Assembly (NCBI GenBank): GCA_014382905.1
Contig: JACNIU010000109.1
Coordinates: 1-51,923 of the forward strand
From: Desulfobacterales bacterium
GTDB taxonomy: Bacteria > Desulfobacterota > DSM-4660 > Desulfatiglandales > Desulfatiglandaceae
Direction of reading: 5' to 3'
DNA: 51,923 nt
The translations under genes and the position numbers were made by a program. Shown in pieces: positions 1-51,923 of this stretch; position 1 is the first letter of the stretch, and every line of letters begins with the position of its first letter. The notes beneath the pieces were generated by a model that worked only from the letters and a program-made list of their open reading frames with translations, did not search any database and was not told the DNA's origin.

Positions 1-227
1 ACCCTTGCGAGTTCCAGACGAGCGACCCAATCCGGTATCTCTTCTCCGTACTTAATGGACGGCGGCTTTATCAACTTCTGTTTTAGCGGCGATCCTTTCT
101 GGAGCGACGGCGGGATAAAAAACTTCTTGGCCTTTTCCTCTGAGAGGGCAGGAGATATGCCAAAGAAGAAAAAAAGGCCAAATAGGATACCTGCGGACAG
201 AAGCCGTTTGGCGCTAAAATGTTTCAT
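1..227 (-). CDS. Exported protein, N-terminal part only
   Basis: Partial gene running off the left edge. The first 75 residues begin MKHFSAKRLLSAGILFG, a basic start followed by a hydrophobic stretch (about residues 9-24) and a small-residue region ISPALSEE that fits a signal peptide. The next part is Lys/Pro-rich. The ATG overlaps the stop codon of the upstream TPR gene in an ATGA arrangement, so the two are almost certainly co-transcribed and translationally coupled. The rest lies outside the window and no family can be named. The partner suggests an envelope-associated or TPR-type protein, but that is inference. Confidence 0.7.
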   Translation of the reverse strand, partial: MKHFSAKRLLSAGILFGLFFFFGISPALSEEKAKKFFIPPSLQKGSPLKQKLIKPPSIKYGEEIPDWVARLELAR

Positions 228-706
228 TTTTCCTCCCCTAAAGCTTTTCTGTATTCGACAATGGCCTCTTCTAAACGGCCAGACCAGCTTAATGCCCTTG
301 CCAAAAGGATACGGGTTGAAATGTTGTTGGGTTGATCTTGTAGAAACGTCTGATAGAGGTGAATCGCCTCTTCAAAACGGCCAAGCATTACATAAATATT
401 GGCAAGTTCTCTTGTGGCCGCGGCTTTGTTTGAACTATATTTAATGAGATTCTCGAAGATCCTCGTTGCTTTTTCAAATTCACCGGTGGCGGCATAAGAC
501 GCGCCTAAATGATTCAGGAGTGTCTCTGTTGCAAACCCTTCTTTCAGTAGACGAGCATAGTATCCTGCAGCAGCGGAGTACTCCTTTTTGGAGAAATACT
601 CTTCTCCTTTCCGGAACATGATCCATTCGGGATTCGATAGATGATAGGCCGCTGTTGTAAGAAACGCGATGGCGATCAGGATCAGTATCAGAACATATCG
701 TCTCAT
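224..706 (-). CDS. Membrane-anchored TPR protein
   Basis: 160-residue protein. The N-terminus MRRYVLILILIAIAFLTTA is a single hydrophobic anchor or uncleaved signal. From about residue 28 to the end it carries consecutive tetratricopeptide-type helix pairs, visible as repeated patterns such as AAAGYYARLLKEG, GEFEKATRIFENLIKY and GRFEEAIHLYQTFL. TPR proteins scaffold protein-protein contacts; the anchor places this one at the inner membrane facing the periplasm. It is the first gene of a two-gene unit with the partial exported gene downstream (4-nt overlap). No specific partner can be assigned. Confidence 0.8.
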   Translation of the reverse strand: MRRYVLILILIAIAFLTTAAYHLSNPEWIMFRKGEEYFSKKEYSAAAGYYARLLKEGFATETLLNHLGASYAATGEFEKATRIFENLIKYSSNKAAATRELANIYVMLGRFEEAIHLYQTFLQDQPNNISTRILLARALSWSGRLEEAIVEYRKALGEEK

Positions 707-1272
707 GGAGGGGACTTCCGTCTAATCGGGAAACCTGCGTCTCTATAAGGATCATGCCTAAAATTAGGGTTACGAAGGGGTGCCCGTTTGGATAAGGCGT
801 GGAAAATGATATAGAAAACCCTTTATTCGGTCAAGGAAATAAGGATCTACCGGTTCCATTGAGAGTTCACACGGTTTGGGTTGCACCTCTTGCCAGACCT
901 TGCCCCGGGTCAGTTTCATCGAAACCGATTGAAATCCTTTGTTAGATGGGAGATAATTCTGCGTTAACGCCAGTCGTCCTGCGGTGTCCCGGGGAGCTGG
1001 ATGCTGGATACTGGTTCAGTTTCTTGCGCCTTGTGCCTCACGCCTTGAGCCTTCAACACTGGATACTGGATACTGGATACTGGATACTGGATACTGGATG
1101 CTGGATGCTCTGGATACTGGATACTGGTTCAGTTTCTTGCGCCTTGTGCCTCACGCCTTGAGCCTTCAACACTGGATGCTGGATACTGGATAGGGGTTAT
1201 AGAGCGGGTTTGACGTCGGGATACCTTTGAACCGCTGAACCATTGAACCTGTGAAGGGGTACAAAATAGAGT
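707..1272. other. Non-coding spacer with tandem repeats
   Basis: No convincing gene lies between the divergent TPR gene and the Mut7-C gene. The left part (707-945) is featureless apart from the presumed promoter area of the TPR gene. The right part holds the 7-bp tandem array and the 59-bp duplication listed separately. Short open frames across the array only read the repeat. Confidence 0.7.
1006..1190. repeat. TGGATAC 7-mer array inside a 113-bp-period duplication
   Basis: A run of the 7-mer TGGATAC, with TGGATGC variants, fills roughly 1057-1125 and reappears at 1171-1190. It is flanked by two copies of a 59-bp block (1006-1064 and 1119-1177) that starts GGATACTGGTTCAG, contains CTTGCGCCTTGTGCCT and ends CAACACTGGAT. 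The copies are offset by 113 bp. The 16-mer CTTGCGCCTTGTGCCT also occurs inverted at 20330-20345, between livM and livH. The array looks like replication slippage in a non-coding spacer. Confidence 0.85.
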
Positions 1273-2031
1273 ATGCCAACCGCTATATTCCGGTTTTATG
1301 AAGAACTGAATGACTTTGTGCCGCCAGAGCGCCGCAAACGGGATTTTGAAGCGGAATTCAAGGGAAGGGAATCGGTAAAAGATAGGATAGAAGCCTTAGG
1401 TGTGCCTCATACAGAGGTTGACCTTATTTTAGTGAACGGAGAATCCGTGGATTTCGGATATGTCCTGCAGGATGGAGACAGGATCAGCGTATACCCGGTT
1501 TTTGAATCCCTTGATATCAGGGATGTCACACATTTGAGAGAGATCCCGCTCAGAGAAACCAGGTTCATTGCAGATATCAATATCAGGGACATCGTCAGAT
1601 ATATGCGGGTCCTGGGACTTGATGTGTATTACGATCCTTCACTTTCACCTCGCGACATCATCCGGATATCCAAAAGAGAGAAGAGAACAATCTTGACCAA
1701 GAGCAGAAATCTGCTCAAATTCAGGGACGTTACCCACGGGATGTTCATACGACCCGGTACAACAGTCGAACAGATAAAGGGGATCATCGATTTTCTTTCA
1801 TTAAGAGAGGTAATTACGCCTTTTTCCAGGTGCCTCCAATGCAATAACTCCCTCGTCAGGGTCTCAAAGGAGAGCGTTTTTGACAGGATCCCGCCAAAGA
1901 CCAGGGCGTTTTGCAACGAATATTCATATTGTAACGGCTGTGACAGGATCTACTGGAAAGGGACGCATTTTGACCGGATCAAAAAGGTCATAGGTGAGAT
2001 ATTGGGCATGGAAAAATTCCAGGACGCGTGA
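1273..2031 (+). CDS. Mut7-C RNase domain protein with ubiquitin-like N-terminus
   Basis: 252 residues. About residues 1-85 resemble the MoaD/ThiS-like Ub-Mut7C domain (VNGESVDFGYVLQDGDRISVYP). Residues about 95-240 are the Mut7-C PIN-like RNase fold, starting at FIADINIRDIVRYMRVLG and ending in a zinc ribbon with CLQC and CNGC pairs followed by YWKGTHFDRI, all family hallmarks. Oddity: the usual LTRD segment reads LTKS here, so one expected acidic residue of the PIN-like site is replaced by Ser. These proteins are presumed ribonucleases of unclear substrate. The gene stands alone on the plus strand; a GGGG-type ribosome-binding site lies about 14 nt upstream of the ATG. Confidence 0.88.
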   Translation: MPTAIFRFYEELNDFVPPERRKRDFEAEFKGRESVKDRIEALGVPHTEVDLILVNGESVDFGYVLQDGDRISVYPVFESLDIRDVTHLREIPLRETRFIADINIRDIVRYMRVLGLDVYYDPSLSPRDIIRISKREKRTILTKSRNLLKFRDVTHGMFIRPGTTVEQIKGIIDFLSLREVITPFSRCLQCNNSLVRVSKESVFDRIPPKTRAFCNEYSYCNGCDRIYWKGTHFDRIKKVIGEILGMEKFQDA

Positions 2032-2256
2032 TGTTTTTTCACTTGAGGTGACATCATAAACCTGCTAATTTTTCATTAATAGCTGTGGCTATTTCCTCTG
2101 AAAGCCGGACACGCGGTTTGATCTTGAGGGAATCGGGCACTCCCCAACGGTCTCGTAGAAACAGAAATGGAAGTGACCTCGCGGTATCCGGGCCGCCACG
2201 GGGTCTGAGGGAGTGCCTTAATGGCTTGACAATTTTATAAGGTAAAGGAGGATCCC

Positions 2257-2580
2257 ATGAAAGCAAAAGTCGTTGAAAAGGTAAAGTTTGCCCCTGGCAA
2301 GTGGAAAGAAGCGGGCCAGTTGATGAAAACGTTTAAGGAAGTGGCAGAGAAGCAGGGGTTCCCCGCATTCAGGATATATGGTTACATCAGCGGTGGTGAT
2401 GCTGTTCAGACCTTGAATTTTGTGACCGACTGGGACAGCCTTGCCTCCATGGAGACCCTCATGGACAAGATGTATTCGGATCCGGAAATGCTGCAGATGA
2501 TGGAGCAGTGGGCTGGGGTCGTGGAAAGCCACGAGGTTTCCATATTAAAAGAGATTTCCCCCGAAGAACTTGGGATGTAG
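2257..2580 (+). CDS. Small dimeric alpha/beta-barrel-like protein, function unknown
   Basis: 107 residues with a good ribosome-binding site (AAGGAGG) before the ATG. The pattern KVKFAPGKWKEAGQLMKTF, then FRIYGYISGGD, LNFVTDWDSLASMETLMDKM and ESHEVSILKEI gives a beta-helix-beta-beta-helix-beta order with a Trp after TD, which resembles ABM/NIPSNAP-like dimeric ferredoxin-fold proteins. That superfamily includes small monooxygenases and many proteins of unknown role, and no catalytic residues can be assigned. The gene is followed at once by a strong terminator, so it appears monocistronic. Confidence 0.65.
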   Translation: MKAKVVEKVKFAPGKWKEAGQLMKTFKEVAEKQGFPAFRIYGYISGGDAVQTLNFVTDWDSLASMETLMDKMYSDPEMLQMMEQWAGVVESHEVSILKEISPEELGM

Positions 2581-2610
2581 TTCAGTGAAGGCCAATATGT
2601 AGGTTTCCTT

Positions 2611-2647
2611 AGAGCCCGGCCTATGGACCTGACGCCGGGCTCTTTTT
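2611..2647 (+). terminator. Rho-independent terminator
   Basis: A perfect 10-bp stem, AGAGCCCGGC pairing with GCCGGGCTCT, with a 13-nt loop and followed by a T run. It sits 30 bp after the stop codon of the small alpha/beta-barrel gene and isolates it from pdxA. Confidence 0.9.
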
Positions 2648-2729
2648 TGCATGGGAGTGGAAGGAAATGAGCCGATTCTCTGCAAATAAGAACCTCGAAC
2701 CTATGAGCAAATAACCCGGATCAGATATT

Positions 2730-3758
2730 TTGAATAATCTACCACTCATAGGGATTACCATGGGCGATCCTGCAGGGATCGGGCCGGAGATCATTGCCAT
2801 GGCCCTGACGGACAGCGCGGTTTATCGGCACTGCCGTCCCGTAGTCCTGGGAGACCCTGGGGTCCTCTCGTCCACGATTTCGAATCTTTCCTCCAGGATC
2901 GCCCAGAAACAGAAGTTGTCCCTGAACGCGATCTTGACTCCGGCCCAAGCCAAAGGGATACCCGGCGCGATCGATCTGATGGCCGCGTCTGAGTTACAGG
3001 CCGGTAATGTCCGGCCTGGCAGGCCGGCCCTGGAGGGCGGGAGGGCGATGGTGGCGTATATTGTCAGGGCCGTGGAAATGACCATGCAGAGGGAGATTGA
3101 CGCCATGGTCACCTGCCCGATCAGTAAGGCGCTGATGCACCAAGCCGGACATCCGTTTGACGGACATACGCAACTGATCTCCCATCTTACCGGCACGCCT
3201 GATTTTGTAATGATGTTGGCCGGGGAGAGGCTGCGTGTGGCGCTGGTAACCGTCCATTGTGCGCTCAAGGATGTGACCCGTTTTTTGAGCACGGAGATAG
3301 TTCATAAGACGCTAATAATAACCGCCAGGGCCCTGATGAAAGATTTTGGATTAAAAGCCCCTCGATTAGCAGTGGCAGCTCTTAATCCACATGCCGGCGA
3401 GGGGGGGCTGTTTGGATCAGAAGAGAGGGACATCATAGGTCCCGCAATACAGATAGCCAGAAAAGAGGGGTTTGGTGTTGAGGGCCCATTCCCTGCTGAT
3501 ACCTTGTTCCATAAGGCGGTCTCAGGACGATATGACGCGGTCGTTGCCATGTACCACGATCAGGGTCTCATCCCCCTGAAGCTCCTGCATTTTTCCGATG
3601 CAGTGAATGTCACCTTGGGGCTTCCGATCATCAGGACCTCGGTGGACCACGGTACGGCCTATGATATTGCCGGTACCGGGCAGGCTGATCCATCGAGCCT
3701 CAAGGCAGCAATTGGGATGGCCGCCATGATGGTGAAAAACAGGGCCTGCGATTTATGA
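2730..3758 (+). CDS. pdxA: 4-hydroxythreonine-4-phosphate dehydrogenase
   Basis: 342 residues, close to the usual 330. PdxA oxidises 4-phospho-hydroxy-L-threonine in the DXP-dependent pathway to pyridoxal phosphate, using NAD and a divalent metal. Visible hallmarks are ITMGDPAGIGPEI at the N-terminus, and metal-ligand histidines in FDGHTQLISHLTG, LNPHAGEGG and YHDQGLIPLK. The start is inferred to be the TTG at 2730, because the conserved LPLIGITMGDP segment lies upstream of the first ATG (2760); an in-frame stop at 2712 limits the alternatives. uvrA follows on the same strand after a 131-bp low-complexity spacer. Confidence 0.93.
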   Translation: MNNLPLIGITMGDPAGIGPEIIAMALTDSAVYRHCRPVVLGDPGVLSSTISNLSSRIAQKQKLSLNAILTPAQAKGIPGAIDLMAASELQAGNVRPGRPALEGGRAMVAYIVRAVEMTMQREIDAMVTCPISKALMHQAGHPFDGHTQLISHLTGTPDFVMMLAGERLRVALVTVHCALKDVTRFLSTEIVHKTLIITARALMKDFGLKAPRLAVAALNPHAGEGGLFGSEERDIIGPAIQIARKEGFGVEGPFPADTLFHKAVSGRYDAVVAMYHDQGLIPLKLLHFSDAVNVTLGLPIIRTSVDHGTAYDIAGTGQADPSSLKAAIGMAAMMVKNRACDL

Positions 3759-3889
3759 TTGTTGATTGTTGATTGATGTTGGATCTTGGACTTCGGACTT
3801 TCAACCCGAAACCCGTAACTCGGAACTCGCAATTCGGAACTCCAAACTCGACTAATAACTAATAACCAATAACGAATAACCAATACTCC
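3759..3889. repeat. Word-like low-complexity spacer (pdxA-uvrA)
   Basis: The whole spacer is built from short, slightly varied words: GATTGTTGATTGTTGATTG, then CGGAACTCGCAATTCGGAAC, then TAATAACTAATAACCAATAA. It contains no stem-loop or gene. The same vocabulary recurs in other spacers of this window. It runs directly into the uvrA start, leaving no obvious ribosome-binding site there. Confidence 0.8.
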
Positions 3890-6706
3890 ATGACCGACTA
3901 CATAAAAATAAGAGGCGCCAGGCAGCATAACCTTAAGGGGATCTCTCTGGATATCCCGAGAAACCGGTTTGTTGTTATTACCGGGGTGTCCGGTTCGGGC
4001 AAGTCTTCCCTTGCCTTTGACACCATCTATGCCGAGGGCCAGCGGAGGTATGTGGAGTCGCTTTCCGCATATGCCCGCCAGTTCCTGGAACAGATGGACA
4101 AGCCGGATGTGGATTCAATAGAAGGTTTGTCTCCTGCCATTGCTATCGAACAGCGGACTTCCAGCCGGAACCCCCGCTCCACCGTGGGAACGGCCACGGA
4201 GATATATGATTACCTGCGGGTCCTTTTTGCAAGGGTAGGACAGCCATACTGCCCTGAGTGCGGCTTAGAGATCAGTTCTCAGACCACCCAGGATATTGTG
4301 GATCAGGTCATGAGGATCGAACAGGGGACCAAAATTCAGATCCTGGCCCCTTTGTTTGAGGGACGAAAAGGGGAGCATCTCAAGCTTCTCCAGGGTCTCC
4401 GCAAGGACGGGTTTACCCGTGTGAAGATAGATGGAGAGGTCAGGCTCTTAGACGAAGATATTGTCCTTGAGAAGAATAAAAAGCATGAGATCAGCGTGGT
4501 GGTAGACCGTCTGATCATAAAGGGGGATATCCTGCGACGTCTGACCGATTCCATGGAACTGACCCTCTCCCTTTCTGACGGCAAGGCCGTTGTTGAGGTT
4601 ATCGATTCCCGCGATCTCTTTTTTAACCAGAAGGCGGCCTGTCCCAAATGCGGTCTCAGCATTCCCGAGCTGACCCCCCAGATGTTCTCCTTCAATAATC
4701 CCCAGGGTGCTTGCGAGGAGTGTAGTGGCTTGGGCACAAAGCGGTATTTTGACCCTGACCTTATTGTTCCGGACCCGGATCTCTCCTTGCGTGAAGGCGC
4801 CATCGCACCATGGACAAATCGGCATTCCGTCTATTTTCAACAGATGCTGGACTCTGTGTGCCGTCATTACGGAATCGATATTTATACACCCTTCAAGGAT
4901 CTCCCGGAGGAAATCCGCCACGCTTTTCTCCACGGGTCAGACGAGGATGAGGTCAAGTTCTATTATGAGAAGGGTGACAGGAGATACTCTTTCAAGCGTC
5001 CTTTTGAAGGGGTTATCCCTAATTTGGAAAGGCGTTATCACGAAACAGATTCTTATCAGGTGCGGTACGAGATTGAAAACTATATGAGTATCAGACCCTG
5101 CCCCCTGTGCGAAGGCGCGAGGTTGAAGGGGGTCAGCTTAGCGGTCAGGGTAGGAGGGAAGGCGATCCACGAGGTCACGGCCCTTTCCGTTGATAAGGCG
5201 TACATTTTCTTTGAAGACCTGAAATTAGACCCCAAGAAAGAGGTAATTGCCAGGAGGGTCTTGAAAGAAATCGGAGAACGCCTCGGTTTCCTGAGGAGTG
5301 TCGGGCTTGATTACCTGACAATAGACCGGCCGTCCGGGACCCTGTCAGGCGGTGAGGACCAGCGGATAAGATTGGCCACACAGATAAGTTCCAGGCTCGC
5401 CGGCGTCCTCTATGTCCTGGATGAGCCAAGTATAGGCCTCCATCAGCGGGACAATCTGAGGCTGCTTACGAATTTGAAGCAGCTGAAGGAGTTGGGCAAT
5501 ACAGTCTTAGTCGTGGAACACGACGCGGAGACTATTTTGTCTGCCGACCATGTGATCGATATGGGTCCCGGGGCAGGAATAAAGGGAGGGGAAGTGGTCT
5601 TTAATGGCCCCCCTGCTGAGTTGCTGGCGAACCAGCTCTCTCTGACAGGAGAATATCTTTCCGGTCGGAGAACCATTCCTGTCCCGGTAAGAAGGAGAAA
5701 GGGGAACGGGGAGGCCATTGTTATCGAGGGCGCAAAAGAGAATAATTTAAAGGAGATTACAGCCTCGATCCCCCTTGGGACCTTTACCTGTGTAACTGGC
5801 GTTTCTGGATCAGGTAAGAGCAGTCTGATCAACGGCATCCTTTATCCAGCTCTCAGCCAGAAGCTGTATCGATCCAAGGAGAAAGTAGGTCCTGTAAAAT
5901 CGATTCAGGGGATTCAGCACCTTGACAAGGTGATCAACATTGACCAGAGCCCCATTGGCAGGACACCCCGTTCAAACCCTGCCACCTACACAGGCGCGTT
6001 TACCCATATCAGAGAGCTGTTTTCCATGTTGCCTGAATCAAGGGCCAGGGGATACAAGCCCGGTCGATTCAGCTTCAATGTGAAGGGGGGGAGGTGTGAG
6101 GCGTGCAAGGGAGACGGCATCATAAAGATCGAGATGCACTTTCTCCCGGATGTATATGTCACCTGTGAGGCGTGCAAGGGGCTTCGATACAACAGGGATA
6201 CGCTGGAGATCAGGTATAAGGGATATAATATCGCCGATATCTTGAGCATGACGGTCAACCAGGCCTTTTCCTTTTTTGAGAATGTCCCGGGAGTGAGGAA
6301 CAAGTTAAAGACGCTTGTGGATGTGGGATTAGGCTATATCAGGTTAGGGCAGCAGGCCACTACCCTTTCAGGGGGCGAGGCCCAGAGGATCAAGCTCTCC
6401 AAGGAGCTGAGCAAGAGAAACACCGGAAGGACCCTTTATCTGCTTGACGAGCCGACGACCGGGCTCCATTTCGCCGACATCCAGAAACTCCTGGAGGTCC
6501 TCAACTATTTGGTGGATCTCAAAAATACGGTGGTGGTCATCGAGCACAATTTAGATGTGATAAAAGTGGCCGATCATATTATTGACTTAGGCCCTGAGGG
6601 GGGTGAGAAGGGGGGCTACGTGGTGGGAACAGGGAGTCCGGAGGAGATTGCAGAGATACAGAGTTCCTATACCGGGCAGTTTCTGAAAAAAATCCTTCAG
6701 AACTGA
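3890..6706 (+). CDS. uvrA: Excinuclease ABC subunit A
   Basis: 938 residues, full length for UvrA. UvrA is the damage-recognition ATPase of nucleotide excision repair and loads UvrB. Both ABC modules are present: Walker [15 protein letters not shown] near residue 30 and [14 protein letters not shown] near residue 645. Zinc-binding pairs include CPECG, CPKCG and the CEACKGDG...CEACKG module. Both signature motifs are present, [14 protein letters not shown] and [15 protein letters not shown]; the first has Asp where UvrA normally has Ala. Walker B segments [13 protein letters not shown] and [13 protein letters not shown] are intact. No Shine-Dalgarno is visible before the ATG because the upstream spacer is low complexity. 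Confidence 0.97.
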
Positions 6707-6999
6707 TATCAAATGCCTGAAGTATCACCACCGCTTAACACTGGACCCAGGCGTAGTAATTGAGAACTGATCCATATCTGCTGGTATGAGAAGACCCACT
6801 AATAGATTTACTTCCCTGACATTCTGTATAAAATTCTTTTACTTTGGATTTGGTTCATTTTCTTCCTGAAATTGGGTTAATCCGTAGGAATGACTTATGA
6901 CCTGATTTGGGAGAGGAGTCCATGAAAAATGGCTGCACGTGTAGCTATGAGTTTTAAGGAAGATATTTTTAACTTTAGGCACTTTAGGCACTTCAAACT

Positions 7000-7653
7000 T
7001 TAGGCACTTTTTTCACTCTTATAAAGCCTTTCCAGGTGGTAAACAAGGTTTTCGAGTTTAACCGACAGATCAACATTTTCAACGATACTGCACTCAGGGG
7101 TCCATACCTGGATGGGGGCAAAATTGAGGATCGCCTTTACCCCTGCGTCCAAGAGCAGATCCGTAACCCGCTGGGCTTCATGGGCAGGGGTCGTAATGAC
7201 TCCGATCTCGATCTTAAGCTCCCGTACCAACTCCCGGATCTTTCTGGCAGGCTCAATCGTCAGCCCGCAAGGAAGTCGTATGCCTATTTTTTTGGTGTCC
7301 GAATCAAATGCAGCAAAAAACAGGTAGCCTCTTTTCCTGAAATTCTCATTTTCAACCAGACTCCTTCCGAGATTGCCCATCCCAACGATACAAAGTGTCC
7401 ATTCTCTGTCTGTTGACAGGATTCGCTTGATTTCTCTTAACAGGTCCTGGGCGTCATATCCCACACCACGGACGCCAAATTCGCCGAAGTACGCCAGGTC
7501 CTTTCGTACCTGAGCGGGATTGACCCCGCACAGTGCAGCAAGCCTTTCTGAGGAAACGATGGGTGTGCCGCTTTCGATAAGGGCCTCAAGCGGTCTTGAA
7601 TATAGCGCGAGGCGCTCAATGGTCGGGTTGGGTATCTTGGATCCCTTTGTCAT
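7000..7653 (-). CDS. rex: Redox-sensing transcriptional repressor Rex
   Basis: 217 residues, typical of Rex. Rex represses fermentation, hydrogenase and energy genes and is released from DNA when NADH is high. The N-terminal winged helix (about 1-80) includes IPNPTIERLALYSRPLEAL and the recognition region NPAQVRKDLAYFGEFGVRGVGY. The NAD(H)-binding Rossmann fold begins IVGMGNLGRSLVE, and the C-terminal helix NLVYHLERLY is the domain-swapped helix used in dimers. A Rex-like operator lies about 90 bp upstream, which suggests autoregulation. The gene lies downstream of, and co-directional with, the F0 genes, separated by a terminator. Confidence 0.95.
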   Translation of the reverse strand: MTKGSKIPNPTIERLALYSRPLEALIESGTPIVSSERLAALCGVNPAQVRKDLAYFGEFGVRGVGYDAQDLLREIKRILSTDREWTLCIVGMGNLGRSLVENENFRKRGYLFFAAFDSDTKKIGIRLPCGLTIEPARKIRELVRELKIEIGVITTPAHEAQRVTDLLLDAGVKAILNFAPIQVWTPECSIVENVDLSVKLENLVYHLERLYKSEKSA

Positions 7654-7739
7654 AGGTTATCTTTGCGTTCTCTGGCTCTGCGAGAAATCTGGATTCTTGC
7701 GGGCTTATCAAGTTTGGATCGTTTTACAAAGGTTTCATA

Positions 7740-7757
7740 TTGTGAAATAAAGCACAT
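7740..7757 (-). promoter_or_regulatory. Putative Rex operator
   Basis: TTGTGAAATAAAGCACAT. The left half matches the Rex half-site TTGTGAA exactly; the right half keeps the central CACA of TTCACAA (11 of 14 half-site positions in total). It lies between the atpE terminator and the rex start codon, where an autoregulatory operator would be expected. No binding data can be seen from the sequence. Confidence 0.55.
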
Positions 7758-7767
7758 GTTTTGGGCT

Positions 7768-7800
7768 AAAAAAGAGGGTCTGTAAGAGGCCCTCTTTTTT
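7768..7800 (-). terminator. Terminator of the F0 operon
   Basis: On the minus strand a GAGGG/CCCTC stem extended by A/T pairs (A6 and T6 tracts on either side) lies 15 bp beyond the atpE stop codon and ends in a T run. The A/T tracts on both sides mean it could work in both directions. It separates the ATP-synthase genes from rex. Confidence 0.85.
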
Positions 7801-7814
7801 GTTTAGAAGGTTTA

Positions 7815-8195
7815 TTAGCCGCCCAAGGATTTCACTACCAGTGAGTGCATGTTGCCCAGGTCCGGAATCTTGAAAACAAGAATAAAACAGATGACCAGGG
7901 CGTAGATACAGAGGGACTCGATCAGTGCCAGACCGATAATCATGGTGGTCATGATCTTTCCTGCTGCTTCCGGATTCCTGGCTGTTCCCTGGAGGGCGGC
8001 GTTGATGGCATTACCCATACCGAGGCCGGTTCCGAGGGCAGCCATGCCGATGCTGACACCGCAGGCAATGGCAATTCCAAAAAATACCCATAAGCTGGCG
8101 GCCTTGACGGTACTGTCATCTGCAGCAAAGGCGAATGAAGCCATCCCAAGGATAGACACCGCTGTAACAACCCCAATTAAAGTTCTCTTAGACAT
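7815..8195 (-). CDS. atpE: ATP synthase F0 subunit c
   Basis: 126 residues, longer than the usual 75-90 because of an N-terminal signal-like segment ending SFAFAADDS, as in some anaerobes. The c-ring hairpin follows: helix 1 with the GLGMGNAINAAL glycine motif, polar loop ARNPEA, and helix 2 with the ion-binding Glu93 in IIGLALIESLCIYALV. Glu93-Ser94 and Tyr98 match the sodium-type c-subunit signature, but the helix-1 Gln of Na+ rotors is Met60 here, so coupling-ion specificity is ambiguous. It is the last gene of atpZ-atpI-atpB-atpE; the F1 genes are not in the window. Confidence 0.95.
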   Translation of the reverse strand: MSKRTLIGVVTAVSILGMASFAFAADDSTVKAASLWVFFGIAIACGVSIGMAALGTGLGMGNAINAALQGTARNPEAAGKIMTTMIIGLALIESLCIYALVICFILVFKIPDLGNMHSLVVKSLGG

Positions 8196-8235
8196 GTAGA
8201 CCTCCTTTCCTTAAAATATATTTTATGGCCTTCTT

Positions 8236-8350
8236 CCGAAGATTAAAAAACAGCTTATAATTGAGGAATCGCGAATTTCGGAATTGAGGAATTGAATGAA
8301 ATTCCTTTTTTTAATCCCTGAATTCCTAAATCTCCAAATTCCTCGATTCG
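8236..8350. repeat. Word-like low-complexity spacer (atpB-atpE)
   Basis: The spacer is made of varied repeats of GAATTGAGGAATTGAATGAA and its complement (AATTCCTAAATCTCCAAATT). It forms imperfect inverted repeats rich in GAATT and AATTCC words. It interrupts what is otherwise a tight F0 operon. No gene is present. Confidence 0.75.
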
Positions 8351-8352
8351 CT

Positions 8353-9039
8353 TTAGTGGGCGTGCTCCATTGCTCCCACGAAATACATGGTGGACAGCAG
8401 CATAAAGACAAGCGCCTGGATAAAGCATACCAATAGTCCCAAAAACAGGATCGGCAGGGGCGCAAGGTAGAGGCCTGCCAGCCCAAACAGGATTGCAAGG
8501 ACCATCTCCTTACCAAATATGTTCCCGAAGAGTCGAACGCTCAAGGACATGATACGGGCCAGATGTCCGATGAGTTCAATAGGCAACATCAACGGTGTCA
8601 ACCACCATACCGGCCCGCAGAAATGCTTGAGGTACTTGACGCCATGAAATTTGACGCCGATGACGTGCGTGTAAATAAATGTGCATAGGGCTAAGGCAAG
8701 CGTGGTGTTGAGATTGGCAGTGGGCGAAAAGCAACCTGGAATGAGCCCGATCAGGTTGGAGACAAGGATAAAGAGAAAGATGCTGGCGATATAGGGGAAA
8801 AAGAGTCTCCCCTCAGGTCCGGTAATATCCACCATAAAGGTCTCCAGGCCGTCAACAAGGACCTCAAAGAAGTTCTGCCCCTTCTCAGGTACGATCTTGA
8901 CTTTTCTTGCAAGGAGAAAGGCGCTTGCAATGAGAATCAGCATGACCAACCATGTGTAGGTTACATGCGAGTAGGCGCTCGCGTGTTTGACCCCCATGGC
9001 AGACAAGATTGCGTCAATAAAGAAGATCGGATGCTCCAT
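8353..9039 (-). CDS. atpB: ATP synthase F0 subunit a
   Basis: 228 residues with five to six hydrophobic segments. Subunit a forms the half-channels that load ions onto the c-ring. The essential arginine is visible in MSLSVRLFGNIFGKEMVLA, and the N-terminal ISYSHVTYTW-like region with TWLVMLILIASAF starts the first transmembrane helix. It lies 3 bp after the atpI stop codon, so it is clearly co-transcribed. Length and motifs agree with short bacterial subunit a forms. Confidence 0.95.
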   Translation of the reverse strand: MEHPIFFIDAILSAMGVKHASAYSHVTYTWLVMLILIASAFLLARKVKIVPEKGQNFFEVLVDGLETFMVDITGPEGRLFFPYIASIFLFILVSNLIGLIPGCFSPTANLNTTLALALCTFIYTHVIGVKFHGVKYLKHFCGPVWWLTPLMLPIELIGHLARIMSLSVRLFGNIFGKEMVLAILFGLAGLYLAPLPILFLGLLVCFIQALVFMLLSTMYFVGAMEHAH

Positions 9040-9042
9040 AAT

Positions 9043-9435
9043 TTATACTGCCTCCCGTGATGATGTTCTCCACGCCGAGCGGATCCCGAAATTAAGGATG
9101 CTGAGTATCACGATTGATAGCCCGATAGTCAAACCCAAGGGATCTACCCAGCCGCGGGTGATAAGGATATAAATAATCAGGCCCATAATGGCAAGCCTTA
9201 AATAATATTTTGCAATGAGAGACATCTTTTTCCCCCGCATGGCTCCCTGGTCGGAGAATGCGCAACGGATGGTGTGCTGCAGCACACTGAAATTGGCGAT
9301 AATGGTAAGACCCCCTAAGATCACGCCTGAGGTAAAAGTGACGCTCATGAAGACAGAACTCAATGTGCCTAAGATCAGGAGAATGATCCAGTTGTTCGTT
9401 TTGATTTGCTTTAACAGCTTATCCCTGTCGGTCAC
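9043..9435 (-). CDS. atpI: ATP synthase subunit I (assembly protein)
   Basis: 130 residues with four hydrophobic segments (about 16-35, 38-58, 75-92 and 97-117), the layout of AtpI-family proteins. AtpI helps assemble the c-ring of Na+- or H+-translocating F-type synthases. The start codon overlaps the atpZ stop by 4 nt (ATGA), and atpB follows after 3 bp. The sequence is weakly conserved, so the call rests mainly on position and topology. Confidence 0.8.
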   Translation of the reverse strand: MTDRDKLLKQIKTNNWIILLILGTLSSVFMSVTFTSGVILGGLTIIANFSVLQHTIRCAFSDQGAMRGKKMSLIAKYYLRLAIMGLIIYILITRGWVDPLGLTIGLSIVILSILNFGIRSAWRTSSREAV

Positions 9436-9650
9436 AGATCTTTTGCCTTTTTATACAGGATATAAAGATTTCTGAATGCAGCCGCAATACCGAATCCTAA
9501 AAAAATGATAAAAAACCAGGGCTTAGTCCCGAACCACTGATCCATGTAGTGCCCGATCAGTGCGCCCAACGCGATCGATAAGGCCATGGTTAGCCCGATC
9601 GTACTGAGATACCCCAGGTCTTTAATGGTCTTTCTCAGGTCTTTGTCCAT
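9432..9650 (-). CDS. atpZ: F0F1 ATPase-associated protein AtpZ/AtpQ
   Basis: 72 residues with two transmembrane segments: GLTMALSIALGALIGHYMDQ and the region after FGTKPWFFIIFLGFGIAAAF. The motif GHYMDQWFGTKPWFFIIF followed by FRNLYILYKK is characteristic of the AtpZ family encoded before atpI in many bacteria. In some species AtpZ and AtpI together form a small membrane complex proposed to carry Mg2+ or Ca2+. It is the first gene of the F0 unit; its promoter should lie between 9651 and the element at 9771. Confidence 0.85.
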   Translation of the reverse strand: MDKDLRKTIKDLGYLSTIGLTMALSIALGALIGHYMDQWFGTKPWFFIIFLGFGIAAAFRNLYILYKKAKDL

Positions 9651-9770
9651 TCAGGTTATGTCCAAAGGCGACTAACTTGGCCTATGAATAAGAAAGGCCG
9701 TGCCGTTCCTATCACAGATTTTCCGGCAAAGTCAATAATTTTTGTCGAACTGCAATACTTAATTTAGCAT

Positions 9771-10064
9771 AACACGTTAGCGCTTTGAAACAATCATTCG
9801 TAGGCTGTCGGGGACCGTGAGGGTCTCTTTCCCAAAGGACGTAACAAAAATTCTCCAGAGCGTATAGAACGCCCCCTTGACGTTCAATACAGGTTCCGGG
9901 CAGGCAGAGGCGATGTCCGTTTAAATGGATACCTTCCCTGGGACTGTCCTGTGACGAATTTCAAGGCCTCACTGCCGTTCCTATGAAATGATCCACTTAT
10001 TTACGTCCTTTGGGAAAGAGACCCTCACGGTCCCCGGCTTTCTTTCAAGAGGCTAACGTGTCAC
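9771..10064. mobile_element. Inverted-repeat element, copy A (MITE-like), inserted at the hemL stop
   Basis: A non-coding element of about 294 bp flanked by an exact 11-bp direct repeat, AATTTAGCATA (9761-9771 and 10065-10075), read as a target-site duplication. Outer arms begin ACACGTTAGC on both ends. A longer left arm contains CAATCATTCG; the right arm is shorter. Inside are perfect 35-bp inverted repeats (9810-9844 and 10001-10035) with the core GGACGTAA at their inner ends. The core between them has no open reading frame. The core is about 80% similar by eye to copy B (25034-25333) read in the opposite direction. Nothing in it encodes a transposase. Confidence 0.88.
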
Positions 10065-11349
10065 AATTTAGCATACCCCTGAAGGCAATTGAAGCGGATT
10101 CAATGGTTTTTTCTATCATCTCTCTTGTGTGGGCCGCGGATATGAAGGTGGCTTCAAATGGAGATGGCGCCAGATAGATCCCCTGCTCAAGCATGGTATT
10201 GTAATATATCTTGAACAATTTTTCACTGCTAACCTTGGCAGTGGCAAAGTCAGAAACCGGTTTGTCCGTAAAAAATAGCGTTCCCATTGAACCGATACGG
10301 TTTACAACCACCCGGACCCCCGCATCTCTTGCCGCGGCCTCAAGACCTGAAAAAAGGGTATTTCCTTTTTCTTCAAGTTCAGGATAGAGATCCCCCTGCC
10401 TCAGGATGTTCAGCGTAGCGAGGCCGGCCGCCATTGCAAGCGGGTTTCCTGAGAGGGTTCCTGCCTGGTAGATTTCCCCTTCGGGGGCCATGCGCAACAT
10501 GATTTCTTTTCTGCCACCGTATGCTCCCACAGGGAGGCCGCCCCCTATGATTTTGCCGAGGCAGGTCAGATCAGGGAGTACGCCGTATATTTCCTGCGCC
10601 CCGCCTGGGGCGACTCTGAAGCCACTGATGACCTCATCAAATATGAGAAGTGCACCATATTGCCCGGTTACCTCTCTCAGCCTTTTCAGGAAGGATTTGT
10701 CCGGGATGACCACGCCCATATTGCCCGGGATCGGCTCAACAATGATACAGGCGATCTCAGGGCCGTATTTGTCAAAGGCCTGGTCCACCGCCTGGATCTC
10801 ATTAAAGGGGAGGGAAATGGTGTGCCTGGCCAGATCCTCCGGCACTCCGGGGCTGCCCGGGATGCCCAGTGTGGCCACCCCTGAACCTGCTGAGACCAGG
10901 AGGCTGTCGGCGTGACCATGATAACAGCCATCAAACTTGACAATCTTTTTTCTGCCCGTGTACCCCCTGGCAAGACGAATGGCACTCATGGTGGCTTCGG
11001 TTCCGGAATTTACCATCCGGACCATCTCGATGGAGGGCACCATATCTACAATCATTTCTGCCATCCTCACTTCCAGTTCGGTGGGGGCCCCGTAGCTTGT
11101 CCCCCGGGCAGTCCTTTCTTTAATTGCAGCCACTACTTGAGGATGGGCATGGCCCAATATCATCGGTCCCCATGAGCCCACATAGTCTATATACTCGATT
11201 CCGTCCACATCCCGGATAAGGGCCCCCTGGGCCTCGGCAATAAAGGGCGGATCAATACCCACGGATTTTCCTGCCCTTACCGGGCTGTTAACCCCGCCGG
11301 GGATGTATTTCTTTGCCTGCTCAAAAAGGAGCTTGGATTGCTTTCCCAT
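10045..11349 (-). CDS. hemL: Glutamate-1-semialdehyde 2,1-aminomutase
   Basis: 434 residues. HemL converts glutamate-1-semialdehyde to 5-aminolevulinate, the tetrapyrrole precursor, with pyridoxal phosphate. Hallmarks: [13 protein letters not shown] at the N-terminus, [36 protein letters not shown], and the PLP-binding lysine in [17 protein letters not shown]. The last residues (CDTLAS and the stop) are encoded by the inserted element. Joining the two copies of the flanking duplication restores an ending GMLN followed by TAA, so the native protein was probably 428 residues. Only the extreme C-terminus changed, so activity is probably kept. ahbB lies 10 bp upstream in the same operon. Confidence 0.96.
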
Positions 11350-11359
11350 GATATTTCTC

Positions 11360-11824
11360 CTAAAAATACGCCATACTGGTTTTCTTGAACTCCTTTTCGC
11401 TGAAAAGGAGCAAATAGTCAGTCAACCCTGCCGATTGTGACAACCGCCCCGCAATCTGATAGCATTCTTCCCTGTTGCTGCCGTGAATCATGGTGTAGAG
11501 GTTATAGGGCCAGTCCCTCTTGGGCGCCCTGTGATAACAATGAGTAACTTCCCGAAATCGGGAAAAGGCCTTCCCGATTTCATCAATTTGATCAAGTGGC
11601 GCTAACCAGGCGACCATGGCATTGGAGTTGAACCCCGCCTCCTGGTGGCGCAAGGTGGCCCCGAACCGCCGGATAATCCCCCGCTTTTTGAGGTCTCTTA
11701 TCCTGTCCATGAACTCCTCTTCATCCATCCCGATCTCTTTTGCCAAGACTGCAAACGGTTTCGGATGTAAAGGGAGATCCCCCTGGATGAGGCCTATAAC
11801 CACTCTGTCCTGTTCATCTATCAC
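11360..11824 (-). CDS. ahbB: Siroheme decarboxylase subunit, AhbB type
   Basis: 154 residues of the Lrp/AsnC-like AhbA/AhbB/NirDGHL family. These proteins decarboxylate siroheme to 12,18-didecarboxysiroheme in the alternative heme pathway of sulfate reducers and archaea, or in heme d1 synthesis. Visible are an N-terminal helix-turn-helix-like part ([20 protein letters not shown]), the segment [20 protein letters not shown], and [20 protein letters not shown], where His and Arg residues are implicated in the reaction. The adjoining hemL supports a role in tetrapyrrole synthesis. The AhbA partner and ahbC/D are not in the window. The B rather than A assignment rests on the RRFGATLRH motif. Confidence 0.85.
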
Positions 11825-12218
11825 TTATTTTAGCTTAACTTTGATAATCTCGTAAAAAGCTGAGATCAAATTTTTCTGGCTTATAACCCTTTGGTTTTAT
11901 TACATGCCAATTTGATTTTTTGTGAGTTTTACGGCTTTATCAGTTTCTGGAATTCTGATATAAGGATTAAGGGCTAACCCCGCTGCAAGCAGAAGGGAAT
12001 GCGCTCGCTGTGAATTTTCAATTCATATCCATTTCTGGTTGAAGCCATACTACATATCCGGACGAATTGCGTCAAGCAATTACCCCTCCGGCCGCTTTAG
12101 GTGTGTGACAGTGGACAACATTCGGGAGATTGAAGTAAAAGAGACTGAAGCAAGCCATTTACTCAAGTTTCACGCCCTTAATCATTTGAAATACCTCCGA
12201 GGTCAAGGAGAAGAAGAT
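11825..12218. other. Non-coding interval with one copy of a 44-bp dispersed repeat
   Basis: Between the divergent ahbB and the larA-like pseudogene. AT-rich on the left (promoter area for ahbB). It contains the 44-bp repeat at 11978-12021. An open frame from 12039 has no recognisable content before the pseudogene start at 12219. Nothing else is supported. Confidence 0.5.
11978..12021. repeat. 44-bp dispersed repeat, copy 1
   Basis: Begins CCCCGCTGCAAGCAG and ends CGCTGTGAATTTTCAA. It matches 39200-39243 with two mismatches. The CTGC-AA-GCAG part can form a small hairpin. Both copies are intergenic and in the same orientation, about 27 kb apart. Confidence 0.8.
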
Positions 12219-12715
12219 ATGGATTTGCCTTTCTTTTATCGTATCCAGCAAGACTTTGATGTAACTGCTATTGATGACGTCGGGGGATATGTCGCCCGAC
12301 AGTTTCATCAGTTTGATTTCAGCTCAAGGATTCAAGAGGGGCAGATCATGTGGTGGCCATCAACCGGGTGAAACCGCATACCGCCTTCAGGGGAGAGGTC
12401 GAATCCGGATTATGTAAAATGCTGGCTGTAGGATTGGGAAAACAGAAGGGTGCTTCCATGATTCATAAATTCGGTCTGGATCGTGTCATTGTGCCGGCGG
12501 CTCAGAGAATCATAGAAAAAATCTCCATCCTTTGCGGCATCGCCGTTCTGGAAAACCCTAATGATCAAATCCATACCGTCCAATTAGCGCCCCCGGAGGC
12601 CTGTCTGGAGGATCTTCGAAATAGAGGAGGCGTAATCATAGATAATGAGCCGGCCCCGCTAAGATTTGACGACCAAGGCCGGCTCAAGCCGGTCAGAATG
12701 TGTGAATCGTCATAA
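12219..12715 (+). pseudogene. larA-like (DUF2088) pseudogene with internal deletion
   Basis: Two pieces of a lactate-racemase-N-domain-like protein are joined out of frame. The 5' piece starts at an ATG with an AAGGAGAAG site and reads MDLPFFYRIQQDFD followed by IDDVGGYVARQF, as expected at the start of such proteins. The 3' piece, in another frame, reads DHVVAINRVKPHTAFRGEVE, then LCKMLAVGLGKQKGA and LCGIAVLENPNDQI, the conserved second half of the domain. The junction lies near 12335-12345; the middle of the domain and probably the C-terminal half are gone. Known LarA enzymes use a nickel-pincer cofactor, but this remnant can hardly be active. Recognition is from remembered family patterns. 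Confidence 0.7.
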
Positions 12716-12734
12716 ATTTCTTGACTGAATTCAG

Positions 12735-12930
12735 TTGACAGTGATTGTTATTGAACTCCTGCTTCTCGATCATCCATTGATCTTGCTTTCTGATAATCTC
12801 CAATATTTCATCAACTCTCAGGAACTGATGAGTGTCTTTCCAACGATCTCTTCTTTCAGCTGCCGTTTGGCAATCTCAGTGGCCGCAAGCAATAATGACT
12901 CAACGCACAAGGGCATTTATTATTTCGTGT
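12735..12930 (-). pseudogene. Possible radC remnant
   Basis: On the minus strand, in one frame broken by stops, the peptide ESLLLAATEIAKRQLKEEIV then GKTLISS and, after a stop, ELMKYWRLSESK resembles the middle of RadC-family (JAB-domain) proteins, where a hydrophobic AAIELGRR-like helix precedes a region like VLTSPEDVxDYL. No start, no metal-binding HxH motif and several stops are present, so this can only be a fragment. The match is by eye and short; it may be chance. Confidence 0.35.
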
Positions 12931-12956
12931 TCTTTGAAAACCAACGGCCGACGGCC

Positions 12957-14021
12957 CTAAGAGGATACATAAACACCTCTTTTCAAGTTCTTAATCTTGC
13001 CTTGTCTCTTTGCTTTATACATGAAATTCCTTATCTCTTTGTCATCAAACCCTGTTTTTTCTCGAATCCTGGCGACGGTAACGCCTTTCCTGCTCCTCCT
13101 GACAATTCCCACAACAATGTCAAACGGAGATTTGGGGCTTTTCCTGGATGTGGCCTTTTTTGATGCTGTTTTCTTCCCGGACTTACCAAGTGCGGATTTG
13201 CCCTTAGTTTTCTCGGGCGTACGGCTCACCGGCTTCTTACTGCTCTCGGTTTTTTTTGCAGCTTTCACCCTTTTCTTACCAGTAACCACAGGCTCTTCCA
13301 TATCAATGCCGAACATATCTGCCAGATCCGATTCAGCGATGACCCTTGCCGTTTTCTTTTTGGCCTTTTTGAGCAACTTTCGGGTCTTATCTTCCACCGC
13401 CTGGGTCACCAGATCTTTCATCTCGACTTTTCTGAGCTTGAAAAACAGGCCGGGTTCTTCGTCAAGCCTTGTGCCTATACCATACAGGGTAGCAGCCACA
13501 TGCTTGCACATATAGGCCCAGTCAGGACAACTGCAACTAAATTCTATCTCTTTTGGAGAGGGGAATAGGCCCTTTCCCTGTGCCACGAAGATTTCACTCA
13601 GCGCTTTTGGAAATTTCCCGGCCAAAAGCTCCTGCAGAGAATCCAGCTTCCCTTCACATACGGCCTTGATGTCCTGCCAGATCTTTTTATTAACAGCCTT
13701 TATCTTAACGCTCACCGAATAGGGCTTTGATCGCGTCCCCTGAACCAGAGATTCAACCGTGCCTGAATCTATTTGAAGATCCAGCACCGCTCCATGGCGC
13801 ACATAGCTCCGCCCCCGGCCGATACGATTGCTGTAGTCCGCGTACCGTTCAAGGTTGTGGTTCCATGACTTGCCCCACCACGTCCGGGCAATAGCCATAC
13901 CTTCAATAAGAATGGGTTTGATATCAGGATTTTTCTTTTTGAGCTGCTTCAGCTTCTTGGCTGCTTTTGCTTTTTTCTCAGCAACGGTTATATAAGGCGG
14001 ATAGTAGTCCCAATATCCCAT
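12957..14021 (-). CDS. SWIM zinc-finger protein, partner of SNF2 helicase
   Basis: 354 residues. The N-terminal half has the conserved start MGYWDYYPPY and the segment ARTWWGKSWNHNLERYADY of SWIM-partner proteins. The SWIM zinc motif is CSCPDWAYMCKH (about residues 182-193). From about 215 to 300 there is a very Lys/Ser/Ala-rich linker resembling histone-H1 tails, probably binding nucleic acid. The last 55 residues (SPFDIVVGIVRRSRKGVTVA onward) look like a small winged helix. The gene starts 18 bp after the SNF2 helicase gene, a pairing common in bacteria; the role of the pair is not established, although DNA repair or nucleoprotein remodelling is plausible. Confidence 0.88.
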   Translation of the reverse strand: MGYWDYYPPYITVAEKKAKAAKKLKQLKKKNPDIKPILIEGMAIARTWWGKSWNHNLERYADYSNRIGRGRSYVRHGAVLDLQIDSGTVESLVQGTRSKPYSVSVKIKAVNKKIWQDIKAVCEGKLDSLQELLAGKFPKALSEIFVAQGKGLFPSPKEIEFSCSCPDWAYMCKHVAATLYGIGTRLDEEPGLFFKLRKVEMKDLVTQAVEDKTRKLLKKAKKKTARVIAESDLADMFGIDMEEPVVTGKKRVKAAKKTESSKKPVSRTPEKTKGKSALGKSGKKTASKKATSRKSPKSPFDIVVGIVRRSRKGVTVARIREKTGFDDKEIRNFMYKAKRQGKIKNLKRGVYVSS

Positions 14022-14038
14022 AATTACCTCCAGTGCCC

Positions 14039-16759
14039 TTACAATGACAATCGAAAAAGATCCATCAATTCATCATTTTTCATTTCGGTTATCCAGGCAT
14101 CACCTGCGCTGGCGATAACGTCCTCTGACAACTTGGATTTTTCTTCTAACATCTTGTCAATCCTCTCTTCCACAGTCCCTTTGGTCAAAAACTTGTGCAC
14201 GATAACATTCTTTTTCTGCCCAATTCTGAACGCCCTGTCGGTTGCCTGGTTTTCGACGGCAGGATTCCACCACCGGTCAAAATGTATCACATGGTTTGCT
14301 TCCGTCAAATTCAGGCCGACTCCCCCGGCCTTTAAGGACAACACCATAAATGGAACATAGTTCTGGCTTTGAAATTGCTCGATTATCTTTTTCCTTTTGC
14401 CCACGGCCACACTCCCGTGCAAGATCAGGCCTTTTCGATTAAAGATGCTTTCCAAAAAACCGTGAAGCGGCTCCGTCATTTCCTTAAACTGTGTAAACAC
14501 CAGGACCTTTTCTCTTTTCTCATATATTGTCTCGCATATCTCACGAAGCCGTAAAAACTTACCGCTGTCCTTTTCTTCAAATCCACCGGTCCCGAGATAT
14601 TGATCCGGGTGATTACAGAGCTGCTTGAATTTCATAAGGGAGGAAAGGATTATTCCCTTTCTTTGAATCCCTTCTGTTTCGGCAATTATTTCCTTTATCT
14701 CTTCAACCATATTCTTATACAAAATGATCTGTTTTTTGCTTAAGGGGGCATATGTTTTCATCTCCACCTTTTCAGGGAGGTCGGATATGACCGACTTATC
14801 GGTTTTCAATCGCCTCAAAATATATGGGCTGATGAGTTTGCGCAATCTTGAATAACCCGAGGGGTCATGACTTAGATTTTTTGAAAATTGCTTGAACTCT
14901 CTTGCATTTCCTAACAATCCCGGATTTACAAAGTCAAACAAGGACCACAGGTCTGACAGCCGGTTCTCGATGGGGGTCCCTGTCATTATAATTCTGTTGT
15001 TGGAAGTAAGATTTTTTATCGCTTTGGACTGCTTTGTACCGGGATTCTTGATGGCCTGTGCTTCATCCAGGATTATGTAGTTCCAAGAATAGGATTGGAG
15101 CCATTCATATTTTTGAACCAAGGCATATGTTGTAATAACAAGATCAAATGCATCTAATGATTTATCGTCTTCATACGCGCCGTTTTTCTTTAGATCTCCT
15201 GCGGGATGCGCGACATAATATTTGACGGCAGGGGAAAAGCGCTTGATCTCATTGTCCCAATTGGAAATAAGGGAGGCCGGAATTACTAACAGGCTGGCCT
15301 TGTTGGGTCTTCCTGACTCCTTGGAACCGGACCTTATGATATTCAAAAATGCGAGCAGTTGGATGGTCTTGCCCAGGCCCATATCATCTGCCAGGCAGGC
15401 ACCAAACTGTAGTGAATGCAGGAAATAAAGCCAGTTTAATCCTTTCTTTTGATATTCTCTGAGCCTTCCCGTGAATGCCTTATCAGGCTTTACTGAAGTA
15501 ATTAGATCAGGATCGAGCAGTTTCCGGATAACAGATTTCAACCAGTCCCCGTTTGAGATGCTATGGTCTATCTCTTCTGTATTGGTATTTATCAGCTTTT
15601 CAGGCATAAGCTGCATCCGCAGGGCATCTCTCAAACTCAACCCTTCTTTATCCATCATCTTTTTTGCTTTTTCATAGGCATCAAGTGTTAACTTCAGCTT
15701 TTCCTGATCCACTGCCACCCATCTGTTTTTTATGAAGGCCAGCCCCTCTGATTCATTCAATAATTGCCTGGCTTCCTTATCTGAAATCAATGTATCGCCG
15801 AGGAATAATTGCGCATTGAAATTCAAAATTGCATCCATACCGACAAGAGAGGGCCTGGAATCGCCGACACTAAAGTTGAGGCTTACACTCGATCTAGTGC
15901 CTTTCCACCAATTCGGAATCCTGCACAAAATCCCCGATTCTTCGTAAACAGGGATTTCCTTCAGAAAAGAAAATGCCTCTCCTGCTGTCCATGCAAGGGG
16001 ATGAAAGAGTTCCCCGGTTTCAAGAAAATCTGCAATCAGCGGACTTTTTTTTGCGGCCACATGAACCGTTGTAAGAAGTTTTAAGAGCTTTTCATTATCG
16101 TCTTTATACTCCTGCAGCGCGTGTTTGAGTGGGAGGTGTTTTGATTTTCCCTCTCTGTTTAGCCGGGTGGAATAGGTTGCCATAAAAGCAAACGGATAAT
16201 CTTCATTTTTATTTTCCACAAGATGGAAAAAAACCCTGCCTACGAGATGGACATTGGGGCTGTATGTCCGGATAAAATCCTCAACAGTTCCGTCATAGGA
16301 TTTGATCGCAAGGGCATAAGCACTGTTTAATCTTCCCCAAACAGCCCCAAGCAATCCCGCGGTTAAATACTCCGAACCGGTCATCAGCGGGGCCCGCTCT
16401 AAATGCGTCTTTAATTCATCTTGTCCTATCAAAATCCTAACTTTATGACGCAGGATTTCTAGCTCAGGCGTTCGGCTTAATTTCTTGACATAGGACCCGG
16501 CAAAACTCCGCCAGTAATCAAGAGAGGGGGAAAGCAAGACCTGATGATCGCAAAATCCTAAAAACAACAGCCATGAACCGGCATCGGTGGAGAAACGTTT
16601 GTATATCTCCTCCTGCAACAGCTGGCTGCTCTTGTTTATGGTATCCCCTGTATCCGCCCACTCCAACTGCAGCGAACCGTTCGGCATAACAACAACATTT
16701 AGGTCCTCGTTCATCATTTCCGGCATGAGACTCATCCACCTGTTTTCCGGCTGATCCAA
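14039..16759 (-). CDS. SNF2-family helicase (DUF3670-type N-terminus)
   Basis: 906 residues. The N-terminal 400 residues are the region typical of SWIM-associated bacterial SNF2 proteins (DUF3670). The motor follows: Walker A DDMGLGKTIQLL, Walker B DEAQAIKN, motif III MTGTPIENRLSDLWSLFDF, and helicase C with GGVGLNLTEANHVIHFDRWW and QATDRAFRIGQ. SNF2 motors translocate on double-stranded DNA rather than unwinding it. The start is read as TTG at 16759, bounded by an in-frame stop 39 nt upstream; other starts downstream are possible. It forms a two-gene operon with the SWIM gene. Confidence 0.93.
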   Translation of the reverse strand: MDQPENRWMSLMPEMMNEDLNVVVMPNGSLQLEWADTGDTINKSSQLLQEEIYKRFSTDAGSWLLFLGFCDHQVLLSPSLDYWRSFAGSYVKKLSRTPELEILRHKVRILIGQDELKTHLERAPLMTGSEYLTAGLLGAVWGRLNSAYALAIKSYDGTVEDFIRTYSPNVHLVGRVFFHLVENKNEDYPFAFMATYSTRLNREGKSKHLPLKHALQEYKDDNEKLLKLLTTVHVAAKKSPLIADFLETGELFHPLAWTAGEAFSFLKEIPVYEESGILCRIPNWWKGTRSSVSLNFSVGDSRPSLVGMDAILNFNAQLFLGDTLISDKEARQLLNESEGLAFIKNRWVAVDQEKLKLTLDAYEKAKKMMDKEGLSLRDALRMQLMPEKLINTNTEEIDHSISNGDWLKSVIRKLLDPDLITSVKPDKAFTGRLREYQKKGLNWLYFLHSLQFGACLADDMGLGKTIQLLAFLNIIRSGSKESGRPNKASLLVIPASLISNWDNEIKRFSPAVKYYVAHPAGDLKKNGAYEDDKSLDAFDLVITTYALVQKYEWLQSYSWNYIILDEAQAIKNPGTKQSKAIKNLTSNNRIIMTGTPIENRLSDLWSLFDFVNPGLLGNAREFKQFSKNLSHDPSGYSRLRKLISPYILRRLKTDKSVISDLPEKVEMKTYAPLSKKQIILYKNMVEEIKEIIAETEGIQRKGIILSSLMKFKQLCNHPDQYLGTGGFEEKDSGKFLRLREICETIYEKREKVLVFTQFKEMTEPLHGFLESIFNRKGLILHGSVAVGKRKKIIEQFQSQNYVPFMVLSLKAGGVGLNLTEANHVIHFDRWWNPAVENQATDRAFRIGQKKNVIVHKFLTKGTVEERIDKMLEEKSKLSEDVIASAGDAWITEMKNDELMDLFRLSL

Positions 16760-16882
16760 CCAGCCCCGCCAAACTTGACAATCATCTCTTTGGCCAAGTC
16801 AACAATATTTTGGCCCGGACCTCTTTCCCTGCACTCCTTGCCACAAAAAGCACCGTTTTATCACTCGTCAGTCTTCGGCCCG

Positions 16883-18262
16883 TTAACGGTCTAAATTCAT
16901 TTTGCCGGGGTTCAGGATGTTGTTAGGGTCCAGCAGGACCTTGAGCGAACGCATCAGATCCAAGGCCACAGGATCATGCTCCAGGTGCATATACGGGGCC
17001 TTTGCCAGGCCGATGCCATGCTCGCCGGTAAGTGTGCCTCCCAGATCGCAGGTCAGTTTAAAGATCTCATAGACCGCCTTTTGAACCTTCCGGACCTGTT
17101 CCGGGTCTGTACGGTCATACATGATCTTGGGATGGAGGTTACCATCCCCTGCATGTCCAAAAATGACGAAGGGCAGGTCATACTTTCGTACGGTTTCTGA
17201 GATACGGGTCAGAAGATCGGGCACCTTAGATATAGGCACTGTTACGTCTTCAGATACGTTGTTGGCGCGTAGCCTGGCTGCCACACTCCCTGCCGACTTC
17301 CGGGCCTTCCACAGTTTTTCGGCCTCTTGGGCCGAGGCGGCCTCCTGGATATGGGTGGCATTATTCTCCCTTAAGACCTGGGCCACTTTGGACATTTGAT
17401 AAGAGGCCTCTGTATCTGTGTAGCCGTCGGTCTCAATCAGTATCATAGCCGTCACGTCAGGCAGGTCCATACCCCCGTGCTCACTCAAGGCCCTGATGGT
17501 ATTCTCATCAAGGATCTCAAGTACACTTGGGATGACCCCGGAGTGCATGATGCCGGTGACCGCCCGGCCTGCGTCTTTAAGGGTGGAGAACAAGGCCAAA
17601 GCCGTCCTTGTGGCCGTGGGTCTGGGGTTGATCTTCAGGGTAATCTGGGTAATCACCCCAAGGGTACCCTCTGATCCGACAAAAAGGCGGGTCAAGTCAT
17701 AACCGGAGGACGACTTCATACACCTGGAACCGGTCCGCATGATGCGTCCATCCGGCAATACGACCTCCAGGCCCAGGACATAGTCCTTGGTCACTCCGTA
17801 CTTGGCCCCCTTTATACCGCCGGCATTGGTGGCAACATTGCCCCCCAGGGTACAGACCTTGCCGCTGGCAGGATCGGGTGGGAAGAAAAAGCCATATGGA
17901 GAAAGGGCCTTTTCCAGATCGGCATAGACCACTCCGGGCTCGACGATGACCTGGCGATCGGGTATCCGAATATCAATGATCCTGATCATCCTGCACATGT
18001 CCAGGACAAGACCGCCTCTGACCGGGACACCGGACCCGGCAAAGCCCGTTCCCGCCCCTCTTGGAGTGACCGGAAAGCCGTGTTCATTGGCCATTACAAG
18101 AATTTCGGATACCTGCTCCGAACGGGTCGGCCATGCTGCTGCTGCAGGCCGGTGGTCATGGTCTGAGGCGTCATAGGAATAAGAGACCAGATCGATCAGG
18201 GAATCGGTGAAATTCGGTTTGCCCACAATATCGATCAAGGCCTGTTTTATGCGGTCATCCAC
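16883..18262 (-). CDS. FAD-linked oxidase, GlcD/D-lactate dehydrogenase family
   Basis: 459 residues. The PCMH-type FAD domain (about 35-215) shows PRGAGTGFAGSGVPVRGG, PDPASGKVCTLGGNVATNAG and the GSEGTLGVIT motif; the FAD-oxidase C-terminal domain ends FGHAGDGNLHPKIM and LTGEHGIGLAKAPYM, whose histidines bind metal and substrate in the family. Such enzymes oxidise 2-hydroxyacids such as glycolate or D-lactate and pass electrons to an Fe-S partner. No glcE or glcF lies next to it here, so the electron acceptor is unknown. D-lactate or 2-hydroxyglutarate dehydrogenase are alternatives. A short Cys-containing reading frame (16750-16867, CGKECRERGPGQ) follows without a start codon. Confidence 0.88.
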   Translation of the reverse strand: MDDRIKQALIDIVGKPNFTDSLIDLVSYSYDASDHDHRPAAAAWPTRSEQVSEILVMANEHGFPVTPRGAGTGFAGSGVPVRGGLVLDMCRMIRIIDIRIPDRQVIVEPGVVYADLEKALSPYGFFFPPDPASGKVCTLGGNVATNAGGIKGAKYGVTKDYVLGLEVVLPDGRIMRTGSRCMKSSSGYDLTRLFVGSEGTLGVITQITLKINPRPTATRTALALFSTLKDAGRAVTGIMHSGVIPSVLEILDENTIRALSEHGGMDLPDVTAMILIETDGYTDTEASYQMSKVAQVLRENNATHIQEAASAQEAEKLWKARKSAGSVAARLRANNVSEDVTVPISKVPDLLTRISETVRKYDLPFVIFGHAGDGNLHPKIMYDRTDPEQVRKVQKAVYEIFKLTCDLGGTLTGEHGIGLAKAPYMHLEHDPVALDLMRSLKVLLDPNNILNPGKMNLDR

Positions 18263-18783
18263 TTTTAATCTTACCTCTCCGAAAGACCTGGGTCCGGGAA
18301 CAAGGGTCAGTGCCGGTCAGGAATCTTTACTTAACGGCCTCGACGGGGACCAATGAGATTCTGTGTTAGGCGATCCTTTTCAAGACGGACAAGGTAGTAG
18401 TATCCCGCCAAAGCATGCCAGGAGCCTGTGCATGCTGGACAGCGGAAACCATCTGGCCAACGTAGCCGTCGAAGGTAGTCGGCCAATGCTTCTTCCGATG
18501 AAAACCATGCGTCGAACTCCTGAACCACCGACCTTTCATAAACAATACAATGTGCATTTTGTCAAGAATGTTAGCAATCGGGCCCACTTCCAACCACCCA
18601 ACACGACCCTGCAGCCCAAAAACAAGCCATCTCCTCTGGGGGGTGGTAATTTGACTTAATGAGGGAACATCGAATAGCATCGGGATTGTCAAACGGGCGG
18701 TATTGACCTTGGCTGCGCATTTGACTTGAAATACCGAAAGTAATCATATATTAGTGACTCATTTCGGATCGTGAGGTCGGTTT
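18263..18783. other. Intergenic interval with IS remnant
   Basis: Between the glcD-like gene and the DUF1992 gene. The only recognisable content is the truncated IS1595-type transposase at 18331-18528; no inverted repeats or intact open frame complete it. The right part (about 18700-18783) is AT-rich and probably holds the promoter of the DUF1992 gene. Confidence 0.5.
18331..18528 (-). pseudogene. IS1595-family transposase, N-terminal fragment
   Basis: The 65-residue frame begins with a GTG and reads FDAWFSSEEALADYLRRLRW followed by PDGFRCPACTGSWHA. This matches the N-terminal zinc-ribbon region of IS1595-type transposases (x-LRWPDGFxCPxCG). After the first Cys pair the sequence loses similarity and ends within 30 residues, so the catalytic DDE-type domain is missing. 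No terminal inverted repeats are evident nearby. It is a dead remnant. Confidence 0.75.
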
Positions 18784-19155
18784 ATGTTCGCTTTTCAGAA
18801 AATCGTGGAAAAGAGAATCAGGGAGGCCCAGGAAAGTGGGGAATTTGATAATCTTCCCGGCCGCGGCGAGCCTCTCCATATCGAGGATGACAGCCATATT
18901 CCTGAAGATTTGCGCTTGGCCTATAAGATTCTGAAAAATGCAGACTGTATTCCTCCCGAACTTCAGCTCAGAAAAGAGATCCGGCAGATGGAGGATATGT
19001 TGGAAGGGATACCGGACGAAAAAGAGAAGTACCGCCAGATCAAGAAAATCAACTATAAAATTATGCAGCTCAACATGATGAGAAATACCTCACCGTTACT
19101 GGAAGAAACGGAGATCTATTACCAAAAGGTGCTTGACAAGCTGGCTCAGAAATGA
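18784..19155 (+). CDS. DUF1992 (DnaJ C28-like) protein
   Basis: 123 residues. The segment VEKRIREAQESGEFDNLPGR followed by GEPLHIEDDSHIPEDLRLAY is the DUF1992 signature shared with eukaryotic DNAJC28; the rest is charged and helical, likely coiled coil (residues 65-120). The function is unknown in bacteria. It precedes livM by 38 bp on the same strand and could be co-transcribed, but a functional link is not evident. Confidence 0.9.
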   Translation: MFAFQKIVEKRIREAQESGEFDNLPGRGEPLHIEDDSHIPEDLRLAYKILKNADCIPPELQLRKEIRQMEDMLEGIPDEKEKYRQIKKINYKIMQLNMMRNTSPLLEETEIYYQKVLDKLAQK

Positions 19156-19193
19156 TTTTAAGAGCGCGATCTGAAAGTTAGGAGAATCAGTCT

Positions 19194-20243
19194 ATGGATA
19201 TGAAAAGGGATTATTACGAGGATATTCAACTTCTGGATAGTAAAATCCTCTGGTTCTGGTTCCTTATGCTCATCGCCGCTCTTGCTGCCTTTCCCTTCTT
19301 AGCCCCCAGCTACCATGTCTACATGGTCAATTATATGGCCATTAATGTTATTGTCACCGTGGGGTTGAACATTCTTGTGGGGTATACGGGGCAGATATCC
19401 CTCGGGCACGCGGGGTTTTTCGCCATCGGTGCATACTCCACTGTCCTTTTGATGATCAACCTCCATTTTCCCTTCCTGCTGGCATTGATATCCGGCGGCC
19501 TTATCGCGGCGTTCTTTGGTTTTATATTGGGATTGCCTGCACTTCGGCTGGAAGGACCCTATCTTGCAATCGCCACGTTAGGATTCGGGATGGCCATCAC
19601 CCAGGTGATCGGGCGGTGGCAGGTCTTTGGCGGAAGGATGGGCCTTGAGGCCCCTGAGCTTTCATTTGGTTCCTATGTTATTGATAGTGATAGACAGTTG
19701 TACTTTTTGATCGTCACGATTACATTTCTCCTGGTTATGGCGGCACGAAACCTCATGAAGACGAGGGTTGGAAGGGCGTTCATTGCCATCCGGGACAGCG
19801 ACATCGCAGCCGAGACCATGGGGGTGAACCTGACCCTTTACAAGACGCTGGCCTTTGCGGTCAGCGCCTTTTATACGGGAATAGCCGGGGGGTTGATGGC
19901 ATTCCTGCTGGGATTCATAAATCCCAGCTCCTTCAACTTTATTCTTTCCATCTATTTTTTGGCGTTTGTAATTGTTGGCGGCTTAGGTTCTATTCTCGGC
20001 TCTATTATGGGGGGGGTCGTCATGACATGGCTTCTCTTGATGTTAGATAAGGTCCAGGAGCTCCCCTATTTAGGAACGGCGCTTGTATCCTTTTCAGAGC
20101 AATGGATGAATATTGCCGGGCTTCCCAATATCGCAAGCATTATTTTTGGTCTCATCATTATTCTGTTGGTTGTGTTTGAACCGCTTGGCTTATACGGCTT
20201 CTGGATAAGGACCAAGATCTACTGGAAGACCTGGCCGTTTTAA
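19194..20243 (+). CDS. livM: Branched-chain-type ABC transporter permease LivM
   Basis: 349 residues with eight to ten hydrophobic segments. LivM/LivH form the membrane channel of HAAT-family ABC importers. Hallmarks: NILVGYTGQISLGHAGFFAI, LPALRLEGPYLAIATLGFG and the EAA-like loop RVGRAFIAIRDSDIAAETMG that contacts the ATPases. The first gene of livM-livH-livG-livF-acs-livK. The 165-bp spacer to livH contains word-like sequence, including an inverted copy of the 16-mer found in the repeat at 1 kb. Confidence 0.94.
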   Translation: MDMKRDYYEDIQLLDSKILWFWFLMLIAALAAFPFLAPSYHVYMVNYMAINVIVTVGLNILVGYTGQISLGHAGFFAIGAYSTVLLMINLHFPFLLALISGGLIAAFFGFILGLPALRLEGPYLAIATLGFGMAITQVIGRWQVFGGRMGLEAPELSFGSYVIDSDRQLYFLIVTITFLLVMAARNLMKTRVGRAFIAIRDSDIAAETMGVNLTLYKTLAFAVSAFYTGIAGGLMAFLLGFINPSSFNFILSIYFLAFVIVGGLGSILGSIMGGVVMTWLLLMLDKVQELPYLGTALVSFSEQWMNIAGLPNIASIIFGLIIILLVVFEPLGLYGFWIRTKIYWKTWPF

Positions 20244-20408
20244 CTAAGCAGTTTGTTGATTCATCAACCCTGAACCGGTGAACTGATACAACAGATAAAA
20301 GGTTTAACAATTCTACGGCGTAAGGTATTAGGCACAAGGCGCAAGGGCAGCAGATAATTTTTCCCTTATGTCTTGAGCCCTAAGCCTTGAGCCCAGTTAG
20401 GTGGATCT

Positions 20409-21281
20409 ATGTTTTTCCAACTCATCATCAGTGGTCTCTCGTTTGGAAGTTTATATGCCCTCATTGCCCTTGCCATGGTGATTATTTACAAGACATCTGA
20501 AGTACCCAATTTCGGTCAGGGCGAAATGGCCATGATTTCGACCTTTGTGGCCTATGCCCTGCTCGTAACCCACGGCTATTCCTTTGCTGTTTCATTTATA
20601 GGGACCCTTGCGTTTGCTGCCGTTTTAGGGGCATTCTTGGAATTTGTCTTTTTGAGGAGGGCCAAAGATCCCAACATCCTGAGTCTTATCCTCATCACCT
20701 TGGGGTTTGAGATGGTACTGTATGGCCTGGCGAGCTGGAAATGGGGCGCAGACCAGAGGAATTTCCCTTTCCCGGTCTCGGATTTTGACATTATCAATAT
20801 CGGGCCTGCGGTAATCAGTTATCTCAATATTGCCACGCTCCTTATTACGCTCCTCCTGATGTTTGTTCTCTTTCTCTTTTTCAGGTACACGAAAGTGGGA
20901 ATCGCCATGAAGGCCACCCAGCAGAATTCCATGGCGGCACGTATCAATGGGATTCGAACAAACAGGATAATGTCCATTACCTGGGCGTTGAGTTCCATGA
21001 TAGGGGCAGTGGCCGGCATGTTGTTAGCCCCCATTGCCACCCTGGACCCAAACCTGATGCTTGAGCCCCTTCTGAAGGGGTTTGCTGCCGCGGTGCTGGG
21101 TGGGATGACCACATTGGTGGGCGCCGCATTAGGGGGGTACATCTTAGGGATTATCGAAAACCTTTTTGGCGGGTATGTCTCCCTGGAATTCAAATCGGTG
21201 GTTGCCTTCTTGCTTATTGTATTGGTACTCTGTTTTAAGCCGAGCGGGCTTTTTGCCAGACACTACGTGAGGAAGGTATAA
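20409..21281 (+). CDS. livH: Branched-chain-type ABC transporter permease LivH
   Basis: 290 residues, strongly hydrophobic. The start LIISGLSFGSLYALIALAMV and NFGQGEMAMISTFVAY are standard LivH features; VGIAMKATQQNSMAARINGI is the cytoplasmic coupling loop. It pairs with LivM as the translocation pore. The order permease M, permease H, ATPase G, ATPase F is usual for this family in Desulfobacterota. After the stop comes a word-like spacer that runs into livG. Confidence 0.95.
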   Translation: MFFQLIISGLSFGSLYALIALAMVIIYKTSEVPNFGQGEMAMISTFVAYALLVTHGYSFAVSFIGTLAFAAVLGAFLEFVFLRRAKDPNILSLILITLGFEMVLYGLASWKWGADQRNFPFPVSDFDIINIGPAVISYLNIATLLITLLLMFVLFLFFRYTKVGIAMKATQQNSMAARINGIRTNRIMSITWALSSMIGAVAGMLLAPIATLDPNLMLEPLLKGFAAAVLGGMTTLVGAALGGYILGIIENLFGGYVSLEFKSVVAFLLIVLVLCFKPSGLFARHYVRKV

Positions 21282-21285
21282 GGGG

Positions 21286-21388
21286 ATTGACGATTGACGA
21301 TTGAAAATTGAAAATTGAAAATTGAAAAGTGGGGGATTTTGGGATTGAGGGATTGAGGGATTATCGAATAACCAATAACTAATGACTA
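21286..21388. repeat. Word-like low-complexity spacer (livH-livG)
   Basis: Begins GATTGACGATTGACGATTGA, continues with repeats of AAAATTG and GGGATTGAGGGATTGAG, and ends CCAATAACTAATGACTAATG. It flows directly into the livG start region, where ATGACCAAG and ATGACCAAT look like further words; no Shine-Dalgarno is visible. Confidence 0.8.
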
Positions 21389-22201
21389 ATGACCAAGAAA
21401 ATGACCAATAATAAACTTTTTTCAGTGGATAGTTTGAGCATCAGTTTTGGGGGCCTGAGGGCTGTCGACAGGGTTAGTTTTGAGGTGGAACAGGGGTCAA
21501 TATTCTCCATTATCGGACCCAACGGGGCTGGCAAGACGACCATTTTTAACTGCATCAGTGGTCTCTATAAACCTGATTCCGGAAGTATTATTTTCAAGGG
21601 GGAAGATGTAACTGGCCAAAAACCCCACAAGATTGCTCAAAAGGGAATCGCCAGAACATTTCAGAATATTGAGCTTTTTTCCCGTATGACCACCATGGAA
21701 AACCTGATGCTTGGCCGCCATATCCATATGAAAACAAATGTCTGGACCGGTGCCACATTTTTCAGGAGAGGCTCAAAGGCCGCCCAGGAAGAAATAAAAC
21801 ACAGGGAGCGGGTGGAGAAAATCATCGATCTCCTTGACCTCCAATCTGCCAGGAACCAGTTTGTTGGGGGCCTTCCTTACGGCACACAAAAGCTAATAGA
21901 GTTAGGGAGGGCTCTGGCATTGGAGCCCGAACTACTCCTCTTAGATGAGCCTTCCGCAGGCATGAATTCCGAAGAGAAGCAAGACCTGGTATTCTGGATC
22001 AAAGACATTCAGGATGAGCTCGGGGTAACGATTCTCCTGATTGAGCACGACATGAAAATGGTGATGGATATATCAGGCCTGATTTTAGCCATCAACTTCG
22101 GGAAACCGATTACCGAGGGAACCCCTGAAAGGGTGCAGCAACATCCTGAGGTTTTGAAGGCCTATTTGGGGGAGGATGAAGCCATTGACGACGCTCCTTG
22201 A
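21389..22201 (+). CDS. livG: ABC transporter ATP-binding protein LivG
   Basis: 270 residues. Walker A GPNGAGKTTIFNCISG, Q-loop GIARTFQNIELFSRMT, an atypical signature region GGLPYGTQKLIELGRALA, Walker B LLLLDEPSAGMNSEE and the H-loop LLIEHDMKMVM are all present. LivG powers import together with LivF. The start is uncertain: ATG at 21389 or at 21401, because the upstream spacer is low complexity. The last 26 bases overlap livF. Confidence 0.94.
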   Translation: MTKKMTNNKLFSVDSLSISFGGLRAVDRVSFEVEQGSIFSIIGPNGAGKTTIFNCISGLYKPDSGSIIFKGEDVTGQKPHKIAQKGIARTFQNIELFSRMTTMENLMLGRHIHMKTNVWTGATFFRRGSKAAQEEIKHRERVEKIIDLLDLQSARNQFVGGLPYGTQKLIELGRALALEPELLLLDEPSAGMNSEEKQDLVFWIKDIQDELGVTILLIEHDMKMVMDISGLILAINFGKPITEGTPERVQQHPEVLKAYLGEDEAIDDAP

Positions 22202-22961
22202 GATAAAAAATATTGAAACATTCTATCGCTTGATCTATGCGTTGCGGGGCGTATCCCTTTCTGTGGACGAAAACACAATTACTGCTATCCTTGGAAATAA
22301 TGGGGCGGGAAAATCCACCATTCTGAAGACCGTCATGGGGCTCTTAGATGATCAGCCGGACAAAGGGACCATAGAATTCATGGGGAAGCGGATTGATGGC
22401 AAAGACCCTGAAGTCATCGTTAGGGCGGGTTTGTCATATGTCCCTGAAGGGAGGGAGGTTTTCGAAGAACTTAGCGTAAGAGAAAACCTCCTTATGGGAG
22501 CATATATAAGAAGTGACCGGGCAGCCATAAAAAGAGACTTCGAACGTATATATGGTTATTTCCCTGTCCTGAAAGAGAGAGAGTCCCAATGGGCTGGAAC
22601 CCTTTCTGGCGGCGAACAGCAGATGTTGGCCATTGGACGGGCACTCATGAACCGCCCCAAACTTCTATTTCTTGACGAGCCATCTTTGGGGCTGTCTCCT
22701 ATTTTAGTCAAGGAGATCTTCAAAATCATCAGAACAATCAACCGGGAAGGTGTTACCATACTGCTGGTGGAACAGAATGCCCGTATGGCCCTGACCATCT
22801 CTGATGTGGGTCTCATCCTGGAAAATGGCCGGTTTGTCATGAAAGGGAAGTCCAGGGACCTCATGGAGGACAAGGACGTTCAGGAATTTTATATGGGGAT
22901 GAGATCAGAGGAGTCAGCAAAAGGCTTTCAACGCTGGAAACGGAAAAAGAGGTGGAGGTAG
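22176..22961 (+). CDS. livF: ABC transporter ATP-binding protein LivF
   Basis: 261 residues. Walker A GNNGAGKSTILKTVMG, signature TLSGGEQQMLAIGRALM, Walker B LLFLDEPSLGLSPILVKEIF and H-loop VEQNARMAL are intact. The ATG lies 26 bp inside livG in another frame, which indicates translational coupling. The C-terminal tail KGFQRWKRKKRWR is unusually basic and longer than in typical LivF (about 235 residues). The second ATPase of the importer. Confidence 0.94.
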   Translation: MKPLTTLLEIKNIETFYRLIYALRGVSLSVDENTITAILGNNGAGKSTILKTVMGLLDDQPDKGTIEFMGKRIDGKDPEVIVRAGLSYVPEGREVFEELSVRENLLMGAYIRSDRAAIKRDFERIYGYFPVLKERESQWAGTLSGGEQQMLAIGRALMNRPKLLFLDEPSLGLSPILVKEIFKIIRTINREGVTILLVEQNARMALTISDVGLILENGRFVMKGKSRDLMEDKDVQEFYMGMRSEESAKGFQRWKRKKRWR

Positions 22962-23060
22962 GCACATTTTGGATTTCGGATTTTGGATTGCGGAGAGTTC
23001 TGAGGATTTTGTAAAGAGAATTATTTCAATAAACCCGACTGGTGGAGCAGACCTAAATAA

Positions 23061-24872
23061 ATGACTGCGGAAGTTGTCACGAAGGTATTTAAGCAGACTG
23101 TCAAGAAATATGGTGACCGGGTGGCCATGCGCAAGAAGGAATATGGCCTCTGGCATGATATTTCCTGGAATGACTTTTACAGACGGGCCAAATATGTGGG
23201 CTCTGCCCTTATATCCCTGGGTCTCAAGAAAGGGGATTGTGTCTCCATTATCGGAGACAACTGCCCGGAATGGGTGATCATAGACCTTGGTGTTCAGTGT
23301 GCCGGTGGTGTGGCAGTCGGGGTTTATTCCACCAATGCCTGGCCCCAGGTGGAATATGTAATTTCAGATTCAGAATCCAAGTTCTTCTTTGTAGAAAATG
23401 AGGAGCAATTAGACAAGTGGCTTAATTTCAGGGACAATGTTCCCAAGCTGCAGAAGGTCATCGTCTGGGACCTGGAAGGATTAAGGCATTTTGAGGACCC
23501 CATGGTCATGACCTTTGATGACATCTTAGAGTTGGGACGCCAGGTTGCAGAAAAGGAACCGGATCTTTTTGAGTCCCGCATGGAGGAGATCACGCCCGAA
23601 GATCTCTCTGTCCTCATATACACATCGGGCACCACCGGTCCGCCAAAGGGGGCCATGTTGACCCACAAAAATGTCACATGGATGGGGGAAGCCATTTGCA
23701 TTGATAACCCGGTATACGACACAGACGAAGTCATGTCTTTCTTACCCCTCTGTCATATCTTTGAGCGGCTCTTTTCGGTTTTTGCCCAGATTACCCATGG
23801 GTATACGGTCAACTTCATTGAGAGCCTGGACACAGTGACAGACAATATGAGAGAAATATCCCCGACCGTTGGCTATGCTGTGCCGCGAATCTGGGAAAAA
23901 TATCTTTCAGCCGTCTATATCAGGATGTCTGATGCCACCTGGTTCAAGAAACTCCTTTTCGGCATCGCCCTCAAGATCGGGAAAACCCGGGCCACCCTCA
24001 AAATGAACTTCAAGCCTGTGCCTTTCTACTTAGAGGCCCTTTATCAGATCGCCCATTTCGGGGTCTTCAGAAAGCTCAAAGAGAGATTGGGGTTTGACCG
24101 TCTCAGGGTAGCCTATTCCGGAGCAGCGCCCATATCACCCGATGTGCTCCACTTCTTCCAGTCCATCGGGGTCAATCTCATAGAAGGTTATGGCCAGACA
24201 GAAGGCACCGGGGTTACCTGCGTCTCCAGAGTAGACAAGGTCAAATTTGGAACGGTTGGCCCCCCTATCACCGGCACAGAGGTAAAAATAGCGGAAGATG
24301 GAGAGATCCTTGTGAAGTCTCCCAGCGTCTTCAAGGGGTATTACAAAAACCCTGAAAGCACGGCCGAGACCTTGAAGGATGGATGGCTTTACTCGGGCGA
24401 TGTGGGCGAGTTTGATGAGGATGGATACCTCAAGATCACGGACAGGAAAAAGGACATTATCGTCACTGCAGGGGGCAAAAACATAACCCCGCAATACATT
24501 GAAAATAAATTGAAATTCAGCCCATATGTCAATGACGCCGTTGTTATAGGGGATAGAAGGAAGTTCTTGGCAAGCCTGATCATGATCGATGAGGACAATG
24601 TGGTCAAATATGCCCAGGATAATAAGATTCAGTTTTCCACCTATAAGGATCTGACCCAGAGCCCTGAGATCGTAAAGCTGATCCAGACGGAAGTGGACCA
24701 GGTAAACGAGACGCTGGCAAGAGTGGAACAGGTAAAGAAGTTCACCATTCTGCCAAAGAAGTTATATGAAGAGGATGGTGAGGTTACACCAACCATGAAG
24801 GTCAAGCGGAAGTATGTGAATGAGGCCTTTGGCGACCTGATTGAGGCGATGTATAAGAGAAAGCAGGGATGA
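23061..24872 (+). CDS. Long-chain-type acyl-CoA synthetase (AMP-forming)
   Basis: 603 residues. Adenylate-forming ligases activate a carboxylic acid with ATP and CoA. Present are the P-loop YTSGTTGPPKGAMLTHKN, the A5 motif LIEGYGQTEGTGVTC, A7 GWLYSGDVGEFDEDGYLKIT and the A8/hinge TDRKKDIIVTAGGKNITPQY. The FadD15-like length and N-terminal KQTVKKYGDRVAM pattern fit long-chain or aromatic acid ligases. It lies between livF and livK, so the transporter probably delivers its acid substrate. The true substrate cannot be read from sequence. Confidence 0.92.
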   Translation: MTAEVVTKVFKQTVKKYGDRVAMRKKEYGLWHDISWNDFYRRAKYVGSALISLGLKKGDCVSIIGDNCPEWVIIDLGVQCAGGVAVGVYSTNAWPQVEYVISDSESKFFFVENEEQLDKWLNFRDNVPKLQKVIVWDLEGLRHFEDPMVMTFDDILELGRQVAEKEPDLFESRMEEITPEDLSVLIYTSGTTGPPKGAMLTHKNVTWMGEAICIDNPVYDTDEVMSFLPLCHIFERLFSVFAQITHGYTVNFIESLDTVTDNMREISPTVGYAVPRIWEKYLSAVYIRMSDATWFKKLLFGIALKIGKTRATLKMNFKPVPFYLEALYQIAHFGVFRKLKERLGFDRLRVAYSGAAPISPDVLHFFQSIGVNLIEGYGQTEGTGVTCVSRVDKVKFGTVGPPITGTEVKIAEDGEILVKSPSVFKGYYKNPESTAETLKDGWLYSGDVGEFDEDGYLKITDRKKDIIVTAGGKNITPQYIENKLKFSPYVNDAVVIGDRRKFLASLIMIDEDNVVKYAQDNKIQFSTYKDLTQSPEIVKLIQTEVDQVNETLARVEQVKKFTILPKKLYEEDGEVTPTMKVKRKYVNEAFGDLIEAMYKRKQG

Positions 24873-25033
24873 TTGCAGAATGACGAAGGACAAACGACGA
24901 AAGACGAAGGACGAATAACGATTGACGATTGAAAAAACAACCGAATGACAACTGAATGACCACCGAATGACGATTGAATGACGATTGAATGACAATGAAT
25001 GACGGCAAAGCCTAATGGCCATTGACGAATAAC
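24873..25033. repeat. Word-like low-complexity spacer (acyl-CoA ligase to element B)
   Basis: Consists of GACGAAGGACAAACGACGAA-type words, followed by GACGATTGAATGACGATTGA and AACTGAATGACCACCGAATG. No gene or terminator is seen. It leads into copy B of the inverted-repeat element. Confidence 0.8.
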
Positions 25034-25333
25034 GTATCACTTTAGCTTCTTGAAACAATCATTCGTTTGTTGCCTTGGACCATGAGGGCCTCTGTCCCAA
25101 AGGACGTAAATAAGGGGATCATTTCATAGGAACGGCAGCACGGCCATTAAATTCGTCACAGGACAGCCCCAGAAGTAAAGTGTTGATTTAAACGGACATG
25201 GCTGCTGCCTGCCCGGAATCTGTATTGAACGTCAAGGGGGCGTTCTATAGAGCCTCAGGAGAATTTTTGTTACGTCCTTTGGGACAGAGGCCCTCATGGT
25301 CCAACGGTTTGTTTCAGACGGCTAAAGTGTTAC
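25034..25333. mobile_element. Inverted-repeat element, copy B (MITE-like)
   Basis: About 300 bp. Outer ends are GTATCACTTTAGC (left) and the complement of GTAACACTTTAGCC (right). Perfect 35-bp inner inverted repeats occupy 25075-25109 and 25270-25304. The long arm with CAATCATTCG is on the left as in copy A, but the inner core is reversed relative to copy A. Flanks read CGAATAACGT and CCAATAACAA, 7 of 10 alike; a target duplication is possible but unsafe in this low-complexity setting. No open frame in the core. Confidence 0.88.
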
Positions 25334-25377
25334 CCAATAACAAATAACAGATAACAAATTTGAAAAGGAGGAGTCAT

Positions 25378-26586
25378 ATGAGAAAGTGGAATTGGGTTTT
25401 GGTGTTGTGTTGTGCGGTACTCATGTCCTTGGCGATTACACCCTCTGCATGGGCTGAAAGGGGCGTCACGGATACGGAGATCCGCATCGGTCAGTATGGC
25501 CCGCAGACAGGCCCGGCAGCCCTATGGGGTGCGGTGGCCCGGGGGACCGGCTGCTTTTTTGACATGATAAACGCCGAAGGCGGCATTCATGGACGCAAAA
25601 TTACATACTACCTGAGAGATGATGGATATATGCCCCCACGGACAAAGGCCATTGTGAAAGAGCTCGTCGAAGACAAAGGGATCTTTGCCCTGGCTTCCGG
25701 TGTGGGAACAGCAACAGGTATGGCCGTTAAGAAATACCTTGAAAAGAAAAAGGTCCCCTGGGTCGGGCCTGCCACCGGTTCCAGCCACTGGGCCTATCCT
25801 CCCGCTAAATATCTCTGGGCCGATTATCCCCTCTATTTTGATGAGGCGGCCATCCTGATCAATTACGCTGTCAAGACGTTGGGAAAAAAGAAAATTGCCT
25901 TCTTTTACCAGAATGACGATTACGGTAAGGAGGGATTGGTTGGTACTGAAGCGGCATTGGAAAAGCTCGGCATGAAACTGGTCGCCTCCGTGTCTGTGGA
26001 ACCCTTAGATACGGATCTCAGTTCCCATTGCATGAAGCTGAAGGCTGCAGATCCGGACTGTGTCATCAACTGGCTCCTCCCCAAACATGGGGCTATCATA
26101 TTGGGCACCGCCGCAAAGCTGGGTTTTAAACCCCAGTGGATGACCACCAGCACCTTGAGCGATATACCGATCATGTACAAGATCAGCAAGGGCCTGTTCA
26201 AAGACGTTATTTTTGTTACCTTTGCCGAACTCCCGGACTCTCAGGCCCCCCTAATGAAAAAATACAGGGCGGCCCAGGAGAAATTTGCTCCCAAGGACCG
26301 GTGGGGGATCTTTTTCTACGCAGGGTTTTATTTTGTGGAGCCCATGGTGGAAGGCCTGAAGAGGTGCGGCAAAAACCTCACCGTGGAGAATTTCGTGAAG
26401 GCTATGGACAGCATCAAGGATTTTAAGGGGATAGGCCCCAAAATTAGTTATGGCCCCAAACAGAGACAGGGAACGCGGACTGTCTTTCTTGCCAAGTGCT
26501 TGGAGGGAGGCAAGATCGAGCGTATCTCTGACTGGATGACCTCTGATATCGATGTCCAGAAGGTAATCAAGCGGTTGAGCAGGTAA
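25378..26586 (+). CDS. livK: ABC transporter substrate-binding protein, LivK type
   Basis: 402 residues. A signal peptide (MRKWNWVLVLCCAVLMSLAI, cleaved after PSAWA) precedes a periplasmic type-I binding fold (Peripla_BP_6). The segments TEIRIGQYGPQTGPAALWG, GRKITYYLRDDGY and AFFYQNDDYGKEG are typical. The start was placed at the ATG 25378, preceded by AAGGAGGAG; a longer TTG frame begins inside the region with that site. It completes the liv operon but is separated from the other genes by the acyl-CoA ligase, a spacer and element B, which may give it separate expression. Confidence 0.93.
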   Translation: MRKWNWVLVLCCAVLMSLAITPSAWAERGVTDTEIRIGQYGPQTGPAALWGAVARGTGCFFDMINAEGGIHGRKITYYLRDDGYMPPRTKAIVKELVEDKGIFALASGVGTATGMAVKKYLEKKKVPWVGPATGSSHWAYPPAKYLWADYPLYFDEAAILINYAVKTLGKKKIAFFYQNDDYGKEGLVGTEAALEKLGMKLVASVSVEPLDTDLSSHCMKLKAADPDCVINWLLPKHGAIILGTAAKLGFKPQWMTTSTLSDIPIMYKISKGLFKDVIFVTFAELPDSQAPLMKKYRAAQEKFAPKDRWGIFFYAGFYFVEPMVEGLKRCGKNLTVENFVKAMDSIKDFKGIGPKISYGPKQRQGTRTVFLAKCLEGGKIERISDWMTSDIDVQKVIKRLSR

Positions 26587-26687
26587 CCGGTTATTCGTCT
26601 GTCGAATTTACAATCCGGGACCCGTAATAACCATCTAACAACTCAACCAATTTACCACTTTAACGAGAGTATGGGGAGGTTTAGACA

Positions 26688-27257
26688 ATGAATGAAAAGA
26701 TAAGATCGTTAACAAATATCGGATATCTGAAAGGAGGGTTGTTTTGCCTCCTCCTTGTTTTCCTGTTTGCGGGCTGTGCCAACGGGCCGGGGAAGTTTGA
26801 CCCCAATGTTAAAGGCCCCCAGATGGTTGTTGAACCGGAGATGCTTACTCTGGGGGTTGCCACCGTGACAGGCACCCCGCTTACTTTCAGGGGTAAGGGA
26901 TTTCAGCCCGGTGATTCGGTTTTTGTAGAATTATTAGGGGTAAAGAAGGAAGGCGGGGTCGGCAATGTTCCCATTGGGGACGCAGACGTGGACAAGAACG
27001 GAGAATTCACCGCGACGGTCAGCACCTTGTCTAAGGTCACAGAGTTATTAAGGGCCAGCCTTGGTTCCAATGCGAAAATGGAAACGACGATCATTTTGAC
27101 GCAACCGACTATCCCTCCCGGTGTCTATACAGCCAGGGCGGTCAGCATGGAATCTAATGATAAAGCTGAGTGCAAACTGGATTTAAAGGCGCCCTATTCG
27201 TGGGACAAATTCAAGGATTGGCTTGGGGTGAAAACGGGAAAAATCGTAAAAAAGTAG
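26688..27257 (+). CDS. Predicted lipoprotein with Ig-like fold
   Basis: 189 residues. A lipobox is visible in LLLVFLFAGCANGPG, so Cys about residue 27 should be lipidated. The mature part is beta-rich: GTPLTFRGKGFQPGDSVFVE resembles an IPT/Ig-like sheet, and TIPPGVYTARAVSMESNDKA looks like a second strand set. No catalytic motif is seen. It lies 101 bp after livK and may be an outer-membrane or surface-associated partner, but nothing ties it to transport. Confidence 0.75.
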   Translation: MNEKIRSLTNIGYLKGGLFCLLLVFLFAGCANGPGKFDPNVKGPQMVVEPEMLTLGVATVTGTPLTFRGKGFQPGDSVFVELLGVKKEGGVGNVPIGDADVDKNGEFTATVSTLSKVTELLRASLGSNAKMETTIILTQPTIPPGVYTARAVSMESNDKAECKLDLKAPYSWDKFKDWLGVKTGKIVKK

Positions 27258-27273
27258 ATTAAGTGAGAGGACT

Positions 27274-27552
27274 TTGAGAACGCATCTCAAAGATGGATTG
27301 TCATATAGCCGTGTCAAGGGAACGATTTTAATTAAACGTGAGTTGTTAGACGGTTATTTGGAGTCATTTAGGGTGGAGGAATCTAACCAATTCGATAAAT
27401 TGGTTGATGAAATATTGGAAAGTCTCAGAAGACAGTGCATCCAGAGGACTGCCTTCAGGTTGGAAATATGTTTGGAATTTGATTTTCAGGCAACGAAAAA
27501 GCGGTTAGCCGATGTGGGGTATAGTGTGGGAAACGCTAATACAGGTCGATAA
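27274..27552 (+). CDS. Small protein of unknown function
   Basis: 92 residues starting at TTG with GAGAGG six bases upstream. Predicted mostly helical and charged (LVDEILESLRRQCIQRTAFR). No family recognised. It begins 16 bp after the lipoprotein and ends at the edge of a convergent terminator, so it is probably the last gene of that unit. Confidence 0.5.
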   Translation: MRTHLKDGLSYSRVKGTILIKRELLDGYLESFRVEESNQFDKLVDEILESLRRQCIQRTAFRLEICLEFDFQATKKRLADVGYSVGNANTGR

Positions 27553-27583
27553 AAAAGGGGTTCCGTATGTGACGTAACCCCTT
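27550..27583 (-). terminator. Terminator of tRNA-Arg
   Basis: Read on the minus strand, AAGGGGTT pairs with AACCCCTT over a 13-nt loop and is followed by a run of T's. It lies 11 bp beyond the CCA end of the tRNA and may also stop convergent plus-strand transcription. Confidence 0.85.
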
Positions 27584-27593
27584 GATTTCATTA

Positions 27594-27670
27594 TGGCGGG
27601 CGATGCGCGACTCGAACGCGCGACCTCTGGTTCCGGAGACCAACGCTCTATCCACCTGAGCTAATCGCCC
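27594..27670 (-). tRNA. tRNA-Arg (anticodon CCG)
   Basis: 77 nt. Acceptor GGGCGAT pairs with ATCGCCC, discriminator G, then an encoded CCA. D arm GCTC/GAGC, anticodon stem TTGGT/ACCAG with loop CTCCGGA (anticodon CCG), and T arm GCGCG-TTCGAGT-CGCGC all fold correctly. It reads CGG arginine codons. Confidence 0.97.
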
Positions 27671-27745
27671 GCTTGTTCTTCTTTTATCAGGATTTCTGTA
27701 CGAGGTCAAGGGCCGACTGAAGAAGATGCAAGTTCCGCTGCCGCA

Positions 27746-28156
27746 CTATTCAATCCAGTATTTGATGCGCTTCCATGCCAGATCCTTGAGCCTTTTCAGG
27801 AGTTCGGGTGACGTCTCCTCGATATCATGGATATACCACTCGAGGATCTCGGTCGGTTCTACTGTCGTAAGCGTAACTGTTCGCCTACCCTGCTTACCGA
27901 TGGTTCCCACCTCCCCGATTACCTCGCCGGCCCCTAATTCCTTCACAATGTAGCCATTTTCCGCAACGGCATTTATCTTTCCCGAAACGATGAACGCAAC
28001 GGTGCCGCCGGCCTCCTCCCCTTTCTGGTATACCGTTTCGCCCCCGGAGAACTGCCTGGAACCCGCTTTCACAATCAATAACCCTACTTGAACATGATCC
28101 AGACCACTAAATAGTTCGCTGTCCTTCAGGGCGGTTCGTATGACATCAACATCCAT
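27746..28156 (-). CDS. Cyclic nucleotide-binding domain protein
   Basis: 136 residues, essentially a single cNMP-binding (CRP-like effector) domain: ELFSGLDHVQVGLLIVKAGS then GGETVYQKGEEAGGTVAFIV and the phosphate-binding-cassette-like ELGAGEVIGEVGTIGKQGRR. There is no DNA-binding helix-turn-helix. The start was set at 28156, seven bases after GGAGGGA; a longer frame to 28192 lacks a ribosome-binding site. It lies downstream of the disulfide reductase gene and is probably co-transcribed. Such stand-alone domains usually sense cAMP or cGMP or act as protein regulators; the ligand is unknown. Confidence 0.85.
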   Translation of the reverse strand: MDVDVIRTALKDSELFSGLDHVQVGLLIVKAGSRQFSGGETVYQKGEEAGGTVAFIVSGKINAVAENGYIVKELGAGEVIGEVGTIGKQGRRTVTLTTVEPTEILEWYIHDIEETSPELLKRLKDLAWKRIKYWIE

Positions 28157-28240
28157 TTTGTAGTCCCTCCGTGAGTTATTAGCCGAAGCCATGAATATTT
28201 GTGATGATTAAATCGATCCATTATCCAACGGGAGCTGACC

Positions 28241-29947
28241 TCAGAGATCAAGCCCCCACTTTTTCAACGCGGCCACTCCCCCCTGGAGATTATAGGTGTC
28301 CCGTATTCCGCTCTGATCCAGGATGACCTGGGCCTCGTAGGAACGAACACCCGTGTTGCATAAGAGAACCAGCTTCCTATCTTTGGGCACCTCCGCCATC
28401 CGCGCCCGCAGTTCATCCTGCGGGATGCTTTTCCAGTGATCAGGATATTTGTTGACAAAATACTCCGCATTTCCCCAGCCCCTGCAGTCCAGAAAGACGG
28501 TATCGCCGCGATCTCTCTCAGTCCACCAGTGTGAGAACTGATCCGCGTCTATTACCCTATTCTGACCTGCTAAGATATTTTCAGCCGTGTTGCCTAAGGC
28601 ATTCAGGATATCCATGGCCGCGGAAAAGGGGGGCGAATAAAGAAGTTCGAGGTTGCTGATATCAGAGGTGGTAGGCCTGTACTTGAGCATGGCCGCAACC
28701 GCGCTGACACGGGCAAACATGCTGTCGTTCACGCTTCCCAGACCCTGGATGCCCAGGACCCTGCCAGTCCCTTTTTCCACCACCAGTTCTAAATACATCA
28801 GATCCTTTTCAGGATAAAAGTGGGCGCGGTCAAACTGGACCACAAAGACACTCACCGCATCGAAACCCTCGTCTAACGCCCGTTTCAGGCTTATACCTGC
28901 GTTCGCTAAAGATATCTCGAAGAGCTTTATGATGAAGGTCCCAACAGCCCCTTCAAACCTGGCGTTCCCACCCGCAAGATTGGTGCCGATGACCCGTCCC
29001 TGTCTGTTTGCCAGAGAACCAGACGGGAAGTAAACCGATTTTCCCGTAACCAGATGCGTCACTTCGACACAGTCCCCGCCTGCATATATATGGGGGTCAG
29101 AGGTCTCCATCCTTTCGTTGACCACGATGGCACCATTCGCTGAAATCTCTATGCCGGCATCCTTAGCTAACTTCGAATTGGGTGTAACACCAACGGCCAT
29201 GATCACCAGATCTGCATCCAAGGTCCTCTTATCGGTAACGACCCTTTCTACCCGGCTCTCGCCTTCAAGCCGCAGGACGTGTTCTCCAAGGTAGATGGAG
29301 ATGTCGTTTTCTTTTAGGTGATGCTGACCCATCCGGGCCATGTTGGGACTGATGATTCCCGGCAGTATCTGATCCGCCACTTCCACAACAGAAGTGTCAA
29401 TCCCCCAGAGGTCAGCCAACGCCTCTGCCATTTCGAGGCCGATGGCGCCCGCGCCGATAACCACAGCCTTCTCAACCTTGCCGCCGGCAATTTCCCTCTT
29501 AATTGCCACCGCCTCATTGAGATCCGATACCGTAAAGACTCCTTCGAGGCTGACTCCGGGAATGGCCAGCCGTTTTGGTCGGCTCCCGGTAGCCAAGACA
29601 AGCCGGTCATAGGGGAGGGTCTGTTTCTTTCCATCGCGGACGTCTTGAACAAACACCACCTTCTTGCTTCGATCTATGGAAACGGCCCTGGTATTTGTAA
29701 GGACCTGGATATCTTTTACATCCCTGAAGAATTTTGCATCGCGAATCATGTGGAAGCTGGTTGACTGGAGCTGGCCAGGGTCGCTCACGTCGCCCGACAC
29801 GAAATAGGGAATCCCGCACCCCCCGTAAGAGATCCGGTCGGCCTGATCAATCATGATGACCTCTGAATCGGGATCCAGTCGTTTCAAACGGCACGCTGCT
29901 TTCGGACCCAGAGCGACCGCTCCGATAATTACGACATTCTGTTGCAT
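28241..29947 (-). CDS. CoA-disulfide/persulfide reductase with C-terminal rhodanese
   Basis: 568 residues. The FAD/NAD disulfide-reductase part (1-440) has NVVIIGAVALGPKAACRL, the single redox Cys44 in ISYGGCGIPYFV, and the second nucleotide-binding motif VVIGAGAIGLEMAEALADLW. The dimerisation domain ends around 455. The C-terminal rhodanese (about 470-568) keeps its catalytic Cys in LCNTGVRSYEAQ. This is the CoADR-RHD/Npsr architecture, which reduces CoA persulfides or polysulfide with NAD(P)H. The start is MQQN at 29947, after AAAGGA; upstream codons come from the inserted element copy C. Confidence 0.92.
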   Translation of the reverse strand: MQQNVVIIGAVALGPKAACRLKRLDPDSEVIMIDQADRISYGGCGIPYFVSGDVSDPGQLQSTSFHMIRDAKFFRDVKDIQVLTNTRAVSIDRSKKVVFVQDVRDGKKQTLPYDRLVLATGSRPKRLAIPGVSLEGVFTVSDLNEAVAIKREIAGGKVEKAVVIGAGAIGLEMAEALADLWGIDTSVVEVADQILPGIISPNMARMGQHHLKENDISIYLGEHVLRLEGESRVERVVTDKRTLDADLVIMAVGVTPNSKLAKDAGIEISANGAIVVNERMETSDPHIYAGGDCVEVTHLVTGKSVYFPSGSLANRQGRVIGTNLAGGNARFEGAVGTFIIKLFEISLANAGISLKRALDEGFDAVSVFVVQFDRAHFYPEKDLMYLELVVEKGTGRVLGIQGLGSVNDSMFARVSAVAAMLKYRPTTSDISNLELLYSPPFSAAMDILNALGNTAENILAGQNRVIDADQFSHWWTERDRGDTVFLDCRGWGNAEYFVNKYPDHWKSIPQDELRARMAEVPKDRKLVLLCNTGVRSYEAQVILDQSGIRDTYNLQGGVAALKKWGLDL

Positions 29948-29965
29948 AACAAAGTTCCTTTGCTG

Positions 29966-30042
29966 GTAACACTTTAGCCATTTGAAACAAAGTGTTGGAC
30001 CATGCAACAAACGAGTGATGGTTTCAAGACGCTAAAGTGATA
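29966..30042. mobile_element. Core-less copy C of the inverted-repeat element
   Basis: 77 bp made of just the two outer arms: GTAACACTTTAGCC...TTGGACCATG joined directly to CAACAAACGA...GCTAAAGTGATA. The left arm matches the complement of the right end of copy B, the right arm the complement of its left end; the inner 35-bp repeats and core are missing. It is flanked by an exact 9-bp direct repeat CCTTTGCTG (29957-29965, 30043-30051). The duplication includes the AAAGG of the downstream gene's ribosome-binding site, so the insertion sits in its 5' leader. Confidence 0.85.
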
Positions 30043-30334
30043 CCTTTGCTGTTGTTTGTTTTATCACCCTTTTCTATATAAATCAAAAAGGGAAGATTTT
30101 TCAATGTTTTAAAATACTATTTGTCATGGCAACGCGCCAGCTCATACCATATTGAGTGACCCCGTGTCTTGTCTGATAACCGGTTGGGCTGCCCGGCCTT
30201 ACTCTCCGGTTTACAATCTGTAAAATAAGTCGACATATCTCACGCTGCCGTTTTCTTTCGCCGAGCATGTTTATATACAAGAAAATGGTGTTAAATCAGG
30301 GAATTATAAACCGTATTCCTTCCGTAATCCATTT

Positions 30335-30350
30335 TGGCATACTGGTTGCT
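30335..30350 (+). promoter_or_regulatory. Sigma-54-type promoter of CBS-ACT gene
   Basis: TGGCAT-ACTGG-TTGCT, matching the -24/-12 consensus TGGCAC-N5-TTGCW with one deviation. The GG and GC dinucleotides are correctly spaced. It lies 73 bp upstream of the ATG at 30423. Confidence 0.7.
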
Positions 30351-30422
30351 ATACATTATTAACAAGAGCTGGACAGAATTTAGAATACTTGGCCCAAACA
30401 TGGGTTGAGAGGAGGTGCTGTG

Positions 30423-31100
30423 ATGTTAGTCAAAGACTGGATGACCAAGACAGTGATTACTGTGGACGAAAATGATTCCATGCAGGATGCCATGAAGTCA
30501 TTAAAGGAATATGACATTCCCATGTTGCCCGTTATGAAAAGGGGCAATTTAGTGGGAATCATCACCGACAGGGATCTAAAGAGGGCGTCTCCATCCGACG
30601 CGACGACCCTGGAGGTTCATGAACTCCTCTTCCTTGTATCAAAAATCAAGGTAAAGGACATTATGACTAAAAATCCGATCACCGTACCCTTTGATTTTAC
30701 TGTGGAAGAAGCAGCCGAGGTATTTGTAAAGAACAAGATATCCGGTGCACCAGTAATGGATCATGAGGGTCAGATTATCGGGACCATTACCAAAGGAGAC
30801 CTGTTCAGGGTCTTGATTTCCTTGACCGGCGTCGGACAGAGAGGGATCCAGTTTGCCTTTCAGATTGAAGATCGACCCGGGTCCATTAAAGAGCTTGCGG
30901 ATATTATCCGGCAGTACGGAGGCCGCATGGTGAGCATCCTGAGCACCTATGAACATGTTCCCAAAGGATACAGGAAGGTCTTCATCAGGATGTATGGGGT
31001 TGAGCGGGAGAGACTTCCCAAGCTCGAAGACGATCTCCGGGAAAAGGCAACCCTCCTTTACGTGGTGGACCACCGCGAAAACAGACGGGAGATTTTTTAG
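30423..31100 (+). CDS. CBS-pair and ACT domain regulatory protein (AcuB-like)
   Basis: 225 residues. CBS motif 1 (1-60: VKDWMTKTVITVDENDSMQD) and CBS motif 2 (about 77-135: VKDIMTKNPITVPFDFTVEE) form a Bateman module that usually binds adenine nucleotides. The C-terminal ACT-like domain (about 140-215) starts IQFAFQIEDRPGSIKELADI. AcuB-type proteins have this layout, but the target is unknown. GAGGAGGTG precedes the ATG; a TTG frame beginning at 30405 includes that site and is rejected. A sigma-54 motif lies upstream. Confidence 0.88.
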   Translation: MLVKDWMTKTVITVDENDSMQDAMKSLKEYDIPMLPVMKRGNLVGIITDRDLKRASPSDATTLEVHELLFLVSKIKVKDIMTKNPITVPFDFTVEEAAEVFVKNKISGAPVMDHEGQIIGTITKGDLFRVLISLTGVGQRGIQFAFQIEDRPGSIKELADIIRQYGGRMVSILSTYEHVPKGYRKVFIRMYGVERERLPKLEDDLREKATLLYVVDHRENRREIF

Positions 31101-31245
31101 CTGGTCATAACAGCTTGTCCATGGCAACACCTGCAACGCTCCACGACCCCATTCGCGAGGAACTCCGAACTCCGAAACGAGGGGGAAAGGCGCACGACGA
31201 GAAAGCCTTTCTGTTTACAGTGTTCAACAAGAGGTGACAGTTTAC

Positions 31246-31279
31246 CTGTTGGCTGGCAAAGACGGGCTCATGCCAACAG
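31246..31279. promoter_or_regulatory. Inverted repeat, candidate activator site
   Basis: Perfect 8-bp arms CTGTTGGC and GCCAACAG separated by 18 bp, centred about 74 bp upstream of the sigma-54 -24 element. The position suits an enhancer-binding activator of sigma-54. Such a short repeat could also be chance. Confidence 0.4.
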
Positions 31280-31335
31280 TCACAATTTCCCTATAGTTAT
31301 GCCATGTTAACATACTTCATATGAGCCTTGGCTTC

Positions 31336-31351
31336 TGGCACATCAATTGCG
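31336..31351 (+). promoter_or_regulatory. Sigma-54-type promoter of hydBGDA
   Basis: TGGCAC-ATCAA-TTGCG. It matches the -24/-12 consensus at all positions but the last. It lies 105 bp upstream of hydB. Confidence 0.75.
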
Positions 31352-31455
31352 GACATATTTAAAAAGTTGAAATTGTCTCTTATATACGGTAATGGGATTC
31401 TTGTTGGAGTAAGTGTTGAATTCATGTACTTAGGGCTCGATAGGGAGGTAAGGTC

Positions 31456-32490
31456 ATGGAATTGCGACTCATTGAAAAATCGGATCATGATTTTTTTGTT
31501 CAAAACCTCATCCACCATTACCAGGTGGAAGGGGTCAAACGCAAGGAAAGCGCCTTTATTTACGGCCTGATAAAATCGCCTGAGGAGCTCTGTTTAGATT
31601 TTGACTGTACGCTTATCCCCCCGAAGAAGTATTTTTTACCCCCAAAGGAAGCGCTTTTTCAATTCGCATCCGGTCCCGCTCCTGAGGCCACTCCGGTGAT
31701 CGCGGACGACCCCTTTATCCTCTTCGGTGTCCATCCCTATGATCTTAAGGCGATCCATCAGATGGACAGGATTTTTGCCAGTGGAGTTCCTGATCCTCAT
31801 TACCTGAAGCGGAGAGAGGCCGCCCTGATTATAGGCGTCGACCCGATCAGGGTTGCTCCGCGCGCTTTTTGGGCTGATATGGGAGCAGCAACGATATCCA
31901 ACGGTTTTGACCTGATGTTCACAGATATCGGCGAAAGCTTTATCGTGGAGACCGGGAGTAGCAAGGGAGAAGCCCTCCTGACGCAGTACGGGAAGTGCCG
32001 CCCAGCCACAAAGGAGGAGGCTCGGGAACGGGTGAGCGTGCGGTCTCGGGTCTCGCACGCCTGCAAGAAGAGGGGCATCGCCTTCCCGAGAAGAGAGATC
32101 CCCACACTCCTGAAACACTCCTGGGATAAGATCTTCTGGGAAGAGTGGGCCGATAAGTGTCTGAGCTGTGGGACGTGCAACCTTGTCTGTCCCACCTGTT
32201 ACTGCTTTGATGTAAAGGATGATATGAATCTGGACCTGATACACGGAGAACGGATGCGTCGCTGGGATGGTTGTTTGCTTCAGGATTTTGCCAAGGTTGC
32301 CACGGGTGAAAATTTCCGTGAGACCCGGGCTTCACGGTATCGTCACCGTTTTTTCCGAAAAGGCCTTTATCTCTTCGGGCTGCTGGATGACGTCGCATGC
32401 GTGGGATGTGGGAGATGCGCTTCGGGCTGTCTGCCAGATATTGCTGACCCGGTGAATGTGTTTAACAAATTAAGGGAAGATGAAAAATAA
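31456..32490 (+). CDS. hydB: Sulfhydrogenase-type Fe-S subunit (beta)
   Basis: 344 residues. HydB carries two [4Fe-4S] clusters linking the hydrogenase small subunit to the flavin subunit. The cluster motifs are CLSCGTCNLVCPTCYCFDV and CVGCGRCASGCLPDIADPV near the C-terminus. The N-terminal 200 residues match the family's diaphorase-like domain (FILFGVHPYDLKAIHQMDRI). The first gene of hydB-hydG-hydD-hydA; GGAGGTAAG precedes the ATG. Confidence 0.92.
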   Translation: MELRLIEKSDHDFFVQNLIHHYQVEGVKRKESAFIYGLIKSPEELCLDFDCTLIPPKKYFLPPKEALFQFASGPAPEATPVIADDPFILFGVHPYDLKAIHQMDRIFASGVPDPHYLKRREAALIIGVDPIRVAPRAFWADMGAATISNGFDLMFTDIGESFIVETGSSKGEALLTQYGKCRPATKEEARERVSVRSRVSHACKKRGIAFPRREIPTLLKHSWDKIFWEEWADKCLSCGTCNLVCPTCYCFDVKDDMNLDLIHGERMRRWDGCLLQDFAKVATGENFRETRASRYRHRFFRKGLYLFGLLDDVACVGCGRCASGCLPDIADPVNVFNKLREDEK

Positions 32491-32503
32491 GGAGGGATCC
32501 ACC

Positions 32504-33340
32504 ATGAACCAACCCATATTAGAAGCTTCTCCCTTTCTACCGAGGTGGGCTGAAATTACTCGAATTGAGAAACTCACTGAAAACGAGAAACTCTTCGAGA
32601 TGCACCTTGTGAGTGGAGAGCCCTTAGGCCATTTGCCTGGACAGTTTGTAGAGCTATCAGTGATGGGCATTGGAGAGGCCCCCATATCGATCTCCTCAGC
32701 GCCGAGGGAAAATGGTGCGTTTGAGCTTGCGATTCGAAAAGTCGGAAATCTTACCACTGCCATACACAACGCCGGCATAGGAGACAAGGTAGGAATCCGC
32801 GGTCCCTTTGGCACCCACTTTCCGGTGGAAGAGACCAAAGGAAAGGATCTCCTGTTTGTGGCCGGAGGAATAGGGCTCGTCCCATTGAGATCATTTATTC
32901 ATTTTGTCCTGGATCACCGAAATGAATACGGTAAAGTTATCATCTTTTTCGGCGCCAGAAACCCTTCTGAAAGGCTCTTCCTCGACGAACTTGATCAATG
33001 GAGTACAAGAGAAGACATAAAATATTTTGATACCGTGGATAGAGGAGACGCCAATTGGACGGGAAATGTAGGCGTCATCACCACCCTCTTCCCCAAGATC
33101 CATATTGATCCCTCAAGGACCTATTGTGCTGTTGTCGGGCCACCTGTGATGTATCGATTTGTCATATTAGAGGCCAAGGCAAAAGGAATACCGGATAGAC
33201 AGATCTTTCTGTCCCTTGAGAGGAGAATGAAGTGCGGGATCGGGAAGTGCGGCCATTGCCAGATCAATCACATCTATGTCTGTCAGGATGGACCTGTATT
33301 CAAATACTCGGACATCTTTGATTTGGAGGAGGCGCTGTGA
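32504..33340 (+). CDS. hydG: Sulfhydrogenase flavin (NADP-binding) subunit
   Basis: 278 residues of the ferredoxin-NADP reductase/PyrK superfamily. FAD-binding region LPGQFVELSVMGIGEAPISI, NAD(P)-binding start LLFVAGGIGLVPLRSFIHFV, and a [2Fe-2S]-type Cys cluster in RRMKCGIGKCGHCQINHIYV near the C-terminus. It passes electrons between NADP(H) and HydB. The start was placed at 32504, after GGAGGG; a longer frame begins upstream of that site. The stop overlaps the hydD start by one base (TGATG). Confidence 0.92.
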   Translation: MNQPILEASPFLPRWAEITRIEKLTENEKLFEMHLVSGEPLGHLPGQFVELSVMGIGEAPISISSAPRENGAFELAIRKVGNLTTAIHNAGIGDKVGIRGPFGTHFPVEETKGKDLLFVAGGIGLVPLRSFIHFVLDHRNEYGKVIIFFGARNPSERLFLDELDQWSTREDIKYFDTVDRGDANWTGNVGVITTLFPKIHIDPSRTYCAVVGPPVMYRFVILEAKAKGIPDRQIFLSLERRMKCGIGKCGHCQINHIYVCQDGPVFKYSDIFDLEEAL

Positions 33341-34080
33341 TGGAGAAACCAAGAATAGCATTTTTTGATTTTGCCAGTTGTGAAGGATGCCAATTACAGG
33401 TTATCAATCTGGAGGAGGACCTCTTGAAAGTGCTCGATGCCGTAGATGTCGTAAGCTTCAGGGAGGCCACCAAGGATCACTCGGATGATTATGACATCGC
33501 CTTTATTGAGGGTTCGATCACCCGCCGATCTGACGAACCCAGGCTCAAGGGCATTCGCTCAAATGCCAAGGTCCTCGTTAGCCTCGGTTCCTGTGCCACA
33601 TTGGGCGGAATCAACTGCCTTAAAAATTTTCAACCTGAAGCGTATGTCAGAAAATTTGTTTACGGAGACAAGGCCCATCAGTATGAGACATACCCTGCCC
33701 GACCCATTAAAGCAGTGGTTCCGGTAGATTTGGAAATCCCTGGGTGCCCTATAAACCGCCAGGAATTTGCCACAGTGGTCAAAGACCTGCTTTTGGGGAA
33801 AAAGCCGGAGATTCCCAACTATCCCGTGTGTGTGGAATGTAAGATGGCTGAAAATATTTGCGCCTACGAGAGGGACCTGGCCTGTATGGGGCCGGTTACC
33901 AGGGGAGGCTGCAAGGCATGCTGTGTCACAGAAGGAAGCTTTTGCTGGGGATGCCGGGGTCTTGTAGACGACCCTAACGCCGATTCCCAGAGGGAGATCC
34001 TGGCCAAGCACGGGTTGAGCGTGCAGGATGTCCTCGGGAAATTTCGACTTTATACTGGATTTTCGGAGGTGGCGAAATGA
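33340..34080 (+). CDS. hydD: [NiFe] hydrogenase small subunit, group 3b type
   Basis: 246 residues. The proximal-cluster motif ASCEGCQLQVI near residue 15 and the segment LVSLGSCATLGGINCLKNF are the small-subunit hallmarks; further Cys pairs in VPVDLEIPGCPINRQEF and CVECKMAENIC bind the other cluster(s). There is no twin-arginine signal, so it is cytoplasmic. It overlaps hydA by 4 nt. Confidence 0.94.
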   Translation: MEKPRIAFFDFASCEGCQLQVINLEEDLLKVLDAVDVVSFREATKDHSDDYDIAFIEGSITRRSDEPRLKGIRSNAKVLVSLGSCATLGGINCLKNFQPEAYVRKFVYGDKAHQYETYPARPIKAVVPVDLEIPGCPINRQEFATVVKDLLLGKKPEIPNYPVCVECKMAENICAYERDLACMGPVTRGGCKACCVTEGSFCWGCRGLVDDPNADSQREILAKHGLSVQDVLGKFRLYTGFSEVAK

Positions 34081-35363
34081 GTGCTGAAAAGATTATAAAG
34101 GTTGACCACGTGACCCGGGTGGAGGGCCACGGGAATATCTTAATAAAGATAAAGGATGGCAAGGTAGAGGAATGCCTGTGGAAGGTAGTAGAGGCGCCCC
34201 GGTTTTTTGAGGCCATGCTCCGCGGGCGTAAATGGTACGAAGTCGCCCATATTACTTCGAGGATCTGCGGGATCTGCTCCATCGGACATACCCTCACATC
34301 TCTGAAGGCCACCGAGGCGGCCATGGGAGTGACCGTATCCGAGCAGACATTGAAGTTTCGAAGACTCCTGTTGCACGCCGAAACCCTGCAGAGCCATATC
34401 CTTCACTTGGGATACCTTGTGCTTCCGGATCTCGTCGGGGTACCCAGCGTTGTGCCTCTGGCATCCTCACATACCGAACATGTGCTTCGCGTCGTCAGGA
34501 TCCATCGCATGGCCAACGAGATGTCTGATCTTCTTGGAGGCCGCACGACCCATCCCCAGCGGCCGGTGGTCGGGGGATTCACGAAATGGCCAACCGCCCA
34601 AGAGATGGAGACATTGCGCCAGAGACTGATAGACAGAGTCCCTGACGTGGAAGCCGTGGCATCCCTGATCAAGGATCTTGCGGGAAAACTTCCTAAGTTT
34701 ACCAGGGAAACCGAGTTTATCGGCCTGACCAGCGCGGATGAATACGCCTTTTATGACGGAGACATTGCTTCCACAGATGGAGGCACGTGGCCTGTGGATC
34801 AGTACAAGAAGGTTACCAATGAATACCTGGTTCCCCAGTCCACGGCGAAGTTCACCAAGAACAAAAGGGACGCCTATATGGTGGGTGCGCTTGCCAGATT
34901 GAACCTGAATTATGACCAGTTGACGCCCAAGGCCAAAGAAATCGCGCAGGCCTTTGGGCTCGGGCCTATGAACTACAACCCGTTCATGAATAATGTTGCA
35001 CAATTGGTGGAATTCGTCCACTGCTTAGAAGAATCGATCCGCCTCATTGATGAGATACTGGAGGAGGGAATCGAAAGCGAAAAACCATCGGTCTCTGTCC
35101 GGCCCGGCAGGGGGAGCGGCTCCACCGAGGTCCCCAGAGGTATCCTGTTCCACGAATATGAATACAACAACAACGGGGAATGCGTCTGGGCCAATTGCGT
35201 TATTCCCACTAACCAGAACCACGCGAACATCCAGAAAGATCTGGAGACCTTGATCCCTGAGATAAAGGACAGGCCTCAAGAAGAGATAGAACTCACAGCA
35301 GAAATGCTTGTCAGGGCATATGATCCCTGTATTTCCTGTTCTACCCATTGTATTTTCCTTTAA
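34077..35363 (+). CDS. hydA: [NiFe] hydrogenase large subunit, group 3b type
   Basis: 428 residues. The Ni-Fe ligands are in RICGICSIGH (L1) and DPCISCSTH (L2); all four cysteines are Cys, not Sec. The N-terminal VDHVTRVEGHGNI also fits. Only four residues (CIFL) follow the L2 histidine, so any maturation peptide is minimal. The gene set with HydB, HydG and HydD is that of group 3b bidirectional NADP-linked hydrogenases (sulfhydrogenases), which can produce or oxidise H2 and reduce sulfur in vitro. Maturation genes (hyp) are not in the window. Confidence 0.95.
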   Translation: MSAEKIIKVDHVTRVEGHGNILIKIKDGKVEECLWKVVEAPRFFEAMLRGRKWYEVAHITSRICGICSIGHTLTSLKATEAAMGVTVSEQTLKFRRLLLHAETLQSHILHLGYLVLPDLVGVPSVVPLASSHTEHVLRVVRIHRMANEMSDLLGGRTTHPQRPVVGGFTKWPTAQEMETLRQRLIDRVPDVEAVASLIKDLAGKLPKFTRETEFIGLTSADEYAFYDGDIASTDGGTWPVDQYKKVTNEYLVPQSTAKFTKNKRDAYMVGALARLNLNYDQLTPKAKEIAQAFGLGPMNYNPFMNNVAQLVEFVHCLEESIRLIDEILEEGIESEKPSVSVRPGRGSGSTEVPRGILFHEYEYNNNGECVWANCVIPTNQNHANIQKDLETLIPEIKDRPQEEIELTAEMLVRAYDPCISCSTHCIFL

Positions 35364-35389
35364 GAAAGCGTAAGAGAAGGAGGAGAAGG

Positions 35390-35800
35390 ATGGAAAAGCC
35401 AAAGATTCTTATTATCGATGATGACCCCGATCTGGTTGAGAGCATGCGAATAACCCTGGAGGCCAATAATTACGAGGTTGAAAGCGCCCAAAATGGTCCG
35501 GAGGGTCTCAAGCTTGTAAAGGAAATAAACCCCGATCTTATTATTCTTGATGTGATGATGGATTCCATAACAGAAGGATTCCAGGTCTCGTACCAGCTCA
35601 AAAGCAGGGATCCACAATCCGAATACAGGGCCTACTCCGACATTCCCATTCTCATGCTCACGGGTATTTCCCAGAAGATGCATATGAAGTTTTCTCCAGC
35701 GGCTGATGAAGACTATCTGCCGGTGGAAGAATTCGTGGAGAAGCCGATCCAGTTCGACGCCTTGCTGGAAAAGGTTGCGAGACTGATCAAAAAGAGGTAA
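35390..35800 (+). CDS. Single-domain response regulator
   Basis: 136 residues, one receiver domain. Acidic pocket IIDDD (9-13), phospho-acceptor Asp54 in LIILDVMMD, Thr in LMLTG and Lys in FVEKPIQFD. There is no output domain. It starts 26 bp after hydA, after AGGAGAAGG, so it is probably in the hydrogenase operon. It is followed by a GAF kinase 14 bp downstream, its likely phosphodonor. Confidence 0.92.
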   Translation: MEKPKILIIDDDPDLVESMRITLEANNYEVESAQNGPEGLKLVKEINPDLIILDVMMDSITEGFQVSYQLKSRDPQSEYRAYSDIPILMLTGISQKMHMKFSPAADEDYLPVEEFVEKPIQFDALLEKVARLIKKR

Positions 35801-35814
35801 CGGGCCCCGAGCCC

Positions 35815-37059
35815 TTGGGAGAAAATGCTGTGGGGACAGACAAAGGGCTTGAAAACAGCCTCCAGCAGCTTCGACTGTTAAACGAGGTGGCCAAGGATAT
35901 CACCTCCACCATCGGATTAGGCCCGAGACTGGGCTTTATCTGCCAGAGTATCATCGATATCATGGGTGTGAAAGGGGTCTCTATCCGGCTGTTAGACGAA
36001 AAAACAAACCGGCTGGAACTTGCATCCGCTTGTGGATTGAGCGAAGCGTACATCCACAAGGGTCCGGTGGACGCGGACAAGAGTCTGGCAAAGGCGTTGG
36101 AGGGAGCGCCCCATTTTGTCTTGGACGCGTCTAAAGATCCGGGGCTTCAGTATCCTGAAGAGGCCCGCAGAGAAGGACTTGTGAGCGTGCTGTCTTTCCC
36201 TTTGAAAGGAAGAGCAAAGGTTATTGGTACGCTGCGCCTGTACACCGGGGAAAAAAGGACCTTCAGCCAGGATGAAATCGACTTTCTTTCCGCCCTGGCC
36301 GCTCAGGGGGCCGTTTCCCTTGAAAATGCAAGGATCTACGACACCCTGGAAAAACAGGATAGAGCCAAGAGTGAGTTTATCATGATGATGACCCACGAGA
36401 TGAAAGGGCCGCTGATGGCTATCCAGGGCCTTTTGGATGTCATGCAGAAGGGGTATGTGGGTGATCTCACGGACAAGCAGAAAGATCTGATTGACCGGAT
36501 GCGTAGGCGCATAAAATCCCTCATGGAGGTTATAACGGGCCTGCTGGACATCTATGAGTGGCAATCACAGAGGCCGGATGCAAAGTTGATTCCGCTGTCA
36601 TTGAAGGAGCAGACACAGAGGGCGGTTGACCTCTTCAGAACAAGCGCCCGGGAAAAAGGGCTGACCTTAGATACGGATGTTCCGGATGAGGACCTGATTC
36701 TTAAGGCAAGCGAGGATGAGATAGAAAAGATCCTCAATAACCTGATTACCAATGCCATCAAGTATACCCCGATCGGTGGAACTATCCTGATAGCCCTTTC
36801 CGCTTCAGGAGGACGGGTGATCCTCACTGTCAAAGACACGGGAATCGGGATCGCGGCTGGGGAGATTCCAAAGATATTTGATGAATTCTTTCGGACAAAG
36901 AGTGCTAAGAAGATTGACCCTTATGGAAAGGGCCTGGGTTTGTCCCTGGTCAAACAAATTGTGGAAAGCCTTGGGGGCACTATCAGCGTCAAAAGTGAGG
37001 AAGGAAAGGGCTCTGCGTTTATCCTGACTTTTCCGCGGTTTTCCCTTTACAATTTGTAA
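35815..37059 (+). CDS. GAF-domain sensor histidine kinase
   Basis: 414 residues, soluble. GAF domain about 20-170 (LNEVAKDITSTIGLGPRLGF); HisKA with His194 in MTHEMKGPLMAIQG; HATPase motifs NNLITNAIKYTP (N box), DTGIGIAAGEIPKIFDEFF and GKGLGLSLVKQI. The start is TTG at 35815; a GTG at 35830 is an alternative. GAF domains sense small molecules or redox state; the signal is unknown. It is linked to the receiver upstream and so to the hydrogenase operon. Confidence 0.9.
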   Translation: MGENAVGTDKGLENSLQQLRLLNEVAKDITSTIGLGPRLGFICQSIIDIMGVKGVSIRLLDEKTNRLELASACGLSEAYIHKGPVDADKSLAKALEGAPHFVLDASKDPGLQYPEEARREGLVSVLSFPLKGRAKVIGTLRLYTGEKRTFSQDEIDFLSALAAQGAVSLENARIYDTLEKQDRAKSEFIMMMTHEMKGPLMAIQGLLDVMQKGYVGDLTDKQKDLIDRMRRRIKSLMEVITGLLDIYEWQSQRPDAKLIPLSLKEQTQRAVDLFRTSAREKGLTLDTDVPDEDLILKASEDEIEKILNNLITNAIKYTPIGGTILIALSASGGRVILTVKDTGIGIAAGEIPKIFDEFFRTKSAKKIDPYGKGLGLSLVKQIVESLGGTISVKSEEGKGSAFILTFPRFSLYNL

Positions 37060-37168
37060 AAATACCCGACATCAATTCTCTTGCGTCTACAATAAAACCA
37101 AGTTTACGCATAACTTTTTTCCCAATATTTCCATTATGTTGACCTGATTCAACCCCACCCATCTTTTT

Positions 37169-37184
37169 TGGCACATCTGTTGCT
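37169..37184 (+). promoter_or_regulatory. Sigma-54-type promoter of the tandem UspA gene
   Basis: TGGCAC-ATCTG-TTGCT, a full match to the -24/-12 consensus TGGCAC-N5-TTGCW, 67 bp upstream of the ATG. Confidence 0.8.
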
Positions 37185-37250
37185 GATCTAAGGAACAGCA
37201 GTCGGGTGAAGAAACTCTTGCGAAAGGGAATAGTTTACTGGAGGTCCAAT

Positions 37251-38153
37251 ATGGCCGGCAAGTCGAAAGGAGAAAGGTTGTTGTTGGCATTAGACGGATC
37301 TGATGCTGCCTTTGAAACGGTAAAATATGTCAGCAGAATGGATCCTTTAAAAAGTATACAGATGCTACTGTTTGCTGTGTTCAGCAAGATCCGGGAATCT
37401 TACTGGGATCTGGAAAAAGAGCCGGTGTATAACCGAAAACTGGGCGAGATACGGGCCTGGGAAACGCGACGAGAAACAGAACTTGAAGACTATATGCGCA
37501 AAGCTAAAAAAATTCTCTTGGATTCCGGTTTCCCTAAAGAGTCTGTGGATATAAAGCTTCACGAGAGGAACAAAGGGATTGCCCGCGACATCATCAATGA
37601 GGCAAAGAAGGGGTACGATGCCCTTGTGGTGGGAAGGAAAGGGGTAAGCAGGGTCCGGGGGATTGTGCTGGGCAGTGTCGCAACCAAACTCTTGGAGGGA
37701 ATTTCAACGATTCCTGTCTGGATGATCGGGAGGGGCCCCCGTCCGAAAAAAATCCTGATTGCACTGGATGGCTCGGAGGGATCGTTGAGGGCCGTGGATT
37801 ATGTGGGAGCGTTATTGGGCGGTTTCCAATACGAGATCAGCCTGACAAACGTGATGAGGGACGAGGAAAAAGATCGCATCGCAAAGGTAGAGCATTTTAC
37901 TGCCAGGGCATTCGATGACGCTATTGAACGGCTAACGGTCTCAGGAATAGCACGGACTCGCATAAGCACCCAGGTCATAACCGGTGCCCCAAGCCGTGCG
38001 CAAGCGATTGTCAAGGAGGCAACTCAGGGGGGCTATGGCACTATCGTTGTCGGCAAAAGAGGGCTATCAGATGTGCGCGATTTCCATATGGGAACCGTCA
38101 CCGGCAAAGTGGTTCAGCTCGCCACCGGACAGGCCGTCTGGGTCGTAAATTAG
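37251..38153 (+). CDS. Tandem universal stress protein
   Basis: 300 residues with two UspA domains (about 7-150 and 160-300). Each has the ATP-binding loop: VVGRKGVSRVRGIVLGSV and VVGKRGLSDVRDFHMGTVTG, fitting G-2x-G-9x-G(S/T). Two-domain USPs bind ATP and act in stress or energy sensing. The start is the ATG at 37251, after GGAGGT; a GTG frame further upstream is rejected. A sigma-54 motif precedes it. Confidence 0.93.
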   Translation: MAGKSKGERLLLALDGSDAAFETVKYVSRMDPLKSIQMLLFAVFSKIRESYWDLEKEPVYNRKLGEIRAWETRRETELEDYMRKAKKILLDSGFPKESVDIKLHERNKGIARDIINEAKKGYDALVVGRKGVSRVRGIVLGSVATKLLEGISTIPVWMIGRGPRPKKILIALDGSEGSLRAVDYVGALLGGFQYEISLTNVMRDEEKDRIAKVEHFTARAFDDAIERLTVSGIARTRISTQVITGAPSRAQAIVKEATQGGYGTIVVGKRGLSDVRDFHMGTVTGKVVQLATGQAVWVVN

Positions 38154-38179
38154 TGAATTAATCATTTTACTATAATCAA

Positions 38180-38335
38180 ATGAATAAGAATGCTGTCTCT
38201 TTTAAAATCAGCGGCGCTAACCTCAAGGAGATAAATCGGGAGCTGTCTATGCTCCTTGAAATGAGCAATTACCTTGCCACTTCACTGACCATGAAGGACT
38301 TTCTTGAAGGACGCTGTTTTTATTTCCTAAGATAA
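38180..38335 (+). pseudogene. Truncated GAF/kinase N-terminus
   Basis: 51-residue frame reading INRELSMLLEMSNYLATSLT followed by MKDFLEG, which looks like the coiled start of a GAF-domain sensor protein (compare LRLLNEVAKDITSTIGLG in the kinase at 35815). After FLEG it turns to RCFYFLR and stops. No Shine-Dalgarno is present. It is probably the remnant of a deleted sensor gene that preceded the receiver at 38387. Confidence 0.5.
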
Positions 38336-38386
38336 AGGTCTCGGGACATAAAGGCCGTTGATGGCTTGTTTTTTGGAGGGGAGCCG

Positions 38387-38824
38387 TTGGAATTGGAAAA
38401 GGCAAATGACTTCACCGTCTTAATCGCGGACCGGAATCCCAATGTGAGGGAGTTCCTGAGGCGAGAGATGATGGCTGAAGGGTACCGGGTTCTACTGGCA
38501 AAGAATGGCCGTGAGGTGCTAAGATGGATCTATCGATATGAACCTCTCGACCTCGTGATCCTGGACCCGGATTTACCGGATGCAAGTGAGGTGCCGGTTA
38601 TAGAAAAACTGAATGATCGGATTCCCACCCTCCCCGTGGTGATCCACACCTTCTCAACAGATTATGACACCCCGGCAGAAGTCTCATTATCTGTTACGTT
38701 CGTGGAAAAGCAGGGAAACAGTATTGAAGCCCTCAAAAAGGTAGTCGCCAGTATGCTGCGGAACGTCATGCCGCGGCGATTCCGGAACAGGTCCGCTGAT
38801 GGGCCACACCCGCAAGGCCCGTGA
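38387..38824 (+). CDS. Degenerate receiver-domain protein
   Basis: 145 residues from a TTG preceded by GGAGGGG. Receiver fold: VLIADRNPNVREFLRREMM, phospho-acceptor-like Asp60 in LVILDPDLPD, and FVEKQGN carrying the conserved Lys. The acidic pair before beta-1 is A-D rather than D-D, so Mg2+ binding may be weakened. The C-terminus is basic and Pro-rich (MPRRFRNRSADGPHPQ). There is no output domain. Confidence 0.75.
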   Translation: MELEKANDFTVLIADRNPNVREFLRREMMAEGYRVLLAKNGREVLRWIYRYEPLDLVILDPDLPDASEVPVIEKLNDRIPTLPVVIHTFSTDYDTPAEVSLSVTFVEKQGNSIEALKKVVASMLRNVMPRRFRNRSADGPHPQGP

Positions 38825-39291
38825 GGAATTAAATAAAGAATCCACCCCTCTTCAAATTACCTCTTCGAACAGGTTACCCACTCACAACCGTCTATCATAT
38901 CTTATCTCACACAGCTTATCTCACACAGAAACAGACCGGTTTTGGAAGTAGTTATGGTGGTCTGAGCAAGAATCAAATCCCTTGACATTAGAATCAAAAT
39001 GGTGAAACCTATAACCGGTTGAAGCAAGGGGGTTATTTACCTCCTGCACTCCCGATTTACACCTAACAGCCCTCTTAGAGATTTCCGTGGCGTAGGCCCT
39101 CCTGCTACAGACCGGAGGCCGGTCGCCAGAGGATTACAGGCCATCACTCGCTCACATGGGGCCGGAAGGGAAGGATAACTCCGCACCAAAATTGAAGACC
39201 CCCGCTGCAAGCAGCCGGGAATGCGCTCGCTGTGAATTTTCAAAAGCAAATCTCAGCGAACAGCCCAGGATAGGAGAAGGAGGGGTAGGTC
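38825..39291. other. Long non-coding interval with 44-bp repeat copy 2
   Basis: 467 bp without a supported gene. It contains a small tandem CTTATCTCACACAG (38898-38928) and the second copy of the 44-bp dispersed repeat (39200-39243). No terminator or sigma-54 motif was seen. Confidence 0.5.
39200..39243. repeat. 44-bp dispersed repeat, copy 2
   Basis: Same sequence as 11978-12021 apart from two bases. It starts CCCCGCTGCAAGCAG and ends CGCTGTGAATTTTCAA. It lies about 50 bp upstream of the CBS gene. Confidence 0.8.
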
Positions 39292-39852
39292 ATGAAAACA
39301 ATTGCCGTAAAGGATTTAATGGTGCCTCTTGAAGAATATGCAACGGTTTCAGAGGAAGCCACACTGTTTGAGGCTGTCCAAGCTTTGGAGAAGGCCCAGG
39401 AGGCGCTTGACCGGGACCGGTACAAGTATCTTCACAGGGCCATTCTGGTCTATGACAGCAAGAAAAGGATTGTCGGCAAGATAAGCCAGCTGGATGCGTT
39501 AAGGGCCTTAGAACCAAAATATGAGAACTTGGGTGATTTGGGAAGGATGTCGCGCTCCGGTTTCAGCCCGCGATTCCTGAAGAATATGCTAAAGCAGGAG
39601 TCTTTGTGGGACCAGCCGCTTCGCGATATCTGCATCAAAGCGGCTAACGTGAAGGTGAAGAGATTCATGTATATCCCAACAGAGGGTGAATATGTGGAGG
39701 AAAGTGCCTCCCTGGACGAGGCCATCAATTTGCTGGTCATGGGACATCATCACTCTTTGCTGGTCACCAAAGGCAAGGACATCGTAGGGTTGTTGAGATT
39801 GACCGATGTATTTGCAGATGTCTTCCAGATGATGAAAACCTGCGCGATCTAG
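39292..39852 (+). CDS. CBS-pair protein
   Basis: 186 residues. CBS 1 (1-70: IAVKDLMVPLEEYATVSEEA ending with VYDSKKRIVGKISQLDALRAL) and CBS 2 (about 115-180, with SLLVTKGKDIVGLLRLTDVF) separated by a helical linker. Probably a nucleotide-sensing regulator. It precedes the DASS transporter by 54 bp and may regulate it. GGAGAAGGAGGGG precedes the ATG. Confidence 0.88.
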   Translation: MKTIAVKDLMVPLEEYATVSEEATLFEAVQALEKAQEALDRDRYKYLHRAILVYDSKKRIVGKISQLDALRALEPKYENLGDLGRMSRSGFSPRFLKNMLKQESLWDQPLRDICIKAANVKVKRFMYIPTEGEYVEESASLDEAINLLVMGHHHSLLVTKGKDIVGLLRLTDVFADVFQMMKTCAI

Positions 39853-39906
39853 CGCGAGCCCTTAAGCTGTATATATCCTTTATCTTTGGAAGGAGGTCTT
39901 TCGTCA

Positions 39907-41517
39907 ATGAGCCACGAAATCGAACATGGGGCTGGGGGAGGCGGAATCCTGGCCAACAAGGCACTCTGGATCTGTATCGGCGCTGCGATCTTCATTCTGG
40001 TCGCCTTCGTGTTACCTACCCCTCAGACGCTATTGGAGATAGTACAAAAATACGGGTTTGCCGAAAAAATGATGAAGTGGGAAGTCGCACACAGCATTCC
40101 TGACGCCGCCCATAAGACGATGGTTGTGCTCGGAATTATCCCGATGGCGGTAATCTTCTTTGCCACCGAGGCCATTCCCATCGGACTGACGGGCATCTTA
40201 ATGCCCATTCTGGCCTACTTTCTCCACCTTCTTCCCACCAACATGATCGGCCAAACCTTTGCCGGCGATGCCCCCATGTTTCTCTTGGGTGTGCTTGCCA
40301 TGGGGGTTGCGGTAGTGGATGTGGGGCTGCACAAACGTCTGGCCAGTTGGCTTCTGGGGTGGACCAGGGGATTTCTGGTCCCTGTCTTTGTTTTGTGTAT
40401 CAGTATGTCGGTGGTGGGCTCTTTTATCTCGGCCCATGCCATGTGCGCCTTTATGACCCCGGTTATGGCAGCGGTCTATTTTGGGGCGGTATCGGCTAAC
40501 AGCAAAGGGGGCAAGATAGAACACGATCCTGCCCTGGCAAAGTTTCTGATGTTTTCCCTCTGTTTTTCCCTGAATGTGGGTGGGGTGGGATCGCCTGCAG
40601 CCGGGGGCCGTAACGTGATTATGATGGGCTTTTGGAGCGAGTACAAGGTTCCCATGGATTTTTTCACCTGGATGAAGTACGGCCTGCCCATTGTGCCGCT
40701 TCTGGGGATTATTGTTGCCCTTTACATGCTTGCCCTTTTTAAGAGGAACATCAAGACCGGGGACCTTACCCCCGGGCTGGCAGCCATAAAGGACGAGACC
40801 AAAAGGATGGGGAAGATGAGCTATCCAGAGTACGTCACCTTTGGAATGCTGATCCTCATTCTCATCTTGTGGATCGTGGGAGGTGAGGAAATGGGGTTGG
40901 GGGGGCCGGCGCTTCTGGCACTCCTGATCCCGGTCTTATTCAAGACCACGGACTGGAAAAAAATTCTGGGCGGCATCTCTTGGGATGCATGGTTCATGTA
41001 CTGCGGGGCCCTGACCTTAGGCGCCCTCCTCAAGGAAAGCGGCGCTGCCATGTGGTTAGCCCAGAGTTTTTTGAAAATCCTATCACATGTGGATATGAAT
41101 CAAGGCTATGGTTTATGGGTCGGACTATCCGCTCTTTCCGGGCTGATGACCAATTTTATGTCCGATGCCGGCACAACAGCCCTCTTGGGTCCGATCGTGA
41201 TTCCGATGGGAATTATGACCGGGGTTCAAGGAGAACCCTGGGCGGTGGGGCTGGGCGTTGCCTTTGCCACCTCCTTTGCCCATTTCCTGATCGTGGGCAC
41301 GCCCAACAACGCCATTGTCTACGGATTGGGAATCTACCCGGATTCGGGAGAGAAGATGATTCATCCCATGGACTTCATAAAATATGGCTTTGTTCTCTTT
41401 CTCCTTTGCATGGCCGTGATCTGGGTCGTTGAATTTTTAGTGGTCTACAAGATCGTCGGGTTTCCCGAGGGGATTCTTGAGACAGCCAGGAATGCCATGG
41501 ACGCCGGCATGAAGTAG
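39907..41517 (+). CDS. DASS/SLC13-family anion transporter
   Basis: 536 residues with about 12 hydrophobic segments. The two-fold repeat of DASS (Na+/dicarboxylate or sulfate) transporters is visible: GGVGSPAAGGRNVIMMG and LMTNFMSDAGTTALLGP, with IVGTPNNAIVYGLG near the end. The first SNT-type motif is unusual (SPAAGGRN), so the substrate site may differ from citrate/succinate carriers. Start ATG at 39907, after AAGGAGGT. The likely substrate is a C4-dicarboxylate or sulfate; which one is open. Confidence 0.88.
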   Translation: MSHEIEHGAGGGGILANKALWICIGAAIFILVAFVLPTPQTLLEIVQKYGFAEKMMKWEVAHSIPDAAHKTMVVLGIIPMAVIFFATEAIPIGLTGILMPILAYFLHLLPTNMIGQTFAGDAPMFLLGVLAMGVAVVDVGLHKRLASWLLGWTRGFLVPVFVLCISMSVVGSFISAHAMCAFMTPVMAAVYFGAVSANSKGGKIEHDPALAKFLMFSLCFSLNVGGVGSPAAGGRNVIMMGFWSEYKVPMDFFTWMKYGLPIVPLLGIIVALYMLALFKRNIKTGDLTPGLAAIKDETKRMGKMSYPEYVTFGMLILILILWIVGGEEMGLGGPALLALLIPVLFKTTDWKKILGGISWDAWFMYCGALTLGALLKESGAAMWLAQSFLKILSHVDMNQGYGLWVGLSALSGLMTNFMSDAGTTALLGPIVIPMGIMTGVQGEPWAVGLGVAFATSFAHFLIVGTPNNAIVYGLGIYPDSGEKMIHPMDFIKYGFVLFLLCMAVIWVVEFLVVYKIVGFPEGILETARNAMDAGMK

Positions 41518-41608
41518 ATATGGTTCTTAGGAAGTTCCTGGATTAACCGGACAGAAGACCTTCTTCAAATTTCGAGTTTGAAGCAAGCCTTAAAGGAGGG
41601 AAGGGACA

Positions 41609-42046
41609 ATGATGAAACCATTGGTTTTATTAGTAGATGACGAGGTTCCTTTTGTGGAGACCATGACCAAGCGTTTGCAAAAACGGGATCTGAATGTAAA
41701 TACGGCCTTCAGCGGACAGGAGGCGCTGGAGGTTTTGGACAAAAACCGCAATACAGATGTTGTTATTTTAGATGTCAAGATGCCGGGCATGGACGGTATT
41801 GAGGCCTTAGGCGAAATCAAAAAATCGTTTCCCCTGACCGAGGTCGTCATGCTGACCGGTCACGGCACCATCGAATCGGCCATCGAAGGGATGAAGAAAG
41901 GGGCGTATGATTACCTGCTGAAACCGTGCGACATTGACCAGCTCATGCTCAAGGTGGAAGAGGCGACCCAGAAAAAGCGAATCCACGAAGGAAAGATTCG
42001 CGAAGCCAAAGTGAAGGAAGCCATGTCAAGACACGGCCTTGAGTAG
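41609..42046 (+). CDS. Single-domain response regulator
   Basis: 145 residues. Receiver with VDDE (9-12), Asp55 in VVILDVKMPGMDGIEAL, MLTGHGTIESAIEGMKKGAY and Lys in YLLKPCD. The tail KKRIHEGKIREAKVKEAM is helical. No output domain. It is the first of a receiver-kinase-receiver-receiver run (41.6-44.8 kb). Confidence 0.92.
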   Translation: MMKPLVLLVDDEVPFVETMTKRLQKRDLNVNTAFSGQEALEVLDKNRNTDVVILDVKMPGMDGIEALGEIKKSFPLTEVVMLTGHGTIESAIEGMKKGAYDYLLKPCDIDQLMLKVEEATQKKRIHEGKIREAKVKEAMSRHGLE

Positions 42047-42166
42047 TTTGCAGTTCGGCGGCCGGGCCTGTGCGGGCCCTGAGGCTCGGAGAACAAGAGG
42101 AGGCGTTTTGCAAAGGGCTCGTATTGCCTTTGCAGGCAAGGAAACTGCGTTTAACGGGAACCCTCA

Positions 42167-43879
42167 ATGGATCAGGACAAGAATACGCACAACGGATATT
42201 ATCACTCGCTGACCAGAAACATGCTGCTGGGCATCATACTTGTTGCGATCATGCCCATGATCGTGGTCAGCGGCATCATCCTCTACAGATTCGACATCTA
42301 CTACCACGAAAAAGTCCACGCCCACTTAGAAGAACTGGTCCTCAAACATAAGCAGCAAATTGATAGCTTTTTGAGACAGAGGCTGGGCGATATCCGTCTG
42401 TTGACCTCCACCTTTTCTCTCGAAGAGCTGAAAAACGAGTCCTTTTTACGGGACAGACTCGAGCAGCTCCAACAGATATATGGCCCGATGTTTGTAGATC
42501 TGGGCGTCATCAATTCCCGGGGCATCCAGGTGGCCTACGCAGGGCCGTTCAAACTGGGCCAGGCGCAATATTCCGAGGCCAAATGGTTTCAGATGGCCAT
42601 GAAAAGCGACTATTATAAGAGCGATGTTTTTCTGGGGCTCAGGGGTCTTCCCCACTTCATTATCGCCGTGCGAGAGAACTGTTGCGGAGAGGAATGGATA
42701 TTCAGGGCCACCATCGACTTTGTGGCCTTTAATAACCTTGTTGAAAACATCCGGATTGGTGAAACCGGCTTTGCCTTTATCCTGAACAGGAAAGGGGAAT
42801 TCCAGACAAAACCCCTTTTTGATCTGATTCCCAACAGGGAACCGTATACGGATTTTCTCGGAGACAACGAGAAGTTCAAGGGGGGCGTACGCATTATTGA
42901 GCGGGACGATGAGTCCGGAAACAGCGTTATATATGTTGCGACACTGCTAAAACATGGGGAGTGGCTCTTGGTTTATCAGCAAAAGGCCTCCGATGCTTTT
43001 TCTGGTCTGAGAAAGACCATCAGGGTGACCATCGCCATTGTGCTGTTAGCCGCAATCTGCATTGTGTCCATGGCCCTGATTGTTTCCAAAAAGATGGTCA
43101 GTCGAGTTGAACAGGCTGACAAAGAGAAAGAGTTGATGAACGAGCAGGTTGTTGAAACCGGAAAATTGGCATCGGTAGGTGAATTAGCGGCAGGCATTGC
43201 TCACGAAATCAACAATCCGGTTGCCATTATGGTCGAAGAGGCCGGATGGATAGAGGATCTGTTAGAAGAGGAGGAATTCAAGGAAGGAGAAAATTTAAGT
43301 GAATTCAAGAGAGCATTAAACCAGATACGTAACCAGGGAAAACGGTGCAAGGACATCACCCATAAGTTGCTCAGTTTCGCGAGAAAAACCGATTCGAGAA
43401 TCCAGGAAGTCGATCTGAATGAACTGATCGAGGAATTGGTGATCCTTTCAGAACAGAGGGCCAAGTTCAGCAACGTGGCCATCAAGACAAAGTTTCAAGA
43501 AGATCTGCCCCATTTACGTGTGTCCCAGACCGAGGTTCAGCAGGTGGTCCTCAACCTGATCAATAATGCCCTCGATGCCATGGAAAAAACAGGGGGAAAC
43601 TTAGCCATATCGACTCACTTGGAGGAAGGTCATATTATTGTAGGCGTCGCTGATAATGGGCCAGGAATTCCAGAGTCTAATATCGCCAGGATATTCGACC
43701 CATTTTTCACCACTAAACCTGTTGGAAAGGGGACCGGACTGGGTTTATCCATCTGCTACGGGATCATCAAAAAGATGGGCGGGGACATTGTTGTACGGAG
43801 CAAGGTAAATTCTGGAACGACCTTCAGTGTCAAGATGCCCCTTCCGGAAGAGAAAACGCAGAGAAAACCGACAACTTAG
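42167..43879 (+). CDS. Cache-domain sensor histidine kinase
   Basis: 570 residues. TM1 about 19-42 ([20 protein letters not shown]), a periplasmic dCache-like domain about 45-280 ([20 protein letters not shown]), TM2 about 284-306 ([18 protein letters not shown]). His346 sits in [20 protein letters not shown]; the HATPase has [32 protein letters not shown] and [13 protein letters not shown]. NtrB-like class. Cache domains bind small organic ligands outside the membrane, which suits a neighbour of an anion transporter. Confidence 0.93.
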
Positions 43880-43936
43880 CGGGCATAAAGGGGCTTCTGC
43901 CCCGGCATGTTCATAAAGGTTTTAGGGGCCTGAATC

Positions 43937-44320
43937 ATGTCAGACAAGGCAGATCCTAAAGAGAAGATCAGGGTTCTTCTTGTGGATGACGAGATACCCT
44001 TTGCCGATGTTGTTGCCAAGAGATTGGGCAAAAGAGGGATGGCGGTAACTCCCGTCTATACAGGAACCGAGGCGATCCGGACTATCAGAAAACACGATTT
44101 TGACGTCGCAGTTCTGGATCTTAAAATGGAAGATATGGACGGAATAGAGGTCCTCAAGATCTTTAAAAAGGCCTATCCTGAAATGGCGGTGATCATGCTC
44201 ACCGGTCATGGTTCAGAACAGGCTGCAAAGGATGGGCTTGCGAACGGAGCCTTCGATTATCTTACCAAGCCGTGCGAATTGGAAGACCTGGTAAAAAAAA
44301 TTCATGAGGCCGCTCGATAG
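43937..44320 (+). CDS. Single-domain response regulator
   Basis: 127 residues. Receiver with LLVDDEIPFADVV, Asp61 in VAVLDLKMEDMDGIEVL, IMLTGHGSEQ and LTKPCELEDL. No output domain. It overlaps the next receiver frame if that begins at 44304. Likely phosphorylated by the kinase upstream. Confidence 0.92.
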   Translation: MSDKADPKEKIRVLLVDDEIPFADVVAKRLGKRGMAVTPVYTGTEAIRTIRKHDFDVAVLDLKMEDMDGIEVLKIFKKAYPEMAVIMLTGHGSEQAAKDGLANGAFDYLTKPCELEDLVKKIHEAAR

Positions 44321-44333
44321 GAGAGTGATCAAA

Positions 44334-44750
44334 TTGGATGTATTGAGGGTTTTACTTGTAGATGATGAGGTGGAATTCGTCGAGACATTGGCCAAACGGA
44401 TGAATAAACGAAACGTCAAGGCCTCGGGGGTAAATAGTGGTGAGGAAGCGCTTGAATTCTTGGATCAGTATCCCACGGACGTGGTGGTATTGGATGTCAA
44501 GATGCCCGGGATAGATGGCATCCAGGCCCTGAGAGAAATCAAGCTACGATACCCGTTGATCGAGGTGATTATGCTCACCGGTCACGCCAATGTGGAAGTT
44601 GCGATTCAAGGAATGGAATTGGGGGCATTTGATTATCTCATGAAGCCGATGGCGATCGACGATCTTCTGTACAAAGTACAGGACGCGTGGAAAAAGAAGA
44701 CCCTTCAGGAAAAAAAGATAGGGGAACGGATTCAGGTTTCCAAGGTTTGA
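44334..44750 (+). CDS. Single-domain response regulator
   Basis: 138 residues from TTG at 44334, ten bases after AGGAG; an ATG at 44304 in the same frame is an alternative but overlaps the previous gene by 17 bp. Asp54 in VVVLDVKMPGIDGIQAL, MLTGHANVEVAIQGMELGAF and YLMKPMAIDDL are standard. Closely similar to the receiver at 41609, suggesting local duplication. Confidence 0.88.
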   Translation: MDVLRVLLVDDEVEFVETLAKRMNKRNVKASGVNSGEEALEFLDQYPTDVVVLDVKMPGIDGIQALREIKLRYPLIEVIMLTGHANVEVAIQGMELGAFDYLMKPMAIDDLLYKVQDAWKKKTLQEKKIGERIQVSKV

Positions 44751-44786
44751 AATCATCGGCGTTTGGTGGAAGTGATATAGATTTAA

Positions 44787-44832
44787 GAAAGGCTAAGGGC
44801 GAGCGATATGTTGACAGCCTTTAGCCTTTTTT
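44787..44832 (+). terminator. Rho-independent terminator
   Basis: AAAGGCTAAGG pairs with CCTTTAGCCTTT (one mismatch) over a loop of about 16 nt and is followed by a T run. It ends the receiver-kinase operon. Confidence 0.85.
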
Positions 44833-44905
44833 CTGTGTTTCGCCCAATAAGGATGCATACCGGTCAACCAACGAGCAACCGGCAACCAGCAACCAGAGAT
44901 ATCCC

Positions 44906-47494
44906 ATGGGTCGAATACTGGACGCTTTGAGAGGTCCTTTCTTAAAAAGGGAGAAGGAAGGCGAGGCGAACGCCGAAGAACTGCGCCATGCCTTCAAGAC
45001 CCGGTATCACCATTTCAAACTGCTCTTGAACGCAAATAACAAGGCGCTCGAGATCATGGCGGAAATGGAAACGGCCCTGTTGGGAACAAGCCCCTTTGGC
45101 ATGAACTTCGTCCGGTCGCGATGCACCGCTATGTCCACGAATGTCTGGCAGATCACCAGGAACCTGAACGAGCTGGCCCCTAAGAAATATGAAGAGCTCT
45201 ACGGCAGTTTCAAAGAGATCCAGTTAAAAATAAACCCGTTTATTTCCCATCGGGATGTGGCCCAGGAAGGGCCGTTTGTTCTTCCCCTGAGGTCAGTGGT
45301 CAAGGAAATGGCGGATCAGGTGGGAAGCAAAGTCGCCAATCTCGGGGAGATCAAGAACAGGCTTCACAGGCAGGTCCAGAACGGGTTTGCCGTCACTGCC
45401 AAGGGTTACTATCGGTTTATGGAACATAATGATTTTCAGGCCGAAATAGATCGCCGTATCCAGGCCACCAATGTGGAGCGTTTGGATCAACTTCATGCCC
45501 TCAGTGCCGGCATCCAGCAACTGATGATCGGGTCGCCTCTTCCAGCGGATCTTGAGGAGGCCATTAAAGACCAGTACCGACGCTTAGCGGATGAAGAAGG
45601 AAGGAGTATCAGAGTAGCCATGCGGAGCAGCGCCCTGGGAGAGGACTTTGCCGGGACGTCCTTTGCCGGCCAGTACCGTTCGGAGCTGAATGTGAGCGGT
45701 GAGCACATTCTCGATGTCTATAAGGAAATAGTTGCCAGTAAGTACAGCCTCCCTGCAATGGCCTACCGTCTCAACCGTGGGATCCGCGATGAAGATGTGG
45801 CCATGTGTGTGGGGTGTATGGCTATGATGGATGCTGTTTCAGGAGGCGTCCTTTACTCCCGAAACCCTCTCAACTTCAATGATGAGACCCTTGTCATCAA
45901 TTCGGTCTGGGGCCTTCCCAAAGCGGTGGTTGATGGGAGCGCTGCTTCAGACCTCTTCATCGTCTCCCGCGGTGAGCCTATGGCGATCATCCGAAGAGAA
46001 GTAGCCCTTAAAGAACAGAAACTTGCATGCTATCCGGAAGCAGGGGTCCGTCGTTTGGACGTACCTGAACCGGAAAGGCATCTCGCTTCCGTAGAAGATG
46101 ACCAGGTTATGGAACTTGCACGTCTGGCAGTTGAATTGGAAGGGCACTATGGTGCACCCCAGGATATCGAATGGGCCATTCAAATGGACGGTTCCATTGT
46201 TCTTCTTCAATGCCGGCCTTTGACGCAAGTTGAAGAATTCGAGGGCCCCGATCTTGATACAGTTTACGAAAAAAGGCGTGAATCGGTTATCTTGAAGGGC
46301 GGGGTTTCGGCCAGTCCGGGCACAGCGGCAGGTCCCGTGTATCTTGTATGCAAAGATATGGACGCCCTTCAGTTTCCTGAGGGCGGTGTTCTGGTTACGA
46401 CCCAAGCGCTTCCCCGATGGGCCTCTTTCCTAAATCGGGCAGCCGCAGTGATTACGGAGAAGGGGGGTGTGACAGGTCATCTCGCCAGTGTGGCCAGGGA
46501 GTTTGGGGTTCCTGCCCTTTTCGGCGTGGAAGGCGCCACCGGACGGCTGAAGAACGGGCAGATGGTAACGGTTGATGTAAATATCCGCTCGGTGTACGAA
46601 GGACGTATTGAGTCCCTTCTATCCAAGCAAAAAAGCACGAAGCGCCTTATGGAAGGGAGCCCAGTCTACGAAGCGCTCAAAGGGGTGACACAGCATATCA
46701 TCCCCCTTAATCTCTTAGATCCTGACGCCCCTAACTTTAGTTCCAGAAACTGCAAGACCATGCACGACATTACTCGCTTCTGCCACGAAAAGGCCGTTCA
46801 CGAGATGTTCCAGTTCGGGAAGGATCACCGGTTCCCTGAGCATTCCAGTAAACAGCTTTTTTGCGACGTTCCGATGCAGTGGTGGGTCTTGAATCTGGAT
46901 GACGGATTCAGGGAGGAGGTGGGAGACAAGTACGTTCGCTTGGAGAATATTGTTTCCATCCCGATGCTGGCCTTGTGGGAAGGGATCACCTCTGTACCCT
47001 GGGAAGGTCCCCCGCCGGTTGACGGGAAGGGATTCATGTCGGTCATGTTTCAGGCGACTACCAACAGGGCGCTTGTCCCCACGGTACGTTCAAAGTTTGC
47101 CAACCGAAATTACTTTATGATTTCCAAAAACTATTGCAGCCTCAATTCGAGACTCGGTTTCCATTTCTCGACAGTAGAGGCCCTGGTGAGTGAACGATCC
47201 AGTGAAAACTATATCAGCTTCCAGTTCAAGGGAGGAGCCGCGGATTTTGAAAGGAGACTCAAGAGGGTCCTTTTTGTCAGAGACATATTAGAGGAACATG
47301 GTTTCAGAGTTGGGGTGAAGGAAGATACCATCATTGCCCGACTGGAGGATCAAGACGAAGCGTTCATGAAAAAACGGCTCAAGATTATCGGCTATCTGAC
47401 CATCCATACAAGGCAGTTAGATATGATTATGTCCAATGAGGCATCGGTGAGCTACTACAGGTCAAAGATAAGAAATGACATTCAGGAACTTTAG
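44906..47494 (+). CDS. PEP-synthase-like protein with unrecognised C-terminal domain
   Basis: 862 residues. An N-terminal helical region (1-120) is followed by the ATP-grasp PPDK_N domain (about 130-440), with KVANLGEIKNR, IRVAMRSSALGEDFAGTSFA and GAPQDIEWAIQMDGSIVLLQ. The phosphohistidine swivel domain (about 470-570) has His525 in GGVTGHLASVAREFGVPALF. The PEP/pyruvate-binding TIM barrel that should follow is absent; instead 270 residues (MHDITRFCHEKAVHEMFQFG onward) match nothing I recognise. Thus it may phosphorylate a different substrate. The start codon follows a word-like spacer (CAACCAGCAACCAG) without a clear ribosome-binding site. hdrA follows after 88 bp. Confidence 0.85.
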   Translation: MGRILDALRGPFLKREKEGEANAEELRHAFKTRYHHFKLLLNANNKALEIMAEMETALLGTSPFGMNFVRSRCTAMSTNVWQITRNLNELAPKKYEELYGSFKEIQLKINPFISHRDVAQEGPFVLPLRSVVKEMADQVGSKVANLGEIKNRLHRQVQNGFAVTAKGYYRFMEHNDFQAEIDRRIQATNVERLDQLHALSAGIQQLMIGSPLPADLEEAIKDQYRRLADEEGRSIRVAMRSSALGEDFAGTSFAGQYRSELNVSGEHILDVYKEIVASKYSLPAMAYRLNRGIRDEDVAMCVGCMAMMDAVSGGVLYSRNPLNFNDETLVINSVWGLPKAVVDGSAASDLFIVSRGEPMAIIRREVALKEQKLACYPEAGVRRLDVPEPERHLASVEDDQVMELARLAVELEGHYGAPQDIEWAIQMDGSIVLLQCRPLTQVEEFEGPDLDTVYEKRRESVILKGGVSASPGTAAGPVYLVCKDMDALQFPEGGVLVTTQALPRWASFLNRAAAVITEKGGVTGHLASVAREFGVPALFGVEGATGRLKNGQMVTVDVNIRSVYEGRIESLLSKQKSTKRLMEGSPVYEALKGVTQHIIPLNLLDPDAPNFSSRNCKTMHDITRFCHEKAVHEMFQFGKDHRFPEHSSKQLFCDVPMQWWVLNLDDGFREEVGDKYVRLENIVSIPMLALWEGITSVPWEGPPPVDGKGFMSVMFQATTNRALVPTVRSKFANRNYFMISKNYCSLNSRLGFHFSTVEALVSERSSENYISFQFKGGAADFERRLKRVLFVRDILEEHGFRVGVKEDTIIARLEDQDEAFMKKRLKIIGYLTIHTRQLDMIMSNEASVSYYRSKIRNDIQEL

Positions 47495-47582
47495 GGCTGC
47501 AGGCAATTAAACCTATTGCAAAATGGCTACAATATAATCACAATGATCAGGTTTTTGAAATTTCGAACCAAGGAGACATACC

Positions 47583-50500
47583 ATGTCAGATCGTGTAGTA
47601 GGGTCTGTTTTGGTCGCAGGCGGTGGGATTGCCGGCATGCAATCAGCGCTTGATCTGGCCAATTCCGGATACTATGTATACCTTTTAGAAAAGGGGCCTT
47701 CCATTGGCGGGGCCATGGCTCGATTGGATAAGACCTTCCCCACCAATGATTGTGCCATGTGAATCATATCGCCCAAACTGGTCGAGGTCGGCCGGCACCC
47801 GAATATCGAACTCATCACCTTAGCTGAACTTACCGCTGTTCGCGGAGAGGCCGGGAATTTTGAGGTAGAGGTTCTCAGACACCCACGTTATGTGGAGATG
47901 GACAAGTGCATCGCATGCGGGACCTGCTCGGAAAAATGTCCGAAAAAGGTCGATGACCCGTTTAATGGGAACCTGATCAAACGTAAGGCCGTCTATATTG
48001 AATATGCCCAGGCGGTTCCGCTGAAATATGTCGTTGACAAGGAAAACTGCATCTACTTCAAGAAAGGGAAGTGTCGGGCCTGTGAAAAATTCTGCCCCAC
48101 AAACGCCATCGACTTTGAAGAGAAGGAAGAAAGAGTGACCCTCCGCGCTGGCGCTGTTATCCTTGCGCCGGGGTTTATCCCGTTTAATCCCGGACCGTAC
48201 ACGACCTACGCCTACAGCAAATACCCAAACGTTGTCACCAGTATGGAGTTCGAGCGTATCCTCAGTGCCACAGGCCCCTATATGGGACATCTTCAGCGGC
48301 CCTCTGACGGAAAGAACCCCAGAAAAATAAAAAAGATAGCATGGCTCCAGTGCATCGGGTCAAGGGATATCAACACGTGCGATCACGGATATTGCTCTTC
48401 AGTGTGCTGCATGTATGCCATAAAAGAGGCGGTTATTGCAAAAGAACATGCGGGGGCCGATCTGGACTGTGCCATTTTTTATATGGACATGCGGACCCAC
48501 GGCAAGGATTTTGACAGATATTATGATAACGCCAGAGAAAAACATGGGATCCGTTTTATTCGCTCACGCGTTCCAACCATTGATGCCATCCATGACAGTG
48601 ATGACCTCCTGATCCCGTACACGAACGAAGATGGAGAAGTCGTACAGGAAGCCTTTGATATGGTCGTCCTTTCTGTGGGCATGGAGGCGTCCCCTGAGGC
48701 CCTGGAACTGGCAAACCGGCTAAACATCGAACTAACCGAGGGAGGGTTCTGCAGAACCGAATCTTTCCATCCTGTAACTACCTCTAAAGACGGGGTATAT
48801 GTGTGCGGGGCTTTTCAGGGGCCCAAGGATATCCCCCAGTCGGTCATTGAAGGGAGTTCTGCCGCAGCAGAAGCAGGGGCCCTGCTGAGCGGGGCGAGGA
48901 ACGCCCTAACCAAGAAAATAGAGATCCCGGAGGAGAAGCGTACGGCCGGTGAAAGGCCCCGCATCGGTGTATTCGTCTGTCAGTGTGGCATCAATATCGC
49001 GGGGGTGGTTGATGTCCCTGAGGTACGTGATTTCGCCGGATCCCTTCCCTATGTGGAATATGTCACTGATAATCTGTTTACCTGCTCCACGGATACCCAG
49101 AAGACCATTGCCCAGGTGATCGGCGAGAAAAACCTCAACCGCATTGTGGTTGCCGCCTGTACGCCCAAGACCCACGAGCCCCTGTTTCAGGAGACATTGG
49201 TCAATGCGGGATTAAATAAATATCTCTTTGAGATGACGAATATCCGGAACCAGGATTCCTGGGTCCATAAGGATGACCCCCGGATGGCTACTGAAAAGGC
49301 TAAGGACCTTGTGCGCATGGCCGTGGCCAAGGCTGCGCTGATGGAGCCTCTCGTCGAGACTGCCCTGGAAATAAACCAGAAGGCCCTTGTTGTCGGCGGA
49401 GGGATCTCCGGGATGGTGGCTGCAAAAAGCCTTTCGGCCCAGGGCTACCTTGTCTGTCTTGTGGAACAGTCTTCCTCTTTAGGGGGCCAGGCCCTGAATC
49501 TTTTCAGGACCTGGAAGGGAGAGGACGTTCAGGCGCATTTGTCCGATTTGATCAAGACTGTCCGATCAGACCCCCATATCCAGGTCCATCTTGAAACGGA
49601 ACTGGGGAATGTGGAAGGTTTTGTCGGGAACTTCAGGACAACGCTCGTCTCCGGAGGGAGGGAGGAGCAGGTCGAACACGGGGTCGCAGTAATCGCTACC
49701 GGGGCAAATGAGTCCAGGCCCGAAGAGTACCTGTACGGAGCGGATCCGAGGGTAGTCACGCACCTTGAACTGGATCGGAGACTGATCGCTGATGACCCGG
49801 GCCTGAAAGAGATCCGGACCGCCGTGTTCATCCAGTGTGTCGGCTCCAGGGAACCTATGAGGCCTTATTGTTCCAAGGTCTGCTGCACACATTCCATTGA
49901 GAGCGCCATCTACCTGAAGGAACTCAACCCTGACATGAAGGTTTATATCCTTTATCGGGAGATACGCACATACGGGGAGCGGGAGACGCTCTACAGGGAT
50001 GCACGTCTTAGAGGGGTTATCTTTATTCGATTCTCAGTGAATCAGAAACCACGGGTTCTATCAGATCAGGAGAGGCTGAGGATCGAGATAATGGACAGCA
50101 TCCTGGGTGAACAGATCACATTTACCGCCGATCTCGTGGCACTGGCCTCTGCAATTGTACCTTACAGAGATGAGAGACTCGCCCGGCTGTTCAAGATCCC
50201 GATGAATGAAGATGGATTTTTTGTGGAGGCCCACGCTAAGCTCGGGCCCTCGGAGTTTGCCACGGACGGTGTCTTTCTCTGCGGTATGAGTCACTACCCC
50301 AAGCCGATCGATGAATCTGTAGCCCAGGCCATGGCTGCTTCGTCCCGTGCCGTTACCCTGTTGGCCAGAAAAACGGTTCGGATGAGCGGTACCGTAGCTG
50401 AGGCAGATCCGGGCGCGTGCAGTGGGTGTGGTGTCTGCGTGACCATTTGCCCTTATTCTGCCCCATCAACTCTGGAAGAAGGGCCTTTTGCAGGAAAAAT

Positions 50501-50621
50501 GGAGGTGAATCCCGCATTATGCAAGGGGTGCGGCCTGTGCGTGGCCTCCTGTCGTTCAGGGGCACTGAATCTCAAGGGGTTCAGGGAAGATCAGATCATG
50601 GCCATGATTAACGAGATATAG
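47583..50621 (+). CDS. hdrA: Heterodisulfide reductase subunit A, selenocysteine-containing
   Basis: Read through an in-frame TGA at 47760-47762 the gene encodes 1012 residues. FAD module 1 starts [39 protein letters not shown] holds Sec60 where HdrA normally has Cys. [4Fe-4S] motifs: [14 protein letters not shown] (about 109) and CRACEKFCP. From about 455 comes the HdrA-type [20 protein letters not shown] domain, then a second FAD module from about 600 ([18 protein letters not shown]) lacking the Cys-rich insert, and two C-terminal ferredoxin motifs ([27 protein letters not shown]). HdrA is the flavin hub of electron-bifurcating or -confurcating complexes. AAGGAGA precedes the ATG; a SECIS-like hairpin follows the UGA. 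Confidence 0.93.
47778..47795 (+). promoter_or_regulatory. SECIS-like hairpin downstream of the UGA codon
   Basis: CUGGUC pairs with GGCCGG (two G-U and four... mixed Watson-Crick/wobble pairs, six in all) around the loop GAGGUC. The loop contains GGUC, as in the AGGUCU loop of the E. coli fdhF SECIS. The loop begins 22 nt after the UGA, within the bacterial range. SelB would bind this to insert Sec. Confidence 0.7.
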
Positions 50622-50647
50622 GGAGCTCATTTTATCAAGGGGTATAT

Positions 50648-51121
50648 ATGGGAACCATAGATTTGGAGCGGAGTGATCCTGATTTCGTAAAGGAATTAGC
50701 CCGACAACCCGGAGGGGAGAGCATATCGGCCTGTTTTGCATGCCGGAGCTGCGTTGCAGGCTGCCCCATATCGGCCATAAACAGGGAGTTCAGCCCGGCC
50801 AAGATCATCCGCATGGTCCTTTACGGGCTCAAAGAAGAGATCCTCAAAAACGATTTCATATGGCTTTGTTCGACCTGCTATACATGTCAGGAAAGATGTC
50901 CCCAGGGTGTGAGTATTACCGAGTTGATGACCCTTCTGAAGAATATGGCAGTCAAAGAAGGATACGCGCCCGCAGGGATATGGACACAGATGAAGCTTGT
51001 GAAAGGTGAAGGACGGATCTATCCGATCGATGATTTTGACAACAAGAAAAGGGACAAGGCCGGATTGCCGAGGCTTTCTACCTCATGCGGGGAAATAAAG
51101 GAGCTGTTCCAGCAAGAATAA
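50648..51121 (+). CDS. hdrC: Heterodisulfide reductase subunit C
   Basis: 157 residues. Two [4Fe-4S] motifs, CFACRSCVAGCPISAIN and CSTCYTCQERCPQGVSI, in a small helical protein are the HdrC pattern. It carries electrons between HdrA and HdrB. AAGGGG precedes the ATG; 26 bp after hdrA. Confidence 0.94.
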   Translation: MGTIDLERSDPDFVKELARQPGGESISACFACRSCVAGCPISAINREFSPAKIIRMVLYGLKEEILKNDFIWLCSTCYTCQERCPQGVSITELMTLLKNMAVKEGYAPAGIWTQMKLVKGEGRIYPIDDFDNKKRDKAGLPRLSTSCGEIKELFQQE

Positions 51122-51198
51122 GAAGCCGGTCAGGATTTAAGCTATTTGACGTCTCAACCAGTCAACTGCAAAGCGGTGTGTGCCTAAGGAACTGATCT

Positions 51199-51923
51199 AT
51201 GAAATACGCTTTCTTTTTGGGTTGTACCATCCCCGCAAGGGCCAGAAACTACGAACTCTCTGCCAGGAAAGTGGCAGAAAAGATAGGAATCGAACTGGTA
51301 GACATTGAGAGATTTATGTGCTGTGGGTTTCCCATAAAGGCGGCCGACATGGATGCTTCCGGGCTCCTGGCCGCATACAACCTCTCATTGGCCCGGGAGA
51401 AAAACCTGGATATATGCGCCCTGTGCAGTTCCTGCACATCCGCACTGGGGGAGGCAGCGCACCACCTGTCATGGGACGAAGATGAAAAGGCGCGTGTCAA
51501 TAAGCGCCTTTCCGCAGTGGGCCTTAAATACACGAGCAGCCCAAGGGTGAGGCATTTTGCCCGGATTTTATTTGAGGAAGTCGGGCCAGAAAAAATCAGG
51601 GCGCATTTTCAAAAAGATCTGAGTGCTCTCACGATCGCGGTTCATTACGGATGCCACTACCTCAAACCCTCTAAGATACATGATCATTTTGACGATGTGG
51701 AAGACCCGAAGTCCATTGATGCGCTGGTGGCGCTCACCGGGGCCAGGGTGGTTGATTACACGGGAAAAAAGAAGTGTTGCGGGGGCCCTGTGCTCCCTGT
51801 AGATGAAAGACTGGCCCTGTCGGTTACAAGAGAGAAGCTGGAGGCCATAAAAGATTCCGGGGCCGACGCCCTCTGCCTCGTATGCCCTTTTTGCTCGGTC
51901 ATGTATGACGGGAATCAGAAGAG
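51199..51923 (+). CDS. hdrB: Heterodisulfide reductase subunit B (partial)
   Basis: The first 241 residues, open to the window edge. Both CCG domains are visible: FLGCTIPARA, FMCCGFPIKA and CALCSSC in the first; HYGCHYLKPS, KKCCGGPVLP and CLVCPFC in the second. In methanogens these cysteines bind two noncubane [4Fe-4S] clusters that cleave CoM-S-S-CoB; in bacteria the disulfide substrate is unknown. Only the C-terminal tail should be missing. Third gene of hdrA-hdrC-hdrB. Confidence 0.95.
   Translation, partial: MKYAFFLGCTIPARARNYELSARKVAEKIGIELVDIERFMCCGFPIKAADMDASGLLAAYNLSLAREKNLDICALCSSCTSALGEAAHHLSWDEDEKARVNKRLSAVGLKYTSSPRVRHFARILFEEVGPEKIRAHFQKDLSALTIAVHYGCHYLKPSKIHDHFDDVEDPKSIDALVALTGARVVDYTGKKKCCGGPVLPVDERLALSVTREKLEAIKDSGADALCLVCPFCSVMYDGNQK

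Follow-up and report, generated by a model that had tools for sequence, protein, structure and literature searches.

A PEP-synthase-like protein family with an uncharted C-terminal domain, linked to receivers and anion permeases in sulfate-reducing bacteria

The control of sulfate and related oxyanion uptake in sulfate reducers, as well as the identity of the permeases responsible, represents an open question; a survey of the many TauE/SafE-type (TSUP) proteins of these organisms judged the prediction of their function not feasible (PMC5840216). In Desulfovibrio vulgaris, transposon mutants in DVU0251, DVU0250, DVU0247, and DVU0246 grow in 100 mM nitrate as they do without nitrate (Korte et al., 2014; PMC4001038). 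According to the same work, DVU0251 is TauE-like, DVU0247 is a receiver, DVU0246 is a PEP/pyruvate-binding protein, and DVU0245 is a phosphatase, the mutants of which remain nitrate-sensitive; the homologs of DVU0251, DVU0250, DVU0247, and DVU0246 in strain G20 were also high-scoring in mutant pools. The authors proposed that nitrate enters via a leaky thiosulfate transporter (PMC4001038). Here we consider a protein designated PEPX, encoded in a DNA stretch of 51,923 nucleotides from a Desulfobacterales bacterium (the whole stretch is hereinafter called the window; Table 1).

The closest described enzyme is PEP synthase (pyruvate, water dikinase; e.g., 2ols, 8a8e, 9dae), in which an ATP-grasp domain is followed by a phosphohistidine domain, aligned with PEPX at residues ~117-585. 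Unlike this enzyme, PEPX lacks the PEP/pyruvate barrel, possesses an added helical N-terminus, is linked to receivers and permeases, and mostly has A instead of T before the histidine (96 of 149 homologs). Rifampin phosphotransferase (5hv1, 5fbs) likewise has an acceptor part other than a barrel alongside its ATP-grasp and phosphohistidine domains; however, it matches PEPX in two separate stretches, and its histidine part is C-terminal, whereas the new domain of PEPX comes after the histidine domain. This enzyme and phenylphosphate synthase pass the phosphate from the histidine to their substrates. The prodigiosin ligases PigC and RedH are also PPDK_N-derived enzymes with a different acceptor, but their models cover parts of PEPX only (197-201 bits vs. 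cut-offs of 1300-1350). PTS enzyme I has the type of phosphohistidine domain in common with PEPX, and its transport-coupled phosphohistidine relay serves as a working analogy; still, it uses PEP and a barrel, whereas PEPX uses the ATP-grasp domain and has no barrel, and no HPr-like acceptor was identified.

Table 1. Features of PEPX and its gene run in the window (residue numbers are those of PEPX)
Feature	Position	Strand	Basis or remark
CBS-domain protein opening the run	39292..39852	+	Pfam CBS
DASS-family anion symporter	39886..41517	+	Pfam Na_sulph_symp and CitMHS; TIGR00785 below cut-off
Stand-alone receiver REC1	41609..42046	+	Pfam Response_reg only
Sensor histidine kinase with dCache domain	42167..43879	+	Pfam dCache_1, HisKA, HATPase_c
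Stand-alone receiver REC2	43937..44320	+	Pfam Response_reg
Stand-alone receiver REC3, overlapping REC2	44304..44750	+	Pfam Response_reg; orthologue adjoins TauE-228-PEPX in most relatives
REC3-PEPX gap	44751..44905	+	TauE (~432 aa) and ~228-aa membrane protein at the equivalent site in most relatives; absent in the window and L039
PEPX, PEP-synthase-like protein, 862 aa	44906..47494	+	ATG start; ORF call and Pfam; orthologues 50-94% identical
Conserved helical N-terminal region, residues 21-113	44966..45244	+	Outside the PPDK_N match; model helices 21-57, 66-90, 97-113
ATP-grasp domain (PPDK_N), residues 137-446	45314..46243	+	Pfam E 4.5e-89; K142, R240, E422, Q435, R437 conserved
Mobile phosphohistidine domain (PEP-utilizers), residues 490-558	46373..46579	+	Pfam E 3.7e-20; His525 codon 46478-46480
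Undescribed C-terminal domain (CTD), residues ~586-862, replacing the PEP barrel	46661..47491	+	No Pfam family; alpha/beta model; no PDB fold match
Near-invariant CTD motif C616-H620-D621-R624-H627-E628	46751..46789	+	149-153 of 153 sequences

Domain architecture of PEPX

PEPX is a genuine gene, as evidenced by orthologues of comparable length and the identity given in Table 1. The earlier note, made from the same DNA, had proposed that the ATP-grasp and phosphohistidine domains are kept, and both are indeed recognized by Pfam at scores of 299 bits (PPDK_N, curated cut-off 27) and 71.7 bits (PEP-utilizers, cut-off 23.1). In the set of about 150 non-redundant homologs, H525, the phosphohistidine position, is conserved in 146/150, along with the ATP-grasp residues K142 (141/151), R240 (146/152), E422 (145/153), Q435 (144/153), and R437 (147/152). 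The catalytic role of these residues is assigned from an alignment to PEP synthase and rifampin phosphotransferase together with general knowledge of such enzymes.

The resemblance to PEP synthase ends after the histidine domain. The NCBIfam models of PEP synthase align from residue 123 and end at residues 576-607, with scores of 354-360 bits that do not reach the cut-offs of 598-740, and the profile of 70 full-length PEPX homologs matches the solved PEP synthases only at positions ~117-585. The Pfam search of PEPX returned no C-terminal PEP/pyruvate-binding barrel and nothing recognizable past residue 558. The rifampin phosphotransferase model reaches 233 bits (cut-off 999); in PEPX, the histidine domain directly follows the ATP domain, so the order is not ATP-rifampin-binding-histidine. 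For the full-length PEPX model, the matches were PEP synthase, rifampin phosphotransferase, and PPDK, in keeping with its first two domains.

The last 270 residues had been claimed not to form the TIM barrel, a normal PEP-utilizers C barrel being named in advance as the refuting outcome, and structure prediction upheld the claim. Modelled alone by AlphaFold2 with an alignment of 84 homologs, the CTD displayed a mixed alpha/beta fold other than the (beta/alpha)8 TIM barrel (mean pLDDT 82.8), comprising a long helix at 619-640 and a meander of four strands at 735-775, followed by a helix, a pair of strands, and further helices. None of the 84 homologs matched Pfam in this region above noise, and a Pfam identity for the CTD was therefore dropped. 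A Foldseek search of the model against PDB returned no match at E <= 0.001 (best E 0.03, with a low TM) and no barrel. The weak top matches, RecJ-Cdc45, ArpC2, DR_1245, and ExsC (E >= 0.03, low TM), were set aside; several of them presumably share a secretion-chaperone-like fold. The full near-invariant set of the CTD in the ~150 non-redundant homologs includes C616, H620, D621, R624, H627, E628, H753, N768, G776, G777, R787, R836, and D839.

The helical N-terminus (~21-113), which is absent from the earlier note, is the second addition to the PEP-synthase plan besides the CTD. Its residues F30, Y34, F37, L41, N44, and L48 are invariant across 70 sequences, and a search for it as a stand-alone protein yielded fragments of PEPX as the sole matches. 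Overall, PEPX proteins make up a novel variant within the PEP-synthase superfamily, one bearing an uncharted domain.

Certain homologous loci (L152, 9260-14758; L195, 400-5439) encode much longer PEPX proteins of 1680-1833 aa, with ~900-1000 extra N-terminal residues lacking a Pfam match. Other PPDK_N proteins are encoded in the genome harboring PEPX itself. One 1782-aa protein (L173, 2247-7592, contig C472) has the PEP-utilizers domain ahead of PPDK_N, opposite to the arrangement normally found, and two further loci (L170 and L171, contigs C84 and C271) contain adjacent ORFs of 619+360 and 560+433 aa with separate histidine and ATP parts, recalling split phenylphosphate-synthase-type enzymes.

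Degenerate paralogues, a minority of the homologs, reveal which part of PEPX is under the strongest constraint. One PEPX copy near an intact copy lacks the ATP-site residues and the histidine at three loci (L154, L177, L186); inside the TauE-228 operon of two others (L149, L151), PEPX has a degenerate ATP site and a deleted histidine domain; the middle one of three tandem copies lacks the ATP-site residues in L230 and L231. All these copies retain most or all of the near-invariant CTD residues, which indicates that the CTD is under the tightest constraint within PEPX and can be of importance even when phosphotransfer in cis is absent. Hence, the core function of PEPX may be something other than phosphotransfer. 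In L237 and L238, PEPX has lost the ATP-site/histidine set and the CTD set alike. Three PEPX paralogues are arranged in tandem in L230, L231, and L232, adjoining a TauE permease and an Alph_Pro_TM-type protein, with the middle or neighboring copy degenerate; the presence of a degenerate copy within these sets suggests a mixed complex.

Genomic context and distribution of the family

In the window, PEPX concludes a run of genes on the + strand in the order CBS - DASS - REC1 - kinase - REC2 - REC3 - PEPX, so the DASS symporter lies five genes upstream; according to Pfam, REC1-3 have no output domain. Promoter and terminator scans gave results close to those for shuffled sequence. The closest relative, L039, is also missing the TauE-228 pair, and a search run without a positive control returned no TauE match elsewhere in the genome of PEPX. 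Apart from this run, the window contains at 31456-35363, in a row, genes for an Fe-S protein, a flavin reductase-like protein, a hydrogenase small-subunit-like protein, and a NiFe hydrogenase large subunit.

The usual order in the orthologous loci is kinase - receivers - TauE/SafE permease (~432 aa) - ~228-aa membrane protein - PEPX. Directly upstream of PEPX, both TauE and the 228-aa gene are situated in 42 of 98 testable loci, and a receiver comes next in 37 of those 42. A separate clade displays the order DASS - Yip1-like - receiver - PEPX - kinase. The recurrent permease neighbors belong to two unrelated families, TauE/SafE and DASS. Within 6 kb of PEPX, a receiver was found at 81% of loci, TauE/SafE at 61%, and DASS at 13%, as calculated for 100 loci with >= 4 kb on each side, among which close relatives of the window are over-represented; about a third of the loci have no permease within this distance. 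TauE accounted for 71 of 910 near genes vs. 2 of 559 far genes, and receivers for 188/910 vs. 53/559; the near and far frequencies of kinases scarcely differed. The linkage of PEPX to receivers and permeases is well supported. The ~228-aa membrane protein family (L042, 7344-8027, and relatives) has no Pfam match and is nearly always located between TauE and PEPX.

Genes for HdrA and HdrC are located downstream of PEPX after a gap of ~400 bp. This region (47892-51121) encodes an HdrA-like protein (909 aa) and an HdrC/QmoC-like protein (157 aa), the HdrA family scores being all under the curated cut-offs. From the position of PEPX between receivers and hdrA, it had been supposed that the acceptor might relate to energy metabolism or signalling, and a gene-neighborhood survey had been advised. 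The survey supported signalling, with receivers recurrent, but not hdrA as a partner: HdrA-like genes are equally rare near PEPX (2/910) and far from it (1/559). HdrA and HdrC do not recur as neighbors of PEPX, and the proximity of hdrA in the window is incidental. The recurrent anion permeases of two families had been missed. Overall, the earlier note was right on the architecture and on expecting an unusual acceptor; transport together with signalling is a better clue than hdrA.

The CTD was detected in 42 of the 85 genomes from the order, in 146 of 395 genomes sampled across the phylum Desulfobacterota, and in 81 of 119 genomes of a family resembling Desulfovibrionaceae, often with several copies per genome; none was found on plasmids. 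Among the same 395 genomes, aprA, encoding dissimilatory APS reductase and counted as present at E < 1e-100 (a cut-off of our choice), accompanied the CTD in 140 of the 146 genomes; aprA without the CTD occurred in 23, and neither in 226. The association gave a Fisher p of 3e-73, a value not to be taken literally with genome relatedness uncontrolled. Among these genomes, the CTD is clearly confined almost entirely to those with aprA, and homologs of PEPX occur nearly exclusively in sulfate-reducing bacteria. When 84,980 species genomes were scanned with the window sequence as the seed, an approach that favors close relatives and was the sole look outside Desulfobacterota, 127 relatives were returned; 80 of them were kept, and their titles refer to Desulfobacterota-type organisms or just to a "bacterium" or "Proteobacteria".

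The nitrate cluster of Desulfovibrio

Two of the homologous loci (L233, L234) reproduce the gene order of DVU0251-0245, with Pfam recognizing TauE, a phosphonate-type binding protein, a kinase, a receiver, PEPX, and a dual-specificity phosphatase. PEPX of these loci carries both the CTD and the helical N-terminus, and the shared gene order marks DVU0246 as a probable PEPX member. DVU0246/Dde_0604 is annotated with the same ATP-binding and mobile domains as PEPX (PMC4001038), but it represents a separate clade divergent from the window protein, and it is accompanied by a different type of TauE, a phosphonate-type binding protein, and a phosphatase. The window features receivers and a DASS permease but no TauE. 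The lack of resistance in mutants of the downstream phosphatase, DVU0245, counts against the phenotype being due to polarity on that gene. Most simply, the nitrate-cluster mutants would mean that an active permease requires both PEPX and the receiver. A literature search on the PEPX family found nothing besides Korte et al.

Proposed function of PEPX and the alternatives

Stand-alone receivers with no output domain are expected to have a protein target, and PEPX is their constant partner that is neither a kinase nor a permease. This favors control of PEPX by the receivers, with PEPX in turn acting on the permease or on the small protein partnering it. PEPX would be the output of a two-component system switching a TauE/SafE or DASS permease, with sulfate, thiosulfate, or sulfite as the probable substrate. 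The dCache kinase would phosphorylate the stand-alone receivers, one of which may bind PEPX at the helical N-terminus or the CTD. The ATP-grasp domain would then load His525, and the phosphoryl group might proceed to a protein acceptor residing in, or held by, the CTD; as a result, the permease, or else its small partner in the membrane, would become active. Intact PEPX would thus operate by phosphotransfer from His525, and degenerate copies by CTD binding. Taken as a whole, this reading, i.e., a receiver-controlled, ATP-driven phosphohistidine protein with the CTD as an acceptor or docking domain that switches oxyanion permeases in sulfate reducers, is assigned a probability of about 0.45. 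That PEPX forms part of a receiver-linked anion-permease system is considerably more secure and can be regarded as likely; that it works through phosphotransfer to a protein is put forward tentatively.

The main competing explanation places a small-molecule acceptor in the CTD. PEPX would then be a metabolic enzyme transferring phosphate from His525 to, e.g., a sulfur oxyanion or a carboxylate imported by the linked permease. The near-invariant polar residues of the CTD (C616, H620, D621, R624, H627, E628, H753, R836, D839) would also fit a small-molecule active site, which counts against the favored reading, and every characterized barrel-less relative known to us has a small-molecule acceptor. 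However, the linkage to stand-alone receivers is constant, and the CTD residues are kept in paralogues devoid of the ATP site or the histidine, where an enzyme dependent on His-phosphate would have no use for them; moreover, the phenotype of the receiver mutant is that of the permease mutant (PMC4001038). Accordingly, we regard the metabolic enzyme as rather unlikely.

The same retention of the CTD in degenerate copies speaks for PEPX being mainly a scaffold, with the CTD binding the permease or the receiver and the ATP-grasp/histidine part sensing ATP or adenylate charge without passing the phosphate on. A scaffold is also consistent with a CBS protein heading the gene run of the window, CBS being an adenylate-sensing type of domain. 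Still, the ATP-site residues and H525 are kept in >90% of the homologs, pointing to catalysis in most of them, so a scaffold seems less plausible yet. As for PEPX being a PEP synthase or pyruvate phosphate dikinase of the ordinary kind whose barrel has diverged, the alignment of residues 123-607 to PEP synthase models is in its favor, but the scores far under the PEP synthase cut-offs (see above) and the non-barrel CTD model, which finds no barrel in PDB, contradict it, and other PPDK_N proteins of the genome could fill the role; it was rejected on domain content and fold as most improbable.

Returning to the receiver-controlled PEPX, it probably helps to switch sulfur-type anion transporters rather than make phosphoenolpyruvate. 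It would, though this is a doubtful extrapolation at present, constitute a novel mode of transporter control in sulfate reducers, in which stand-alone receivers act through an ATP-dependent phosphohistidine protein on two unrelated permease families via a new domain, resembling PTS but powered by ATP and not by PEP. The PEPX family flags the TauE/SafE and DASS permeases sitting in a shared regulatory operon. It ties a published but unexplained nitrate phenotype to a family spread through the sulfate-reducing Desulfobacterota and offers a testable protein explanation for the nitrate resistance arising on disruption of a PEP-synthase-like gene in Desulfovibrio, which bears on the treatment of oil-field souring with nitrate.
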